DNA from: an uncultured Pedosphaera sp.
GTDB taxonomy: Bacteria > Verrucomicrobiota > Verrucomicrobiia > Limisphaerales > Pedosphaeraceae
Assembly (NCBI GenBank): GCA_903918755.1
Contig: CAIXFN010000014.1
Location: forward strand, 248,001-312,000
Direction: 5' to 3'
DNA: 64,000 nucleotides
In this document: positions 1-64,000 of the stretch, piece after piece
Layout of the letters: each line of letters begins with the position of its first letter
Numbering within the stretch: position 1 is the stretch's first letter
The notes under the pieces: model-generated
Told to the model about the DNA's origin: nothing
Databases searched by the model: none
What the model saw: only the letters and a program-made list of their open reading frames with translations
Translations under genes and position numbers: made by a program

Positions 1-185
1 CGGCCGTCTTCGCCAAGCAGCAGTTTGAGACCCATCAAATCAAGGAGGTCTTTCATGGCGGGGAGGGCAAGGCGGACATGGAAGCGGCGGCTGCGAAGAC
101 GGAGGCGGAGCGCGCGCCCCTCGCCGCGGCGATCAAAGCCGCCTTCGTGCCGGTGACGCATCACCTCAAAATTACCGCGGAATAG
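1..185 (+). CDS. C-terminal end of an unidentified protein (5' truncated)
   Basis: An open frame runs from the left edge of the window (first full codon at base 3) to a TAG at 183-185, giving the last 60 residues of a protein. The tail is rich in Ala, Lys and Glu and contains no motif I recognise. The gene continues outside the window, so neither its length nor its function can be judged. It is followed by a hairpin (207-237) and then the feo promoter, so it is probably a separate transcription unit. Confidence 0.5.
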   Translation, partial: AVFAKQQFETHQIKEVFHGGEGKADMEAAAAKTEAERAPLAAAIKAAFVPVTHHLKITAE

Positions 186-206
186 TGGGACTCAGGGGCC
201 GCCCGC

Positions 207-237
207 CCGTCGGATTATCGGAAAACCGCCCCGACGG
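207..237 (+). terminator. Possible terminator hairpin before feoA
   Basis: CCGTCGG (207-213) pairs with CCGACGG (231-237). The loop holds a smaller CGG-AAAA-CCG hairpin. There is no T-run after it, so it is not a standard intrinsic terminator. It sits between the end of the upstream gene and the feo promoter. Confidence 0.3.
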
Positions 238-251
238 TGCCGAAATGCTTC

Positions 252-280
252 TTGCAACTAAGTCTCAACTGGCCTAGTTT
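252..280 (+). promoter_or_regulatory. Sigma-70-type promoter for the feo operon
   Basis: TTGCAA (252-257), a 17-base spacer and TAGTTT (275-280). The -10 box ends only 8 bases before the GTG start of the first feoA gene at 289, so the predicted transcript has almost no leader. No Fur box was recognised. Confidence 0.45.
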
Positions 281-288
281 TCGTACGA

Positions 289-573
289 GTGAACGTAGCG
301 AAAAAAACGACCATCGTCCGGCAGGGAGCCTGCGGCCAGCCGGCCCTCTGCCGCCTGAGCCAGGTGCGGGCCGGAACGGTGGTTTGCATCAAGCAGCTTT
401 CGGCCTCCCAGGCCATCATGGATCGCCTGCGCGAGATGGGGTTCTGTGAAGAGCAGAAAATCCGCCTGTTGAGCCGCGATGGTAATTTGATTTGCCAGGT
501 TTGCGAAGCCCGGCTGGGGATTAGTGCCGAACTCGGGGAGTCCATTTTGGTGGAAGCCGTTGCCCACCACTGA
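289..573 (+). CDS. feoA: FeoA-domain protein (first copy)
   Basis: A 94-residue protein with a small SH3-like FeoA domain: the block around GTVVCIKQL, the MDRLREMGF segment and the closing GISAELGESILVE fit FeoA. FeoA proteins are cytoplasmic partners of the ferrous iron permease FeoB. The start is GTG; no Shine-Dalgarno sequence precedes it because the predicted transcription start is almost at the codon. A second FeoA gene and feoB follow directly, so this is a feoA-feoA-feoB operon. The role is firm from context. Why two separate FeoA proteins are made is not clear from sequence. Confidence 0.85.
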   Translation: MNVAKKTTIVRQGACGQPALCRLSQVRAGTVVCIKQLSASQAIMDRLREMGFCEEQKIRLLSRDGNLICQVCEARLGISAELGESILVEAVAHH

Positions 574-586
574 TTTCCAACGCACC

Positions 587-829
587 ATGCCTGGCACCAC
601 CCAACCCCTGACCTCGCTCACTTTGGGCGCCGCCGCCACGGTCACGGAGATCAAGCTCCCGCCGGCCAGTCGGCCGCGATTGATGGAGATGGGGCTGCTG
701 GTGGGCACAAAGGTGGAATTGGTGCGCTTCGCCCCGCTGGGTGATCCCGTGGAGATCAAAGTGCGCGGCTATAATCTGACCCTGCGGAAGCACGAAGCGG
801 AACAAATATGGGTGCGCCCGGTGGAGTAG
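587..829 (+). CDS. feoA: FeoA-domain protein (second copy)
   Basis: An 80-residue FeoA-domain protein from the ATG at 587; an in-frame ATG at 524 would add 21 residues inside the preceding gene and is less likely. The RPRLMEMGLLVG block and the KVRGYNLTLRKHEAE end are the classic FeoA pattern, with the usual closing segment that leads into the C-terminal strand. Its last 22 bases overlap the start of feoB (808), which suggests translational coupling. It likely binds FeoB and modulates Fe(II) uptake. It is a closer match to typical FeoA than the upstream copy. Confidence 0.85.
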   Translation: MPGTTQPLTSLTLGAAATVTEIKLPPASRPRLMEMGLLVGTKVELVRFAPLGDPVEIKVRGYNLTLRKHEAEQIWVRPVE

Positions 830-3093
830 TGGCCGAAGGCGGTCCGCAATCCGCCCCCACCGGTTCCGTGTACGTGGTCCTGACCGGCAATCCCAATTGC
901 GGCAAGACGACGCTGTTCAATTCCCTCACGGGTCTTCGGGCGAAGGTGGGCAATTACGCCGGGGTGACGGTGGAGCGGAAGGAAGGCCGGCTGCTCAATG
1001 CCCCCGCCAGTGCCGGGATCAAAATCCTCGATCTTCCGGGCACCTACAGCCTCAGTCCCCAATCGCTCGACGAACAGATTTCCCGGGACGTGCTGCTGAA
1101 CCGCCTGCCCGAATTGCCCGCCCCCAAGCTGGTGGTCGTGGTGGTGGACGCCTCGAATCTCCAGCGCAATCTTTACTACGCCACGCAGGTCATCGAGTTG
1201 GGCTACCCCACCTTGGTGGCGTTGAATATGGTGGATGTGGCGGAAGCCAACGGCCATCACATTGATACCGAAGGCCTTGGTCTGGCCCTGGGGGTTCCGG
1301 TCCTGCCGCTCATCGCGAGTCGCGGGGAAGGGGTGGCGAGCCTGCGTGAGGTAATCATCACCGAGACGACCGCAGCGGAAGGCCGACCGGCGACGCCGCG
1401 CCAATTCTGCCGGTTACCCGCACAACTCACGCAGGAAGCCGCCATCCTGGCGGGCTTGCTCGCGGAGACTTTCCGGGAACGGCGGACCCAGGCGCAGGCC
1501 GAGGCGTTGTTGATCCTGAGTAATGAAAATGCCGTGGCCTCCAGCGGCGCCCATTATCCACCGTCCATTCAAGGCGCGGTGACCGCGGCCCGCGCCCGAT
1601 TGGATGCCGCCGGCATCGATTGGCGCACCGTGCCAATTGAATCCCGCTATACCAGCGTGATGGAGATCCAGGAGGCGGTGGCCACCACCACCGACCACCT
1701 GCGCGAGACTTTCAGCGACAAACTGGATCGCGTTTTGACCCACAAGGTCTGGGGCACCGTGATTTTCGTGGCCATCATGGGCCTGATGTTCCAGAGCATC
1801 TTCAGCTTCGCCCAACTGCCCATGGATGGGATCAAAGGCTTCGTGGGCTGGCTCGGAGAACACGTGGCTCACCTGCTGCCGCCCGGGGAGTTGAACAGCC
1901 TGCTCGTCCACGGCGTGGTGGCCGGGGTGGGGGCGGTGGTGCAGTTTCTCCCGCAAATCCTGCTGCTTTTCTTTTTCATCGGCCTTTTGGAGGACACCGG
2001 TTACATGGCGCGCGCGGCCTTTTTGATGGACCGTTTGATGAGCAAGGTGGGGCTGCATGGCAAGAGTTTCATTCCCATGCTGAGTTCCTTCGCCTGCGCG
2101 ATTCCCGGCATCATGGCGACGCGAACCATCGAGAGTCCCAAAGACCGGCTCGTCACCATCCTGGTCGCGCCGCTGATGAGTTGCTCCGCGCGCCTGCCGG
2201 TGTATGCAGTGCTGATCGGGGCTTGCATTCCCCATCGCCGGCTCCTGGGATTTCTGGGTCTGGATACGCTCACGATGCTGGCAATGTACCTGCTGGGAAT
2301 CGTGGTGGCGCTGCTCATGGCCTGGCTGTTCAAGCGCACCCTCTTGAAGGGTGAGCCCCCAATGTTGATCATGGAGTTGCCGCCCTATAAGCGCCCGTTG
2401 TTCCGCATCGTGCTGCGGCACATGTGGGACCGCTCCCGGCTGTTTCTCCGCCGCGCGGGCACCGTGATCATGGGCATCAATATCCTGCTCTGGTTTCTGG
2501 CCACCTACCCCCACAGCGCTGGAAATGAACAACGCTTTGCTGCGGAAAAGGCCGCGTTACTGGCGGCGGTGCCCGCGTCCGGGAGTGTGGAAACGACCAC
2601 GAATGCGGCGGGTTCGGTCGCGCTCCAGTTGGCCGTCCTCGAGAAGGAGCAGAGCGGCTTGCGCCTCCGTAACAGTTTTGCGGGCCGGTTGGGACGCCTG
2701 ATTGAGCCCGTCATTGCTCCGTTGGGATTTGATTGGAAAATGGGCATTGGCATTGTTTCCTCCTTCGCGGCCCGGGAGGTGTTCGTCAGCACCATGGCCA
2801 CCGTTTATAATCTCGGCGAGGCGGAGGATTCCGAGACCGTCCGCCCCAAACTGGAGGTTATTCTGGCGCAGCAAACCCGTCCGGACGGCACCCCGATTTA
2901 CACCGCGCTGACCGGTATCACTCTGATGGTGTTCTATGTTTTTGCCCTCCAATGTGTGAGCACGGTGGCGGTGGTGCGCCGCGAAACCAATTCCTGGAAA
3001 TGGCCGCTGTTCCAGTGGTTTTACATGGGCGCCCTCGCCTGGGGTTTGGCCTTCCTGACGTATCAGGGTGGCCGGTTGCTGGGCTGGCATTGA
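808..3093 (+). CDS. feoB: Ferrous iron transport protein B (FeoB)
   Basis: A 761-residue inner-membrane Fe(II) transporter with an N-terminal G domain. Motifs seen: G1 GNPNCGKT (27-34), switch Thr54, G3 DLPG (75-78) and G4 NMVD (140-143). A cytosolic helical spacer follows, then about eight hydrophobic segments from residue 310. The membrane part has the two FeoB gate-like repeats, including FACAIPGIMATRT and MSCSARLPVYAVL, with cysteines in both. The first 20 residues are a short extension before the G domain. The gene overlaps the second feoA by 22 bases and ends 28 bases before a convergent gene. Length and motifs are normal for the family. Confidence 0.97.
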   Translation: MGAPGGVVAEGGPQSAPTGSVYVVLTGNPNCGKTTLFNSLTGLRAKVGNYAGVTVERKEGRLLNAPASAGIKILDLPGTYSLSPQSLDEQISRDVLLNRLPELPAPKLVVVVVDASNLQRNLYYATQVIELGYPTLVALNMVDVAEANGHHIDTEGLGLALGVPVLPLIASRGEGVASLREVIITETTAAEGRPATPRQFCRLPAQLTQEAAILAGLLAETFRERRTQAQAEALLILSNENAVASSGAHYPPSIQGAVTAARARLDAAGIDWRTVPIESRYTSVMEIQEAVATTTDHLRETFSDKLDRVLTHKVWGTVIFVAIMGLMFQSIFSFAQLPMDGIKGFVGWLGEHVAHLLPPGELNSLLVHGVVAGVGAVVQFLPQILLLFFFIGLLEDTGYMARAAFLMDRLMSKVGLHGKSFIPMLSSFACAIPGIMATRTIESPKDRLVTILVAPLMSCSARLPVYAVLIGACIPHRRLLGFLGLDTLTMLAMYLLGIVVALLMAWLFKRTLLKGEPPMLIMELPPYKRPLFRIVLRHMWDRSRLFLRRAGTVIMGINILLWFLATYPHSAGNEQRFAAEKAALLAAVPASGSVETTTNAAGSVALQLAVLEKEQSGLRLRNSFAGRLGRLIEPVIAPLGFDWKMGIGIVSSFAAREVFVSTMATVYNLGEAEDSETVRPKLEVILAQQTRPDGTPIYTALTGITLMVFYVFALQCVSTVAVVRRETNSWKWPLFQWFYMGALAWGLAFLTYQGGRLLGWH

Positions 3094-3121
3094 ATTGATC
3101 CCGGCCCATTCCCACTGGCAG

Positions 3122-5851
3122 TCACTGGAGGCTTTTCAGATAAAGGACCAGCGCTTCGATTTGGTCATCAGTAATCACGCCTTGATAACTGGGCATGCCG
3201 GCGTCGGATTTGTCAAAACCGCGCACTATTTTGGCCTGCGGTTCCCGGATGGATTCGCGCAAGTAAGCTTCATCGGCCACCACTTGCCGGCCGTCTTTCA
3301 GCGGTACCTTGCTCCCTGAAAGACCTTTCCACGTGGGACCCACCTTACCGGCCAGGGTGCCATCGGTGGAATGGCACGCGAAACAACCCAGCAGGTTGGC
3401 CAGGCGCCGGCCTTCATCGACAGTGACCGGGGTGGCCGCAATAGTGGTCGTGGACCGGCGGGGCGTCAGGTCGATGGTCAAAGGCGGAAAACCTTCCGCC
3501 GTGGGATTGAATTGGGAAAGTTCATGGACGGTGAGGTAGGCATCCTGCTCGAGGCGGTTGCCATTCTGCGCAGTCACCGCCCAACCGACGCGCATTTGCA
3601 TCACGGTATGCATGTCCGGCAGCCCAAGAAAGACGGCGCGACCATCCGCGGAAAGGTAGGCGCTGGTCGGGAGCATGGTCTCCTGGCCCGGATGGCCATC
3701 CCGCAGCAAGTGGGGGGAACCATAGGCCGCCGAGCGGCGATAATTCCATCGTTCCACGGAGTAATTGACGGGATTGGTGGCCACTGCGGGCGCCAGCGGT
3801 TCATCGAATTTAAGCAGAATTCCCTGCGCAAATGGGGCCACGACGCGTGGCAATGGGGACGGACTCCCCGTATAACGCACGCGGGCCAGGCCGCTGATCT
3901 GGGGGGCTACGGTGCCCCAGATTTGAAATCCGGTCAGGTAGAGTTGGCCATCCACTGGATTGACCGCACCATTCAAAGGGGCGAACGGCAGATCCGTGGT
4001 GAGGCTGACGACCGCGGCTTGCGGGTGCGGGGAGCGTTCGTTGAGCAGCACGAGGAAGAGCTCGGGGCGGAAATAACCGATCGCCAGGCAGGCACCGTTT
4101 AGTGGTCCCATGCGGGCGTTGTTGAGCCAGACCTGGCTGGCGGCCGACGCATTGATGGTATGCGGAATCCAGGTCAGAGGTTCCGCAATGGGGGCGGGGT
4201 ATTGCTCTTTGGGCATGCGGCTGGAGAGGAAACCGTAGAATTGCCCATCGCGAATGATGTGGATCGGGGTGGCGGGGACATAATTGCCCTCCTGATCGCT
4301 GGCGGTCACCATGCCGGTGACCGGATCAACCCCAATAAACGGTTGGCGCAGTCCCCAACCCAGCACTTGAACCGACTGGCCATTCGCCGCGACCCGGAGG
4401 ATGGTGCCATTATGCCGGCCGGTGGTGGCGGACTGTTGGCCACCTTTGGCCAGGACGAATGACCCATCGGGAGCCACGCGCAGGCCGCTGGCAAATTCCC
4501 GCGTTTCCGCGGTTTGGGCAAAGGCGTCGGAGAAAAGCTCGTGAACCTCGGCTTCTCCGGTTTGACCCGGATGGGGTAAGCGCCACAGGCCATTACGGTC
4601 GAAAACAAACAAATCACCTCCGCGGGTGGCGATGCCCAATGGTTCATGGAAGCCCGAGGTGAACCTCCGCCAGGTCACCGCCGACAGATCTCCCACCAGT
4701 CCGGAAACCAGCCAAACATCACCATCAAATGTGACCAGCGCGGCGCGGCCATCCGGGAGAAAGGCGATATCCGCCAGCCGGATGTTTCGCCGCCAGGGAT
4801 TGGCCAGGGGCAGGGATAAATTGTCCACGACAAAGGCTCCCAGATTGGTTGAGAGCGTGCCTCGGGTGGTGACGGTCTGAGGCCAACGCGCGGCTGGGGC
4901 AGGGGAAGGGATAGGTTTTAGCCTGGGTTGATGGCCGGCGGTTTGGCCACCAATGGTCACCGTGAACGCGATGGCGTTCGGCGAAGCCCGGATTTGGGCA
5001 ACCGTCAGGCCGGTTGCGTCGGTCCGAAGTTCGATGGCGGCTTGGTTGGATCGCGAATCGGCCGCCACGGTGATGGCTAGTGGATTGCCAGCACCCGGGG
5101 GGCGTTGGCCAAGGACCAGCGTCAACGGTTGGGGCCGGGGTGCCATTTTGAAGCTCCGGCTCACCAGGAGTTGGCCGTTCTGGCGGGAGGCGGTCATTTG
5201 TTCCTGGACCAAAACTCCCGCGACCTCATATTCCAGCACGGCTCCGGACATGGCGGGCCTGATGGAGCGGAACCTCCCGTTTTTTGGGTCCAAGGGTCCC
5301 CGGCCGACCTCGCTGGGGTCTGGAGTGGGCGGGCGCGGGTCCTCCAGAACCGCGTTTGTCCCGGTTTGCCAACCCGGATAAATCCCGTTCGCCAGCCAGG
5401 GAGTTCCGGAGATCCGGGGCAGTTTTTCCTGGCCTTCAGGGGCCTTTGCTCCGGGATCATGATAAGAGATCTGCGCCATTGAAACGGGAGTAATTCCCGG
5501 TCCTGACCAGATCATCGCCACACGGAGGAGGTCCGTATCGAAGCACGCCCAGCAATCCTGGCCCAGGTTCAATATGAGGCCGCGTGGCGTCAGGTTATGA
5601 GCGGGCCAGCCCGGACCCGTATTGCGGGCATCCAGAACGGAAGAGAAAAAAGGGAAATCGGTTTCGACAAAATCCGCCCAGCGGGGTGGATCCGGCGGTG
5701 GGGGGCCGGAGTCAGCAACTTGCCCCTGCGCCGCCAGCAGTTCGGGAAACGCGGCCAACCACAGCCAGGTGCAAGCGATGGCCCATGGCTTCGCAACGAT
5801 CCCGCGAATGGGGTGGCGATGATTCATCAGTTGATCAACGCATCCTGTCAT
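3122..5851 (-). CDS. Large secreted protein with C-terminal cytochrome c domain (DUF6797-like)
   Basis: A 909-residue protein. The start may be at 5851 or at the ATG at 5827, which gives a more compact signal peptide (hydrophobic stretch ending in LLAAQG). The N-terminal third has the PFFSSVLDARNTG and CWACFDTDLLRVA blocks that I associate with the PVC-specific DUF6797 domain. The middle looks like a beta-propeller (repeated VAPDG / FDRNGLWRL patterns of a sorbosone-dehydrogenase-like sensor). The C-terminus is a single-haem cytochrome c: C823-F-A-C826-H, with a candidate axial Met near 886 (AGMPSYQG). Such proteins are thought to oxidise sugars or polymers in the periplasm; the substrate is unknown. 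It is divergent from the thioredoxin-like gene, with 85 bases between them. Confidence 0.8.
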   Translation of the reverse strand: MTGCVDQLMNHRHPIRGIVAKPWAIACTWLWLAAFPELLAAQGQVADSGPPPPDPPRWADFVETDFPFFSSVLDARNTGPGWPAHNLTPRGLILNLGQDCWACFDTDLLRVAMIWSGPGITPVSMAQISYHDPGAKAPEGQEKLPRISGTPWLANGIYPGWQTGTNAVLEDPRPPTPDPSEVGRGPLDPKNGRFRSIRPAMSGAVLEYEVAGVLVQEQMTASRQNGQLLVSRSFKMAPRPQPLTLVLGQRPPGAGNPLAITVAADSRSNQAAIELRTDATGLTVAQIRASPNAIAFTVTIGGQTAGHQPRLKPIPSPAPAARWPQTVTTRGTLSTNLGAFVVDNLSLPLANPWRRNIRLADIAFLPDGRAALVTFDGDVWLVSGLVGDLSAVTWRRFTSGFHEPLGIATRGGDLFVFDRNGLWRLPHPGQTGEAEVHELFSDAFAQTAETREFASGLRVAPDGSFVLAKGGQQSATTGRHNGTILRVAANGQSVQVLGWGLRQPFIGVDPVTGMVTASDQEGNYVPATPIHIIRDGQFYGFLSSRMPKEQYPAPIAEPLTWIPHTINASAASQVWLNNARMGPLNGACLAIGYFRPELFLVLLNERSPHPQAAVVSLTTDLPFAPLNGAVNPVDGQLYLTGFQIWGTVAPQISGLARVRYTGSPSPLPRVVAPFAQGILLKFDEPLAPAVATNPVNYSVERWNYRRSAAYGSPHLLRDGHPGQETMLPTSAYLSADGRAVFLGLPDMHTVMQMRVGWAVTAQNGNRLEQDAYLTVHELSQFNPTAEGFPPLTIDLTPRRSTTTIAATPVTVDEGRRLANLLGCFACHSTDGTLAGKVGPTWKGLSGSKVPLKDGRQVVADEAYLRESIREPQAKIVRGFDKSDAGMPSYQGVITDDQIEALVLYLKSLQ

Positions 5852-5936
5852 CGGCGCAGTCGCAGGGCAAGTTGGATTGGGCGAACCGGGATTCGATTTT
5901 GGTGGCGGGCAGGGGCGATTGTGCTACTTTGCGAGC

Positions 5937-6440
5937 ATGACGAAATCAACTTTGCTCAACCGGGTTTTGTTGCTACTGGGGGTGGGTTTACTCGCGCTGG
6001 TGGTCAGTCCCGACAACTGCCCGGCCGATGATGCGAAGGGCACCCGGCCGGCCATTTATGACCCCGCCATGGACGGCGAAAAGCAGGTCGTTGCCGCACT
6101 GGCTCAGGCGAAAAAGGAGGGCAAGCGGGTCCTGATCCAATTCGGCGCGAATTGGTGCATCTGGTGCCACCGCCTCCACGGTTTATTCAAAAGCGATGAA
6201 ACCGTCGCGGCCGAGTTAAAGCGCGATTACGTCCTGATTTTGGTGGATGTGGACAAAACGCACAACCACGCCATGGTGGAAAAGTATAATGCCGAGAAAC
6301 TGGGACTGCCTTCCTTGGTGGTGCTGGACGCGGACGGCAAGCATGTGAAGACCCAGAACACCGACGCGCTGGAGGAGGGGGATCACCACAGCCCGGTCAA
6401 AGTCATGGCGTTTCTCAAGGAATTCGCCCCGAAACGGTGA
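5937..6440 (+). CDS. Secreted or membrane-anchored thioredoxin-like protein
   Basis: A 167-residue protein from the ATG at 5937; the reading frame is open another 60 bases upstream but those residues do not look like protein. A hydrophobic signal segment (residues 8-23) is followed by a thioredoxin fold with redox motif C74-I-W-C77 in NWCIWCHRLH. This is the thioredoxin_7 style, in which the motif sits after a FGANW strand. The cis-Pro region is GLPSLVVLD. It probably handles disulfides or cytochrome maturation in the periplasm; its neighbour is a haem protein on the other strand. Its stop overlaps the start of the HAD gene by 4 bases. Confidence 0.8.
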   Translation: MTKSTLLNRVLLLLGVGLLALVVSPDNCPADDAKGTRPAIYDPAMDGEKQVVAALAQAKKEGKRVLIQFGANWCIWCHRLHGLFKSDETVAAELKRDYVLILVDVDKTHNHAMVEKYNAEKLGLPSLVVLDADGKHVKTQNTDALEEGDHHSPVKVMAFLKEFAPKR

Positions 6441-7183
6441 GTGGCGGTGATTTTGGGCTGTTGGACGGCAAAATTGCCCCGCTGCGCTTAGATCCCGCGC
6501 GATACCAGTTGGTCTCCTTTGATTGTTACGGGACTTTGATTGATTGGGAGGCGGGGATTTTGGGGGCCTGGCAGCCGATTTTGCGGGGGCACGGATGCGA
6601 CTGGGAGGAGCGGGAAATTCTGGCGCAGTATGCCGCCTTGGAGTCGGCGATCCAGCGCGAGCCCTACCGGATTTATCGCGAGGTTCTGCGGGAGGTCACG
6701 CGCCGTCTGGCCGCGTTGGTGGGTTTTGTCCCCACGCCGGAGGAACTGGATTGTCTCCCGGATTCGCTGCCGCAATGGCGGCCGTTTTCGGATACCGTCA
6801 TGGCGCTTCAGAAACTGCGGTACCGTTATCCCCTCGCCATTTTATCGAACATCGATGATGACCTGTTCTCCGGTACCGCGAAGCAGCTCGGGGTGGAGTT
6901 TGATTTTGTCCTCACCGCGCAGCAACTGGGATCCTACAAGCCGGCGGCGCGGAATTTCGCGGCGTTGATCCGCCGGGCGGGGATTGCGCCAGCCAACATT
7001 CTGCATGTGGCGGAAAGCCGGTTCCATGACATCACCCCGGCCCGGGCGCTGGGGCTGACGACGGTCTGGGTGCCGCGGCAGAACCAAGCCACCATCAGTC
7101 TTTCGCCGGTTTCCGCGAGCGAGGTCCCGCCGGATTTCGCGATGCCCGATTTGGCGTCTTTGGTCGCCGGGCTGGGGCTTTGA
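6437..7183 (+). CDS. HAD-superfamily hydrolase, haloacid dehalogenase type II-like
   Basis: A 248-residue HAD hydrolase. The nucleophile motif is FDCYGTLIDWE with Asp29. Tyr at the +2 position is typical of the L-2-haloacid dehalogenase type rather than of phosphatases. Motif II is LSNIDDD and the catalytic Lys lies in SYKPAARNF. The conserved later acidic block is HVAESRFHDITPA. The GTG start overlaps the previous stop (GTGA), so the two genes are probably translated together. Its last 89 bases overlap the end of mutY on the opposite strand. The true substrate cannot be told from sequence. Confidence 0.85.
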   Translation: MSGGDFGLLDGKIAPLRLDPARYQLVSFDCYGTLIDWEAGILGAWQPILRGHGCDWEEREILAQYAALESAIQREPYRIYREVLREVTRRLAALVGFVPTPEELDCLPDSLPQWRPFSDTVMALQKLRYRYPLAILSNIDDDLFSGTAKQLGVEFDFVLTAQQLGSYKPAARNFAALIRRAGIAPANILHVAESRFHDITPARALGLTTVWVPRQNQATISLSPVSASEVPPDFAMPDLASLVAGLGL

Positions 7184-8291
7184 GTTTGGCCTGACAAAGG
7201 GCCGCATAAATCTTTCGATGCGCACCGGGAAAGGGGAGTTCGTCCAACTCGGCAAGGTTGTGCCATTCGCCGGCGAAACCGGGTGGGGCAGGGGAAGTCA
7301 AATTGATTTGGTAGGCCTCCAGCGTCATCCGGAACCGGGTGATGGAGTGTTTGATCGTGCAGAGCCGTTGGGCGGCGGGCAAATCCACGCCAAAAACCGC
7401 TCGTGTCGCGGCGGCGGAGGTCGGAGGGCGGCTGGTAATGACAAACTCGGCATTGGGAAACTCCCAGAGTTGGGCATTCACCACGTCTGCCGGGCGTTGC
7501 CGAACCAAATAACGCCCCTGGTGCTCAAGCGCAAAGGCCACAAAATGCCGGGCGGTCACCTGAGCGCGGGCGGGCAGATTGGGTAATTCCGCCACCCGGT
7601 CCTCCCGTCGGGCCACGCAATCCTCACGCACAGGACAAACGCCGCACTGCGGTTGTTTGGGAGTGCAAACCAGGGCGCCCAATTCCATGAGCGATTGGTT
7701 AAAACTGGAGGCGGCGCGCGGGGCGATCTCCAGTGAGGTACGGGCGGCCGCGGTCACCAGTTCGGTCGCCAGTCCCCACAGTCGGTCATTCGCGGCGCGG
7801 TCGCGGGGATTTTCACCAATGCCAAACTGTCGGGTCAGCACCCGAATCACGTTGCCGTCCAAAATGGGGCGGGGTTCATTGAAGGCGATACTGGCGATTG
7901 CCCCGGCGGTGTAACGGCCGATCCCAGGAAGTTCCAGCATGGCCGCAAAGTCGTGGGGAAAGACACCCCGGTGGTCGCGCTGGATCAGAATGGCGGCTTT
8001 TTGCAGATTACGTACCCGCGAGTAATAGCCAAGCCCCTCCCAGAGTTTGTGCAGGGTTTCCGATTCCGCCTGGGCGAGGTGTTCGAGGGTGGGCAATTGA
8101 CGCATCCAACGCACCCAGTAAGGGATCACCGTCTTGACCTGGGTTTGTTGCAGCATAATCTCTGACACCCAGACCGCGTACGGGTCCGCGGTTCTGCGCC
8201 AGGGCAGATCCCGGGCGTGAGCGGAAAACCACTCCAGCAGCGCTTTTGCGATGGTCGAGATCTTTTCGGCGGCTGTTTTTGATTGTTTCAC
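7095..8291 (-). CDS. mutY: A/G-specific adenine glycosylase MutY
   Basis: A 398-residue DNA repair enzyme that removes adenine mispaired with 8-oxoguanine. The catalytic Glu44 lies in SEIMLQQTQV, and the helix-hairpin-helix LPGIGRYTAGAIASIAF is followed by the catalytic Asp in PILDGNVIRV. The 4Fe-4S ligands follow the C-X6-C-X2-C-X5-C pattern (CTPKQPQCGVCPVREDC). A NUDIX-like 8-oxoG recognition domain covers roughly 245-370. The last 30 or so residues are basic, Pro/Arg-rich and low in complexity. They are encoded in the stretch that overlaps the convergent HAD gene, so the tail may be read-through rather than functional. Otherwise family-typical. Confidence 0.96.
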   Translation of the reverse strand: MKQSKTAAEKISTIAKALLEWFSAHARDLPWRRTADPYAVWVSEIMLQQTQVKTVIPYWVRWMRQLPTLEHLAQAESETLHKLWEGLGYYSRVRNLQKAAILIQRDHRGVFPHDFAAMLELPGIGRYTAGAIASIAFNEPRPILDGNVIRVLTRQFGIGENPRDRAANDRLWGLATELVTAAARTSLEIAPRAASSFNQSLMELGALVCTPKQPQCGVCPVREDCVARREDRVAELPNLPARAQVTARHFVAFALEHQGRYLVRQRPADVVNAQLWEFPNAEFVITSRPPTSAAATRAVFGVDLPAAQRLCTIKHSITRFRMTLEAYQINLTSPAPPGFAGEWHNLAELDELPFPGAHRKIYAALCQAKLKAPARRPKTPNRASRNPAGPRSRKPAKD

Positions 8292-8478
8292 TCAAGAATT
8301 TGCCAAACCGGATTCATTGCAGGGGGATTAGGACGTGAAAACCAAAAAATAATCGCACGCCGAGCAATCGGATCAGGAAGCGATCGACTTTCGAGGAAGA
8401 CCTGAAAGCTGTTGTCTTTCGTATTCCTTCGGTTTTTGGAAATTCGAAATCCCGCAAGATGGGCGGCACGGTCATTCG

Positions 8479-9189
8479 TCAGTAATCCAGTTTCATCGGC
8501 AGCTGATGCTCCACTGAAAGCTGGGCATGGTGCAGAAAGTTTGCCAATCCAAATTGTGCCGATTCTTCAAATGGGTCTTCAGGTCCGGCGCCATCAAATT
8601 TCCATCTTGCCAACGTCTCAGCGTCCGCTCCGTAGGTCTCAGTGTTGAGTTGGCGCAACTGTTCGAGCAGAGTGACTGAGGAACCGAATTGAATCTCGCT
8701 ACCGGTGGGGTCAGCAGCGATAAAAGTAAACGGAAAAGAGCAAGGAAGCCACACCTCCACTCCGAAGATTTGGAAGAATCGGCAGCGAAATTCCTGAGCC
8801 GCCAAGCTTTGATATGCCGCATCCCTGTCAAAATGTGCTGTCGCCCGCTTTGGTCGGGGATACTCCGGCAAAGCAGTGTGTGCCGCGAGCAGGACGAGGC
8901 CTGCGTAACCCACCCAATCCGGTTTGTCCGTAAAATAATCCGCTTGTGCCCGTTCATCCCAAGAAAGTCCCCCTGGCAAGGCTGAGCCGAGGCCTGTCTC
9001 CAACGAATTTCGCCAAGCATCAACGGCCTGCGAAATCACCGCGGGGTCAATTATTTTGTCAGGTGGGTCAGGATTGCTGCGGATGACCTCGAATCCCATG
9101 CCTTGTTCGCGTGCTGCCCGTGCCACTACAGTTTCCCAATCGCCACTATAGTAACGTGTCAAAGAGCCTACATAAACATCCAGACCCAT
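8479..9189 (-). CDS. Hypothetical protein, MGLDVYVG family
   Basis: A 236-residue protein from the ATG at 9189. The frame stays open upstream for 59 codons but that stretch does not look like protein. It opens with MGLDVYVGSLTRYYSGDW, an N-terminus I have seen in scattered bacterial hypothetical proteins. I do not recognise a catalytic motif or a membrane segment. It is rich in aromatic residues and looks soluble. The gene and its flanks appear lower in GC than the neighbours and use more mixed codons. It stands alone between mutY and rnhC, with gaps of about 185 bases on each side. Function unknown. Confidence 0.65.
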   Translation of the reverse strand: MGLDVYVGSLTRYYSGDWETVVARAAREQGMGFEVIRSNPDPPDKIIDPAVISQAVDAWRNSLETGLGSALPGGLSWDERAQADYFTDKPDWVGYAGLVLLAAHTALPEYPRPKRATAHFDRDAAYQSLAAQEFRCRFFQIFGVEVWLPCSFPFTFIAADPTGSEIQFGSSVTLLEQLRQLNTETYGADAETLARWKFDGAGPEDPFEESAQFGLANFLHHAQLSVEHQLPMKLDY

Positions 9190-9373
9190 GGATTGTGATA
9201 TTGGGGTATGCCCAGGCAACCAGCAAATAATTTTGCAATTCGAAACTGGAGGGTTTCGGCTCGCTGGTCCCGAACGAGGTTGCCACCATCGAATCGCTGA
9301 AACCGACTGAAGGCTCACTGTTTGCCCTCGCAGTTGCGGATTTGCGGGCAAACCCCTAAGCTTCAAGCATCAA

Positions 9374-10360
9374 GTGAAACCGTTGACGAGTTACACCTGC
9401 AAATTGAATGACGCCCAGGCGGCCAGCTTGGAGGCCTATTTGCGCGCGCATGATTTTGAATTCCGCACCGTGCCCTACGCCCGGTATGCCGGCGCGCGCA
9501 AGGATTTGAATGCGGTGTTCTACGCGAGCGGAAAATTGGTGTTGCAAGGGAAGGGGACCGCCGAATTCCTCGAATTCGTGCTGGAACCCCAAATTCTGCA
9601 GGAAGCCCGATTAGGCTATGAGGCGGTGCTCAATCCGGAATTGCTGGCACCCCGCCTCGGTGTGGATGAAAGCGGCAAGGGCGATTTTTTTGGTCCGTTA
9701 TGCGTGGCGGGTGTGTATGTGAACGAAAAAGTCATTCACGCCTGGCAGGATGCCGGAATCCGGGATTCGAAGAACATTTCCAGTGACAAACGAATCCGGG
9801 AACTTGCCGAATTGATCCGCAAAACCCCGGGTTGCGTCACTTCCGTGGTGCCAATTGGCAATCTGGCGTACAATCGATTATATGCCAAGATGCACAGCGT
9901 TAACACGTTACTGGCATGGGGACATGCGCGGGTGATTGAAAACTTGATGGGCCAAAAAACCCAGATGAATCCCCCGCCGGTGCGCGCGATCAGCGATCAA
10001 TTCGCCGCGAACAAGGAAACGGTGGCCCAGGCGCTCATGCGCGAGGGACGGGCGATCGAGTTGGTGCAAAGGCATAAGGCAGAGGAAGATATCGCGGTGG
10101 CGGCGGCTTCCATTTTGGCTCGGCATGAATTTGTCACCCGGCTCGCGGCCTTGGGACGGGATTACGAAATGACTTTTCCGAAAGGGGCTTCGGCTGAAGT
10201 GGATCGGGTGGCGGCGCAGTTCTATGCCAAATTCGGCGCGGAAAAACTCACCTCCGTCGCCAAAATGCATTTCCGCACCGCCTTGCGGGCGCAGGGCCTG
10301 CCGGAACCGCCCAAAACCGAGTGGCGCAAACCCAAAAAAGTGTCCAAATCGGCCGGATGA
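9374..10360 (+). CDS. rnhC: Ribonuclease HIII
   Basis: A 328-residue type 2 RNase H that cuts RNA in RNA-DNA hybrids. The first 85 residues form the TBP-like substrate-binding domain that marks RNase HIII. The catalytic motif is DESGKGDFFGPL, with Asp98 and Glu99. Further acidic residues lie in IRDSKNIS and AISDQFA, and the HKAEEDIAVAAASILAR block is typical of the HII/HIII fold. The C-terminus is basic (PKTEWRKPKKVSKSAG). The start is GTG. It is followed by the promoter and terminator that precede the tuf cluster. Confidence 0.95.
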   Translation: MKPLTSYTCKLNDAQAASLEAYLRAHDFEFRTVPYARYAGARKDLNAVFYASGKLVLQGKGTAEFLEFVLEPQILQEARLGYEAVLNPELLAPRLGVDESGKGDFFGPLCVAGVYVNEKVIHAWQDAGIRDSKNISSDKRIRELAELIRKTPGCVTSVVPIGNLAYNRLYAKMHSVNTLLAWGHARVIENLMGQKTQMNPPPVRAISDQFAANKETVAQALMREGRAIELVQRHKAEEDIAVAAASILARHEFVTRLAALGRDYEMTFPKGASAEVDRVAAQFYAKFGAEKLTSVAKMHFRTALRAQGLPEPPKTEWRKPKKVSKSAG

Positions 10361-10389
10361 AATAATGACAAAAAAATTACGAAAACTGT

Positions 10390-10418
10390 TTGACATCCCG
10401 TCACGCCCAAATTATTTT
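10390..10418 (+). promoter_or_regulatory. Sigma-70 promoter upstream of the tRNA-Thr/tuf cluster
   Basis: TTGACA (10390-10395, perfect consensus), a 17-base spacer and TATTTT (10413-10418). Transcription should start near 10425. A terminator-like hairpin lies only about 40-80 bases downstream, before tRNA-Thr, so the promoter either drives a short RNA or an attenuated tRNA/tuf transcript. Confidence 0.65.
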
Positions 10419-10465
10419 CCTAAGTAGTCATTGGGCCGTAGAGCATAGCAGACTGAAAAATCGTC

Positions 10466-10508
10466 AGCCCCTGAAGTTTTTGAGAAAATCCCAGGGGCTA
10501 GGGTTTTT
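10466..10508 (+). terminator. Terminator or attenuator between promoter and tRNA-Thr
   Basis: AGCCCCTG (10466-10473) pairs perfectly with CAGGGGCT (10492-10499). The 18-base loop can form an inner T/A-rich stem, and TTTTT follows at 10504-10508. It could end rnhC transcription, but it also lies downstream of the strong promoter at 10390. Confidence 0.6.
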
Positions 10509-10565
10509 GTCGCTTTTAGCGTGTCGGAATGGCCGGTAGCAGGTAATCAGTGGTCTATGAGCCAT

Positions 10566-10641
10566 GCCCATGTAGCTCAGTTGGCAGAGCACGTCCTTGG
10601 TAAGGACGAGGTCATCAGTTCGAACCTGATCATGGGCTCCA
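10566..10641 (+). tRNA. tRNA-Thr (anticodon GGT)
   Basis: Acceptor arms GCCCATG and CATGGGC pair fully. The anticodon arm is CGTCC-TTGGTAA-GGACG with anticodon GGT, and the T arm contains GTTCGAACC. The CCA end is encoded (10639-10641). A tRNA-Thr just upstream of tuf is a classic arrangement. Confidence 0.95.
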
Positions 10642-10719
10642 GTTTTATTTGAGTGCGCAGTAAATAATCAAAGTAAACGCAGCGACGAACGAACATAAAC
10701 AAATTCAGGAGATCGAGTA

Positions 10720-11913
10720 ATGGCAAAAGAAAATTTTCAAAGAACCAAACCGCATGTGAACGTCGGCACCATCGGCCACGTTGACCACGGCAAGTCCACG
10801 CTCACCGCCGCCATCGTCGAAGTCCAGCACCGCAAGGGTCTGGCTCCGGCTATCTCCTACGCGGATATCACCAAGGGTGGTACCGTTCGTGATGAGACCA
10901 AGACGGTCACCATCGCGGTTTCCCACGTGGAATACGAGAGCCCGCTCCGTCATTATGCGCACGTTGACTGCCCCGGCCATGCCGACTACGTCAAGAACAT
11001 GATCACCGGTGCCGCCCAAATGGACGGCGCGATCCTGGTGGTCAGCGCGGCGGACGGCCCCATGCCTCAGACCCGTGAGCACATCCTCTTGGCTCGCCAG
11101 GTCGGTGTTCCTGCCATCGTGGTGTTCCTAAACAAGGTTGACCTCGTGGACGACTCCGAGTTGCTCGACCTCGTCGAAATGGAAATCCGCGATTTGCTGA
11201 CGAAATACGGTTTCCCGGGCGACACCGCCCCCGTGGTCCGTGGCAGTGCGACCGCCGCCCTCGCCGCCAAGCCGGAAGGCGAAAAGGCGATCGCTGATTT
11301 GCTCGCCGCCGTGGATTCCTATATCCCCCTGCCGACGCGCGAAATCGACAAGCCTTTCCTCATGTGCATCGAAGACGTCTTCAACATTGAAGGTCGTGGC
11401 ACTGTGGTGACTGGCCGTGTGGAACGTGGTGAGTTGAACCGCAATTCGGAAGTTGAAATCATTGGTCTGACGGACACCCGCAAGACCACGGCGACCGACA
11501 TCGAAATGTTCCGCAAGCTCTTGGATAAAGCCAGCGCTGGCGATAACGTCGGTGTGCTGCTCCGCGGCACCAAGAAGGAAGAAGTCGAGCGCGGAATGGT
11601 CCTGGCGAAGCCCGGATCCATCAAGGCGCACACGAAGTTCAAGGCCGAAGTTTACGTGCTTTCGAAGGAAGAGGGTGGCCGTCATACTCCTTTCTTCAAC
11701 AAGTATCGTCCGCAATTCTATTTCCGCACCAGCGATGTGACGGGTGATGTGACCCTGCCCACGGGCGTGGAAATGGTGATGCCGGGTGATAATGTCTCGG
11801 TTGACGTGACCTTGATCGCGCCGGTGGCCATGGAAAAAGGCCAGCGTTTCGCCATCCGTGAAGGTGGCCGGACGATTGGTGCGGGTCGTGTCAGCGAAGT
11901 CTTAACGGCCTGA
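10720..11913 (+). CDS. tuf: Elongation factor Tu
   Basis: A 397-residue GTPase that delivers aminoacyl-tRNA to the ribosome. G1 is GHVDHGKS, G3 is DCPGH and G4 is NKVD; domains II and III are complete, ending in GRVSEVLTA. Switch I is unusual: where most bacteria have RGITI this protein has KTVTI, preceded by KGGTVRDET. The magnesium-binding Thr is kept but the Arg and Gly before it are not. A good Shine-Dalgarno sequence (AGGAG, 9 bases before ATG) is present, unlike most of the genes that follow. This is the only tuf in the window; none lies between fusA and rpsJ. Confidence 0.98.
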
Positions 11914-11924
11914 TCGTTTGCAGT

Positions 11925-12000
11925 AGGGCGGTAGCTCAATTGGTAGAGTAGCGGTCTCCAAAACCGTCGGTTGGGGGTTCGAGTCCCTCCCGCCCTGCCA
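11925..12000 (+). tRNA. tRNA-Trp (anticodon CCA)
   Basis: Acceptor AGGGCGG pairs with CCGCCCT. The anticodon loop CTCCAAA carries CCA, and the T arm has GTTCGAGTC. The 3' CCA is encoded. It lies 11 bases after tuf, as in many bacteria, and is surely processed from the tuf-secE transcript. Confidence 0.95.
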
Positions 12001-12015
12001 AACCCTTACTTTTCA

Positions 12016-12106
12016 GGAGGGGTGGCAGAGTGGTCGATTGCGGCGGTCTTGAAAACCGTTAAGGCCTAAACAGCCTTCGGGGGTTCGAATCCCTCCCCCT
12101 CCGCCA
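12016..12106 (+). tRNA. tRNA-Ser (anticodon TGA)
   Basis: A class II tRNA of 91 bases including encoded CCA. Acceptor GGAGGGG pairs with CCCCTCC. The anticodon loop CTTGAAA gives TGA, and a long variable arm (AAGGC...GCCTT) follows. It sits between tRNA-Trp and secE, a position often taken by rpmG or by nothing. Confidence 0.93.
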
Positions 12107-12118
12107 AAGTGAATTATT

Positions 12119-12370
12119 GTGAATGTAACGAATATCATATTGATGGCGCTGGTGGTGGTTGCGTTCGCCTATTTGTGGCGGACCGGCCAGTTGCTACGTT
12201 TTTCGGATTACGTGCGGGAAACCCGGGAAGAGTTGCGGAAATGCACCTGGCCCACCTGGCCGGAGCTGAAAGGCTCCACCATCGTGGTTCTCATGTCCAT
12301 TTTCCTCCTCGGCTTGTTCACGATCGTGGTGGATGTGGTCTTCCATTTCATCCTCCGCCGCATCACGTAA
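12119..12370 (+). CDS. secE: Preprotein translocase subunit SecE
   Basis: An 83-residue membrane protein that clamps SecY in the Sec channel. The SecE signature is EELRKCTWPTWPEL, followed by the conserved transmembrane helix (about 54-78). An extra hydrophobic segment at 5-20 gives two predicted membrane helices, more than the single-helix form common in small bacterial SecE. The GTG start lies 12 bases after tRNA-Ser with no Shine-Dalgarno sequence. Next gene is nusG, the standard partner. Confidence 0.93.
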   Translation: MNVTNIILMALVVVAFAYLWRTGQLLRFSDYVRETREELRKCTWPTWPELKGSTIVVLMSIFLLGLFTIVVDVVFHFILRRIT

Positions 12371-12385
12371 TTTAAAAGCCTTAAC

Positions 12386-12934
12386 ATGCAAAGCCAATGG
12401 TTTGTCATCCACACCCTCTCCGGGCAGGAACAGAAGGTTAAGGAGAGCATTGAGAAGCGCCTGAAACCGGAAGAAATGTCCGAGTACGTTCAGGAAGTGT
12501 TGGTGCCCATGGAAAAGGTTGTGGAAGTCCGCAACCAGAAAAAAACCGTGTCCACGCGCAAGCTTTGGCCCGGTTACGTCTTCGTTCAAATGGCTTTGCT
12601 GGATGAGAACAAGCGGATTATCGAACGTCCCTGGTATTTCATCAAAGAAACCCCGGGCGTGATTGGTTTTGTGGGTGGCGAACCGCCCACCCCCACTCCG
12701 GCCGATGAAGTGGAAGCCATCAAGGCCCAGATTTCCGACTCCGAAGACCGGGAAAAACCCAAGGTCAACTTCGAAGTGGGCGAAACGATCAAGATCAACA
12801 ATGGTCCTTTCCTGAATTTCAGCGGGGTGATCGAGGAAATCGAGCCGGATCGCGGCAAGTTGAAAGTGACGGTCAACATTTTTGGACGGAATACGCCAGT
12901 CGAGCTGGAATATTGGCAGGTTGAGAAAGCTTAA
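12386..12934 (+). CDS. nusG: Transcription termination/antitermination factor NusG
   Basis: A 182-residue protein with the NGN domain at 1-115 (opening QWFVIHTLSGQEQKV, with the WPGYVFVQM strand that contacts RNA polymerase). A KOW domain follows at about 128-180 (GETIKINNGPF...FSGVIEEI). It binds the polymerase clamp and links it to Rho or ribosomal S10. Normal length. The 15-base gap to secE suggests co-expression. Confidence 0.97.
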   Translation: MQSQWFVIHTLSGQEQKVKESIEKRLKPEEMSEYVQEVLVPMEKVVEVRNQKKTVSTRKLWPGYVFVQMALLDENKRIIERPWYFIKETPGVIGFVGGEPPTPTPADEVEAIKAQISDSEDREKPKVNFEVGETIKINNGPFLNFSGVIEEIEPDRGKLKVTVNIFGRNTPVELEYWQVEKA

Positions 12935-12944
12935 TTGAGATTTT

Positions 12945-13370
12945 ATGGCAAAGAAGATTACAGGTTCCATCAAGTTGCAGATTCCTGCCGGCCAGGCGAA
13001 CCCCGCCCCGCCCGTTGGTCCCGCGCTCGGTCAGCACGGTGTCAACATCATGGCGTTTTGCAAGGAATTCAATGCGGCCACCAAAGCCGATGCCGGTCTG
13101 GTGATCCCCGTGGTCATCACTGTTTATCAGGATAAGTCCTTCACCTTCATCACCAAGTCCCCGCCGGCTTCCGTCCTCCTCAAGAAGGCCGCCGGAATCA
13201 CCTCCGGTTCCAAGACCCCCAACAAGGACAAAGTTGGCAAGGTCACCCGTAAGCAGGTGCTGGATATCGTCAAGATGAAGAGCAAAGATCTGAATTCGGC
13301 TTCGGAAGAAGCCGGCTTCCGGGTTGTCGCCGGCACTGCCCGCAGCATGGGCATTGACGTCGTCGGTTAA
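12945..13370 (+). CDS. rplK: 50S ribosomal protein L11 (uL11)
   Basis: 141 residues, normal length. The N-terminal domain holds the conserved [19 protein letters not shown] proline helix that forms the thiostrepton-sensitive GTPase centre. The C-terminal RNA-binding domain ends in [10 protein letters not shown]. Only 10 bases separate it from nusG, and the upstream TGAGATTTT has no real Shine-Dalgarno sequence. Confidence 0.97.
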
Positions 13371-13423
13371 CCAATAACGCCAAAGCGGGAGAGCCCAAAG
13401 CTCGTTTGCACCGCAAATAATAC

Positions 13424-14134
13424 ATGCCCTCGAAACCAAGCAAAAGATACCGCAAAGCGCTGGAACTGGTCAAAGTTGGTCAGCACTACCCGCTCAAGGC
13501 CGCAGTTGAACTGCTCGCCAAGTTCCCCAAAGCCAAATTTAACGAAACCGTAGAGGTGGCGTTTAAATTGGGGGTTGATCCCAAGCAATCGGACCAGATG
13601 GTCCGTGGCACGGTTCCGCTGCCCCACGGCAGTGGTAAAACCGTCAAGGTCTTGGTTTTTGCCAAAAATGGCGCCGCTGCTGATGCCGCCCGGGCCGCCG
13701 GTGCGGAATACGTTGGCTATGATGATTTGATCAAGAAGTGCGTTGAAGGCTGGTCGGATTTCGATGTCGCGATCGCAACGCCGGACGCGATGGTGGAAGT
13801 CCGCAAACTTGGTAAAGTGCTGGGGCCCCGTGGTTTGATGCCCAACCCCAAGACTGGGACCGTGACCGAAGACACCGCGAAAGCGATTCGCGAGGTCAAG
13901 GCCGGACGCGTTGAGTTCAAACTCGACAAGGCTGGCAACGTTCATGTTCCGGTTGGAAAAGCTTCCTTTACGGCGGTTCAATTGAGCGAAAACACCCGGG
14001 CCGTCATTGAAGCCGTGGTCAAAGCCCGCCCCGCCAGTGTGAAGGGCTCTTATATGCAGAGCTGCACCTTGTCAGCTACGATGAGTCCTCCCGTGCGCAT
14101 CGAATTGCGCGAATTCCTGGCGACGACCGCCTAA
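13424..14134 (+). CDS. rplA: 50S ribosomal protein L1 (uL1)
   Basis: 236 residues, family-typical. Conserved blocks seen: NETVEVAFKLGVDPK, GPRGLMPNPKTGTVT and GKASFTAVQLSENTRA. L1 forms the mobile stalk at the E site and represses the L11 operon in well-studied bacteria. The 53-base spacer before it contains only a weak GAGC/GCTC stem, so an L1-binding leader is not obvious here. Confidence 0.97.
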   Translation: MPSKPSKRYRKALELVKVGQHYPLKAAVELLAKFPKAKFNETVEVAFKLGVDPKQSDQMVRGTVPLPHGSGKTVKVLVFAKNGAAADAARAAGAEYVGYDDLIKKCVEGWSDFDVAIATPDAMVEVRKLGKVLGPRGLMPNPKTGTVTEDTAKAIREVKAGRVEFKLDKAGNVHVPVGKASFTAVQLSENTRAVIEAVVKARPASVKGSYMQSCTLSATMSPPVRIELREFLATTA

Positions 14135-14152
14135 TCCCAATATCCAGATACC

Positions 14153-14665
14153 ATGCGCGCTGAAAAATTAGCTCTCACGAAGGAATACGCCGCCCGGCTC
14201 AATGCTTCACCCTTCTTTATTGTGGTGAATTATCAGGGCCTGAAAGTCGGCCCGATCACGGAACTGCGCAAACGCCTCCTAAAGGCGGGCGCTGAAATCC
14301 ACGTTGTCAAAAACAGTATTTTCCGCCTCGCGGCCAAAGAAGCCGGGGTTGCTGATCTGAACGGTTCATTGGTCGGTCAGGTGGCAGTCGTCACTGGCCA
14401 ACGCGATGTCTCTTCCGCCGCCAAGGTGGTGAAGAACTTCAACGCGGAATTTGACAAGCTGAAAATCCACTTCGGCTTTTTGAATAACAACCGGCTTTCG
14501 CCGTCTGACCTCATTGCCCTGGCTGATTTGCCTCCGCTGGAAGTCCTCCGCGGCAAGTTGCTCGGTTTGCTCAACACACCGGCAACCCGTCTCGCGGCTA
14601 TCATCAATACCCCGGCGGGTCAATTGGTGCGGACGATCCAGGCGCGCGTCGACAAGGGCGAATGA
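14153..14665 (+). CDS. rplJ: 50S ribosomal protein L10 (uL10)
   Basis: 170 residues. It anchors the L7/L12 dimers to the ribosome through its C-terminal helix (LAAIINTPAGQLVRTIQA). The N-terminal RNA-binding domain has NYQGLKVGPITELRKRL and VVKNSIFRLAA. It starts 18 bases after rplA, too close for the long L10 leader known from other bacteria. The folded RNA lies instead after this gene, before rplL. Confidence 0.96.
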   Translation: MRAEKLALTKEYAARLNASPFFIVVNYQGLKVGPITELRKRLLKAGAEIHVVKNSIFRLAAKEAGVADLNGSLVGQVAVVTGQRDVSSAAKVVKNFNAEFDKLKIHFGFLNNNRLSPSDLIALADLPPLEVLRGKLLGLLNTPATRLAAIINTPAGQLVRTIQARVDKGE

Positions 14666-14671
14666 TTTGAA

Positions 14672-14810
14672 CCGGCGCAGCCTGCTTGAGCGGACTGCGC
14701 CGGGCAATTTCGTCCCCGCTTTAGACCAGCGGGGGTGAAGAACCAACAAAAACAAGAGTAAATCGTCGGCACACAGGCCGGAAGCTTAATCCATCCGCGG
14801 CCGCGGATGG
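14672..14810 (+). promoter_or_regulatory. Three consecutive hairpins in the rplJ-rplL spacer
   Basis: Hairpin 1: CCGGCGCAG (14672-14680) with CTGCGCCGG (14695-14703). Hairpin 2: CCCCGCT (14714-14720) with AGCGGGG (14728-14734). Hairpin 3: perfect 20-base palindrome CCATCCGCGGCCGCGGATGG (14791-14810). None has a T-run. They probably affect mRNA processing or the relative output of L12 and L10. Confidence 0.6.
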
Positions 14811-14830
14811 CGACGAAACTGAAAGGTAAC

Positions 14831-15220
14831 ATGGCCGAATTAGGACCTATCGTAGAAACATTGAGCAAGTTGACCGTGATCGAAGCCGCAGAGCTGGTGA
14901 AGCAATTGGAAGCCGCGTGGGGCGTGACCGCCGCCGCTCCTGTTGCCGCCGCCGCTGCCGGTGGTGCCGCTGGCGCCGCTGCCGCCGCTCCGGTCGAAGC
15001 GAAAACCGCGTTTGACGTCATTCTCGTCTCGGCTCCTGCCGACAAGAAGATTTCCGTCATCAAAGCGGTGCGCGAAATCAAAGCCGGACTGGGTCTGGCC
15101 GAAGCGAAAGCCCTTGTCGAGGGCGCGCCGAAGCCGGTGCTCGAAGGTGCTCCGAAAGCGGACGCCGATGCCGCCAAGAAGAAGCTGGAAGAAGCTGGCG
15201 CCAAAGTCGAAGTCAAGTAA
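14831..15220 (+). CDS. rplL: 50S ribosomal protein L7/L12 (bL12)
   Basis: 129 residues from the ATG at 14831, which has a proper Shine-Dalgarno sequence (GAAAGG, 5 bases away). An in-frame ATG at 14807 lies inside a palindrome and is rejected. The N-terminal dimerisation helices are followed by a long Ala/Gly-rich hinge (about 40-60), then the factor-binding C-terminal domain with the [16 protein letters not shown] helix. This protein is present in several copies per ribosome and recruits EF-Tu and EF-G. The unusual presence of a clear ribosome binding site here fits its need for higher expression. Confidence 0.96.
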
Positions 15221-15230
15221 GCGGGATTTC

Positions 15231-15268
15231 AGCCGGGGGCGGCGGGAGCAATCCTGCCGCCCCCGGCT
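15231..15268 (+). terminator. Strong hairpin (attenuator-like) between rplL and rpoB
   Basis: AGCCGGGGGCGGC (15231-15243) pairs with GCCGCCCCCGGCT (15256-15268). The stem can extend four more pairs to a GCAA tetraloop (15248-15251). Only two or three T residues follow, so it is likely a partial terminator or processing site rather than a full stop. Confidence 0.6.
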
Positions 15269-15463
15269 TTCCTGCCTCGCCGGTTGGGCGGTCACTTGCA
15301 AACTGGTGCGAAAGAAGCAGATTAGACTCGTTTTAATATCAGAACTGCCTGCAGCGGTTTTTGTCCGGCAAGTTTCCTGTTGAACGCAGGGTGCTTGCCT
15401 CGTGTCGTTTATTGTGAACTAAGGGTCGGGCGTTGTTGCCAGGCCAATTAATCAAAGGTCCAA

Positions 15464-18400
15464 ATGCCATCGCGAGTGAGTGAACGCATCAATTTCGGGA
15501 AGATCAAAGAAGTCATCGCCCCGCCGAACCTGATCGAGTTGCAGACCAACTCGTACCGGGAATTTCTGCAGGCCGATGTCGCCCAGTCCAAACGGAAAAA
15601 CCTGGGTCTCCAGGCCGTCTTCACTGAGGTCTTTCCCATCGAGAGTTATGATGGCAAGTGTGTGCTGGATTTCCACAGCTACGAAATTGGCGATCCCAAG
15701 CTCGACTGGCTGGAATGCCTGCGCGAAGGCCTCACTTTTGGCGCGCCGCTTTACGTCACCTTCATGCTGAAGGAGGAGAAGGGCGCCAAAGAGGAAAAGG
15801 TGTTCATGGGCGAACTGCCCCTGATGACCCCGCAGGGTACTTTTGTCATCAATGGCGCGGAACGCGTCATCGTCAGCCAGTTGCACCGTTCACCTGGTCT
15901 CGCCTTTGAGGCCGCGCAACATCCCAATGGCAAAATGCTCCATTCGTTCCGGATCATTCCGGACCGTGGTTCCTGGTACGAGGCCCAATTCGATACCAGC
16001 GACCTGCTTTATGTTTATCTGGATCGCAAAAAACGCCGCCGCAAGTTCCTGACCACCACTTTCTTCCGGGCCTTGGGTTACGGTTCGGATGCCGACATTC
16101 TGAAGTTGTTCTACGAAATCGAAGAACTCAACATCAAGGATGCCGACAAGCTGGAAGACCTCCAGAACAAGGTTCTGATTGAAGATGCCCTGGATGCCGA
16201 CAAGGGCATCGTGGTGGCCCGTGCCTTTGAACCGCTGTCCAAGGCGGTCGTGAAGCAGATTCTCGATGTGGGCGTCACCAAAATTCGAGTGGTGGATACG
16301 ACGGCCGACGACGGCATCGTGATCAAGTGCATGAAGAAGGATCCGGCCAAAAACGAAGAAGAGGCGCTCAAGGATATTTATCGCCGCCTTCGTCCCGGGG
16401 ATCCGCCGACGGCAGCCAACGCGCGCGCGCTGATCAAACGGTTGTTTTTCGATCCCAAGCGTTATGACCTCGGTCGCGTGGGCCGCTACAAGATCAACCA
16501 AAAGTTGGGCATCAAGGGAGGTGACTCCCGGATCCTGACCAAGGAAGATCTCGTGGCCGCCACGAAATACCTCCTGCGTCTCAAAAAGGGCGAAGGCAGC
16601 CTGGACGATATCGATCATTTGGGTAGTCGCCGTGTTCGTACCGTGGGCGAATTGCTCGCCAATCAGTGCCGCGTCGGTCTGGCCCGCACGGAGCGCTTGG
16701 TCAAGGAACGCATGACCCTGTTCGATCAGGGCATGGAAAGCATGGCGCCCCAGAAGCTGATCAATCCCAAGGCCCTCTCGGCCGTGATTCGCGACTTCTT
16801 TGGCCGGAGCCAGCTCTCGCAGTTCATGGATCAAATCAACCCGCTGGCGGAATTGACGCACAAGCGCCGGTTGTCGGCCCTCGGGCCTGGCGGTTTGTCC
16901 CGTGATCGCGCCGGATTTGAAGTTCGCGACGTGCATCCGTCCCATTACGGCCGCATTTGCCCGGTGGAGACCCCCGAAGGTCCCAACATCGGTTTGATTG
17001 CGTCCCTGGCGACCTTTGCGCGGATTAACGACTTCGGTTTCCTCGAAACTCCCTACCGCAAGGTGGAGAGCGGTCGGGTGACCAACCATATTGATTATCT
17101 GACCGCCGACCGGGAAGAAACCTTCGTCATTGCTCAGGCTAATGCGGCGATTGATGACAAGGGCCGTTTTCTCACCGAGAAGGTCATGTGCCGTGGCAAG
17201 GGCGACTTCATCGACGTCGAACCCGCCCGCGTGGATTACATGGACGTTTCCCCGAAACAGTTGGTTTCGGTGGCCGCCAGCCTGATTCCGTTCCTGGAGC
17301 ATGATGATGCGAACCGCGCTTTGATGGGTTCCAACATGCAACGCCAGGCCGTGCCTTTGCTGGTGACCGAAGCTCCGCTTGTGGCGACCGGTTTGGAAGA
17401 CCGGGTGGCCCGGGATTCCCGCGCCGTCATTGTCGCGGAAGATGCCGGCAAAGTGGCATCCGTCCTCGGCAGCCAGGTGATCATCACTCCCGATGGGAAG
17501 CTCCCGGAGACCAAGAAGCGGATCAAGAACAGCCCGGACAACGGCGTGTTCGTTTATCCCATCCGCAAATTCATGCGTTCCAACGCCGCCACCTGCATCA
17601 ACCAGAAGATCCTGGTGAGCAAGGGCGAGACCATCAAAAAAGGTCAAGTGATCGCCGACGGTCCCTGCACCCAGGGTGGGGAACTCGCGCTCGGGCGCAA
17701 TGTGCTCTGCGCGTTCATGCCGTGGAACGGTTATAACTTCGAAGACGCCATCCTGATCAGCGAGAAGATCGTCAAGGAAGACATCTTCACCTCGATTCAC
17801 ATTGATGAATTCGAAGTGGGCGCCCGCGACACCAAACTCGGGCCGGAAGAAATCACCCGCGACATCCCCAACTTGGGCGATGAAGCGTTGAAGAACCTTG
17901 GGCCGGACGGCGTTATTCGCGTCGGTGCCGAAGTGAAACCCGGCGACATTCTGGTCGGCAAAATCACGCCGAAGAGCGAAACCGAGCTGGCTCCGGAAGA
18001 GCGCCTCTTGCGCGCCATCTTCGGTGAAAAAGCCGCGGATGTTAAGGACACCTCGCTCAAAGTGCCCTCGGGTACCTACGGCATTGTCATGGACGTGAAG
18101 GTCTCGGCCAAGAAGGATGCTGATCCCAATACCCGGGTCGTGGCAACGGAAGAGAAGCGGCATTCCAAGGAAGTCGAGGAAGACTTCAAGAAGAAGACCG
18201 AGGAATTGCGCGAGCAATTGACCGAGGCTTTGAGCAACATCCTGCTGGGTGAAAAGATCCCCTTGGATGTCGTGAATTCCGAGACCGGTGAGATCATCAT
18301 CCCGGCGAACCGCAAAATCACCAAGACCCTGTTGCGGAAACTGGCCACGGTGTACGATCGCATCGAAATTGATCCGTCCCCCATCCGCAACAAGATCAAT

Positions 18401-19276
18401 GAAATCATCGGCAGCTTCAAAAAGAAGTTCGATGATCTCCAGATGCAGTACGACGAGGAACTGGAACGGGCCGAATCGGGTGACGGTGTGGACACCGGCA
18501 TCATCAAATCGGTCAAGGTTTACATCGCCTCCAAACGGAAGCTGTCCGTGGGTGACAAGATGGCCGGTCGTCACGGTAACAAGGGTGTCGTGGCCAAAAT
18601 CGTGCCCGAGGAAGACATGCCGTTCCTGGACAACGGAACGCCGGTCGAAATCGTGCTGAACCCGCTGGGCGTGCCCTCGCGCATGAATGTCGGTCAGGTG
18701 TTGGAAACCCATTTGGGTTGGGCGGCCAAGCTGCTCGGCCTGCGGTTTGCCACCCCGGTATTCGACGGCATCAAGGAAAAGGAAATCCGCGGCTACCTCA
18801 AGGAAGCCGGATTGCCGGAACATGCCAAGACCCGGTTGATTGACGGCCGCACCGGCCAGTCCTTCGATCAGGAAATCGTCGTAGGTTACATCTACATGAT
18901 GAAGCTGGGCCATTTGGTGGCGGACAAGATTCATGCCCGCGCCGTGGGACCCTACTCGCTCGTCACCCAGCAACCCTTGGGCGGCAAGGCCCAGTATGGC
19001 GGCCAGCGGTTCGGGGAAATGGAAGTTTGGGCCATGGAGGCTTACGGGGCGGCCTACACCCTGCAGGAACTCCTCACTGTCAAATCCGATGATGTGCAAG
19101 GGCGCACGCGGATCTATGAGAGCATCGTCAAGGGCGACAACAGCCTGGAAGCCGGCGTGCCGGAATCCTTCAACGTCTTGGTCAAGGAAATGCAATCGCT
19201 GGGCCTGGATGTGAAAGTGGGCTACTCCAACCCGCTCGACCAGCCGGCCGAGAAGCAGACACTCGCCGCGGTCTAA
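15464..19276 (+). CDS. rpoB: RNA polymerase beta subunit
   Basis: 1270 residues, a full-length beta subunit that forms half of the active-site cleft. Conserved blocks include the rifampicin pocket ([21 protein letters not shown]), [17 protein letters not shown] and [14 protein letters not shown] near the end. In the rifampicin pocket, positions equal to E. coli Asn518 and Ser522 are Ile and Ala; His526 and Asp516 are standard. A Shine-Dalgarno sequence (AAAGG, 6 bases from ATG) is present. A 243-base spacer with a strong hairpin separates it from rplL. From residue 143 on, the gene contains no TTA, CTA or TCA codon. Confidence 0.98.
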
Positions 19277-19333
19277 GCCACGAACCGAACTGAAATTATT
19301 TGGGCGGGGCAGCCCGCCCCCACTGAAAATCGT

Positions 19334-22300
19334 ATGATTAGCCAAAAAGAAAACGCCCGCGAATTGCTCGGTCTGGACAAGGTGAATCAGGTGGAATACG
19401 TCGCGATTTCGGTCGCGTCGCCGGAATCCATCCGTTCCTGGTCGAAAGGGGAGGTGAAGAACCCCGAGACGATTAATTACCGCACGTTCAAGCCGGAAAA
19501 AGGCGGATTGTTTTGCGAGCGCATTTTCGGTCCTGTGAAGGATTGGGAATGCTCCTGCGGCAAGTATAAGCGCATCAAGCATCGCGGGGTCGTCTGCGAC
19601 CGTTGCGGCGTGGAAGTTACGCTGGCCCGGGTGCGTCGGGAGCGCATGGGGCACATCGAACTGGCGGTGCCCGTTTCCCACATCTGGTTTTTCAAGTGCA
19701 TGCCGGCCCGCATCGGCCTGGTTTTGGATATGACCGCCCGGAATCTCGAGCGCGTCATCTATTACGAAGATTACATGGTGATCGATCCGGGCTCGACTCC
19801 CTTGAAAGAGCATCAGCTCTTGAGCGAGCACGAATACCGCGAAAATCGCGAGACCTACGGTGTGGATGCATTCGTCGCCAAGATGGGCGCCGAAGCCGTG
19901 CGCGAAGCCATGATGCGCGTGGATCTGGCCAAGCAGATTGATGCCCTGCAGATCGGCATGACCGAAACCAAGAGCAAACAAATCCGCAAGAAAATCGCCA
20001 AGCGGATCAAACTGCTCCAGGGCCTGCAGACCTCCAAGAGCCGTCCCGAATGGATGATTCTGACCGTCCTGCCGGTGATTCCGCCCGATCTGCGTCCGCT
20101 CGTTCCGCTGGAAGGCGGCCGGTTCGCGACCTCGGACTTGAACGATTTGTACCGCCGGGTCATCAACCGCAACAACCGGTTGAAGAACCTGCTCCAACTC
20201 AAGACCCCGGAAGTCATCATCCGGAATGAGAAGCGGATGCTCCAGGAAGCCGTGGACGCTCTGTTTGACAACGGTCGCCATGGCCGTGCGGTCACGGGTG
20301 CCGGCAATCGTTCCCTCAAATCCCTCAGCGACATGCTGAAGGGCAAGAGCGGCCGCTTCCGCCAGAACTTGCTCGGCAAGCGCGTCGATTACTCCGGTCG
20401 TTCCGTCATCGTCATCGGACCGGAACTGAAATTGAACCAGTGCGGGTTGCCCAAGAAAATGGCGCTCGTCCTGTTCGAGCCCTTCATCATCCGCCGGCTC
20501 AAGGAACTTGGCTATGTGCACACGGTGCGCTCCGCCAAGAAAATGATTGAACGGCAGACCACCGAGGTGTGGGATATCCTCGAAGAAGTCACCAAGGGCC
20601 ATTCGGTGTTGCTTAACCGCGCGCCGACCCTCCATCGTCTTTCCGTGCAGGCCTTTGAGCCGATTCTCATCGAAGGCGAAGCCATCCGGATTCACCCCCT
20701 CGTCTGCACCGCCTACAACGCGGACTTCGACGGTGACCAGATGGCCGTCCATGTGCCCCTCTCCGTGGAAGCCCAGATGGAAGCCCGTCTGTTGATGCTG
20801 GCGCCCAACAACATTTTCAGCCCGTCCAGCGGCAAGCCCATCATCACGCCCACCCAGGACATCACCCTGGGCTGCTATTATGTCACTGCTGAACCCCGGG
20901 CCAACATGGCGCCGACCGGCACCATCAAGCTCTTCGGTTCCAAGCGGGAAGTCATTTACGCCTATTCCGACAACGCGGTCCGGACGCACGAGCGCATCCG
21001 CATGGCGAACCCGGATTATGGCACCAAGACCGAATACGGCGATGCCGACAAGAAGGTCATCGAGACCACGGTCGGGCGCGTCATTTTCAGCGAAATCTGG
21101 CCCGACGAAATGGGCTTCCCGAACAAGGTCGTGGGCAAGTCCCAATTGGGTGACCTGATCTGGAAGTGCTACAAGATCTGCGGCAAGGAAAAGACGGTTC
21201 TCACGCTGGACCGGCTCAAGGAGCTTGGTTTCCGCGAAGCCACCCGCGCGGGCGTTTCCATCGGTATCGATGACATGATCATCCCGAAGGAAAAGAATCA
21301 GGAAATCGCCGCCGCCCAGAAGCAGATCGGTGAAGTTGAGAAGCAGTATCGCAAGGGTGTCATCACCCCGGGCGAGCGCTACAACAAGATCATCGACATC
21401 TGGACGCATTGCACCGACCAGATCGCAAACGTCATGCTCACCACCCTGGACAAGAACCAGGGCAAAGCCGAATACAACCCGGTTTCGTTGATGGTGGATT
21501 CCGGGGCGCGCGGTAATCGCCAGCAAGTCCGCCAGTTGGCGGGTGTGCGCGGTTTGATGGCCAAGCCTTCCGGTGACATCATTGAAAAACCGATTCTCTC
21601 CAACTTCCGCGAGGGATTGACGGTGCTCGAGTACTTCATCTCGACCCACGGCGCCCGCAAGGGTCTCGCCGACACCGCGCTGAAGACGGCGGATTCGGGT
21701 TACATGACCCGCAAACTCGTCGATGTGGCCCAGGACGTAATCATTCGCGATTCCGACTGCGGCACCAGCAACGGCATCTGGGTGCAGGCCATTTACGAAG
21801 GGGAAGACGAAGTGGTCAAGTTGGGCGAACGCCTCGTGGGCCGCTTCTCCTGCGACGACATCTATAATCCGAACAATCTCAAGGAATTGCTGGCGAAGGC
21901 CAATGAGGAGATTGACGAGATCAAATCCAAGAAGATTGATGGCGCCGGCATTGAGCGCGTCAAGATCCGCTCGGTGCTCACTTGCGAAAGCAAGCACGGC
22001 GTCTGTGTTTACTGCTATGGCCGCAACCTGGCCACCGGCGGACTCGTCAAGCTCGGCGAAGCCACGGGCATCATTGCCGCGCAGTCGATCGGCGAACCCG
22101 GCACCCAGTTGACCATGCGCACGTTCCACATCGGTGGCACGGCGTCGCAGGTGTTTAAGCAGCCGCAAATCAAGTCCAAGCACGAGGGCACGATCCGTTA
22201 CAACGAATTGCGCCTGGTGGAATTGGAAGACGGCAACAACATCGTCCTGAACAAGAACGGCTCCATCTCGATCATCGGCGACGATGGCCGCGAATTGGAA

Positions 22301-23470
22301 GCGCACAACCTGGTCATCGGCTCGGTCATCGCCGTGAAGAATAACGGCCGTGTGAAGAAAGGTGACGCCTTCGTCCAATGGGATCCGTACAACGTCCCGA
22401 TCTTGTCGGAAAAGGCCGGTCGGGTGAAGTTCAGCGACATCATCGAAGGGGTGACGATGAAGCAGGAAGTGGACGAGACGACCGCGCAAGAAGCCATGGT
22501 CATCATCGAACACAAGGAAGATTTGCATCCGCAGATCGTCATCACCGACGAGAAGGGCGAACCCCTGGCCAACTACCCGATTCCGTCGGGCGCGCACATC
22601 GTGGTCAACGCCGGCGACAAGATCGTGGCGGGCACCCTGATGGCCAAGACTCCGCGCAAGACATCCAAGACCAAGGACATCACGGGCGGTCTCCCGCGCG
22701 TGGCGGAATTGTTCGAAGCGCGCCGGCCCAAGGATGCGGCGGAAATCTCGAAGATCGACGGCGTGGTGGACTTCGGTCCGAGTGTGCGCGGCAAGCGTTG
22801 CATTCTCATCAAGAACACCGGCACGAATCTGGAGGAAGAGCACATGATCCCGATCGGCAAGCACGTCATCGTCTTCAAGGGCGATTATGTGAAGAAGGGC
22901 CAGCAATTGACCGAAGGCCCCGTCGATCCCCATGAAATCCTGGACATTTGCGGGCCGCAGGAGCTGCAGGAGCATCTCGTCAACGAAGTGCAGGAGGTCT
23001 ATCGCCTGCAAGGTGTGACGATCAACGACAAGCACATCGAGACCATCGTCCGGCAGATGTTGCGCAAAGTGCGCATCACCGAACCGTCCGATACCACTTT
23101 CCTGTGGGGCGAGCAGATCGACAAGATCGCCTTCGAAGAGGAAAACGCCCGCGTCGAGAAGATGGGTGGCAAGCCCGCCGAGGCGCAGCCGGTGCTGCTG
23201 GGCATCACCAAGGCCTCCCTGGAGACCGAGAGCTTCCTGAGTGCCGCGTCCTTCCAGGACACGACCCGGGTGCTCACCGAGGCGGCTACGCTCGCCAAGG
23301 TGGATTACCTGCGCGGGTTCAAGGAGAACGTGATCATGGGGCACATCATCCCCGCGGGCACGGGCTACGACTACCACCGCAAGGCGACCCTCCGTCCGCT
23401 GGTCGAATTGTTGGAAGAAGAACCCGCGCCGGAACCCGCGCTGGCATTGGATAATCCGCTGGTCGGATGA
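19334..23470 (+). CDS. rpoC: RNA polymerase beta' subunit
   Basis: 1378 residues. The N-terminal zinc site is [19 protein letters not shown], and the catalytic Mg-binding loop is NADFDGDQM. The second zinc site has Cys residues in [13 protein letters not shown]. Bridge helix and trigger loop regions ([13 protein letters not shown]) are intact. It follows rpoB by 57 bases without a Shine-Dalgarno sequence. No TTA, CTA or TCA codon occurs in the whole gene. Confidence 0.98.
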
Positions 23471-23497
23471 GACAATGAAAAAAAGTTTAAATATTAG

Positions 23498-23525
23498 TTG
23501 CAACAAATCATCATCTTGATATTAT
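23498..23525 (+). promoter_or_regulatory. Internal sigma-70 promoter before rpsL
   Basis: TTGCAA (23498-23503), a 16-base spacer and TATTAT (23520-23525) in a locally AT-rich stretch between rpoC and rpsL. It would give the str/S10 genes a start of their own near 23532. Confidence 0.6.
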
Positions 23526-23570
23526 CCGCGCTCCGTTTCGCCGATGTCCGGGAAACGACGCAACGCTGAA

Positions 23571-23972
23571 ATGCCGACAATAAATCAACTGGTCCGAAAG
23601 GGCCGCAGCAAGTTAAAGCGCAAGTCGAAGTCGCCCGCGCTGGAAGTGGCGCCCTTTCGCCGGGGCGTCTGCATCCAAGTCATGACCCGCACACCCAAGA
23701 AGCCTAACTCCGCGATGCGGAAGGTGGCCAAGGTGCGGCTCACCAACGGGTACGAGATCATCGCTTACATTCCGGATGAAGGCCACAACCTGCAGGAGCA
23801 TTCAATTGTTCTTGTGCGCGGCGGTCGCGTTAAGGATCTTCCCGGTGTTCGTTACCACATCGTCCGCGGCACCCTGGACGCCGCCGGCGTCGAGAAGCGC
23901 CGGGTTAGCCGTTCCAAATACGGGGTGAAACGCCCCAAGGCTGCCAAGGTGGCCGCTGATGCCAAGAAATAA
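23571..23972 (+). CDS. rpsL: 30S ribosomal protein S12 (uS12)
   Basis: 133 residues from the ATG at 23571, where the conserved [12 protein letters not shown] begins; an ATG at 23544 adds nine unlikely residues. Decoding-centre loops [11 protein letters not shown] and [15 protein letters not shown] are present, with both Lys residues whose change gives streptomycin resistance and the Asp that can be methylthiolated. The stretch [17 protein letters not shown] differs from the usual CPQKRGVC form. The basic C-terminal tail is slightly longer than usual. No Shine-Dalgarno sequence. Confidence 0.96.
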
Positions 23973-23980
23973 CTGAATTT

Positions 23981-24454
23981 ATGTCCCGACGTCGTCAAGC
24001 AGTCAGAAGGCCGGTCTCGAAGGATGCCAAGTTTGGTAGCACCCTTGTGTCCCGGCTGGTTAACACCGTGATGAACAGTGGCAACAAGAGTGTCGCCCAG
24101 CGGATCGTCTACGGAGCGTTCGACCAACTCGCGGAAAAGAATCCCGCGTCGAACCCCTTGGAAATTCTCCAGCGCGCCGTGGACAACGCCAAGCCGCGTC
24201 TGGAAGTTAAAGCCCGCCGCGTCGGTGGTGCCACTTATCAGGTTCCGTTGGAAGTCTCGACGGATCGCCAATTCGCCCTCGCCTTGCGCTGGCTCGTGGA
24301 TTTTGCGGATGCCCGCAAGGGTCTCCCCATGAAGGAAGCGCTGGCCGCGGAAATCCTCGAAGCCTATCAGGGGCAGGGGAATGCGATCCGGAAACGCGAT
24401 GAAGTGCATAAGATGGCCCAGGCAAACAAGGCATTCGCACACTTCCGCTGGTAA
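23981..24454 (+). CDS. rpsG: 30S ribosomal protein S7 (uS7)
   Basis: 157 residues, normal for the family. Conserved VNTVMNSGNKSVAQRI, RVGGATYQVPLEV and the C-terminal HKMAQANKAFAHFRW are seen. S7 starts assembly of the 30S head. It follows rpsL by 8 bases and is followed by an intrinsic terminator. Confidence 0.97.
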   Translation: MSRRRQAVRRPVSKDAKFGSTLVSRLVNTVMNSGNKSVAQRIVYGAFDQLAEKNPASNPLEILQRAVDNAKPRLEVKARRVGGATYQVPLEVSTDRQFALALRWLVDFADARKGLPMKEALAAEILEAYQGQGNAIRKRDEVHKMAQANKAFAHFRW

Positions 24455-24472
24455 CCAATCAACCATTGACTT

Positions 24473-24506
24473 CGCCCCGATGGCCAATGCGAATCGGGGC
24501 GTTTTT
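24473..24506 (+). terminator. Intrinsic terminator between rpsG and fusA
   Basis: CGCCCCGAT (24473-24481) pairs with ATCGGGGCG (24493-24501), directly followed by TTTTT (24502-24506). It is a good rho-independent terminator in the middle of the str operon. Only 26 bases remain before fusA, so EF-G synthesis must depend on read-through. Confidence 0.75.
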
Positions 24507-24532
24507 AGTCTCAAAATTTAAATCAAACAGTA

Positions 24533-26704
24533 ATGGAAACCAAACCCGTCAACGCCCCTAGCCGGCAATACACGCTGGAGCGTACCCGTAACATCGGGAT
24601 TGCCGCGCACATCGACGCCGGGAAGACCACCACCACCGAGCGGATCCTGTTTTACACGGGGTTGATTCACAAGATTGGTGACGTGGATGATGGCAATACG
24701 GTGACGGACTGGATGGAGCAGGAACGCGAACGCGGTATCACCATTACGTCGGCAGCGGTAACTTGCTTCTGGAAGCAGAAGCCGGAAGTCGGTCTGCAGA
24801 AATTATTCGCGGGCTTGGATAACCGCATCAACATCATTGACACTCCTGGTCACGTGGATTTCACCGCCGAAGTCGAGCGGTCGATGCGCGTGCTGGACGG
24901 TGCTGTCGCCGTATTCTGCGGTGTGGCCGGGGTGCAGCCCCAGTCCGAAACCGTTTGGCGGCAGGCGACCAAATACCGCGTTCCCCGCATTGCGTTCGTC
25001 AACAAGATGGATCGTACCGGTGCGAATTTCTACAACGCGCTGGATGACATGCGGAAGAAGCTGAACGCCTATGCGTTTCCGATCTTCCTGCCCATCGGCG
25101 CGGAAGACGCGTTTGCCGGTGTGGTGGATGTGGTGAACCAGAAGGCCATTGTTTGGGGCCCGGGCGACACCACCAGCGAAGGTCTGAAGTACGAGATCAC
25201 CGAGATTCCTGCGGATTTGAAGGAAAAGGCCGCTGAAGCTCTCCAGGAACTCATTGAAGCGGTCTCCAACAAGGACGACGGTATTGCCGAATTGGTGCTC
25301 GAAGACAAGCCGATCGAGCCGCTCGTGCTGAAAGCCGCCATTCGCCGCCTGACCTGCAAAATTGAATTGGTGCCCGTACTTTGCGGTTCCGCCTTCAAGA
25401 AAAAAGCGGTTCAGGTGCTGATCGATTCCGTCATTGATTATTTGCCCGGCCCGCTGGACGTTCCCCCGGCCGAAGGTCATGAGCCCGGCACGGCCACCAT
25501 CGTCAAAGTCCCCACCACGGACTACGAGAAGTTCTGCTCCCTGGCGTTCAAGCTGTGGACCGATGTGTTTGCCGGCAAACTGGTGTTTTTCCGGGTTTAC
25601 TCGGGCCAGTTGAAAAAGGGCGATACCATTTACAATCCGCGCACCCGCCGTCGTGAACGCGTCAGCCGCCTCATGATCATCCAGGGCAGCGAACGTAAGG
25701 ACGTCGATCAGGCCAATGCCGGCGACATCGCCGCCTTGGTTGGTCTCCGCAATATCACCACGGGCGATACCCTCTGCAATGAGGACTTCGACGTAATGCT
25801 CGAACCGCCCACCTTCCCTGAACCGGTCATCAGCATGGCCGTGGAACCGAAGACGAAAGCGGATCGGGACAAGATGTCGGAAGGTCTGCAGCGCTTGGCG
25901 GAAGAAGATCCCACCTTCCGTTGCTTTACCAACGAAGAAACCAGCCAGCTCATCATCGCCGGGATGGGTGAGTTGCACTTGGAAATCATCATCGACCGCT
26001 TGAAACGCGAGTTTAAGGTCGATGCCAACACGGGTGCTCCCCAGATCGCGTATCGCGAAACCATCACCAAGCCGGCCGAAGGCGAAGGCAAATTCATCCG
26101 CCAATCCGGTGGTCGTGGTCAATACGGACACGCCAATGTCAAAGTAATGCCTAATGAAAAGGGCAAGGGCGTCGAGGTTCTGAACAAGATTGTCGGCGGT
26201 GCCATTCCCAAGGAATACATCCCGGCGGTTATCGACGGGATCGAAGAAGCGATTCGCGGCGGTGTTTATGCCGGCTTCCAAGTCATTGATATTAAAGTCG
26301 AAGTGGTTGACGGTTCCTTCCACGAAGTGGATTCGAACGAACTCGCCTTTAAGATGGCTGGCATCTTTGCCCTCAAGGACGCCTTCAAGAAGGCCGGTCC
26401 GATTCTCCTGGAACCCATCATGAAGGTGGAAGTCACCACCCCGGATGAATACCAGGGCGACCTCCTCGGGGATGTAAATCGTCGTCGTGGTCAGATCATC
26501 GGGATCGAAGCCAAGAGCGGTCAGACCATCGTCAATGCCAACGTGCCGCTGGCCGAAATGTTCGGCTACGCCACCGCCATCCGTTCCCTTTCGAAGGGCC
26601 GGGCTTCCTATTCCATGGAGCCGCTCACGTTTGAGCAGGTCCCCAACAGTGTGCTGGCAACAATTTTGGACAGCGCCAAATCTAAACCCGCAGCGCGATC
26701 CTAA
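24533..26704 (+). CDS. fusA: Elongation factor G
   Basis: A 723-residue translocation GTPase. G1 AHIDAGKTT, switch [13 protein letters not shown] (standard here, unlike EF-Tu), G3 DTPGH and G4 NKMD are all seen. Domain IV contains the [11 protein letters not shown] and IPKEYIPAV blocks, and the C-terminal domain V ends normally. Slightly longer than the common 690-700 residues. It lacks a Shine-Dalgarno sequence and sits right behind a terminator. Confidence 0.97.
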
Positions 26705-26728
26705 GCAGAAATTTAACTTGTTCTTTTT

Positions 26729-27037
26729 ATGGCTGGACAACGCATTCGTATTCGCTTGAAGGCATTTGATCACCGCGTGATTGACCAATCCGCGCGCGAC
26801 ATTGCCGATACTGTCAAACGCACCGGCGCCCGCGTGGCGGGGCCCATTCCGCTTCCCACCCGCGTGGAGCGGTTCACCGTGCTGCGCTCACCGCATTCCG
26901 ACAAAAAGTCCCAGGAAACCTTCGAACAACGCACCCACAAGCGCCTGCTCGACATCATCGAGCCCACGGCGAAAACGGTGGACGAACTCAAGAAGCTTAA
27001 CCTCCCCGCGGGCGTGGACATCACCATCAAAATCTGA
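26729..27037 (+). CDS. rpsJ: 30S ribosomal protein S10 (uS10)
   Basis: 102 residues, normal. Opens [17 protein letters not shown]; the ribosome-contact loop has [16 protein letters not shown] and [10 protein letters not shown]. It also forms the NusB/NusG contact in antitermination. First gene of the S10 block; it follows fusA by only 24 bases, so no separate S10 promoter is visible. Confidence 0.97.
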
Positions 27038-27041
27038 TTTT

Positions 27042-27692
27042 ATGCTCGGCTTACTTGGAATTAAATTGGGACAGACGCGCGTTTACGACGACAAGGGCAT
27101 CCTGCGCCCCGTCACCGTCGTATTGGCGGGACCAAATCGCGTGCTGCAGTGCAAAACCCAGGAGAGCGACGGCTACAATGCCGTGCAACTCGGGTTCGAT
27201 GACCAGAAGGAACAGCGCGTCACAAAGCCGCTGCTCGGCCACATCAAGAAGCACAACGGTGTCGCGGTGAAGAAAATCCAGGAATTCCGGGATTTCACTC
27301 TGGCGGTCAAGCCGGGCGACGTTATTGGCGCCACGGTATTTGCCAAAGGCGACTTTGTGGATGCCATCGGGGTGACCAAAGGCCGTGGTTTTGAAGGTGT
27401 CATGAAACGCCATAATTTCCGCGGGGGTGATGCCTCCCACGGTTCCAAAGGCTGGCGCCGTCGCCCCGGTGCGATCGGTCAGCGCCTGTTCCCAGGTACC
27501 GTCATGCGTGGCATGCGGATGCCCGGTCACATGGGCCAGGTCAAACGGACAGTGCAGAGCCTGGAAGTGATTCAGGTTCGCGAAGCGGAAAATCTCCTGT
27601 TGATTTTCGGCGCCATTCCCGGAGCCAAGGGCGACTACGTCGTGATCCGTGAATCCAAGAAGCACCCCAAGGTGGCAGCCACATCGAAATAA
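27042..27692 (+). CDS. rplC: 50S ribosomal protein L3 (uL3)
   Basis: 216 residues from the ATG at 27042 (MLGLLGIKLGQTRVYDD); the frame is open far upstream but only as a shadow of rpsJ. The peptidyl-transferase loop reads RMPGHMGQVKRTVQSL. At the position of the E. coli methylated Gln150 there is His, so PrmB-type methylation is not expected. Four bases after rpsJ. Confidence 0.96.
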   Translation: MLGLLGIKLGQTRVYDDKGILRPVTVVLAGPNRVLQCKTQESDGYNAVQLGFDDQKEQRVTKPLLGHIKKHNGVAVKKIQEFRDFTLAVKPGDVIGATVFAKGDFVDAIGVTKGRGFEGVMKRHNFRGGDASHGSKGWRRRPGAIGQRLFPGTVMRGMRMPGHMGQVKRTVQSLEVIQVREAENLLLIFGAIPGAKGDYVVIRESKKHPKVAATSK

Positions 27693-27701
27693 CGGACGCG
27701 C

Positions 27702-28328
27702 ATGAAACTTAAGATTCAAGATATTCAGGGCAATGCCCAAGGCGAGCTGGACGTGAAGTTCGCCGTGATTGAAAATGGCAAGGGTACGCAAGCCGTCCAT
27801 GACGCCGTGGTGGCTTTCAACGCCGCCCAGCGCAGTGGCACCGCCTGCACCAAGACCGTCGGCGAAGTGGCCGGCACCAACAAGAAGCCTTGGAAGCAAA
27901 AGGGCACCGGTCGCGCCCGCGCCGGCTCCTTCCGCTCGCCCCTGTGGCGTGGTGGTGGTGTGGTTTTCGGTCCCCGGCCCCGCGATTTCACCAAGAAAAT
28001 CTCCTCGGCCACGCGCCGGTTGGCCCTTCGTAAGGCCCTGAGCGCGCGGATGCAAGCCGGTGATGTGGTTGTTCTGAATGACCTCAAACTGGCCACGCCC
28101 AAGACCAAGGAACTCATTGGGATCCTGGCGGCGCTGAACTTGGATGGGACCACTTTGCTGGTCGTCCAGGGCAACGAAACCAATCTGACTCTGGCCGCCC
28201 GTAACATTCCCCATGTGGAATTGACCACCGGGGACGATCTCAACACCTATCAGGTGCTCGACGCCGACAAATTGGTGTTCACCCGCGGTGCGTTTGACAA
28301 GGTCGAAGCGCGACTCGGCAACGAATAA
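27702..28328 (+). CDS. rplD: 50S ribosomal protein L4 (uL4)
   Basis: 208 residues. The exit-tunnel loop contains KKPWKQKGTGRARAGSFRSP and WRGGGVVFGPRPRDF, the hallmark of L4. In other bacteria L4 represses the S10 operon. It starts 9 bases after rplC. Confidence 0.96.
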   Translation: MKLKIQDIQGNAQGELDVKFAVIENGKGTQAVHDAVVAFNAAQRSGTACTKTVGEVAGTNKKPWKQKGTGRARAGSFRSPLWRGGGVVFGPRPRDFTKKISSATRRLALRKALSARMQAGDVVVLNDLKLATPKTKELIGILAALNLDGTTLLVVQGNETNLTLAARNIPHVELTTGDDLNTYQVLDADKLVFTRGAFDKVEARLGNE

Positions 28329-28333
28329 CTGAC

Positions 28334-28615
28334 ATGAATACTTTCGACATCGTAAAAACGGTGCGGTTGACCGAAAAGGGCACCCGCCAGGGCGAAAAGC
28401 TCAACCAATACACTGTGGTCGCTGACCGCCGTGCCAACAAAATCCAGATCCGGCAGGCCGTTCAGGAATTGTTCAAAGTCAAGGTCATCAAAATCAACAC
28501 CTTGAATGTTCGTGGCAAGGCCCGGCGCAAACGCACCGCCCAGGCTGGGACCACCTCCACCTGGAAAAAGGCGCTCGTCACCCTGAAGGATGGCGATAAG
28601 ATCATCCTGACCTAA
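28334..28615 (+). CDS. rplW: 50S ribosomal protein L23 (uL23)
   Basis: 93 residues. [19 protein letters not shown] and [19 protein letters not shown] are typical of the tunnel-exit protein that docks trigger factor and SRP. Follows rplD by 5 bases. Confidence 0.95.
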
Positions 28616-28628
28616 ACTACCGAATTGT

Positions 28629-29474
28629 ATGGCCGTTAAATCTTACCGTCCCCTGACCCCGTCGACGCGCTACATCACGGTAGCCTCGTACGCGGACATT
28701 ACCAAGACCACGCCGGAAAAAAGCCTGGTCTTTACCCGGAAAAAAACCGGCGGTCGTAATTGTTACGGCCGGGTGACCAGCCGCGGCATTGGCCGTGGCA
28801 ACAAGCAGAAGATCCGTAATGTTGACTTCAAGCGCAACAAACACGGTATCGAAGCTGCCGTCATTGCGATTGAATATGATCCCCGCCGCACCGCCCGTCT
28901 GGCCTTATTGCAATACAAGGACGGCGAAAAGCGGTACATCATCGCCCCTGTCGGCATGGTGGTTGGGAACAAAATCATGAGCGGTGCAGTTGCCGCCCCT
29001 GATCTGGGCAATAATCTCCCGCTGCGCACGATCCCGGTGGGCTTGGCCATTCACAATATCGAGCTGACCCCGGGTCGCGGTGGCCAGATGGTCCGCACCG
29101 CTGGTGGTTCCGCCACCCTGATGTCCCGCGACGAGGGCTATGCCCAAGTTCGCCTTCCTTCGGGCGAAATCCGGCGCATCAATGAAAATTGCCACGCCAC
29201 GATCGGCCAGGTTGGCAATACGGAGCATGAAAACGTAATTTTGGGCAAGGCGGGTCGCAGCCGTCATCGCGGTATCCGGCCGTTGAGCCGCGCCGTGGCC
29301 AAAAACCCGGTTGACCATCCGATGGGTGGCGGCGCCGGCAAGACCTCTGGTGGTGGCCATCCGGTCACGCCTTGGGGTGTCATCACCAAGGGCTATAAAA
29401 CCCGCAACAAGCGCAAGCTTTCCAGCCGTTTCATTGTGACACGTCGGGATGGGCGGCCAATGAAACACAAATAA
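28629..29474 (+). CDS. rplB: 50S ribosomal protein L2 (uL2)
   Basis: 281 residues, standard. The [18 protein letters not shown] block near the peptidyl-transferase centre contains the essential His. The [11 protein letters not shown]-type motif appears as [14 protein letters not shown]. The C-terminus is basic. Confidence 0.97.
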
Positions 29475-29480
29475 TAGTTT

Positions 29481-29762
29481 ATGGGACGTTCGATTAAAAA
29501 AGGCCCGTTTGTTGAGGCCCATTTGTTGGAAAAGATCGCCAAGCTGAATAGCTCGGGATCCAAGAAGCCGATCAAAACCTGGTCGCGCCGCTCGATGATC
29601 ACCCCGGACTTTGTCGGTCACACGTTCAACGTGCACAACGGCAAGGTTTTTAACCCGGTCTTCGTGACCGAAAACATGGTGGGCCACCGTTTGGGCGAGT
29701 TTTCACTGACCCGCACCTTTAAGAAACACGGGGCACATACCGCCAAGGCGGAAGCCAAATAG
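29481..29762 (+). CDS. rpsS: 30S ribosomal protein S19 (uS19)
   Basis: 93 residues. [18 protein letters not shown] opening, then the [19 protein letters not shown] and [17 protein letters not shown] signature. Part of the S13-S19 head bridge. Six bases after rplB. Confidence 0.97.
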
Positions 29763-29769
29763 TAATTTT

Positions 29770-30120
29770 ATGGAAGTCCAAGCCATCACTCGCAACGTGG
29801 GAATGTCGGCGCAGAAAATGCGCGAAGTCGTTCGCCAAATCCAGGGTTTGCCCGCCGCGCAGGCGCAGGCCATCCTCGCCGTGGTCCCGCGCAAATCCGC
29901 CCGCTATGTGGCCAAGACTTTGAAGTCCGCCATTGCCAACGCGGAAGATCAGGCCCGGGTCCAGAAGATCGCCCATTTCAAATCGGAAAAACTTAAGGTG
30001 CTCAGTGCGGTGGCCGGTACCGCGCGCACTTCCAAACGCTTCACGCCCAAGGCCCGCGGTTCGGCCGGCCCCATCTTGAAGCGCACCTGCCACATTCAAA
30101 TTGTTTTGTCGGACGAATAA
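29770..30120 (+). CDS. rplV: 50S ribosomal protein L22 (uL22)
   Basis: 116 residues. Helical core [12 protein letters not shown] and the tunnel hairpin [20 protein letters not shown] are present; this hairpin is where macrolide resistance changes occur. Preceded by an AT-only leader (TAATTTT) without Shine-Dalgarno. Confidence 0.96.
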
Positions 30121-30128
30121 ATTTTGTT

Positions 30129-30794
30129 ATGGGTCAAAAGACTAATCCAATCGGTTTCCGCATCGCTGTCAACAAGGACTGGCGCAGCAAGTGGTACGCC
30201 GGCAAAAAGGATTTCGGCCGGTTGCTCACCGAGGACCGCCAAATCCGCGATCTGCTGAAGAAGAAGCTCGAGTCGGCCTCCGTGCCCAAGATTCTGATCG
30301 AACGTGCCGCGAGCCGTTGCCGGATCACGATTCTTACCGCCCGCCCGGGTGTTGTCATCGGCCGTAAAGGCGCCGAAATTGACAAGCTTAAGGAGGAACT
30401 GAGCAAGATGACCGGCAAGGAAATCTACGTCGACATCCTGGAAATCAAGACCCCGGAATTGGACGCGCAGTTGGTTGCCGAAAACATCGCTCTGCAGTTG
30501 GAGCGCCGGGTATCCTTCCGTCGTGCCATGAAGAAGGCCTTGCAGACCACCAAAGACTTTGGTGCCGAAGGCATCAAGCTTCGTTGCGCCGGCCGTTTGG
30601 GCGGGGCGGAACTGGCCCGGGTGGAACAATATCATTGGGGCAGGGTGCCCTTGCACACTTTGCGCGCGGACATCGACTACGGTTTTGCCGAAGCAAAGAC
30701 GGTTTATGGCAAACTCGGCGTCAAATGCTGGATTTGCAAGGGTGAAATGAAGATCGAAAAAACCCAGCCGGCGCCGTCGAACGCGGCCGCCTGA
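30129..30794 (+). CDS. rpsC: 30S ribosomal protein S3 (uS3)
   Basis: 221 residues. The N-terminal KH domain has the [14 protein letters not shown] loop, and the C-terminal domain has [14 protein letters not shown] and [13 protein letters not shown]. It forms the mRNA entry site with S4 and S5. Confidence 0.97.
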
Positions 30795-30814
30795 TAATTT
30801 AGGAGAATTTTGTT

Positions 30815-31234
30815 ATGCCAATGATGCCCGCCAGAGTAAAGTACCGCAAAATGCACCGCGGCAGCCGCACGGGGATGGCCTCGCGTGGTGAAAACGTTGC
30901 GTTCGGCGAGTACGGCTTGCAGTCCCTGGAACGCTGCTGGCTTGACACGAAGCAGATTGAAGCTGCCCGTGTTGCCGTGACCCGTTACATGAAACGCCGT
31001 GGCAAGGTTTGGATCCGGGTGTTTCCGGACAAGTCCTTTACCAAGAAACCTTTGGAAACGCGAATGGGTAAAGGTAAAGGGCCGCTGGAGTCGTGGGTCG
31101 CCGTGATCCGCCCCGCCAACGTCCTGATTGAAGTGGATGGCGTGACCGAAGCGGTCGCCCGCGAATCGCTCCGTCTTGCGGCAACGAAGTTGCCGATCAA
31201 GACGAAGTTTATTTCCCGGCACAAAATTAGCTGA
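30815..31234 (+). CDS. rplP: 50S ribosomal protein L16 (uL16)
   Basis: 139 residues. [13 protein letters not shown] opening and the [15 protein letters not shown] loop that reaches the tRNA elbow. One of the few genes in the cluster with a clear Shine-Dalgarno sequence (AGGAG, 10 bases before ATG). Confidence 0.97.
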
Positions 31235-31244
31235 TTTTGATTAT

Positions 31245-31448
31245 ATGAGAATGTCGGACCCCAAGCTCAAAGATGCCACGCTGGTCGAGTTGACGGCGCT
31301 GGGCCGCGATTTGCGGCAGGAAATGTTTAACCTGCGGTTGCAGCAGGCGAGCAGCCAGCTCGAAAAGCCGGCGCGCCTGCGCCTGCTGCGGCGCGATATC
31401 GCCCGCGTGGAAACTCGGATGACCCAATTACGCAATAAAGCGGCATAA
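31245..31448 (+). CDS. rpmC: 50S ribosomal protein L29 (uL29)
   Basis: 67 residues from the ATG at 31245 (a second ATG at 31251 is possible). Two-helix hairpin with [17 protein letters not shown] and [15 protein letters not shown]. Located at the tunnel exit beside L23. Confidence 0.93.
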
Positions 31449-31458
31449 TAGAATTTGT

Positions 31459-31764
31459 ATGGCTGAAACAATTACCACCCCCGTTGAATCGGGACGTGGC
31501 CACCGCAAAGAACGCGTTGGCCTGGTCATCTCCAACAAAATGACCAAGACGATCATCGTCCGGGTTGAACGGCGATTCCCCCACCCACGCTATAAAAAGG
31601 TGGTCACCGGGTATTCGAAATTCTATGCCCATGACGAAAAGAGCGAAGCAAAAGTGGGCGATCAGGTCCGGATTGAAGAGACCCGCCCCTTGTCCAAATT
31701 GAAGAACTGGCGCCTGGTTGAGGTTGTGGAACGCGCCACTCAAACCACCACTGCGGCGGTCTGA
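31459..31764 (+). CDS. rpsQ: 30S ribosomal protein S17 (uS17)
   Basis: 101 residues, longer than the usual 80-88 because of an N-terminal stretch of about 17 residues and a short Thr/Ala tail. The core [19 protein letters not shown] and the [19 protein letters not shown] signature are standard. Confidence 0.95.
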
Positions 31765-31781
31765 TTTAGCGATTTTTATTT

Positions 31782-32147
31782 ATGTTACAGATACGTTCCA
31801 TTTTGGATGTGGCCGACAACTCCGGCGCCAAACGCGCGGCCACCATCGGTGTGATCGGGCGCAACAAGCGCTACGCCGAAATCGGCGACGTGATCAAGGC
31901 CCATATCAAGGAAGCCGCCCCGGATGGGACGGTGAAAAAGGGTGACGTGGTGGACGCCGTTTTGGTGCGCACCCGGAAGGCCATTCGGCGCGATGATGGC
32001 TCGTACCTGCGCTTTGACAGCAACGCCATCGTGATCATCGATAAGGAGCACAATCCCCGCGGGACGCGTATCTTCGGCCCCGTCGCCCGGGAGTTGCGCG
32101 ATAAGAAGTTCATGAAAATTGTGTCCCTCGCGCCCGAAGTGATTTGA
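31782..32147 (+). CDS. rplN: 50S ribosomal protein L14 (uL14)
   Basis: 121 residues, normal. [19 protein letters not shown] opening; the [17 protein letters not shown] and [13 protein letters not shown] blocks are typical. First gene of the spc block. Confidence 0.97.
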
Positions 32148-32151
32148 TGTT

Positions 32152-32427
32152 ATGAAGAGATTTCACGTTAAAAAAGGTGACGAAGTGGTCGTTATTGCCG
32201 GTGCCGAACGCGGCAAACGCGGCAAGGTCATCGAGGTTGAGACCAAGAAGGAACGCGTGATCGTCGAAGGTTTGGCGATCATCAAGAAGCACATGAAGAA
32301 AAACCAGGCCAATCCCAATGGCGCCATTATTGAGCGCGAAGGGACCATCCACATTTCCAACGTGATGGCGGCCGAGAAATTTGACGCCCGCGCCGCGAAG
32401 CGGACCACGGCGACTGCCACCACCTGA
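32152..32427 (+). CDS. rplX: 50S ribosomal protein L24 (uL24)
   Basis: 91 residues, somewhat shorter than the common 100-105. The KOW motif KGDEVVVIAGAERGKRGKV and VEGLAIIKKHMKK are seen. The C-terminal part ends early, in a Thr/Ala tail. It begins the assembly of the 50S subunit. Confidence 0.93.
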   Translation: MKRFHVKKGDEVVVIAGAERGKRGKVIEVETKKERVIVEGLAIIKKHMKKNQANPNGAIIEREGTIHISNVMAAEKFDARAAKRTTATATT

Positions 32428-32432
32428 TTGAT

Positions 32433-32981
32433 ATGAAACCGAGACTTTACGAGAAATTTGTCAAAGAAGTGCAACCGGCACTGGTCGCCAAGCGCCAATA
32501 CAAGAACGTCCATCAGGTGCCGCGCATGGAGAAGATTGTGGTCAACATGGGTGTCAGCGCCTCCCTCGAAAAGGGTGCGATTGATGACGCCGCCAAGGAT
32601 CTGGCCATGATCACCGGTCGCAAGCCGGTCATCAGCATGAGCCGCAAGGCGATCGCCAACTTTAAGTTGCGGGAAAATCAGCCCATTGGCTGCCGCGTTA
32701 CCCTGCGTCGCGAAGCGATGTATGAGTTTTTCGACCGCCTCGTGGCGGCCGCGCTGCCCCGCATCCGTGATTTTCGCGGCACCTCCACCCGTTCTTTTGA
32801 TGGCCGGGGCAATTATTCCATCGGAATCTCCGACCAGACGATTTTCCCCGAAATCGAGTTGGAAAAGATCAAGCGTCAGCAGGGCATGGATATTACTATT
32901 GTAACCAGCGCCCCGACCGATGCGGAAGCGATGGATTTGTTGAAACTGATGGGCATGCCTTTTGCCGAAGGAGGACGCTGA
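32433..32981 (+). CDS. rplE: 50S ribosomal protein L5 (uL5)
   Basis: 182 residues. VPRMEKIVVNMGVS and GRKPVISMSRKAIANFKLRE are signatures, and the C-terminus has GMDITIVTSAPTDAEAM. Binds 5S rRNA with L18. Confidence 0.97.
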   Translation: MKPRLYEKFVKEVQPALVAKRQYKNVHQVPRMEKIVVNMGVSASLEKGAIDDAAKDLAMITGRKPVISMSRKAIANFKLRENQPIGCRVTLRREAMYEFFDRLVAAALPRIRDFRGTSTRSFDGRGNYSIGISDQTIFPEIELEKIKRQQGMDITIVTSAPTDAEAMDLLKLMGMPFAEGGR

Positions 32982-32984
32982 TTT

Positions 32985-33254
32985 ATGGCTAAGAAATCGT
33001 GGTTGGAACGTAACAAAAAGAAGGCGGAAACGGTCAAGAAGTACGCCGCGATCCGCGCTGAACTGAAAGCCAAGGGCGATTACGCCGGTCTGGCCAAATT
33101 GCCGCGCAACGCGAGCCCGACCCGGGTGGTCAATCGTTGTGCCATGAGCGGTCGCCGTCACGGCTACCTGCGCAAGTTCAACTGCTCACGAATGACGTTT
33201 CGTGAAGGTGCCTTGAATGGGCTGATTCCCGGAGTAACCAAAGCCAGCTGGTAA
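32985..33254 (+). CDS. rpsN: 30S ribosomal protein S14 (uS14), zinc-free type
   Basis: 89 residues. [13 protein letters not shown] and the [17 protein letters not shown] block are typical of the long form without the paired CXXC zinc site. The Shine-Dalgarno-like AGGAGG lies in the last codons of rplE, with a 10-base spacing. Confidence 0.95.
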
Positions 33255-33258
33255 GACT

Positions 33259-33645
33259 ATGACTGATACAATTTCTGACATGTTGACCCGCATTCGCAAC
33301 GCCAGCCGCGTGCAATTGCCGGTCGTGGAAATGCCCCACTCCAAAATGAAGGAGAGCATCGCCTGGATCCTGAAGAAGGAAGGCTATGTGGCGGAGGTTG
33401 CTGTGGAAACCAAGTTTCCCAAGACCATTAAGATGAAGCTCAAGTATGAAGGCAAGCGGAGCGTCATCGAAGGATTGAAGCGGATCAGCAGCCCCGGGCT
33501 GCGCCGTTACGTGGGCGCCACGGAAATTCCCCGCGTCCTCGGTGGGCTTGGCATCTCGGTGGTCTCGACTTCCCAGGGAGTGATGACCGGCACCCAGGCT
33601 CGCAAGAGCAATCTGGGCGGTGAACTTATTTGTTACGTCTGGTAA
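33259..33645 (+). CDS. rpsH: 30S ribosomal protein S8 (uS8)
   Basis: 128 residues. DTISDMLTRIRNASR opening and the C-terminal GISVVSTSQGVMTG...GGELICYVW end are signatures. In other bacteria S8 represses the spc operon by binding the rplE start region. Confidence 0.97.
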   Translation: MTDTISDMLTRIRNASRVQLPVVEMPHSKMKESIAWILKKEGYVAEVAVETKFPKTIKMKLKYEGKRSVIEGLKRISSPGLRRYVGATEIPRVLGGLGISVVSTSQGVMTGTQARKSNLGGELICYVW

Positions 33646-33661
33646 TTTAGGAGAGAACGTT

Positions 33662-34198
33662 ATGTCACGTATTGGAAAACAGCCGATTATTGTCCCGGCC
33701 AAGGTAAAGGTCAGTGTCAGCGGGCAAAAAGTCTCGGTCGAGGGGCCCAAGGGCAAGCTCGCCATCGAGTTGCATCGCCGGACCAGCCTGACCGTGTCCG
33801 ACGGCAAAATTGTGGTGACTCGCGACGGCGAAGATGCCCAAGCCAAGGCCATGCACGGTCTGAGCCGCGCTTTGGTCAATAACATGGTCAAGGGCGTCAG
33901 TGAAGGATTTGTCAAACGTCTGGGCATTCAGGGCGTCGGTTTTAAAGCCGCCGTTCAAGGTAAGAATGTCAATCTGAGCCTCGGGTATTCCCACCCTTTG
34001 CTCTACCCCATCCCCGACCAGATCAAGGTCACGGTTGAGGAGAATACCAAATTGACGATTGAAGGGCCGGATAAGCAAGTCGTCGGCAAAGTAGCTTCGG
34101 AAATCCGCAGCTTCTACCCGCCGGAACCTTACAAGGGTAAAGGTGTCCGTTATGACGATGAGAAGGTCATCCGGAAAGAAGGCAAAACAGTCCAGTAA
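33662..34198 (+). CDS. rplF: 50S ribosomal protein L6 (uL6)
   Basis: 178 residues from the ATG at 33662 (MSRIGKQPIIVPAKV). It has a clear Shine-Dalgarno sequence (AGGAG), in a TTTAGGAGA context like that of rplP. C-terminal PPEPYKGKGVRYDDEKV signature present. Sits near the sarcin-ricin loop. Confidence 0.96.
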   Translation: MSRIGKQPIIVPAKVKVSVSGQKVSVEGPKGKLAIELHRRTSLTVSDGKIVVTRDGEDAQAKAMHGLSRALVNNMVKGVSEGFVKRLGIQGVGFKAAVQGKNVNLSLGYSHPLLYPIPDQIKVTVEENTKLTIEGPDKQVVGKVASEIRSFYPPEPYKGKGVRYDDEKVIRKEGKTVQ

Positions 34199-34222
34199 GG
34201 CTAATCTGGTTACGGCCATACC

Positions 34223-34603
34223 GTGACCAAAATCAAAATGAGAACCCAAAAGAAACAGAGATTACAGCAGCTGCGCCGTTGGCGAATTCGCAAAAAAGTT
34301 ACCGGCACCAGCTCCCGCCCCCGGATGAGTGTTTGCTTCACGAATCAAAACATTCACGTGCAATTTATTGACGATACGGCGGGTGTTACTTTGACTGCGG
34401 CTTCGACCGTGGCCAAGTCTACCCCCAATCGCGAAAATCTGGCGGCGAATGTCATTTCCGCGAAGGCGATTGGCACTCTTGCCGCTCAGGCAGCCCAGAG
34501 CAAGGGCATCAAACACGTGGTTTTTGACCGCGGTTCCAAACGTTACCACGGCAAAGTCAAGGCACTGGCGGACGCTGCGCGCGAGGCCGGCCTCCAATTT
34601 TAA
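34223..34603 (+). CDS. rplR: 50S ribosomal protein L18 (uL18)
   Basis: 126 residues from GTG at 34223; an ATG at 34238 would give 121 and cannot be excluded. The 5S rRNA-binding core shows TSSRPRMSVCFTNQNIHVQ and VVFDRGSKRYHGKVKALAD. Confidence 0.93.
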   Translation: MTKIKMRTQKKQRLQQLRRWRIRKKVTGTSSRPRMSVCFTNQNIHVQFIDDTAGVTLTAASTVAKSTPNRENLAANVISAKAIGTLAAQAAQSKGIKHVVFDRGSKRYHGKVKALADAAREAGLQF

Positions 34604-34621
34604 TCCAACTCTCTTAATATT

Positions 34622-35269
34622 GTGGCAGAAATTACCAAGACTGAAGGCGGGGATTCCCGCGGCGGGCGCAGCAACTTTGGCGGCCGGGGTCGGCGCAATC
34701 GTCCCGGTGGGGATAACCCGGATTCCGGGCAGGATGGGGCTAATTCCCAGGAACTGACCGAAAAGGTCGTATTTATTAACCGCTCCGCCAAGGTGGTCAA
34801 GGGCGGTCGGCGCTTCAATTTTAGCGCCCTCGTGGTCGTCGGTGACCGGCGCGGAAAAGTGGGCATCGGTCTCGGCAAAGCCGGGGAAGTTGCCGACGCC
34901 ATTCGCAAGGGTGGGGAACTCGCCCGCCAGCACATGGTCAGCGTGCTCCTCAAGGATGTCACCATCCCCCATGAAGTATATTCCCAATATGATGGGGCCA
35001 AAGTTCTTTTGCGTCCCGCCTCCCCGGGAACGGGCATCATCGCGGGTAAAACTGTCCGTTCCGTTTTGGAATCGGCCGGTATCAAGGATATTTTGAGCAA
35101 ATCCTTGGGTTCGAAGAACCCCGCCAACGTGGTCAAGGCCACCTTGAAAGCGCTGCTCCGTTTGCGCCTCAAGGAGGACATTTACCGCAGTCGCGGGCTC
35201 ACGATTAAGAAGACCGAAACTCCCAGTTTGCCCTCCGCGCAAAGCCCGGCAGTGGTAACAGCAGCTTAA
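34622..35269 (+). CDS. rpsE: 30S ribosomal protein S5 (uS5) with Gly/Arg-rich N-terminus
   Basis: 215 residues, against about 165 in E. coli. The double-stranded RNA-binding fold is standard ([38 protein letters not shown]). It is preceded by some 45 residues rich in Gly, Arg and Asn ([14 protein letters not shown]) and followed by a Ser/Pro/Ala tail. The extensions look disordered. GTG start without Shine-Dalgarno. rpmD, which usually follows, is missing: rplO starts 4 bases later. Confidence 0.95.
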
Positions 35270-35273
35270 GTAT

Positions 35274-35786
35274 ATGCGTTTACACGATCTTAAACACCGT
35301 CCCGGAGCCAAACACCGTCGCAAACGACTGGGCCAGGGTGAATCCAGCGGCCACGGAAAGACCAGCGGTCGCGGTGGCAAGGGGCAGAGTGCCCGCTCCG
35401 GCAGTTCGATCCGTCCCGGTTTCGAAGGCGGCCAGATGCCCTTGATTCGGCGCATGCCGAAACGGGGCTTCAATAATGCTTCCCACACCGTTGAATACAT
35501 CCCTGTCAATCTCGCCGCTTTGAATGACTTCGAAGACGGCGCCCGGGTTGACGAAGCCGCTTTGCGCACCTTGGGTTTGGCAAACGGCAAACTCCGCCTG
35601 ATCAAAATTCTGGGCAACGGTGATTTGACCAAAAAGCTCACTGTCGTTGCCCACGCTTTCAGTGGCGCGGCGAAGTCGAAAATTGAGGCGAAGGGTGGAG
35701 TTTGCGAGCTGATCGCTCGTAAACCGGCGCAGGTTAAACTGCCAGCCTCGACCCGGAAGCCGGCTCAGCCGAAGAAAGTGGGATAA
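35274..35786 (+). CDS. rplO: 50S ribosomal protein L15 (uL15)
   Basis: 170 residues, slightly longer than usual with a basic Pro-rich tail. Opening RLHDLKHRPGAKHRRKRLG and the Gly-rich GHGKTSGRGGKGQSARSG loop are typical; GFEGGQMPLIRRMPKRGF follows. Confidence 0.96.
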   Translation: MRLHDLKHRPGAKHRRKRLGQGESSGHGKTSGRGGKGQSARSGSSIRPGFEGGQMPLIRRMPKRGFNNASHTVEYIPVNLAALNDFEDGARVDEAALRTLGLANGKLRLIKILGNGDLTKKLTVVAHAFSGAAKSKIEAKGGVCELIARKPAQVKLPASTRKPAQPKKVG

Positions 35787-35806
35787 CCTCGGGTTTTTAG
35801 CCAGAC

Positions 35807-37216
35807 ATGTTTGCCTCCATCGCCAACACATTTAGTAATTGCCTTAAGATTCCGGAACTCAAGTCCCGCATATTCTTCACCATGTTGGTGTTGGCGGTCT
35901 GCCGGCTGGAAGCCTACATCCGGGTCCCCGGACTTGACGGGGCGGCGTTGAAGCAATTCGCCGACAGTCAGTCGTCCACCTCTGGCGGTGTCTTGGGTAT
36001 GTACAGCCTTTTCACCGGGGGCGCTTTGGAAAATTGCGCCCTGGGTGCTTTGGGCATTATGCCTTATATTAGCGCGACCATTGTGCTGCAACTGCTTACC
36101 GCCATCATCCCGAGTCTCAGCAAGCAGGCCCGGGAGGAAGGCGGTCGCGTTAAGATCATTAAATGGGGTCGTTACCTCACCGTTCTCCTGTGTCTCGGGT
36201 ACGGTTTCGGCATGGCATTGGGTTGGGAGAATCCCACTTCAATTCCTGGTTTCAGCGGTTTCCAAGGTTCCTTGGTGCTTTATGATTCCATCTGGTGGTA
36301 CCGCATTCAGACGGTGATTATTTTAACCACGGGAACCATGTTGCTGATGTGGTTGGGTGAGCAGATTACGGAGCGGGGTATTGGCAACGGGGTCTCCCTC
36401 ATTATTACCATTGGTATCCTGGCGCGTCTTCCCATGGCGGCTCAGTCGTTGGTGGACATGTTTCATCCCGCCAGCGGTGATGCCCGCTTCAACTTCGGAC
36501 ATGCCATCCTCTTGGTTGGCCTGCTCGCGGCAGTTGTCGCCGGGGTGATCGCCGTAACGCAGTCCCAGCGCAAAATTCCGGTGCAGTACGCCCAGCGCGC
36601 CGTGGGCAAAAAAATGTATCAGGGCGGTACCTCGTTCCTGCCTTTGCGGCTCAACTTCTCTGGCGTCATGCCGATTATCTTTGCCCAGGCAATCTTAATG
36701 ATCCCACAGAAGTTCTTCTTGTTCGTGGGCAGTTCCTACAAGATTAGCTTGTTTAACGGCATCGCCAAGATGCTCAACGAAGGGTCGTTCTGGTATTTGG
36801 TGATTTATACCGCGATGATCCTGTTCTTTTCCTATTTCTGGACCGCCACCCAATTCAATGAACTGCAAATCGCGGATGATTTGAAGAAGAATGGTGGCTA
36901 TATCCCGGGAGTGCGTCCTGGACAGGCCACGGCCAACTATCTGCACAATTCGATGAGTCGCATTACTCTGGCAGGTGCGGTTTTTCTGACGGTTATCGCC
37001 GTCATACCGATCATCCTGGCCAGAATTTTGAACGTGCCCTATGCGGTCGCGACGTTTTTTGGCGGCACCAGCATGCTGATCATGGTCGGTGTTTTGCTGG
37101 ATACCATGCGGCAAATGGAAACTCATCTCTTGATGCGCCATTATGACGGTTTCCTGCGCGGCGGTGGCCGGGGTGGCCGCGGTGGTGGTGGTCCGCGCTT
37201 GCGCGGTCGGCTCTGA
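35807..37216 (+). CDS. secY: Preprotein translocase subunit SecY, with RGG-like tail
   Basis: 469 residues, the pore of the Sec channel, with ten predicted membrane helices. Signatures: GIMPYISATIVLQLLT, the loop GGRVKIIKWGRYLT, ITERGIGNGVSLIIT and the ribosome-binding loops. After the last helix most SecY proteins have a short basic tail; here it is a run of Gly and Arg (RGGGRGGRGGGGPRL). The tail faces the cytosol and the ribosome. The usual adk gene is absent; map follows after 65 bases. Confidence 0.96.
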   Translation: MFASIANTFSNCLKIPELKSRIFFTMLVLAVCRLEAYIRVPGLDGAALKQFADSQSSTSGGVLGMYSLFTGGALENCALGALGIMPYISATIVLQLLTAIIPSLSKQAREEGGRVKIIKWGRYLTVLLCLGYGFGMALGWENPTSIPGFSGFQGSLVLYDSIWWYRIQTVIILTTGTMLLMWLGEQITERGIGNGVSLIITIGILARLPMAAQSLVDMFHPASGDARFNFGHAILLVGLLAAVVAGVIAVTQSQRKIPVQYAQRAVGKKMYQGGTSFLPLRLNFSGVMPIIFAQAILMIPQKFFLFVGSSYKISLFNGIAKMLNEGSFWYLVIYTAMILFFSYFWTATQFNELQIADDLKKNGGYIPGVRPGQATANYLHNSMSRITLAGAVFLTVIAVIPIILARILNVPYAVATFFGGTSMLIMVGVLLDTMRQMETHLLMRHYDGFLRGGGRGGRGGGGPRLRGRL

Positions 37217-37281
37217 CGGCGCTCAGTCGCTGATATGTCTGTTCGCGGTGTTGCGATCGGACAACTCGGTGGCTGGTCAAA

Positions 37282-38058
37282 ATGATCATTCTTAAAACGG
37301 AACGGGATTTGGAGGCGATGCGTCCGGCATGCACGCTTGCCGGAACAGTGCTGGACGAAATTGCGGCATGGATTCAGCCGGGTGTAACGACTCGGGAAGT
37401 GGACGCTTACGCCGCCACCCGGATTAAGTTTTACGGTGCGAAGAGTGCTTTTTTGGGTTACCGGAAGTATCCGTGCCAGATTTGCATCTCGGTAAATGAT
37501 CAAGTGGTTCATGGTCTGGCCGGCCCCCGGCGCCTCGAATTTGGTGATATCGTAAGTCTCGATGTGGGTGTCGTGCATAATGGGTTTATTGGCGACACGG
37601 CCCGCACGGTGGCGGTGGGTGGCTGTGGGGTGTTGGCGCAACGTCTGATGGATGTGACTGAAAAGTCACTCTATGAAGGCATTGCGCAGGCGTTGGCTGG
37701 CAAACGGGTGGTGGATATTTCCCGTGCCATCCAGAATTACGTCGAAGCAAACGGGTTCAGCATTGTGCGGGAATTTGTGGGGCATGGGGTGGGGCGGGCA
37801 ATGCATGAAGAGCCCCAGGTGCCGAATTTTGACGACGGTCAGCCGTCGAAGAAGTTGCGGCCGGGAATGACGCTGGCGATTGAGCCGATGGTGAATGCCG
37901 GCCAGGCACCCGTAAAAATTTTAAATGATGGCTGGACAGTGGTGACTCAAGATGGTTCACTGTCCGCCCATTTTGAACATACGGTGTTAATCACCGAGGC
38001 GGAACCGGAGATTTTGACATGGCCCGAGAAGAAGCCATCGAAGTTGAAGGATCAGTAG
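37282..38058 (+). CDS. map: Methionine aminopeptidase type I
   Basis: 258 residues. Removes the initiator Met from new proteins. Metal ligands: Asp94 (SLDVG) and Asp105 (GDTAR), the His in [13 protein letters not shown], the Glu in AIEPMVN and the Glu in [10 protein letters not shown]. No N-terminal zinc-finger extension. Its last 40 bases overlap infA in another frame, so the two are coupled. Confidence 0.97.
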
Positions 38059-38243
38059 TGGAAGCGCTTCCACATACGTTGTACCGGGTCGAGTTGGCCA
38101 ACGGGCATCGGGTGTTGGCCCACTGGCGGGGGCAGGCGCGTCGGAACTCGGTTCCGTTGCGCCCCGGAGACAGGGTCAGGTTGGAAATGTCGCTTTTCGA
38201 TTTGTCGAAAGGCGGAATTATTTGGAACGAGAAAGAATTATGA
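38019..38243 (+). CDS. infA: Translation initiation factor IF-1
   Basis: 74 residues, an OB-fold. [23 protein letters not shown] is standard, but the KMRKNYIRILTGD stretch of common IF-1 is [13 protein letters not shown] here, and the end is [11 protein letters not shown] rather than a basic tail. It starts 40 bases inside map and shares ATGA with rpmJ. Confidence 0.92.
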
Positions 38244-38353
38244 AAGTTCGCGCATCAGTTAAAAAGCTTTGCGAAAATTGCAAAGTGGTCCGGCGCAAAG
38301 GCGTTATTCGCGTCATTTGCACGAATGCCCGCCACAAACAGCGGCAAGGATAG
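38240..38353 (+). CDS. rpmJ: 50S ribosomal protein L36 (bL36), zinc type
   Basis: A 37-residue protein starting [17 protein letters not shown]. The ATG overlaps the infA stop (ATGA). It carries the zinc ligands CENC and CTNARH, the C+ form that needs zinc. Follows the normal spc-alpha order infA-rpmJ-rpsM. Confidence 0.93.
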
Positions 38354-38364
38354 GATTTTATTTT

Positions 38365-38760
38365 ATGGCACGCATTATTGGTGTTGAGATTCCCGGCGAA
38401 AAGCGCATTGATATCGCGCTTCGCTACATTTATGGCATCGGTCCGGTTAATTCCAAGATCATCTTGGAACACGCCAAGATCGATCCGAGCATTCGCGCGA
38501 AGGATTTGACCGAACAGCAGATGTCGCTGATCGTTCACGCGATCCAGGACGGCAAGTACGTCATCGAAGGCGATCTCCGCCGCGAATTGGGCATGAACCT
38601 GAAGCGGCTTCAGGGTATTAAGTGCTACCGCGGCATCCGCCATTTGCGCAGTCTGCCCGTCCGCGGCCAACGCACACAAACCAACGCCCGCACCCGCAAA
38701 GGTCCGCGCAAGACGGTCGGTGTGCAACGCAATCCCAACGCCAAAACCGGCATCCACTAA
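38365..38760 (+). CDS. rpsM: 30S ribosomal protein S13 (uS13)
   Basis: 131 residues from the ATG at 38365 ([17 protein letters not shown]), which is where the family begins; the frame is open upstream only as a shadow of rpmJ. Helix-turn-helix region and C-terminal [15 protein letters not shown] tail are standard. Confidence 0.96.
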
Positions 38761-38769
38761 TTTTTCAGT

Positions 38770-39339
38770 ATGGCTGACGAAATCAAAAAGAAACCCGCTC
38801 CTAAAAAGGAGGGCAAAACCGAAGGCGCCACCGCGACCGACGAAAAGAGTCCCAAACCCGCGAAGTCGGCGGAAAACGTGGAGGCTCCCAAGTCTGACGT
38901 GCCCATCCCGGCCGTTTCCGCTCCTACCGCTGCCGAGCTGCTCGGTGATGATCCCAATGCGAAGAAGATCATCAAGGCCAAGGGTGCCAAAAACATCTCG
39001 ACGGGTATCGCCAATATTCTCGCCACGTTCAACAATACCCAGGTCAGCATTACCGACCTGCACGGCAATTTGCTGGGTTGGTCCAGCGCCGGCCGCGTTG
39101 GCTTCAAGGGTTCCCGCAAAAGCACCGCTTATGCCGCGCAGCAAGTCGCTCAGGATGCCGCCCGTCAGGCGATGTCCCACGGCATGCGCGAAATCGAGGT
39201 TCGCGTGAAGGGGCCTGGTTCCGGTCGTGAATCCGCCATCCGCGCCTTGCAGGCCATCGGCTTGGAAGTCACTGTCATCAAGGACATGACCCCCGTGCCG
39301 CACAACGGTTGCCGCCCCCGCAAAAAGCGCCGCGTGTAA
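38770..39339 (+). CDS. rpsK: 30S ribosomal protein S11 (uS11) with long N-terminal extension
   Basis: 189 residues, about 60 more than the normal 129. The C-terminal two thirds are standard S11: [39 protein letters not shown] and [17 protein letters not shown]. The first 65 residues are rich in Lys, Ala, Pro and Glu and look disordered. The Met at 38770 is the only sensible start; no internal Met lies before the core, so the extension is real unless a non-standard start is used. Confidence 0.95.
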
Positions 39340-39374
39340 TCACTCTCACTTTAACCATTTACTTTTAAACTGCC

Positions 39375-39983
39375 ATGGCTCGTTATTCAGGTCCCCGCGT
39401 CCGCATCAGCCGCCGTTTCGGTGTGCCCATCTTCGGCCCGTCCAAATATTTGGAACGCCGTAACTACGGTCCCGGTGTTCACGGTCCCAAGTCCCGCCGC
39501 AAACACACCGATTACGGTCTCGGTTTGATCGAGAAGCAAAAGCTCCGTTATTACTACGGGCTGATGGAGAAGCAATTCCGTGGTGTCTACGAGCGCGCTT
39601 TGAAACGCCGTGGCGTTACCGGCGAGCAGATGCTCCAAATCCTGGAAACCCGTTTGGATAATGTGGTTTTTCATTTGGGTTTTGCCAGCACCCGCGCCGC
39701 CGCCCGCCAGTTGACCGCCCATGGTCATGTCAAGGTGAATGGCCGCAAGGTCAATATCCCCTCTTTCGCCCTCAAGGTGAATGACGTGATCGAAATCAAG
39801 GAAAACAGTGTTTCCCGTCAACTCGCCACCAAGAACATGGAAGGTTCCACCAGCCGTGCGATTCCTGATTGGCTTTCCCTGAATAAGGAAGCTTTCAAGG
39901 GTGTCGTGATGCGGGTTCCTTCCCGCGACGAAATCCGCCCCATTGCCAACGAGCAAGCTGTGGTTGAATTTTATTCCCGCTAA
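39375..39983 (+). CDS. rpsD: 30S ribosomal protein S4 (uS4)
   Basis: 202 residues. Opening ARYSGPRVRISRRFG; the S4 RNA-binding motif is LDNVVFHLGFASTRAAARQL...HGHVKVNGRKVNIPS. Zinc ligands of the N-terminus are absent (C-minus form). In other bacteria S4 represses the alpha operon. Confidence 0.97.
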   Translation: MARYSGPRVRISRRFGVPIFGPSKYLERRNYGPGVHGPKSRRKHTDYGLGLIEKQKLRYYYGLMEKQFRGVYERALKRRGVTGEQMLQILETRLDNVVFHLGFASTRAAARQLTAHGHVKVNGRKVNIPSFALKVNDVIEIKENSVSRQLATKNMEGSTSRAIPDWLSLNKEAFKGVVMRVPSRDEIRPIANEQAVVEFYSR

Positions 39984-40022
39984 TTAAAACCGCTCCCTGC
40001 AGGAGCAATAGGCAAATACACG

Positions 40023-40058
40023 GGCCTCACCGGCTGCGGGAATCAACCCGGCGGGGCC
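40023..40058 (+). promoter_or_regulatory. Hairpin in the rpsD-rpoA spacer
   Basis: GGCCTCACCGG (40023-40033) pairs with CCGGCGGGGCC (40048-40058) with one mismatch and one wobble. It sits in a 103-base spacer just before rpoA, with no T-run. A processing or translational control element is possible. Confidence 0.4.
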
Positions 40059-40086
40059 AGATTAAATTTGCCGGAAAGTAATATAT

Positions 40087-41118
40087 ATGCCAGTTCGTTT
40101 AGGTCGTTTTGAAATGCCCAAACGGTTGACCAAGGAAGAGTCGACCGCCACGGAAACTTACGCCAAATTCGTTGCCGAACCGTTTGAAACCGGTTATGGG
40201 CACACGATTGGTAACTCGCTTCGCCGGGTGCTTCTTTCTTCGCTGGAAGGCGCCGCCATCACCTCGATCAAAATCGATGGGGCGATGCATGAATTTACCA
40301 CCGTGGATGGGGTCGTGGAGGATGTCACCGACATCGTCCTCAACCTGAAGAAGATCCTGTTCAAGGCCCACAGCCGCGAATCCCAGAACCTCCTGTTGTC
40401 CGTCAACAAGGAAGGCGAAGTGACCGCCGGTGATATCACCCTGAACCAGCACATTGAGTTGGTGAATCCCAAACAACGGATTTGCACCATCGACAAGAAA
40501 AAGAAGCTGGAGATGGAACTCGAAGTCAAGGTTGGCCGCGGTTTTTGCCCGGGCGACGAGAATAAGAAACCCAATCAGCCCATTGGCGTCATTGCCATTG
40601 ATTCGCTTTTTTCTCCCGTCACTCGCGTCCGCTATGCGGTCGAAAGCGCCCGCGTTGGACAGCGCACCGATTATGACCGCTTGCTGGTCGAAATCTGGAC
40701 TGACGGCCGCATCACCCCCGATGACGCCCTCACCCAGGCCTCGGCGATCCTCCAGCATCATTTGGATGTGTTCGTGGGTTACGACAAGAACGCCGTCGAG
40801 TTCGAGGAAGTGGTGGACAAGCAGGACGAGGAAAAGACCAAGCTCAAGAAGCTCTTGAGCATGAGTGTCAATGAAATTGAACTCAGCGTCCGCGCCGCCA
40901 ACTGCCTGAATAACGCCAACATCACCACTGTCGGCCAACTCGCCATGAAGAGCGAAGCAGAGATGTTGAAGTACCGTAACTTTGGCAAGAAATCGCTCAA
41001 CGAAATCAAGGATAAACTTTCGACCCTGGGTCTGACTCTGGGGATGACTTTTGACGCCGACACCCTCGAAGCCCCGAAGGAAGAAGGGGCGGCTCCGGAA
41101 TCGACCACGACCGAATAA
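40087..41118 (+). CDS. rpoA: RNA polymerase alpha subunit
   Basis: 343 residues. N-terminal dimerisation domain (GHTIGNSLRRVLLSSLEGAA) and C-terminal DNA-binding domain with ELSVRAANCLNNANI, which keeps the Arg that contacts UP elements. A linker rich in charged residues joins them, and the tail is acidic. Usual position in the alpha block. Confidence 0.97.
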   Translation: MPVRLGRFEMPKRLTKEESTATETYAKFVAEPFETGYGHTIGNSLRRVLLSSLEGAAITSIKIDGAMHEFTTVDGVVEDVTDIVLNLKKILFKAHSRESQNLLLSVNKEGEVTAGDITLNQHIELVNPKQRICTIDKKKKLEMELEVKVGRGFCPGDENKKPNQPIGVIAIDSLFSPVTRVRYAVESARVGQRTDYDRLLVEIWTDGRITPDDALTQASAILQHHLDVFVGYDKNAVEFEEVVDKQDEEKTKLKKLLSMSVNEIELSVRAANCLNNANITTVGQLAMKSEAEMLKYRNFGKKSLNEIKDKLSTLGLTLGMTFDADTLEAPKEEGAAPESTTTE

Positions 41119-41126
41119 TAGTTTTT

Positions 41127-41543
41127 ATGCGACACTTAAAGCGAACTGCCAAATTGGGCCGCACGGGTACCCACCGTAATGCGATGCTCGCCAACTTGGT
41201 TTGCAGTCTGATCATTCACAAACGTGTGACCACCACGCTGGCCAAGGCCAAAGCCGCGCGTTCGGTGGCCGAAAAAATGGTCACGCTGGGCAAGCAGGGC
41301 ACCCTTCATGATCGCCGATTGGCGGTCGCCCGATTGCACCAGGAGGACGCCGTCCGCGTTCTGTTTAACGACATTGCCCCGACCCAAAAGGAACGCCGCG
41401 GAGGCTATACCCGCATCATCCAATTGGAGCAACGTCCCGGTGATGCCGCCCAAAAGGCCATTCTTGAATTTGTGGATGTGCCTGGGGCCGTCGAAGTGGT
41501 GGCTCCGGTTGACGCCGGATCCGGCCCCTCGGCCTCAGCCTGA
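41127..41543 (+). CDS. rplQ: 50S ribosomal protein L17 (bL17)
   Basis: 138 residues. RHLKRTAKLGRTGTHRNAM opening, LIIHKRVTTTLAKAKA, and GGYTRIIQLEQRPGDAA are signatures. Last gene of the supercluster, 8 bases after rpoA and directly before an intrinsic terminator. Confidence 0.97.
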   Translation: MRHLKRTAKLGRTGTHRNAMLANLVCSLIIHKRVTTTLAKAKAARSVAEKMVTLGKQGTLHDRRLAVARLHQEDAVRVLFNDIAPTQKERRGGYTRIIQLEQRPGDAAQKAILEFVDVPGAVEVVAPVDAGSGPSASA

Positions 41544-41563
41544 TTAGCGGTTTGATTTTTCAC

Positions 41564-41592
41564 GGGCCCGTTCTTCGGAACGGGCCCTTTTT
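41564..41592 (+). terminator. Terminator of the ribosomal supercluster
   Basis: GGGCCCGTTC (41564-41573), a TTCG tetraloop (41574-41577), GAACGGGCCC (41578-41587) and TTTTT (41588-41592). A perfect 10-pair stem with the stable UUCG loop. Confidence 0.95.
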
Positions 41593-41695
41593 ATTTCCGG
41601 GCCACGACTCTCGGCGCTCGGCAATTTTCCTTGGCGCTGATTCGAAATACGGTTAGGTAATACCTCTTTCACGGATTGATTATTATTACCGGCGC

Positions 41696-43081
41696 ATGAC
41701 TTCTCAACCAACCACTGCTGTTTCACCCTGGTGGCGTCAACTAAACCGGGGGCATTGGTTTGTTTTTGCCGTGGCCTCCCTGGCCTGGCTTTTTGATTGC
41801 CTCGACCAACAGCTTTTTATCCTGGCCCGAAATTCCGCGATGGTCGCCTTGTCTCCGCCCCACACGGATCCGGCGCTCCTGAAAGCCGCGGGTTCGAATG
41901 CCACGGCAATTTTTGTGGCTGGTTGGGCGGTCGGTGGGCTGATTTTCGGTGCTGTGGGCGACCGGATCGGGCGCGCCAAAACCCTCGCCATGACGGTGCT
42001 GCTTTATTCGGTGTTTACGGGTCTATCCGCCTTCGCCACCAGCGTGCCGATGTTTGAATTCTTCCGCTTCCTGACGGGATTGGGGGTGGGGGGGGTGTTC
42101 GGTCTTTCCGTAGCCCTGGTGGCGGATTCCCTGCCGGATGCGGCCCGGCCCCATGCCCTCGGGGTGCTCCAGGCGCTCTCCGCCGTGGGTAATGTTTCCG
42201 CCGGATTGATTAGTATTCTTGTGGGTTGGCTGGAGACATTCAAGATCGCCCCCGGGAGCGCCTGGCGGTGGATGTTTCTGATCGGCGCTTTGCCGGCTTT
42301 CCTTTGTGTTTTTATTCAGATTCGGCTGCGGGAGCCCGAGAAATGGGTCAAAGCCCGCGCGGCCGGCAAGGTCAGCGGCGTGCGCTTCGGCAGTTATGCC
42401 GTCCTCTTGGGCGATGTCCGCTGGCGTTCCCGGGCCTTGATCGGGATGTTGTTGTGCGTTTCGGGTGTTATTGGCTTATGGGGGATTGGGTTTTTCAGTC
42501 CCGAATTGACCAAAGATGTCATTGGTCGAATGCTGAAGAGCGAGGGCATTCCGCCGGAAAAATTGGCTGGCTACGGCACCATGTGGACCGGACTGAGCCT
42601 GATTTGTCAGAATCTCGGGGCGTTCGCCGGCATGATGATCTTCACGAAGCTTGCCAGCCAATACGGTCGTAAGCCGGTTTTTGCCGTCGCCTTTGTCTGC
42701 GCCATGTTGAGCACCATCGGGGTGTTTCGATTCTTTAACGCTCGGGGCGACATTTTTTGGATGATTCCGCTGATGGGATTTTTCCAACTTTCCCTGTTCG
42801 CCGGTTTTGCCATCTACCTGCCGGAACTCTTTCCCGTAAGTTTGCGAAGCACGGGCACCAGTTTTTGCTACAACGTGGGGCGTTTTGTGGCCGCCGCCGG
42901 TCCTTTCTTCATGGGGCGGTTGACCACCGCTTTGGCGGCTGGTGCCGTGACGCCCGAGGCTAAATTGCAGGCTTTCCGCAATGCGGGTTGCTGGATGAGT
43001 GGCATTTTTCTGCTCGGCTTGATTGCCCTGCCTTTTCTGCCGGAAACCAAAGGTCGCCCCCTCCCCGAGGACTCGCCCTAA
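41696..43081 (+). CDS. MFS transporter
   Basis: A 461-residue inner-membrane transporter of the major facilitator superfamily with about 12 hydrophobic segments. The loop 2-3 motif is GDRIGRAKTLA, and the fifth-helix region is FLTGLGVGGVFGLSVALVAD, as in sugar/organic-acid:proton symporters. The final loops have LPELFPVSLRSTGTSFCYN. The opening region resembles the aromatic-acid or sialate type, but the substrate cannot be assigned. It is a single gene after the supercluster terminator. Confidence 0.88.
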   Translation: MTSQPTTAVSPWWRQLNRGHWFVFAVASLAWLFDCLDQQLFILARNSAMVALSPPHTDPALLKAAGSNATAIFVAGWAVGGLIFGAVGDRIGRAKTLAMTVLLYSVFTGLSAFATSVPMFEFFRFLTGLGVGGVFGLSVALVADSLPDAARPHALGVLQALSAVGNVSAGLISILVGWLETFKIAPGSAWRWMFLIGALPAFLCVFIQIRLREPEKWVKARAAGKVSGVRFGSYAVLLGDVRWRSRALIGMLLCVSGVIGLWGIGFFSPELTKDVIGRMLKSEGIPPEKLAGYGTMWTGLSLICQNLGAFAGMMIFTKLASQYGRKPVFAVAFVCAMLSTIGVFRFFNARGDIFWMIPLMGFFQLSLFAGFAIYLPELFPVSLRSTGTSFCYNVGRFVAAAGPFFMGRLTTALAAGAVTPEAKLQAFRNAGCWMSGIFLLGLIALPFLPETKGRPLPEDSP

Positions 43082-43191
43082 TTGTCCGGCCGGCCCGGCC
43101 AAAACCGGAAATCTTCATCCGACGCAAACAATTTGTTTCCAAACCGTTGCGATTGGGATAAATTAAAAATGTATCGGGTATGAATTATTGC

Positions 43192-43219
43192 GTGACAAGC
43201 GTCTGCTTCCGTTTATAGT
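43192..43219 (+). promoter_or_regulatory. Promoter of tRNA-Glu
   Basis: GTGACA (43192-43197), a 16-base spacer and TATAGT (43214-43219). Transcription would start near 43226, a few bases before the tRNA at 43234. Confidence 0.6.
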
Positions 43220-43233
43220 TCATCCCCCTTGAC

Positions 43234-43308
43234 GACCCTATCGTCTAGCGGTTAGGACACCGCCCTTTCACGGCGGGTGCACGGGTTCGATTCCCGTTAG
43301 GGTCGCCA
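43234..43308 (+). tRNA. tRNA-Glu (anticodon TTC)
   Basis: Acceptor GACCCTA pairs with TAGGGTC. Anticodon arm CCGCC-CTTTCAC-GGCGG gives TTC. T arm GGTTCGATTCC. The CCA end is encoded (43306-43308). Confidence 0.95.
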
Positions 43309-43370
43309 TTTTTATCTTTCCCGCCTCGGGGCGCATTCGTTATGCTGATTTCATAATGACCAAAGCCTGA

Positions 43371-46300
43371 TTGATCCGTGTGATTTCCACCAACTTCAAT
43401 CGCATCCTGATCATTGATGATAACCGCTCCATTCATGATGATTTCCGCAAAATTCTCCGGGCTGAAGATGAGCTGACCGCAAATTTGGACTCCGCTGCGG
43501 CGCTCCTGTTTGACGAAACCCTGACTGCCGATGGCCTTCCCCGTTTTGCGATTGACTCGGCTTATCAGGGCCAGGAGGGCTTGGAAATGGTGCAGGCCGC
43601 CGCGGCCACCGAGCACCCTTATGCGATGGCTTTTGTGGATGTGCGCATGCCTCCGGGATGGACCGGGATCGAAACGGTCAAACGGATTTGGGAAGTTGTT
43701 CCCAGCTTGCAAGTCGTCATCTGTACTGCTTTTTCGGATTATTCCTGGACTGATATCATCCGGCAATTGGGCGTCAGTGACCAATTGCTGATTCTCAAAA
43801 AGCCCTTTGACAGCATCGAGGTCCGGCAGTTTGCCTGTGCGATGTGCAAGAAATGGGCGCTTGCCCGGGAATTGCAGAACCATCTTGAGGGATTGCAGGC
43901 GCTGGTGAGCGCGCGCACTGCCGATTTGAACCGGGCCTTGTCCCTCACCCAGGCTGCTTTTGAGTCCACGGCGGATGGGTTGCTCGTGGTCGATCTGGCC
44001 GGACGTTTGGTGAATTGCAACCAGCGCTTTCTCAAGATGTGGAGCCTGCCGCAGCCACTGCCGCCCCTCGGCCCGGAAGAGATTTGGACTTTGCTGGGCG
44101 CTCGTGTGACGGGGCGGGAGCAGTTTTTGGCCCATGTTAGCAGTTCGGGGACGGGTGTTCCCGCCGGTGGTTCCCTGCCTCTCCAACTCACCGATGGTGT
44201 CTGTTTTGAATACAGTTACGAGACCCAGCGGATTGATGGCCAGATCGTGGGCCGCGTTTGGAGTTTCAGCGATGTCACCCAGCGCAAGGTAGCCGAGCAG
44301 GCGCTTTTGGATTCCCGAACCCGCTTGCGCGCCGTCTGGGAGAGCTCCGTCGATGGTATGCGATTGACCGATGAGGAAGGGGTGGTGGTATCTGTCAACC
44401 GGGCTTTTTGCCGACTCATGGAAATGCGCCGGGAGGAACTGGTGGGGAGTGTCTTCACCGTCTGTTACGCGCCCAGCCAAAAACCCGAGCATGCCCTCAA
44501 TAAATACCGGCAAAATTTCGCCTCCCGCAAGACCGAGAAGTTCATCGAACGGCGGGTCACGCTCCGCTCCGGCCGGGAAATTGATCTGGAGGTGGCCAAT
44601 TCCTTTTTGGAGTTGAGTTCCGAGCGTCCGCTGCTGTTGGGGCTGTTCCGGGACATTACGGTCCGTAAACTTGCGGAGCGCGAATTGGCCCAGGCCCGGG
44701 ATCTGGCTTTGGAATCCGCCCGTCTCAAGGCGGAATTTTTGGCCAATACCAGCCACGAGATTCGGACGCCGATGAATGGCGTCATTGGCATGACCGGTTT
44801 ATTGCTGGACACCACCCTTACTCAGCAACAGCGGCAATATGCCGAGACTATTCGCGGTTCGGCGGAAGCGCTGCTGGCCATCATCAATGATATTCTTGAT
44901 TTTTCGAAGATTGAAGCGGGTAAGCTGAACTTGGAGTCCCTTGATTTCAACCTCAACGATGCGGTGGAAGGCGTCCTGGAACTGCTGGCGGAGCGGGCCC
45001 AGGCCAAGGGGATAGAGCTGGCCGGTTTCGTCCATCCGGAAGCGGAGAGCCTCCTGCGTGGTGACATTTACCGGTTGCGTCAGATTTTAACCAATTTGGT
45101 CGGTAACGCCATCAAGTTTACCGAAGTCGGCGAGGTGGTAATTGACGTGACGCAGGAGGGCATCAATGACGGTCACGTCCGGTTGCGCTTCACCGTCAAG
45201 GACACCGGGATAGGGATCGCGCCCGAAGTCCAGGCCCGGCTGTTCCAGGCCTTCAGCCAGGCCGATGGTTCCATGTCGCGGAAATATGGCGGCACGGGGC
45301 TCGGTCTCGCCATTACCAAGCAACTGGTCACGCTGATGAATGGGGAACTGGGAGTTGAAAGCCATCCTGGCGAAGGATCCCTCTTCTGGTTTACCGTGCA
45401 ATTTGAGCGGCAGACGCCTGCTACCCCGGCCGTGGTTCTGCCCAATTATGACCTGGCTAATGTCCGCATTCTCATCGTGGACGACAACAGCACGAACCGG
45501 CAGATTCTCCGGCATCAGACGGAGTCTTGGCGGATGCGGAGCGATGTGGCAGCTTCCGGCGGGGAAGCATTGGAGCGGCTGCAGGTGGCGGCCGTGGCCG
45601 GGGATCCTTACGAGATCGCCATCCTCGACATGCAGATGCCCGAAATGGATGGATTGTCCCTGGCCCGGGCCATCAAGGAAGTTCCGACTACCGCCGGCAC
45701 CCGATTGATCATCCTGACCTCCTTGGGACAACAATTGGATCCCGGCCAGCTGGGCAACTACGGGATCGACGATTATCAGACCAAGCCGGTTAAACAGTCC
45801 CAGCTTTTCAATTGCCTTGCCGCGATCCGGGGACGCGTCACGCCACCCGGCCAGCGCCCGCCAACCACCAACCCGGTGAAGGGCATCCCTTTGGCCGGGC
45901 AAAAACCTCGCATCCTGCTCGCGGAGGATAGTGCCGTGAACCGGCAGGTCGCCTTGGGGCAGTTGCGGAAACTGGGGTGTGCGGCCGACGCCGTGGACAA
46001 TGGCCTCGCCGTCCTTGCCGCGCTGGCTCATTCGGACTATGACATCATTTTGATGGATGGCCAGATGCTGCAGTTGGATGGCTATGAAACCACCCGGCAA
46101 ATTCGAGCGACGCCGGCTCTCCGCCGGACCGCTCTCCGGCCCGATCAACCGCTGCACATCATTGCCATGACCGCCAATGCCATGACCGGTGACCGGGAAA
46201 AATGCCTTGCCGCCGGCATGGATGATTACTTGAGTAAACCGGTTTCGGACAGCGAATTGCGCGCGGCCTTGCAACGGTGGCAAAATAAGATTTTTGGCGC

Positions 46301-46673
46301 CCCGCTGCCTGCGGTGGTGACCCCGGTGGACCCCGGCGAATCCCGCGAACTGCCGGTTGAACTGGAACGCCTGGACGAGATCACCGGCGGTGAGGAATCC
46401 ATCCGGGCGGAAATCATTACGCAGTATTTGCAAAATGCCACGGAATTGTTGGGTGACCTTGCCCAGGCGGTCGCCGCCGGGTCGGCCGCCGACCTGCAAC
46501 GCATCGCCCACCAATTGCGGGGGTCCAGCGCGACCTGTGGCATGACGGCCGTGGTGGCTCCCTTGCGGGAGATTGAACAATTGGGCCGGGAGGGGAAGGC
46601 GGAGGGATCCGCGCTCATTTATCGCGAAGTATTGGCGCAATTTGAGCGCATCCGCCAATTTTTGGGCCGGTGA
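43371..46673 (+). CDS. Large hybrid sensor histidine kinase (REC-PAS-PAS-HisKA-HATPase-REC-REC-HPt)
   Basis: 1100 residues from TTG at 43371 (GTG at 43380 is an alternative). It starts with a receiver domain ([10 protein letters not shown], phospho-Asp near 90). Two PAS domains follow at about 185-300 and 310-430, then the HisKA domain with His462 in [10 protein letters not shown]. An HATPase follows ([24 protein letters not shown]). Two further receivers carry Asp753 and Asp896, and an HPt domain has His1047 in [10 protein letters not shown]. No membrane helix, so it is cytosolic. It holds a complete internal phosphorelay but no output domain; the final target must be another protein. It stands alone after tRNA-Glu. 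Confidence 0.93.
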
Positions 46674-46792
46674 CATCGGGTTGGCCGGAGTGCCCGCGGG
46701 CGGCTTTTCGGGATGCTCTCCCGGCTTGACTCGTATCCCCCGACTCAAGCAGGGTGTAGCCGGATCTTTGTCGAACCATTTATTGCACACAT

Positions 46793-47683
46793 ATGCCGAA
46801 TCCCTGGACTGGAAAAGGAAACCCTTATACTCGTAAAGAAGTCATTGAGCGTCTGCGCGCCACGCTGAAAAAGGGACAACCCCTGATTGCCGCCGGCGCC
46901 GGCACTGGCATTAGTGCCAAGTTTATCGAACGGGGTGGGGCGGACCTCATCATCATCTACAACTCCGGACGCTTCCGCATGGCGGGGCATGGTTCCACCG
47001 CCGGCTTGATGGCGTATGGTGATGCCAATGCCGTGGCCATGGAAATCGGCGAGTTCGAAGTCTTGCCCGTCGTGGAGGAGATTCCCGTGATTTGCGGGGT
47101 TCATGCCACCGACCCCCGCCGGCGTATGTGGCATTGGTTGCTGCAGGTCAAGGACATGGGCTTTTCCGGTGTGAATAATTTTCCGACCCATACCATTGTG
47201 GACGGTCATTTTCGCCAGGTTTTGGAGGAAACCGGCATGAGCGTGCAAAAAGAGTATGAGATGGTCGCGCTGGCCTGCAAAATGGACCTGTTCAGCATCG
47301 TTTATGTGGCCACCGCCGCGGAGGCTAAATTAATGGCGGAAGCCGGGGCGGATGCCATCATCGCGCATGTCGGAACCACGATCGGTGGCTCGATTGGCGT
47401 GACTGGGGCGGTTTGTACCATGGATGATGCCGTGGCCCGCACCCAAAGTATCATTGATGGTGCCCGCAAAGTGCGGAAGGACATTTTCTTCCTCTCCCAT
47501 GGCGGACCAATTTGCACGCCGGAGGACGCGGCTTACATCAACGAGCACACCGATTGTGTGGGATTCGTCGGCGCTTCCAGCCTGGAACGTATCGCCGTGG
47601 AAAAATCCCTCACGGATCTGACGCGCAAATTCAAGACCATCCCCGTTCGCAAGGAGTCCCTGAGCCCATTTAGGAAAAAATGA
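46793..47683 (+). CDS. PEP-hydrolase-family TIM-barrel protein
   Basis: 296 residues with the pattern of Pfam PEP_hydrolase (PF09370): GAGTGISAKFIERGGADLI, YNSGRFRM, ICGVHATDPRR and VGTTIGGSIG. The fold is a TIM barrel related to isocitrate lyase/PEP mutase enzymes. In many genomes this family is paired with, or fused to, the UPF0261/Tm-1 family. Here the Tm-1 gene is the next gene but convergent, with 18 bases between stops. Biochemical function is poorly defined. Confidence 0.85.
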   Translation: MPNPWTGKGNPYTRKEVIERLRATLKKGQPLIAAGAGTGISAKFIERGGADLIIIYNSGRFRMAGHGSTAGLMAYGDANAVAMEIGEFEVLPVVEEIPVICGVHATDPRRRMWHWLLQVKDMGFSGVNNFPTHTIVDGHFRQVLEETGMSVQKEYEMVALACKMDLFSIVYVATAAEAKLMAEAGADAIIAHVGTTIGGSIGVTGAVCTMDDAVARTQSIIDGARKVRKDIFFLSHGGPICTPEDAAYINEHTDCVGFVGASSLERIAVEKSLTDLTRKFKTIPVRKESLSPFRKK

Positions 47684-47701
47684 GACCGCGCCCGGTGCCC
47701 C

Positions 47702-48934
47702 CTAGGCACTGACCGGTTGCCCGGCCTTCGCCCGGGCCAGGTTCTCCAGCAAAGCGTTGGCGCAGGCGGTGGCAAAGGCGGGATCGTTGATGGCGCAATC
47801 CATCTCGATCACCGGAATATCCCGGCGCAAACCGGATTTCAGGGCCGCGAATAACGCGGTGTCCGCTTCACTGTCCGCGAACGGTTGTCCCGGTTCACTG
47901 ATCACGCTGACGCCGCCCCGGGGCAACAGCACTGTCACCGGTCCTTGGGAAAGATTCAATTTCTCTGCCAGAATTGCCCCGAGGCACGCGCATTCCGCCG
48001 GGGACGTCCGCATCAAAGTCACTTGCGGATTGTGCGCGTAAAATTTGCGCCCCTGATATTTTGCCGGGACGGTTTCCGGCGCGTTGAAGTTCACCATGTC
48101 CAGACAGCCCGGGGTGACGATCGCCGGTACCCCCATGCGCGCTGCCGCCTCCAGCCGGGTTGGCCCCGCCGAAAGCACCCCGCCGGCCAGTTCATCCGCC
48201 CATTCTGTGGTGGTGATGTCCAACACCCCGGCGACCAGTCCGGTTTCGATGAGGGACTCCATTATCCGTCCCCCGGTGCCGGTGGCGTGAAATACCAGGA
48301 CCTCGTAGCCAGCCGCCTCCAGGAGTTTGCGGGCGACTTGCACACAATCGGTCGTGTTGCCAAACATGCTGGCCACGATTACCGGCTTGTCCGCCGCGAC
48401 CGGCACGACGGCCTCCACCATGCCGCAGATAGCCCCCGCCGCCCGGGTTAGTATTTGCCGTGAAATCCGGTTTAGGCCGGCCACGTCCACGATGCTGGGA
48501 AACATTACAATATCCTTCACCCCAAGGTATTGGGCGGTGTTGCCACTCGCCAGGGTGGACACCATCACTTTGGGGAAACCGATCGGCAAAGCGCGCATTC
48601 CCGCCGTGCCGATGGCGGTGCCGCCTCCTCCTCCCAGGGAGATCACGCCATCGATCCGCTTTTCCGCCAACAATCGGGCGAGGATGCGGGGAGCCCCTTC
48701 CGCCATGGCTTTGACGGCCTCGCCCCGGTCATGGCGGGCCACCAGGCTCTGATAGTCAACTCCCGCCGCGGCGGTCACCTCCTGCCGGGTGACATCGGGT
48801 GCCAGCGTTGGTGCGCCAAGGATGCCCACATCGATCACCAGAGTTTGGTGCCCGCGGGCGCGGATTTGTTGTGCGACGAACCCATGTTCCTCGCCCTTAG
48901 TGTCCATCGTCCCCAAAATTGCGATTGTCGCCAT
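47702..48934 (-). CDS. Tm-1-like ATP-binding protein (UPF0261)
   Basis: 410 residues from the ATG at 48934 (MATIAILGTMDTKGEE), where the family begins; an upstream TTG/ATG would add about 11 residues. The N-terminal domain has the LGGGGGTAIGTAGMRALPIG nucleotide loop, and the second domain has the GVLDITTTEWADELAGG and PGCLDMVNF blocks. It is related to the tomato Tm-1 virus resistance protein, whose bacterial relatives are of unknown function. Convergent with the PEP-hydrolase-family gene and divergent from the GH71/99-like gene. Confidence 0.88.
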   Translation of the reverse strand: MATIAILGTMDTKGEEHGFVAQQIRARGHQTLVIDVGILGAPTLAPDVTRQEVTAAAGVDYQSLVARHDRGEAVKAMAEGAPRILARLLAEKRIDGVISLGGGGGTAIGTAGMRALPIGFPKVMVSTLASGNTAQYLGVKDIVMFPSIVDVAGLNRISRQILTRAAGAICGMVEAVVPVAADKPVIVASMFGNTTDCVQVARKLLEAAGYEVLVFHATGTGGRIMESLIETGLVAGVLDITTTEWADELAGGVLSAGPTRLEAAARMGVPAIVTPGCLDMVNFNAPETVPAKYQGRKFYAHNPQVTLMRTSPAECACLGAILAEKLNLSQGPVTVLLPRGGVSVISEPGQPFADSEADTALFAALKSGLRRDIPVIEMDCAINDPAFATACANALLENLARAKAGQPVSA

Positions 48935-49070
48935 AATAATCCGTGGTTTTGCATCCAACATTATCATTCCGCCGTCGGCAGGTTAAGCAATTTGATGCCG
49001 GAGAATTGCCTGAATGCGGGACGTTGCTGCGGAGTCAAATTGAAATTGCATTCACTTGATCGATAATCTT

Positions 49071-50441
49071 ATGCCACCACTGGTTCGTGGATGTTTTACT
49101 CTCCTGCTAACCGCCATCGTTTGTGGAATGTTTATTTCCAACTCCCCGGCGGCGGGGGTTCCGGATGTGGTCATTCCCGAGGTGACCGAGGATTGGGGTG
49201 ATCCCGGGCAGATGGATCGCCTGGCGGTGATTGAACATACCATGCGGTCCTACCATGGGCCGAGCCATTCGGGGGTGAATCCGGGTACGCTGACCGGCAA
49301 GGTAATGGCCGGCTATCAAGGCTGGTTTGCCGCCCGGGGCGACGCATCGCAGCGGGGTTGGGCTCATTGGGAACTGCAGGGCCGGTTTGAACCGGGAAGC
49401 TGCAAGATTGATCTCTGGCCGGATGTCCGGGAGCTTTCCTCCCCGGAACGCTATGCCACCCCGTTTTTGCATGCCGATGGCCGGAACGCGGAAGTTTTCA
49501 GCTCTTTTAATCGCCGCACCGTTCTCCGGCATTTCCAATGGATGCAGGAGTACGGTCTGGACGGGGTATTCGTGCAACGATTCATCACCGAAACCGCCGG
49601 GGCCAAATCTCTGCGCCATGTCAACGTCGTCTTGGACCACTGCCGCGAGGGCGCGAACCTTTATGGTCGCACCTACGCCGTCATGTATGACTTGAGCGGC
49701 TTGGGGAGCAATCAAATCCAACGGGTAGTGGAAGATTGGAAGTTGCTCGTGGACCGCATGCACATCACCGGCGATCCGGCTTACTTGCACCATAACGGCA
49801 GACCCGTGGTCTCCGTCTGGGGCCTCGGCTTCAATGACCGGCGCCGCTACACCCTCAGCGAAGGAGCGGAGTTGGTAAAATTTCTGAAAGATGACCCAAA
49901 ATATGGCGGTTGCACCGTCATGCTGGGGGTCCCAACTTATTGGCGGACGTTAACGCGCGACACTCTGAATGACCCTGCTTTACATGAGCTCATTCTCCAG
50001 GCGGATATCGTCAGCCCCTGGACCGTGGGGCGGTATTCCAACGACCGGGAAGTGGCCGATTACGCAGAGAAGACCATGAAACCGGATGCCCAATGGTGTC
50101 GGGAGCATGGCAAGGATTTCCTCCCCGTGGTTTTCCCCGGTTTTAGTTGGCATAACATGTTTCCGGCTTCCCGCAGCAACCAGATCCCCCGCCGCCACGG
50201 GGAATTCCTTTGGGGGCAATTTGTGCAAGCCCGCAAAGCCGGGGTCTCGATGGTCTATCAGGCCATGTTCGACGAAGTCGACGAAGGCACCGCCATCTTT
50301 AAATGTACCGATGACCCGCCCATCGGCGCTTCCCAATTTGTGAACCTCGAGGGTCTTCCCAGCGATTTTTACCTGAAGTTGGTCGGCCAGGGGGGGAAAC
50401 TGATTCGGGGAGAGATCCCGGTTACCGATAAATTTCCATGA
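49071..50441 (+). CDS. Secreted glycoside hydrolase family 71/99-like protein
   Basis: 456 residues from the ATG at 49071, with a signal peptide ending near FISNSPAAG. The mature part has VMAGYQGWFAARGD, HFQWMQEYGLDGVFVQRF, KNPK-like VWGLGFNDR and the VSMVYQAMFDEVDEGTAIF segment. These fit the GH71/GH99-like family (alpha-1,3-glucanase or endo-alpha-mannanase type). The acidic residues in MFDEVDE are the likely catalytic or binding cluster. It is exported and would act on polysaccharides outside the cytoplasm; the exact substrate is open. Confidence 0.8.
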   Translation: MPPLVRGCFTLLLTAIVCGMFISNSPAAGVPDVVIPEVTEDWGDPGQMDRLAVIEHTMRSYHGPSHSGVNPGTLTGKVMAGYQGWFAARGDASQRGWAHWELQGRFEPGSCKIDLWPDVRELSSPERYATPFLHADGRNAEVFSSFNRRTVLRHFQWMQEYGLDGVFVQRFITETAGAKSLRHVNVVLDHCREGANLYGRTYAVMYDLSGLGSNQIQRVVEDWKLLVDRMHITGDPAYLHHNGRPVVSVWGLGFNDRRRYTLSEGAELVKFLKDDPKYGGCTVMLGVPTYWRTLTRDTLNDPALHELILQADIVSPWTVGRYSNDREVADYAEKTMKPDAQWCREHGKDFLPVVFPGFSWHNMFPASRSNQIPRRHGEFLWGQFVQARKAGVSMVYQAMFDEVDEGTAIFKCTDDPPIGASQFVNLEGLPSDFYLKLVGQGGKLIRGEIPVTDKFP

Positions 50442-50624
50442 ACTGCCATTTGAATCTGTACCGCTGGCACCCGGGCCGGTCCGGGCCGATTTGCTTTTTC
50501 CCCGGTTCGCACTCGCATTCTGTTGTTGGTACGAGTCCTGCTGTAGCGTCACTTTGGCAGGGAAACCCGGTTTCCGGTCGTCGTCGACCATCTGCGTGGT
50601 CGACCCGTCCTTGAAAATAGGCCT

Positions 50625-50653
50625 TTGACAGGGCGCGGATTCACTCCTAGCCT
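50625..50653 (+). promoter_or_regulatory. Sigma-70 promoter of the NtrC-type regulator
   Basis: TTGACA (50625-50630), a 17-base spacer and TAGCCT (50648-50653). The ATG follows at 50671, so the leader is about 10 bases. Confidence 0.5.
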
Positions 50654-50670
50654 CCCGGTATCAAGCTCTT

Positions 50671-52095
50671 ATGGGCACAGATCAATTAATCAGCAATCCA
50701 GTGGGCGGCGCCGAAAGCGGCCGTCGCAAGCCCGTTCGCATCCTTGTGGCGGACGACGATGAGTCGATTCGCCGTCTGCTCGAATACAGCCTGCGTAGTG
50801 CCGGTTACGACCCGGTGGTGGCGCGTCACGGCGGGGAAGCCATCGCCTTGTCCGGGCGGGAATTCGCTTGTGCCCTGATCGACCTCAAGATGCCCGAAGC
50901 GGATGGTTTAACGGTATTGCGCCAACTCAAGGCCCAGCATCCCGATCTGCCCGTCATCATCATTTCCGCCGTAGGCCAGATTCGGGAGGCCGTCTCCGCG
51001 GTGAAGCAGGGGGCTTTTGAATTCATTGCCAAACCCTTCGAATTGGAGGAGTTGCTCGCCGTGGTGAGTTCCGCCCTCCAGTTGGGCCGCGCCCTCCGCG
51101 AGAATCGTGAGTTGCGGGAAGCCGTCTCCGTGCCCGCTCCCGATGAAAGTTTCGTCGGCATTTCTCCGGCCGCTGAAAGACTCCGCCAGACCGTGCGAAC
51201 CATCGGCCCGCGGGATTCCACGGTGCTCCTGACCGGCGAAAGCGGCGTCGGCAAGAGTTTGCTGGCGCGCATGATTCACCGGGCCAGCCTACGGGCCGGC
51301 AAGCCGTTCGTGACCACCAGTTGCCCCGCGTTGCCGAGCGAATTGCTGGAATCGGAAATGTTCGGGCATGAGCGCGGGGCTTTCACCGGGGCCGTGAACC
51401 GCCGCATCGGCCGTTTTGAAATGGCCAGCGGGGGCACCCTTTTTCTGGACGAGATCGCCGAGTTGCCGCTCGCGCTTCAGGCCAAATTGTTGAATGTATT
51501 GCATGACCGGCAGTTTCATCGCGTGGGGGGCTCGGAACTGCAGACGGCCGACATCCGCCTGGTGGCGGCGACCAATGCCGATCTGGCCGAAAAAGTGGAC
51601 CGGAAGGAATTTCGTGCCGATCTCTACTACCGGATCAATGTCATCCCCCTCGTCATCCCTCCTTTGCGCGAGCGCATCGAGGATTTGCCTTTGCTGGCCG
51701 AGCAAGTCCTGGCTAAGGGAGCTGCGGCCGAAGGGCGTGAACCCCTGCGCCTGAGCCCAGGTGCCTTGGACGCCATGTCTCATTACTCCTGGCCCGGGAA
51801 CATTCGGGAACTCCAAAATGTGCTGGAGCGCGCTTCCGCATTCTGTGGCGGTTCCCAGATTCGTCCGGAGGACCTGCCCGAGGAAATCAACCGTACGCCC
51901 CGCACCGTCGTCCATCCAGACCCCAAGCATCCCGTGGTCCCCCAATTGGGCGGTTGGGCGCTGGAAGATGTGGAGCGATTGTGCTTGGAGCAAACGTTGG
52001 TCCTTTGCGGCGGCAATAAGGTTGCTGCCGCCCGGTCCCTGGGCGTAACGGAGAAAACCGTTTACAATAAGATCGCCCGGTTGGGACTGCGCTGA
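50671..52095 (+). CDS. NtrC-family sigma-54-dependent response regulator
   Basis: 474 residues. The receiver domain (about 22-138) has RILVADDDES, phospho-Asp71 in ALIDLKMPE and the Lys in FIAKPF. The AAA+ domain has Walker A GESGVGKS (189-196), the sigma-54 contact loop GAFTGA (236-241) and Walker B GGTLFLDEIAE. The Fis-type helix-turn-helix lies at the C-terminus (NKVAAARSLGVTEKTVYNKI). It is a full enhancer-binding activator. The adjacent histidine kinase gene and its sigma-54 promoter 180 bases downstream suggest that it activates its own partner. Confidence 0.95.
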   Translation: MGTDQLISNPVGGAESGRRKPVRILVADDDESIRRLLEYSLRSAGYDPVVARHGGEAIALSGREFACALIDLKMPEADGLTVLRQLKAQHPDLPVIIISAVGQIREAVSAVKQGAFEFIAKPFELEELLAVVSSALQLGRALRENRELREAVSVPAPDESFVGISPAAERLRQTVRTIGPRDSTVLLTGESGVGKSLLARMIHRASLRAGKPFVTTSCPALPSELLESEMFGHERGAFTGAVNRRIGRFEMASGGTLFLDEIAELPLALQAKLLNVLHDRQFHRVGGSELQTADIRLVAATNADLAEKVDRKEFRADLYYRINVIPLVIPPLRERIEDLPLLAEQVLAKGAAAEGREPLRLSPGALDAMSHYSWPGNIRELQNVLERASAFCGGSQIRPEDLPEEINRTPRTVVHPDPKHPVVPQLGGWALEDVERLCLEQTLVLCGGNKVAAARSLGVTEKTVYNKIARLGLR

Positions 52096-52113
52096 GTGCC
52101 CTGCCGGCCCTGA

Positions 52114-52138
52114 CCGGAAGCCTTCCCCGGAACCTTCC
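52114..52138 (+). repeat. Tandem dyad repeats, possible activator-binding site
   Basis: CCGGAAGCCTTCC (52114-52126) is directly followed by CCGGAACCTTCC (52127-52138). Each copy is itself an inverted repeat (GGAAG-C-CTTCC and GGAA-CC-TTCC). The pair lies about 135-160 bases upstream of the -24 element, the usual distance of an NtrC-type enhancer site. Confidence 0.4.
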
Positions 52139-52271
52139 CCACGCGAAATCCGTCGCCTACCTCGCGATTGCGCTTGGTATTGGCTTCGCGCATTTACCCA
52201 TTCAAGTCCTGCTCGTCCGAATTTCCAAGTCTTCAGCCGCCGGGGCTCGAGCTATTCCCTCGGACTTTTTC

Positions 52272-52288
52272 TTGGCATTTCAACTGCT
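52272..52288 (+). promoter_or_regulatory. Sigma-54 promoter upstream of HNOBA kinase 1
   Basis: TTGGCATTTCAACTGCT has the required GG and GC ten bases apart and matches the YTGGCACG-N4-TTGCW consensus well. It is 245 bases before the kinase ATG at 52533 and directly after an NtrC-type activator gene. Confidence 0.6.
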
Positions 52289-52426
52289 CATGGTGGCGCC
52301 AATGCTGCCGGAAATTTGGTGAATTGATAAAATCATGAGCAAATTAATTAGGCACTTAGGGATGGGATTGAAAAAATTACACCCCTGTTTATCCCTGCAT
52401 GATATTTTTTTTAGCCTCTTCGCCGG

Positions 52427-52442
52427 ATCACATCGATGTGAT
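52427..52442 (+). promoter_or_regulatory. Perfect 16-base palindrome in the kinase leader
   Basis: ATCACATCGATGTGAT is perfectly self-complementary, about 90 bases before the kinase start and downstream of the sigma-54 promoter. It looks like an operator for a dimeric regulator; the half-site order is opposite to that of CRP. Confidence 0.4.
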
Positions 52443-52532
52443 TGCTTGTGCGGTTGAGCAATGTGGATAATTCATAAAAATAATACAGCTTCCTAACCGG
52501 CTTACCGAGTATTTACGCCAAATCTGAAGGGG

Positions 52533-54620
52533 ATGATGAACGCTGGATTGGGCATTTCCGCATCGCAAAGTGACTGGGCTTTTCCGGTGGTTCATCCGCT
52601 TTCTCCGGCTGAGATTGCGTCGATCTTTCCTTTTTATCTGGGATTCGACGCGGCCGGTCGAATCGCCCATTTCGGTGGCAAAGTCCCGGAAATCTGTCCC
52701 GGCTTGCGCAGCGGCGAGTTGCTTTCGGCCCGTTTCGAGTTTCTCCGTCCCAAGGTCGACTTCACCCCGGCCAGTTTTGCGTCACTCGCACGGTTGCCGG
52801 GTGAGTTTGTCCTCTTGCGTTGTCGCTTCTCGGGCCGGCTGCTGCGGGGCCAGGTCTTGGTCCGCTCGGGCGGCCAGGATTTTCTGTTTCTGGGTACGCC
52901 TTGTCCCATCCCCAACTATGTGGCGGCAGGCTTCGACCACGGGCTCGTGGACCCCATGGCGGTTGCTTCCCACCCGATGGGGACCGTGAGCGATAGCGAG
53001 GCACTGCCCGCAATTCATGCCTTGCAGGCTGGGATGGAGGGGCTCCGGAGGTTAAACGAAGATCTTTACCGGAAAAACGTGGAACTGCGCGAGGCCAATC
53101 GGGAATTACAGGAACGCCACGCGGCACTTCAGCAGCAGGAAGCCCACATTCGCCTGATGAGCCTCGTTGCTTCCCACACCGAGCATGGAATCGTGATCAC
53201 TGATGTCGCGGGCCGGACGCTTTGGATCAACGCCGGCTTCACTCAATTAACGGAATACTCCCTCGCGGAACTCCTCGGGCGCACTCCCGGTTCGGTCCTG
53301 CAGGGACCCGCGTCTGACCCCGAGGTTGTTGCCTACATTCGAGGGCGGATGCACGAGTGCCTGCCCTTTCAGGCCGAGTTGATCAATTACACGAAATCTG
53401 GGCGGACTTACTGGGTCAGTTTGGAGGTTCAACCGGTTTATGATTCCCACGGTACGGTCACGAATTTTTTGGCCATCGAACGGGATATCAGTGAGCGCAA
53501 ACGCATTGAGGCCGAACTCACTTCTCAGCGGGAGTTGCTCCTGGCCACTCTATCCAGCATGCTGGATGGCATCATTGTTGTGGATGAACAAATGCGCATC
53601 CGCCTCGTCAATCCCGCCGCGGCAAGAATCACCGGCTGGGAGCCAACGGCGGCCGCCGGCCGCCTGTTGAGTGAGATCTTCACCCAAATCAGTGAGCCCG
53701 GCATCCCTGGGAATCCGCCCGAAACTCCCCCGCAATGGATGACCACCGCCTTCTCCCGCGGGGCGGTGGCCGGCGATCCGGCTTCCTTGCCGGAAAGCGT
53801 GCTCCTCCGCACGGCGAAAGGGGAGTGTTACTCGGTGGCGGCCAGCGCCGTGCCGCTGCTCGGTAAAGCGGGTGAAATCAGCGGCGGTCTGCTGGTCTTG
53901 CGCGACGTCTCGGCCGGCATGGAATTGGAACAAATGCGGGAGGATCTCGTGCAGGCCGTTTCCCACGAACTCCGCACCCCTCTGACATCCATTCTCGGTT
54001 TCCTCCCGGCGTTGCTCGAAGACCAGGAACTTTCCCGGGGTAAACAACTGGAATTCCTTAACATCATTAACCTGCAGGCCACCCGGATTCGCCATTTGGT
54101 TGAAAACATCCTCGAAATCTCCCGGGTGGAGTCCCGCAACTCAACCTTTGTGGACGTTCCCCTCGATTTGCGGCAGGTGGCGCAGGCCAGTTTGCAGGAA
54201 GTGCAATCTCAGGCGGGCGCCAAGTCGGTGCAAATTTTGCTGGATTTGCCCGCTACTCCCCTGGGATTTTGCGGCGACGCCGTGGAACTTCAGTCCGTGA
54301 TCACCAATCTGCTGACGAATGCCATCAAATTCACCCCCGCCCGGGGGACCGTGGATCTGCAACTCCGGCAAGGGAACGGTGAATTCACCATTGTCGTCCA
54401 GGATACCGGCACGGGGATTCCCCCGGAGGCTTTGGACCATATCTTTGAAAAATTCTACCGGGTCCGCCAACCGGGATCCCAAGTTCCGGGAACCGGTCTC
54501 GGTCTGGCGATCGTGCGGCGCATCGTCCAGCATTATCACGGCCACATTGAAGTGGAAAGCGCCCCCGGGGCCGGTGCTTGCTTCCGGATTTATCTGCCTT
54601 CCTCCACGACGCGTGGTTGA
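52533..54620 (+). CDS. HNOBA-like sensor histidine kinase 1 (HNOBA-PAS-PAS-HisKA-HATPase)
   Basis: 695 residues, no membrane segment. Residues 25-150 resemble the HNOBA domain of guanylate cyclases: FPFYLGFDAAGRI, FEFLRPKVDFTPASF, RLLRGQVLV, DFLFLGTPC, then a Gly-Leu block. A coiled coil (about 165-205) follows, as in the cyclases. Two PAS domains (about 208-325 and 330-450) come next. HisKA has His478 in SHELRTPLTS. The HATPase has NLLTNAIKFT, DTGTGIPP and GTGLGLAIV. It lies downstream of the NtrC-type regulator and is its likely partner. It is paralogous to the kinase at 56597-58702. No haem-NO (H-NOX) gene is in the window. Confidence 0.9.
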   Translation: MMNAGLGISASQSDWAFPVVHPLSPAEIASIFPFYLGFDAAGRIAHFGGKVPEICPGLRSGELLSARFEFLRPKVDFTPASFASLARLPGEFVLLRCRFSGRLLRGQVLVRSGGQDFLFLGTPCPIPNYVAAGFDHGLVDPMAVASHPMGTVSDSEALPAIHALQAGMEGLRRLNEDLYRKNVELREANRELQERHAALQQQEAHIRLMSLVASHTEHGIVITDVAGRTLWINAGFTQLTEYSLAELLGRTPGSVLQGPASDPEVVAYIRGRMHECLPFQAELINYTKSGRTYWVSLEVQPVYDSHGTVTNFLAIERDISERKRIEAELTSQRELLLATLSSMLDGIIVVDEQMRIRLVNPAAARITGWEPTAAAGRLLSEIFTQISEPGIPGNPPETPPQWMTTAFSRGAVAGDPASLPESVLLRTAKGECYSVAASAVPLLGKAGEISGGLLVLRDVSAGMELEQMREDLVQAVSHELRTPLTSILGFLPALLEDQELSRGKQLEFLNIINLQATRIRHLVENILEISRVESRNSTFVDVPLDLRQVAQASLQEVQSQAGAKSVQILLDLPATPLGFCGDAVELQSVITNLLTNAIKFTPARGTVDLQLRQGNGEFTIVVQDTGTGIPPEALDHIFEKFYRVRQPGSQVPGTGLGLAIVRRIVQHYHGHIEVESAPGAGACFRIYLPSSTTRG

Positions 54621-54672
54621 GGGGGGATGGAACGCGAATTCCCGTTCCGCCAGGGGGATCCCCCCATCCGGC

Positions 54673-56706
54673 TCAAGGCACCACCAGGTAGGCATTGCCC
54701 CAATCACAGTCGGTGTTCGACGTCGGTCCCTGAAATGCCGCACTCATCACCTCCAGCGTCAGGACCTGGCCGCCCCAGACTGGGAGGTCGATAACCTGGG
54801 TGGCCGAGCCCTTGCCCAACATGCCGGAATCGTATTGCAGAATGCCATCCACCCAGACCCAGAAAACGGTGTGGGATCGGTCTGTCACCAGGTCATCAAT
54901 CCCGATTTCCGCATGGAACGTGCTGGCTAGTCCGCCCAGGGCGAACTGGAGCCAGCCGTTGGCCATCATCCCGATGCCTTTTTCATAATGCCGGGCGTTG
55001 ATCGACATGGGCTGCTGGCCCGTTGCCCGATCCCGCGCTGGCCACCAATCCCCGGCGTGTTGAAAGAGAATGGCTGATCCGTTCGTCCATCCCGCGAGGT
55101 AACCCAGGTCGGAAAGATAATTTGTTCCGCGGGACAGGAAGGGCGGAGCCCCCGCCGTGATCGTCACCAACTGGCAATCCTGGGGGCCCAAAGTCACCGA
55201 ATAACTGTCCGTAAAATTGCCCACGTTCGCATGTTGAAACAAATCCCGCACCAGCGCCGGGCGGTTGGAAAGTCCGATGGCGCTCCAGGGCACGGTGATG
55301 GTCTGCGAACTGTTGGTGCTGCGGTTCAGGCAGCACACGGCCTTCACATCGCCCGTCCGCGTTCCCAGGGGTTTGCACCAAACCTGGCCCAGTCCGCTCG
55401 CATTTGCCGCCACCAGGGTCCCCTGGATTCCTGCCGCGTCCTGGTGCACGGCGATTACTTCTGAATTGGTCAGGTAATAGAGCGCCGTCAAGGGGAGTCC
55501 TTGCAAGGGCGGGATGCCGCTCCACATCAGGTTGCAGGCCAGAACGGAAAACATCGCCATCTCGGGCTTCGCGAATCCCCCGGGCCAGTAACTGGGATCC
55601 GCCGCGTCCGGATCATTCCAATGTCCCGGTCCCACCGTGTCCGCATATTGCGCTATGTAGTCAATATGTTGGAGCAATATCTCCCAACCACTATAGTGGA
55701 TGCCGGCGATGCTCACCCCCCCGGGGAGCAGGTCGGTCAGGCGATTTACCCCGCCGTTGCCCCGCCAGGAGCTGGTCTCGGCCGGAATCCAGGGCTCGAA
55801 ATCACCATAACTCGGTGCGAAAAACAACGCCCTTCCTGTTGCCCGGAACGCATTGCCAAACAGCTCGAAATCGATGCGCGAGTCCCCATCAAATTTTACA
55901 TAGTCCACCCCCCATTTGGCGTAGGTTAATCCGTCCTGGGCCAGGTGGCCCCCGGAGCCGATGAAACCATGATAGTTGGTGGCCGATCCTGTGTACAAAC
56001 CGAGCTTCAAACCCCGCGCGTGCAGATAATCCGCCAGATAGGCCATGCCATGCGGAAAATTGGTGCTGATGACGGGGGTTCCGTCCGCGTTCCGATCATT
56101 GGCGGTCCAACCCTGGTCGAGGACCACATATTGGTAGCCCGCTGCCCGCATGCCATTGGTGGCCATGGCATCCGCGATCGCCAGGATCAGACTTTCGCTA
56201 ATCGAGGCGCCATTGCCGATCCAGGAATTGTAGCCCAACGCCGGCGTCCGGGCCGGCGCCGCATAGGCTCCGGCGGGTGGGGGATGTTCATATTCATTGG
56301 TCCCGTTTGCGCGAAACATCATCGGCTTTCGCCGATTGACGTTCACAATGAACGCGTCCTGCCCGGGCGCCCCGGTCGCCACGGGATAAAATACTGGGGG
56401 AAAAACTGCGGCGCTTGATTCGATCCGGTACGTCCAATCCGGCTTGCTGCCTTGCAACCGCAAAACCATCTGGTTCGTTCCGGGTACGCGTGCCGTTTGG
56501 AGGGTAAGTTGGGCTTCCGCACCCCAGCCCAATAGGAGAATCCCCGCCAGCCAGCCCCGCAGAGCCAGACGCCGCAGCGCTTTCTGGACGAACGATTCAG
56601 CTCCCCTGGACCGTGCCGACGGAGTCCCGGACCGGGTTTCTGCGTGGCAGAATGACCCGGAAGCACGATCCCTGATCAACGATGCTTTCGACTTCAATGC
56701 GGCCAT
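54673..56706 (-). CDS. Secreted GH27-type alpha-galactosidase-like protein with NPCBM-like domain
   Basis: About 677 residues if the ATG at 56706 is used. That start, like TTG at 56679, lies inside the preceding kinase gene. After the kinase stop no ATG, GTG or TTG precedes the signal peptide (hydrophobic run ending GWGAEA), although an AGGGGAG lies at the kinase stop. The barrel has TPALGYNSWIGNG, VVLDQGWTANDRN, the nucleophile Asp in DYVKFDGD (near 55888) and GPGHWNDPDAAD. At the GH27 acid/base position (WRxxxD) the sequence is WRGNGG, so that Asp seems to be missing. The C-terminal 150 residues look like an NPCBM sugar-binding domain. It would be co-transcribed with sensor kinase 2. Confidence 0.8.
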   Translation of the reverse strand: MAALKSKASLIRDRASGSFCHAETRSGTPSARSRGAESFVQKALRRLALRGWLAGILLLGWGAEAQLTLQTARVPGTNQMVLRLQGSKPDWTYRIESSAAVFPPVFYPVATGAPGQDAFIVNVNRRKPMMFRANGTNEYEHPPPAGAYAAPARTPALGYNSWIGNGASISESLILAIADAMATNGMRAAGYQYVVLDQGWTANDRNADGTPVISTNFPHGMAYLADYLHARGLKLGLYTGSATNYHGFIGSGGHLAQDGLTYAKWGVDYVKFDGDSRIDFELFGNAFRATGRALFFAPSYGDFEPWIPAETSSWRGNGGVNRLTDLLPGGVSIAGIHYSGWEILLQHIDYIAQYADTVGPGHWNDPDAADPSYWPGGFAKPEMAMFSVLACNLMWSGIPPLQGLPLTALYYLTNSEVIAVHQDAAGIQGTLVAANASGLGQVWCKPLGTRTGDVKAVCCLNRSTNSSQTITVPWSAIGLSNRPALVRDLFQHANVGNFTDSYSVTLGPQDCQLVTITAGAPPFLSRGTNYLSDLGYLAGWTNGSAILFQHAGDWWPARDRATGQQPMSINARHYEKGIGMMANGWLQFALGGLASTFHAEIGIDDLVTDRSHTVFWVWVDGILQYDSGMLGKGSATQVIDLPVWGGQVLTLEVMSAAFQGPTSNTDCDWGNAYLVVP

Positions 56707-58702
56707 TATAATGCCGGACGATCCGCTGCACAATCGCCAGTCCCAACCCGGTGCCCGGAATCTGGGTTCCCGGCCGGGCCACCCGATAGAAGCGTTCAAA
56801 GATGTGTTCCCGCGCTTCTGGTGGAATCCCGAGCCCGTTATCCTTCACCAGCAGAAATACTTTGGTTCCCGTCTGCTCCACCCGAAATTCCACCCGGCCG
56901 GCCTCCCGGCTGAATTTGATGGCGTTGGAAAGCAGGTTTGTGGCTACCGATTGCAGCCGCTCCGCGTCGCCAAAGAAGGGCAGGGCCGTTTCCGGCAGGC
57001 AAAATTGGACTTCGATCTTTCGTTCCTCGGCCAGTGATTTGACTTCCATCAGGCTGGCTTCCGCTACCTGTCGCAAATCCAATGGCTGATCGTCATAATT
57101 CGCCCCGCCGGACTCCACGCGTGAAATTTCCAGGATATCCTTCACCAAATTGTGCAGCCGTGTGGCCTGCTTTTCGACGATTCCGAGAAATTCCTTCCGC
57201 AATGCCAGCGGCATCTCCGGCGCCTGGCGCAAATTGGCTATGAATCCGGTGATGGAGGTGAGCGGGGTGTTCAGTTCATGCGATACCGCATGCACAAAGT
57301 CCTCCCGCATTTGCTCGATCTCGGCGAGTGAGGAAACATCCCGGAACACCAGTAATCCTCCCATGACCTCGCCCGAGGCCCCCGTCATGGGAACCGCACT
57401 CGCGGAAACGGTCATCCGCCGGCCATTGACGGTCTGGATGACCACGCTATCCGCCAGGCTGGGTCGCCCGCCATCAGCCCGGTCCGTCAGGGCCGTAGCC
57501 AGCCATTCCTCCTGCGTACTGACCAGGCCGCCCTCCGGATAAGTTACTCCCGCCACTGTAAACACCTCGTTGACTTGCCGGCCCCGGGCGTCATCCCGGT
57601 GCCAGCCGGTGGCTTTTTCGGCCGCCGGGTTCAGCAGGCACACTCGCTGGGCCTCGTCCATCACAATGACGCCTTCCAGCATGCTGTTCAGGATGGTCCC
57701 AAGCAACTCCCGTTCCGCGCGCAAAGCCGCTTCTGTCGCCATTTGGGCGGTGATATCGGCCCCCACCATCAGGAAATTGCTCGCCTTGCCGGTCGTGTCC
57801 AACACCGGTTGGGATTCCAACCGCAACCAGAACGGTTTACCCGACCGGTGTTGCAGCAGTAGTTCCAGCTTCACCGCCTGCCCGGCGCTCACGGCGCGGC
57901 GGATTTCTTCCAGGCTTTCCCGACTGGAATCCGCTCCCCGGCAGAGTTCCCCGGGAAAGCAACCCTGCGCTTCCGCAGTAGAATATCCGGTGATCCGTGT
58001 GAAACTTTCGTTTACCCAGAGGATGCGGCCTTCCCGGTCGGTGATGATCATGGCGTTGTTGGTGCGGGTAGCCACCAATCTGAGCAGGTTGTTGATGGAT
58101 TCATCCGGCTCCGTGATGTTTGGGCAGGGGTGAATGGTCAATGCGGGTTGCGCTGATTCCGGATTGTCCCGGGGCGGTTCGGCCACCCGCCGATCCGGGC
58201 TTTCACCGGGTCCGGGACGGTCTGGCGCTCCGGCCTGCCGGCTTTTCAAGTTCAGAAACAGCCGGACTCCGGCGACACTTACCGCGAGATCATCCAATTT
58301 CAATCCGGCGTTTAGCATGGCAGTTAGATCGTTGAACCAAGGTGACCCGACAAAAAGAAATTGCTCCCCCCCGGGCATGGCGAGGAATTCCCCGTGTAGC
58401 AGAATACGGGTACTGCGGCAGCGCAGCAGGCAAAGCTGGCTCTGATTCAGATTGTCCCACCAGGCTGCGGGGCTCAAACTGACCTTCGGAGTTTCCAACT
58501 CAAATAGGCTTGCGATGGCTATTCCTACCCTCGCTCCCGGACATATTTTTACCAGTCGCCGGCCGTGCTGCAGTAGTTGGCCCGCCCGATTCAAAAGCAA
58601 ATGAAAGGGAAAGCAATCCACCAGTTCGGCGGCCGCATCGCTGGTATTCGCGAATGTCAGCGCCCTCCCGGGGTAATCCGCCATGCTGTTTTGACCTTCC
58701 AT
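56597..58702 (-). CDS. HNOBA-like sensor histidine kinase 2
   Basis: 701 residues from the ATG at 58702, which has a good Shine-Dalgarno sequence (GGGAAGG, 6 bases away); the frame is open 65 codons upstream. The N-terminal region repeats the HNOBA pattern in weaker form: FPFHLLLNRAGQL, FELETPKVSLSPAAW, RILLHGEFL, QFLFVGSPW. Two PAS domains follow, then HisKA with His475 in SHELNTPLTS (Asn where the first kinase has Arg), and an HATPase with NLLSNAIKFS and GTGLGLAIV. Clearly a paralogue of the kinase at 52533. Its 3' end overlaps the GH27-type gene, so sensor and enzyme share an mRNA. No receiver gene is next to it. Confidence 0.88.
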   Translation of the reverse strand: MEGQNSMADYPGRALTFANTSDAAAELVDCFPFHLLLNRAGQLLQHGRRLVKICPGARVGIAIASLFELETPKVSLSPAAWWDNLNQSQLCLLRCRSTRILLHGEFLAMPGGEQFLFVGSPWFNDLTAMLNAGLKLDDLAVSVAGVRLFLNLKSRQAGAPDRPGPGESPDRRVAEPPRDNPESAQPALTIHPCPNITEPDESINNLLRLVATRTNNAMIITDREGRILWVNESFTRITGYSTAEAQGCFPGELCRGADSSRESLEEIRRAVSAGQAVKLELLLQHRSGKPFWLRLESQPVLDTTGKASNFLMVGADITAQMATEAALRAERELLGTILNSMLEGVIVMDEAQRVCLLNPAAEKATGWHRDDARGRQVNEVFTVAGVTYPEGGLVSTQEEWLATALTDRADGGRPSLADSVVIQTVNGRRMTVSASAVPMTGASGEVMGGLLVFRDVSSLAEIEQMREDFVHAVSHELNTPLTSITGFIANLRQAPEMPLALRKEFLGIVEKQATRLHNLVKDILEISRVESGGANYDDQPLDLRQVAEASLMEVKSLAEERKIEVQFCLPETALPFFGDAERLQSVATNLLSNAIKFSREAGRVEFRVEQTGTKVFLLVKDNGLGIPPEAREHIFERFYRVARPGTQIPGTGLGLAIVQRIVRHYNGRIEVESIVDQGSCFRVILPRRNPVRDSVGTVQGS

Positions 58703-59314
58703 TTTTAGCCTTCCCGCCTGCTTACTCACTGCTTGCTGCGCATGGGCACCCGCCCATTCACGGCCGCATCCTGTATTCAGTACTGGTTCGCTGATTCGCA
58801 CATTTCTTCCGTTATCTGCAACGGACTTCAAGCAGGAGCCATGCCAGCCCATGGAGCTGACAGGATTGCGAAGAACGACAAAGACCGCTTTCGGCACGTC
58901 AAATTCTCCACACCCTGCGTCCCGGCTGCACCCAACCCCGCTCAGCTAGGAGCCCGATAAAGCTCCAGGTAACCCCATTGTTTTCGCTTGATTTGGCCAG
59001 AATTCCAAATTACAAGCTCCGAAAACTAGCATGACCCTCCGGCTCTGACAAGCCTGCTCCATACCTGAAAGCTCCCCCGAAGGTGCAAAAAAAGCTGTTG
59101 CCGGTAATGCCGGACTATAAAATAAATGGCACCCGGGTGATTCTTCAGTGCGCCCGCGTGCCGCCGCAGCCTGGGGCTCGCGGGGTTCCGTGCCCCGGCT
59201 ATTTCTTGGGAATCTATAAGCCCATACCCGTGCCGGCATTGATCCCCATCAGCCCAAATCGCGCCTCCCTGATGCCGTCCAGTTAGCGGGCGTTCCTCGC
59301 CTTCCCGCCGGATA
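58703..59314 (-). other. Spacer between ankyrin gene and kinase 2
   Basis: 612 bases with no convincing gene on either strand. It holds the sigma-54 promoter at 58831-58847 and, about 100 bases further upstream, an imperfect inverted repeat GGAGC...GCTCC (around 58951). The rest shows nothing I can interpret. Confidence 0.5.
58831..58847 (-). promoter_or_regulatory. Sigma-54 promoter upstream of HNOBA kinase 2
   Basis: On the minus strand: CTGGCATGGCTCCTGCT. GG and GC are ten bases apart and only two consensus positions differ. They are the same two deviations (CAT, CTGC) as in the promoter before kinase 1. The kinase start lies about 130 bases downstream. Confidence 0.65.
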
Positions 59315-60109
59315 TTACGAACCTGCCGGATCCGCCGGGTTCGTGCCTTCGGCGAGCAGTTCCTTGATCCAACTGCTGCGGGCGCTGGCGCGGACTGATT
59401 TGCCGCTCCGGCTCTTGAGCGCCGGGCTCAGGCCGCGCTTTAGGAACTCCCGAATGATTCGCTGTTGGGCCTCGCGGGCCGCGGCGGTGCCGCTCCCGCC
59501 CCGCCCCGTGTCTTGCACGGCGAGGTGAAAGGGAGTGGCTCCGGATTTGTTTTCCGTTGTCCCGGCGTCACCTGCCGCCAGCAGGCAGCTCACCGCCGCG
59601 GCGCACCGGGTGCGGACGGCGCGGTGCAAGGGGGAGGCCCCATTTTTGTCCTGCGCCAGCCGGTTGGCTCCGGCCGCCACCAAACCTTGAATGGTCATTA
59701 CCTGGCGCTGCTCATTCCACTCCGGGGCATTGGGCTGGCCGTCGGCGGCGTAATGCAATGGTCCGCTCGCCCGATGATTACCCCGGGCGTTCGGATCGGC
59801 GCCCGCGGCCAGTAATTGCCGAACCAGTTCCACCCGGTGCCCCGCCGCCGCCAGGTGCAGCGCGGTATCACCCGCATAGAGCCAGTGTCGGATCTTCCGG
59901 TCATAAAGCCGGGCTCTCGGTACCTGCTGGGTGGCCAGGCCGGGGGTCGCCTGAAGCAGGTTTAACACCCCCGGGCGATCATCCTCCACGATGGCCGTCA
60001 GCAGTTTTTCCAAGGCCTCCGGGGCCGGGCGGGATTCGCAATTTTCCTTCCCGGCGGTGTCCTTTTGCTGGTTCGCAAATTTCGTTCCCTTCGTTTTGCC
60101 TCGCCGCAT
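59315..60109 (-). CDS. Ankyrin-repeat protein
   Basis: 264 residues from the ATG at 60109; a TTG at 60175 would add 22 residues. At least four ankyrin repeats: GDTALHLAAAGHRVELVRQLLAAGADPN, SGPLHYAAD...LVAAGAN, ASPLHRAVRT...LLAAGD and ATPFHLAVQ. The first 40 residues are basic and hydrophilic, without a clear signal peptide. Ankyrin repeats bind other proteins; the partner is unknown. Divergent from the DUF885 gene, 135 bases apart. Confidence 0.8.
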   Translation of the reverse strand: MRRGKTKGTKFANQQKDTAGKENCESRPAPEALEKLLTAIVEDDRPGVLNLLQATPGLATQQVPRARLYDRKIRHWLYAGDTALHLAAAGHRVELVRQLLAAGADPNARGNHRASGPLHYAADGQPNAPEWNEQRQVMTIQGLVAAGANRLAQDKNGASPLHRAVRTRCAAAVSCLLAAGDAGTTENKSGATPFHLAVQDTGRGGSGTAAAREAQQRIIREFLKRGLSPALKSRSGKSVRASARSSWIKELLAEGTNPADPAGS

Positions 60110-60244
60110 GGCGCAATATCGTTCTTGCCGGCAAAAATGCCAGATCTTTGCGATGGTATCCTCCCGGGAGGGCAAATTCGTTGGACAAGCCGCCCGGGGG
60201 GGTGGCAGAATTCCGCGGATTTTAAACTAGAATCCTCTCATTTC

Positions 60245-62065
60245 ATGAATCATCAGCCAAATTCGTTCTCGAGTCCCATCTGGATCAACTTGGGTCGTCT
60301 GGCCCTGGCTTGTCTCGTGCTCGGCCTCGTTCCCGGCCCCGGCGGAGGGGGCGCCCGGGGCGAAGATACGCCCGCCGATCTCCGCTTTGATTCCCTGGCG
60401 GGCGAGTTCATGACCGGCCACTATTCCTTCCGTCCCCTCGCCGGCGTGGCTTTGGGATGGCACCAATACGATGGTCGGTTGGTTATTCCGGACCGCTCCG
60501 CGAATTCCCATGAAGAAGCCCGGTTGAAACGCTTCGAACGGCTGTTTGCGGGGCTGCAACCGGGGCAACTGTCTCTGGCTCGCCGTCATGACTTGCGCGT
60601 TTTGGGGGCCGCGGTGGCCAATGAATTATGGAGCCTGGAAGTCCAGCATAGCGTCACCCATAACCCGATGACTTATGCCGGGGGCCTGGATCTTACCGTC
60701 TATCTCAAACGCGATTTCAAACCCCTGCCCGAACGGGTCGCCGATATGACCTCCATCCTGCGCCAGGCGCCGGCCTATTACGCTGCCGCGCGGGCGAATC
60801 TCGCGCCAGTTCTGCCGTTGCCGTTCGTCGAAACCGCCATCGAGGCCGCCAATGGGACCGCGGATTTCATCGAGCATGATGTGGCCAAAGCCGCCGCCAC
60901 GGTCAAGGATCCTGCCCTAAATGCCAAATTTGATCAGGCCCGCCAGACCGCCGTGACTGAACTCCGCGGTTTTGCTGATTGGCTGAAAAAAGACCGCCTG
61001 CCCCGGGCTGATAACTCCTTTCCCGTCGGTCGCGCCGGTTACTTGCAGATGCTGAAAAACGAAATGGTGGACCTTACTCCCGAACAGGTGCTGGAAGCGG
61101 GGATGCGCGAATTGCATGCCGAACAGGAGCGTTTTGCCGCTGCCGCCCGGGCCATTGACCCCACCAAGCCGCCCATCGAGGTGTTCAAGTCCATCCAGCA
61201 CGACCATCCCACCGCGGCGAACTTGATCGCCGACGCCCGCCAGGATTTGGAAGGCATCCGGCAGTTTCTCCTCGACCACCACATCGTTACCCTTCCCAGC
61301 GAGGTTCGCGCCTTGGTGGAGGAAACGCCGCCCGCCTTGCGGGCCACCTCCTTTGCTTCCATGGATACCCCCGGACCGTTTGAGAAAAAGGCCACTGAAG
61401 CCTATTATTACATCACCCCGGTGGAGCCCGATTGGACCCCGGAACATGCCGAGGAATGGTTGACGGCGTTCAATCATTACACCCTCACCGTTGTGAGTAT
61501 TCACGAAGCTTACCCCGGCCATTATGTGCAATTCCTGGGGCTCAACGCCTCCGCTGCCAGTCCGGTGGCCAAGGTTTTTTCCAGTTACCCTTTTGTGGAG
61601 GGTTGGGCGCATTACAGTGAGCAGATGCTTCTGGCGGCGGGCTTCGGCCAGCCGGTCAACCCGGCCTCGGCCTCCGCGGCGGAGACTCTCCGCGGTGCCC
61701 GGTTCCGGCTCGCTCAATCGGATGAAGCCCTGTTGCGGGTCTGCCGGTTGTGTTGCTCCATCAAGTTGCACTGCCAGGGAATGAGCGTGGCGGAAGCCAC
61801 CAAGTTCTTCATGGACAATTGCTATTATGAAGAAAAGCCCGCGCATGCCGAAGCCACCCGGGGGACCTATGATCCGGGTTACCTCTACTACACGCTCGGC
61901 AAGTTGATGATTCTGAAGTTGCGGGAGGACTGGCAATTGCAGGAGGGCACGCGCTATTCCCTGCAACGATTTCACGACGAATTTCTCCGCCACGGGATGC
62001 CGCCGATCCGCCTCCTGCGGGAAATCATGCTGCGCGATCCCAACCAGTGGCCGGCCCTTTTGTAA
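60245..62065 (+). CDS. DUF885 family protein (predicted secreted metallopeptidase-like)
   Basis: 606 residues from the ATG at 60245 with a signal peptide (hydrophobic run at about 18-30). DUF885 proteins resemble zinc metallopeptidases; the HEAYPGH motif in VSIHEAYPGHYVQFL is the expected metal site, with further conserved FVEGWAHYSEQMLL and DPGYLYYTLGKL blocks. It is likely exported and may act as a peptidase, but no activity is established for most members. Convergent with nadB. Confidence 0.87.
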   Translation: MNHQPNSFSSPIWINLGRLALACLVLGLVPGPGGGGARGEDTPADLRFDSLAGEFMTGHYSFRPLAGVALGWHQYDGRLVIPDRSANSHEEARLKRFERLFAGLQPGQLSLARRHDLRVLGAAVANELWSLEVQHSVTHNPMTYAGGLDLTVYLKRDFKPLPERVADMTSILRQAPAYYAAARANLAPVLPLPFVETAIEAANGTADFIEHDVAKAAATVKDPALNAKFDQARQTAVTELRGFADWLKKDRLPRADNSFPVGRAGYLQMLKNEMVDLTPEQVLEAGMRELHAEQERFAAAARAIDPTKPPIEVFKSIQHDHPTAANLIADARQDLEGIRQFLLDHHIVTLPSEVRALVEETPPALRATSFASMDTPGPFEKKATEAYYYITPVEPDWTPEHAEEWLTAFNHYTLTVVSIHEAYPGHYVQFLGLNASAASPVAKVFSSYPFVEGWAHYSEQMLLAAGFGQPVNPASASAAETLRGARFRLAQSDEALLRVCRLCCSIKLHCQGMSVAEATKFFMDNCYYEEKPAHAEATRGTYDPGYLYYTLGKLMILKLREDWQLQEGTRYSLQRFHDEFLRHGMPPIRLLREIMLRDPNQWPALL

Positions 62066-62116
62066 ACGCCCGGCGACGGGCGCCTTGCTCCGGCCGCCCG
62101 GGATGGCGGTCCGGCC

Positions 62117-63715
62117 TCAACCTTTCCGCAACACGGTGTCCCGTTGCGCCCACGCCGGATCGGGCCGTGGAAAGTCCAGATTGTAATTCAGTCCGCGGCT
62201 TTCGGGCCGCTGCAACGCGCTGGCCACGATCAATTCCGCCACGGTCGCGATATTCCGCAGTTCCAGCAGATCACTCGTCACAATAAAGTCCCAGTAGTAC
62301 TGCTGGATCTCTTCCTGCAAATTCGCGATGCGCGATTGCGCCCGCAGCAGGCGCTTGTTCGTGCGCACAATCCCCACGTAATCCCACATGAGCCGGCGGA
62401 TTTCGTCCCAATTATGGGAGATGACCACCAGTTCGTCCGGATTCGTGGCGTGGCCGGACTGCCACGCCGGGATGACCGGAGTCGTTGTCGGGTGGGTTTG
62501 GGCGAGCACGCGCAGGCCCGCGCGGTGCGCGCAGACCAGGGCTTCGAGCAGTGAATTGCTGGCCAGCCGGTTGGCCCCGTGCAACCCCGTGCAGGCCACT
62601 TCCCCCACGGCGTACAGGCCCTCAATCTCGGTCTCCCCGTCCACGTTGGTCAGCACCCCGCCGCATTGGTAATGCGCCGCCGGCACCACCGGGATGGCCT
62701 CCTTGGTGATGTCGATCCCATAGCGCTGGCAGGTTTCGTAAATGTTCGGAAAACGCTCCCGCACAAATGCGGCGGGCATCTGCGTGATGTCCAGCAGGAC
62801 GTGCCCGGCGCCGCTGCGTTTCATCTCGTTGTCAATCGCCCGGGCCACGATGTCCCGCGGCGCCAGCGAGCCCAGCGGATGATACGCGTTCATGAATTCC
62901 GCGCCCTGGATGGTCTTGAGCACGCCGCCCTCGCCGCGCACCGCCTCGCTAATGAGGAATGATTTGGCCCGGGGATGATACAGACACGTGGGATGAAACT
63001 GGATGAACTCCATGTTGGCCACCGCCGCCCCCGCCCGGTAGGCCATGGCCACCCCGTCCCCGGTCGCAATGTCCGGGTTCGTGGTATACAGGTACACTTT
63101 CCCGCAGCCGCCCGTGGCCAGCAAAATCACGTTCGCCGCGAAGGTCTCCACCACCCCGGCCCGCTTGTCTAGGACGTATACTCCCCGGCAGCGATTCGGG
63201 CCCGGTTCTCCCAGTTTCTGGTTGGTGATCAGGTCGATGGCGAAGTGATCTTCAAAAATTTCGATGCTGGGTTGGCCGGCCACGGCGTTCAACAGCGCCC
63301 GCTCGATTTCCCGGCCGGTGACATCCTTGGCATGCAGAATCCGGCGCTTGGAGTGCCCCCCCTCCTTGCCCAGGTCCAGTTCGCGGGCCCCCTCGGACCG
63401 GGGGATTTCCCGTTCGGAAAATTTCATTCCCAACTCGATCAATTCCGCGATTCTCGCCGGACCCTCCTGCACGATGGTGCGCACCACGGCTTCCCGGCAC
63501 AGCCCGGCGCCCGCTTCGAGCGTATCGCGCACGTGCATCTCGGTCGTGTCCTCCTTGCTCGTCACCGCCGCGATGCCTCCCTGGGCATAGTTGGTGTTCG
63601 ACTCCGCGCGGTTCTTTTTCGTGATGATCGCCACCCGCCCATGCGGGGCCACCTGGAGTGCGAAGGTCAACCCGGCGATGCCGCTGCCCAATACGAGGTA
63701 ATCAAATTGTTTCAT
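62117..63715 (-). CDS. nadB: L-aspartate oxidase
   Basis: 532 residues from the ATG at 63715. First step of de novo NAD synthesis: L-aspartate to iminoaspartate, FAD-dependent. The FAD loop is VLGSGIAG (8-15), with SNTNYAQGGIAAV, the substrate-site HYQCGGV and the GLYAVGEVACTGLHGANRLASNS block. The helical C-terminal domain is complete. It overlaps the upstream panC by 14 bases, so NAD and pantothenate genes are coupled. nadA and nadC are not in the window. Confidence 0.96.
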   Translation of the reverse strand: MKQFDYLVLGSGIAGLTFALQVAPHGRVAIITKKNRAESNTNYAQGGIAAVTSKEDTTEMHVRDTLEAGAGLCREAVVRTIVQEGPARIAELIELGMKFSEREIPRSEGARELDLGKEGGHSKRRILHAKDVTGREIERALLNAVAGQPSIEIFEDHFAIDLITNQKLGEPGPNRCRGVYVLDKRAGVVETFAANVILLATGGCGKVYLYTTNPDIATGDGVAMAYRAGAAVANMEFIQFHPTCLYHPRAKSFLISEAVRGEGGVLKTIQGAEFMNAYHPLGSLAPRDIVARAIDNEMKRSGAGHVLLDITQMPAAFVRERFPNIYETCQRYGIDITKEAIPVVPAAHYQCGGVLTNVDGETEIEGLYAVGEVACTGLHGANRLASNSLLEALVCAHRAGLRVLAQTHPTTTPVIPAWQSGHATNPDELVVISHNWDEIRRLMWDYVGIVRTNKRLLRAQSRIANLQEEIQQYYWDFIVTSDLLELRNIATVAELIVASALQRPESRGLNYNLDFPRPDPAWAQRDTVLRKG

Positions 63716-64000
63716 TATCAATCAGTCGCGTCTTGCCAAAAAACACCGCCAGCGCCATCCGGGCTCCGGGGGTTGCCTGTGCCCGTGGCACCAGCGTTTC
63801 CGGGTCGAATATCTCGATGTAATCCAGCCGCGCCGCCGGCCGGCCGGCGATGAACCGGCTGAGCTGCTGTTTGAGTTGGACGCTGTCTACCGGACCGGCC
63901 TTCACCGCTGCCCGGGCCTGGCGCAATGCCTCCGCCAGCACGACCGCCTGCCCGCGCTCCTCGGCGGAAAGGTACTTGTTGCGCGAACTCATCGCGAGGC
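63702..64000 (-). CDS. panC: Pantothenate synthetase, C-terminal part (5' end outside window)
   Basis: The last 99 codons of PanC, which joins pantoate and beta-alanine. The DGLAMSSRNKYLS-type motif is present (LAMSSRNKYLSAEERGQA), followed by the small C-terminal domain ending LDYIEIFDPETLVP...FFGKTRLIDNETI. The gene enters the window from the right edge. Its stop overlaps the nadB start by 14 bases. Confidence 0.93.
   Translation of the reverse strand, partial: LAMSSRNKYLSAEERGQAVVLAEALRQARAAVKAGPVDSVQLKQQLSRFIAGRPAARLDYIEIFDPETLVPRAQATPGARMALAVFFGKTRLIDNETI

Follow-up and report, generated by a model that had tools for sequence, protein, structure and literature searches.

The nearest experimentally tested case to the locus described here is Nla28S/Nla28 of Myxococcus xanthus, an autoregulated operon with a mutation-tested sigma-54 promoter, TGGAGCG-N4-CTGCT (PMC9765219). 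Like our locus, it combines a histidine kinase with an NtrC-type activator and has a -12 element of the form CTGCT. However, it is one operon with one promoter, whereas here each kinase has a predicted site of its own and the regulator gene has a third. Autoregulation has also been described for ZraSR of enterobacteria (PMC12316311), an NtrC-type, sigma-54-dependent two-component system capable of switching on its own operon. ZraS/ZraR senses zinc and other heavy metals, whereas the kinases here have HNOBA and PAS domains. PrsK/PrsR of PEP-CTERM systems is likewise a kinase/NtrC-type pair linked to sigma-54 sites, with PrsK described as a transmembrane kinase (PMC1569441). In the genome studied here, an EpsH exosortase gene is likewise preceded by sigma-54 sites, but no membrane domain is among the Pfam domains of our kinases, and a PEP-CTERM PrsR identity for the regulator was rejected, as its TIGR02915 score of 376.4 falls below the curated cut-off of 502.6. 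Finally, H-NOX-associated histidine kinases share with ours an N-terminal HNOBA-PAS region, in one order-wide family, but the kinases here have no adjacent H-NOX gene and no receiver or Hpt domain, and are linked to an NtrC-type activator instead. A full-text literature search combining Verrucomicrobia, sigma-54, and enhancer-binding proteins returned nothing.

We analyzed a stretch of 64,000 nucleotides ("the window") from the genome of an uncultured Pedosphaera sp. The relevant features of the window are as follows.

50526 to 50542, + strand: weaker sigma-54-like site, TTGGTACGAGTCCTGCT, 128 nt before the regulator gene (score 13.1, shuffle p = 0.0047)
50671 to 52095, + strand: NtrC-type response regulator, from Pfam matches (REC, sigma-54 AAA+, Fis-type HTH) and motif positions
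52272 to 52288, + strand: predicted sigma-54 promoter of kinase 1 (site 1), TTGGCATTTCAACTGCT, of the form TTGGCAT-N5-CTGCT
52533 to 54620, + strand: kinase 1, with an HNOBA-like N-terminus (weak Pfam match), PAS, PAS, HisKA, and HATPase_c, without a receiver domain
54673 to 56520, - strand: gene for a Melibiase/NPCBM glycosidase, next after kinase 2 in the direction of transcription, with an approximate start
56597 to 58702, - strand: kinase 2, with HNOBA, PAS, PAS, HisKA, and HATPase_c
58831 to 58847, - strand: predicted sigma-54 promoter of kinase 2 (site 2), CTGGCATGGCTCCTGCT, of the form CTGGCAT-N5-CTGCT

The two kinases are 43.6% identical, and the glycosidase gene is probably co-transcribed with kinase 2. 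A preliminary description had reported the two 17-mers upstream of the kinases in the right direction, and their coordinates, strands, and orientation all hold. Both sites are in non-coding DNA and directed at their kinase, site 1 at a distance of 244 nt from the kinase 1 start (ATG 52533). Site 2 falls within an over-long GTG open reading frame (56597–58897), but this frame has no coding potential before ~58,700, and ATG 58702 is preceded by a well-spaced GGGAAGG; therefore, we take this ATG as the likely start of kinase 2, with site 2 lying 128 nt before it. The shared form had been given as YTGGCAT-N6-CTGCT. The half-sites are indeed common to both, but the spacer is N5, which yields GG-N10-GC, the spacing of sigma-54 -24/-12 elements. 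Using a matrix with approximate weights, hand-set around the published consensus TGGCACG-N4-TTGC(A/T) (PMC9765219, PMC4641369), sites 1 and 2 score 15.0 and 14.6. Both differ from the consensus in having T instead of C at -21 and C instead of T at -15. Transcripts are predicted to start near 52299 and near 58820, which would give kinase 1 a long leader of ~234 nt. An Rfam search of both kinase leaders matched no RNA element, and a small leader open reading frame considered before kinase 1 was dropped, as the frame examined was not open.

We consider it probable, at roughly 0.8, that sites 1 and 2 are functional sigma-54 (-24/-12) promoters. RNA polymerase carrying sigma-54 would read them as such and drive two paralogous HNOBA-PAS-PAS histidine kinases. 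The kinases may in turn phosphorylate the adjacent regulator, which would then bind upstream and convert closed complexes of sigma-54 polymerase into open ones at both kinase promoters, and probably at its own promoter as well. The outcome would be a two-component circuit with positive feedback, its single activator receiving input from two sensors. A lineage with a thin literature would thereby gain a concrete example of a self-regulating sigma-54 circuit that can be tested.

The genome has both the sigma factor and the activators that sigma-54 promoters call for. There is one rpoN gene (C102:7262) encoding a full protein with an intact RpoN box (ARRTVAKYR), and there are 18 high-scoring sigma-54 activator domains. 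The regulator at 50671–52095 has the REC, AAA+, and Fis-type HTH architecture of an NtrC-type activator (bEBP) and all of the catalytic motifs, namely GESGVGKS (Walker A), the GAFTGA loop, GGTLFLDE (Walker B), and RADLYYR (arginine finger). Pfam and GAFTGA bear out the earlier statement that the paralogous genes lie next to an NtrC-type activator.

The weaker site before the regulator gene was absent from the preliminary description, and it has counterparts elsewhere. In a relative of the same genus (G001), a near-perfect site, CTGGCACGATTGTTGCT, lies 89 nt upstream of a regulator homologue that is 68% identical to the window regulator (L045:2248-2264) and whose stop overlaps the start of an HNOBA kinase. 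A second homologue in this genome, on contig C102, is 66% identical to the window regulator; a poor site lies 135 nt before it, and an HNOBA kinase follows after ~100 nt. All three homologous regulators are therefore preceded by sites (scores of 19.7 in G001, 13.1 in the window, and 11.0 at C102). Given the recurrence of regulator-kinase adjacency and of sites at the C102 and G001 loci, the autoregulated regulator-kinase unit looks like the ancestral arrangement. The gap between the regulator and kinase 1 is unusually long, at 437 nt, and seems to contain a separate promoter for this kinase. Kinases 1 and 2 have no clear orthologue in G001, so the strong G001 site backs the regulator gene and not these two kinases directly.

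We infer the identity of the activator, because no common dyad was found and the genome has 17 other candidate activators. We give about even odds to activation of the kinase promoters by the neighboring regulator. It is possible, but rather doubtful, that these are real sigma-54 promoters opened by another activator, in a cascade and not by feedback from the adjacent regulator. The 18 activator domains leave room for such a cascade, and a search for an activator-binding dyad common to five related upstream regions, including those of the kinase and regulator sites, gave none that was convincing. However, the regulator adjoins kinase 1, this adjacency recurs at C102 and G001, and sites stand in front of all three homologous regulators.

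A chance origin of the matches, with the kinases transcribed from ordinary housekeeping promoters or via read-through, is unlikely, although several numbers taken alone would allow it. The exact pattern YTGGCAT-N5-CTGCT occurs at two places in the 7.19 Mb genome, sites 1 and 2 only, and base composition predicts 1.7 occurrences per genome. The count by itself is thus unremarkable, and it is the positions that are telling; the earlier view that such a pair is unlikely by chance stands for location but not for number. Compared with dinucleotide shuffles, the best same-strand sigma-54 score gave p = 0.0037 upstream of kinase 1 and p = 0.008 upstream of kinase 2. These values are modest, and the pair had been spotted post hoc. 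Their product is ~3e-5 before allowing for selection, and both matches have the correct strand and spacing upstream of their kinase. Furthermore, no sigma-70-like promoter was found in the upstream region of either kinase.

The preliminary description had proposed scanning the whole genome, with equal frequency in coding DNA counting against promoter function. We searched all 7.19 Mb with the generalized pattern YTGGCAY-N5-YTGCT and obtained 20 matches, 17 of them intergenic. In start-refined gene calls, 13/20 have a same-strand start no more than 400 nt downstream, versus 0/16 when the spacer is altered by one base (N4, n = 10; N6, n = 6; Fisher p = 5e-5). The counting rule was automatic and conservative: the L100 site, at most 110 nt from an open reading frame start in first-pass calls, went uncounted after start refinement and was left out of the refined count. 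We also scanned a 450 kb sample with the matrix at a threshold of ≥14.6, the score of the weaker of the two kinase sites. Per 100 kb, there were 22.95 hits in the 300-nt regions preceding genes and 0.85 in coding sequence, a 27-fold enrichment that argues against chance, although occasional high scorers do occur in coding DNA. The matches thus concentrate upstream, and equal frequency in coding DNA was not seen. The site set takes in expected sigma-54 targets, including two P-II genes and rtcB, divergent from rtcR. A P-II gene site, TTGGCACTACCCCTGCT, and the rtcB site beside rtcR, CTGGCACACCGGCTGCT, have the same -12 form, CTGCT, as both kinase sites. The spacer-change control over a whole genome is a simple, transferable test of sigma-54 sites for uncultured genomes.

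It is highly improbable, and largely refuted, that YTGGCAT-N5-CTGCT is a private motif of the circuit whose shared departures mark a distinct form of polymerase or an additional regulator: exact matches do occur at only two places in the genome, but of 14 sites (the 13 upstream sites plus L100), 6 have T at -21, 6 have C at -15, and 2 have both, versus 2.6 expected if independent. TGGCAT also occurs at other upstream sites in the genome. The identical departures that the preliminary description had offered as evidence therefore add nothing, since each is common in this genome and the two combine at the independent rate. The case for sigma-54 promoters before the kinases rests on position and spacing.

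An autoregulated sigma-54 circuit is a familiar kind of find; the added interest here is that the kinases belong to a family that normally adjoins an H-NOX gene, which is missing at this locus. HNOBA is a domain associated with H-NOX heme (gas) sensors. PF07701 (HNOBA) is above its cut-off of 23.4 in kinase 2 (55.2), the C102 kinase (48.8), and a kinase at C13 (81.0), while kinase 1 is just under at 22.0, yet alignable. Scanning the contigs of the genome with kinase 1 retrieved generic kinase domains only. An alignment search of 320 genomes showed that the HNOBA kinase family is widespread in the order. Among the 28 best loci outside the genus (L113-L140), an H-NOX gene, recognized by a motif test, adjoins the HNOBA-PAS kinase in 26, and one of the two loci lacking it is a short contig stretch. 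Kinase 2, and less clearly kinase 1, has the HNOBA half of an H-NOX/HNOBA signaling pair, but no adjacent H-NOX gene was found for either at the locus, nor for the C102 kinase or the G001 C17 kinase. This genome has a single H-NOX gene, located at C13 next to a hybrid kinase with HNOBA.

In a tree of HNOBA regions, the activator-linked kinases have branches of 1.6–2.5 versus a median of 0.45. A single origin of these kinases cannot be trusted, because the branches are very long. Kinases 1 and 2 evolve much faster than HNOBA-PAS kinases elsewhere in the order. We tentatively suggest that kinases 1 and 2, as members of the H-NOX-partner kinases, parted from the gas sensor and were rewired, as they have no receiver, diverge fast, and come with an NtrC-type activator and candidate sigma-54 feedback. 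They might take input in trans from the sole remaining H-NOX protein. The locus would then show a kinase branch that has seemingly exchanged its H-NOX partner for an NtrC-type output, and a change of both sensor and output inside one kinase family could be traced across one bacterial order. In another genome of the order (G123, L136:1-903), an NtrC-type activator gene precedes H-NOX and HNOBA hybrid kinase genes; the activator shares 43% identity with the window regulator in an alignment of 220 residues. This gene order is possibly an intermediate arrangement.

Several other sigma-54-like sites were observed. The EpsH exosortase gene (Pfam match; L095) has a site upstream in this genome, as does an EpsH look-alike in G001 (L167/L168), at distances of 82–124 nt across both species, which suggests sigma-54 control of PEP-CTERM sorting in the lineage. 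Divergent histidine kinase and receiver genes (L103/L104, G000:C72:16009-16226) each have a sigma-54-like site in their common intergenic region, and an activator domain is encoded nearby at C72:13634. A DnaK (Hsp70) gene (L110), which would be an unusual target for sigma-54, has the candidate site TTGGCACCGACGTTGCT at most 90 nt before it. Within the window, the high-scoring sigma-54-like TTGGCAAACTTTCTGCA (8531–8547, - strand) lies 240 nt before a gene at 7095–8291 that is MutY-like by eye.
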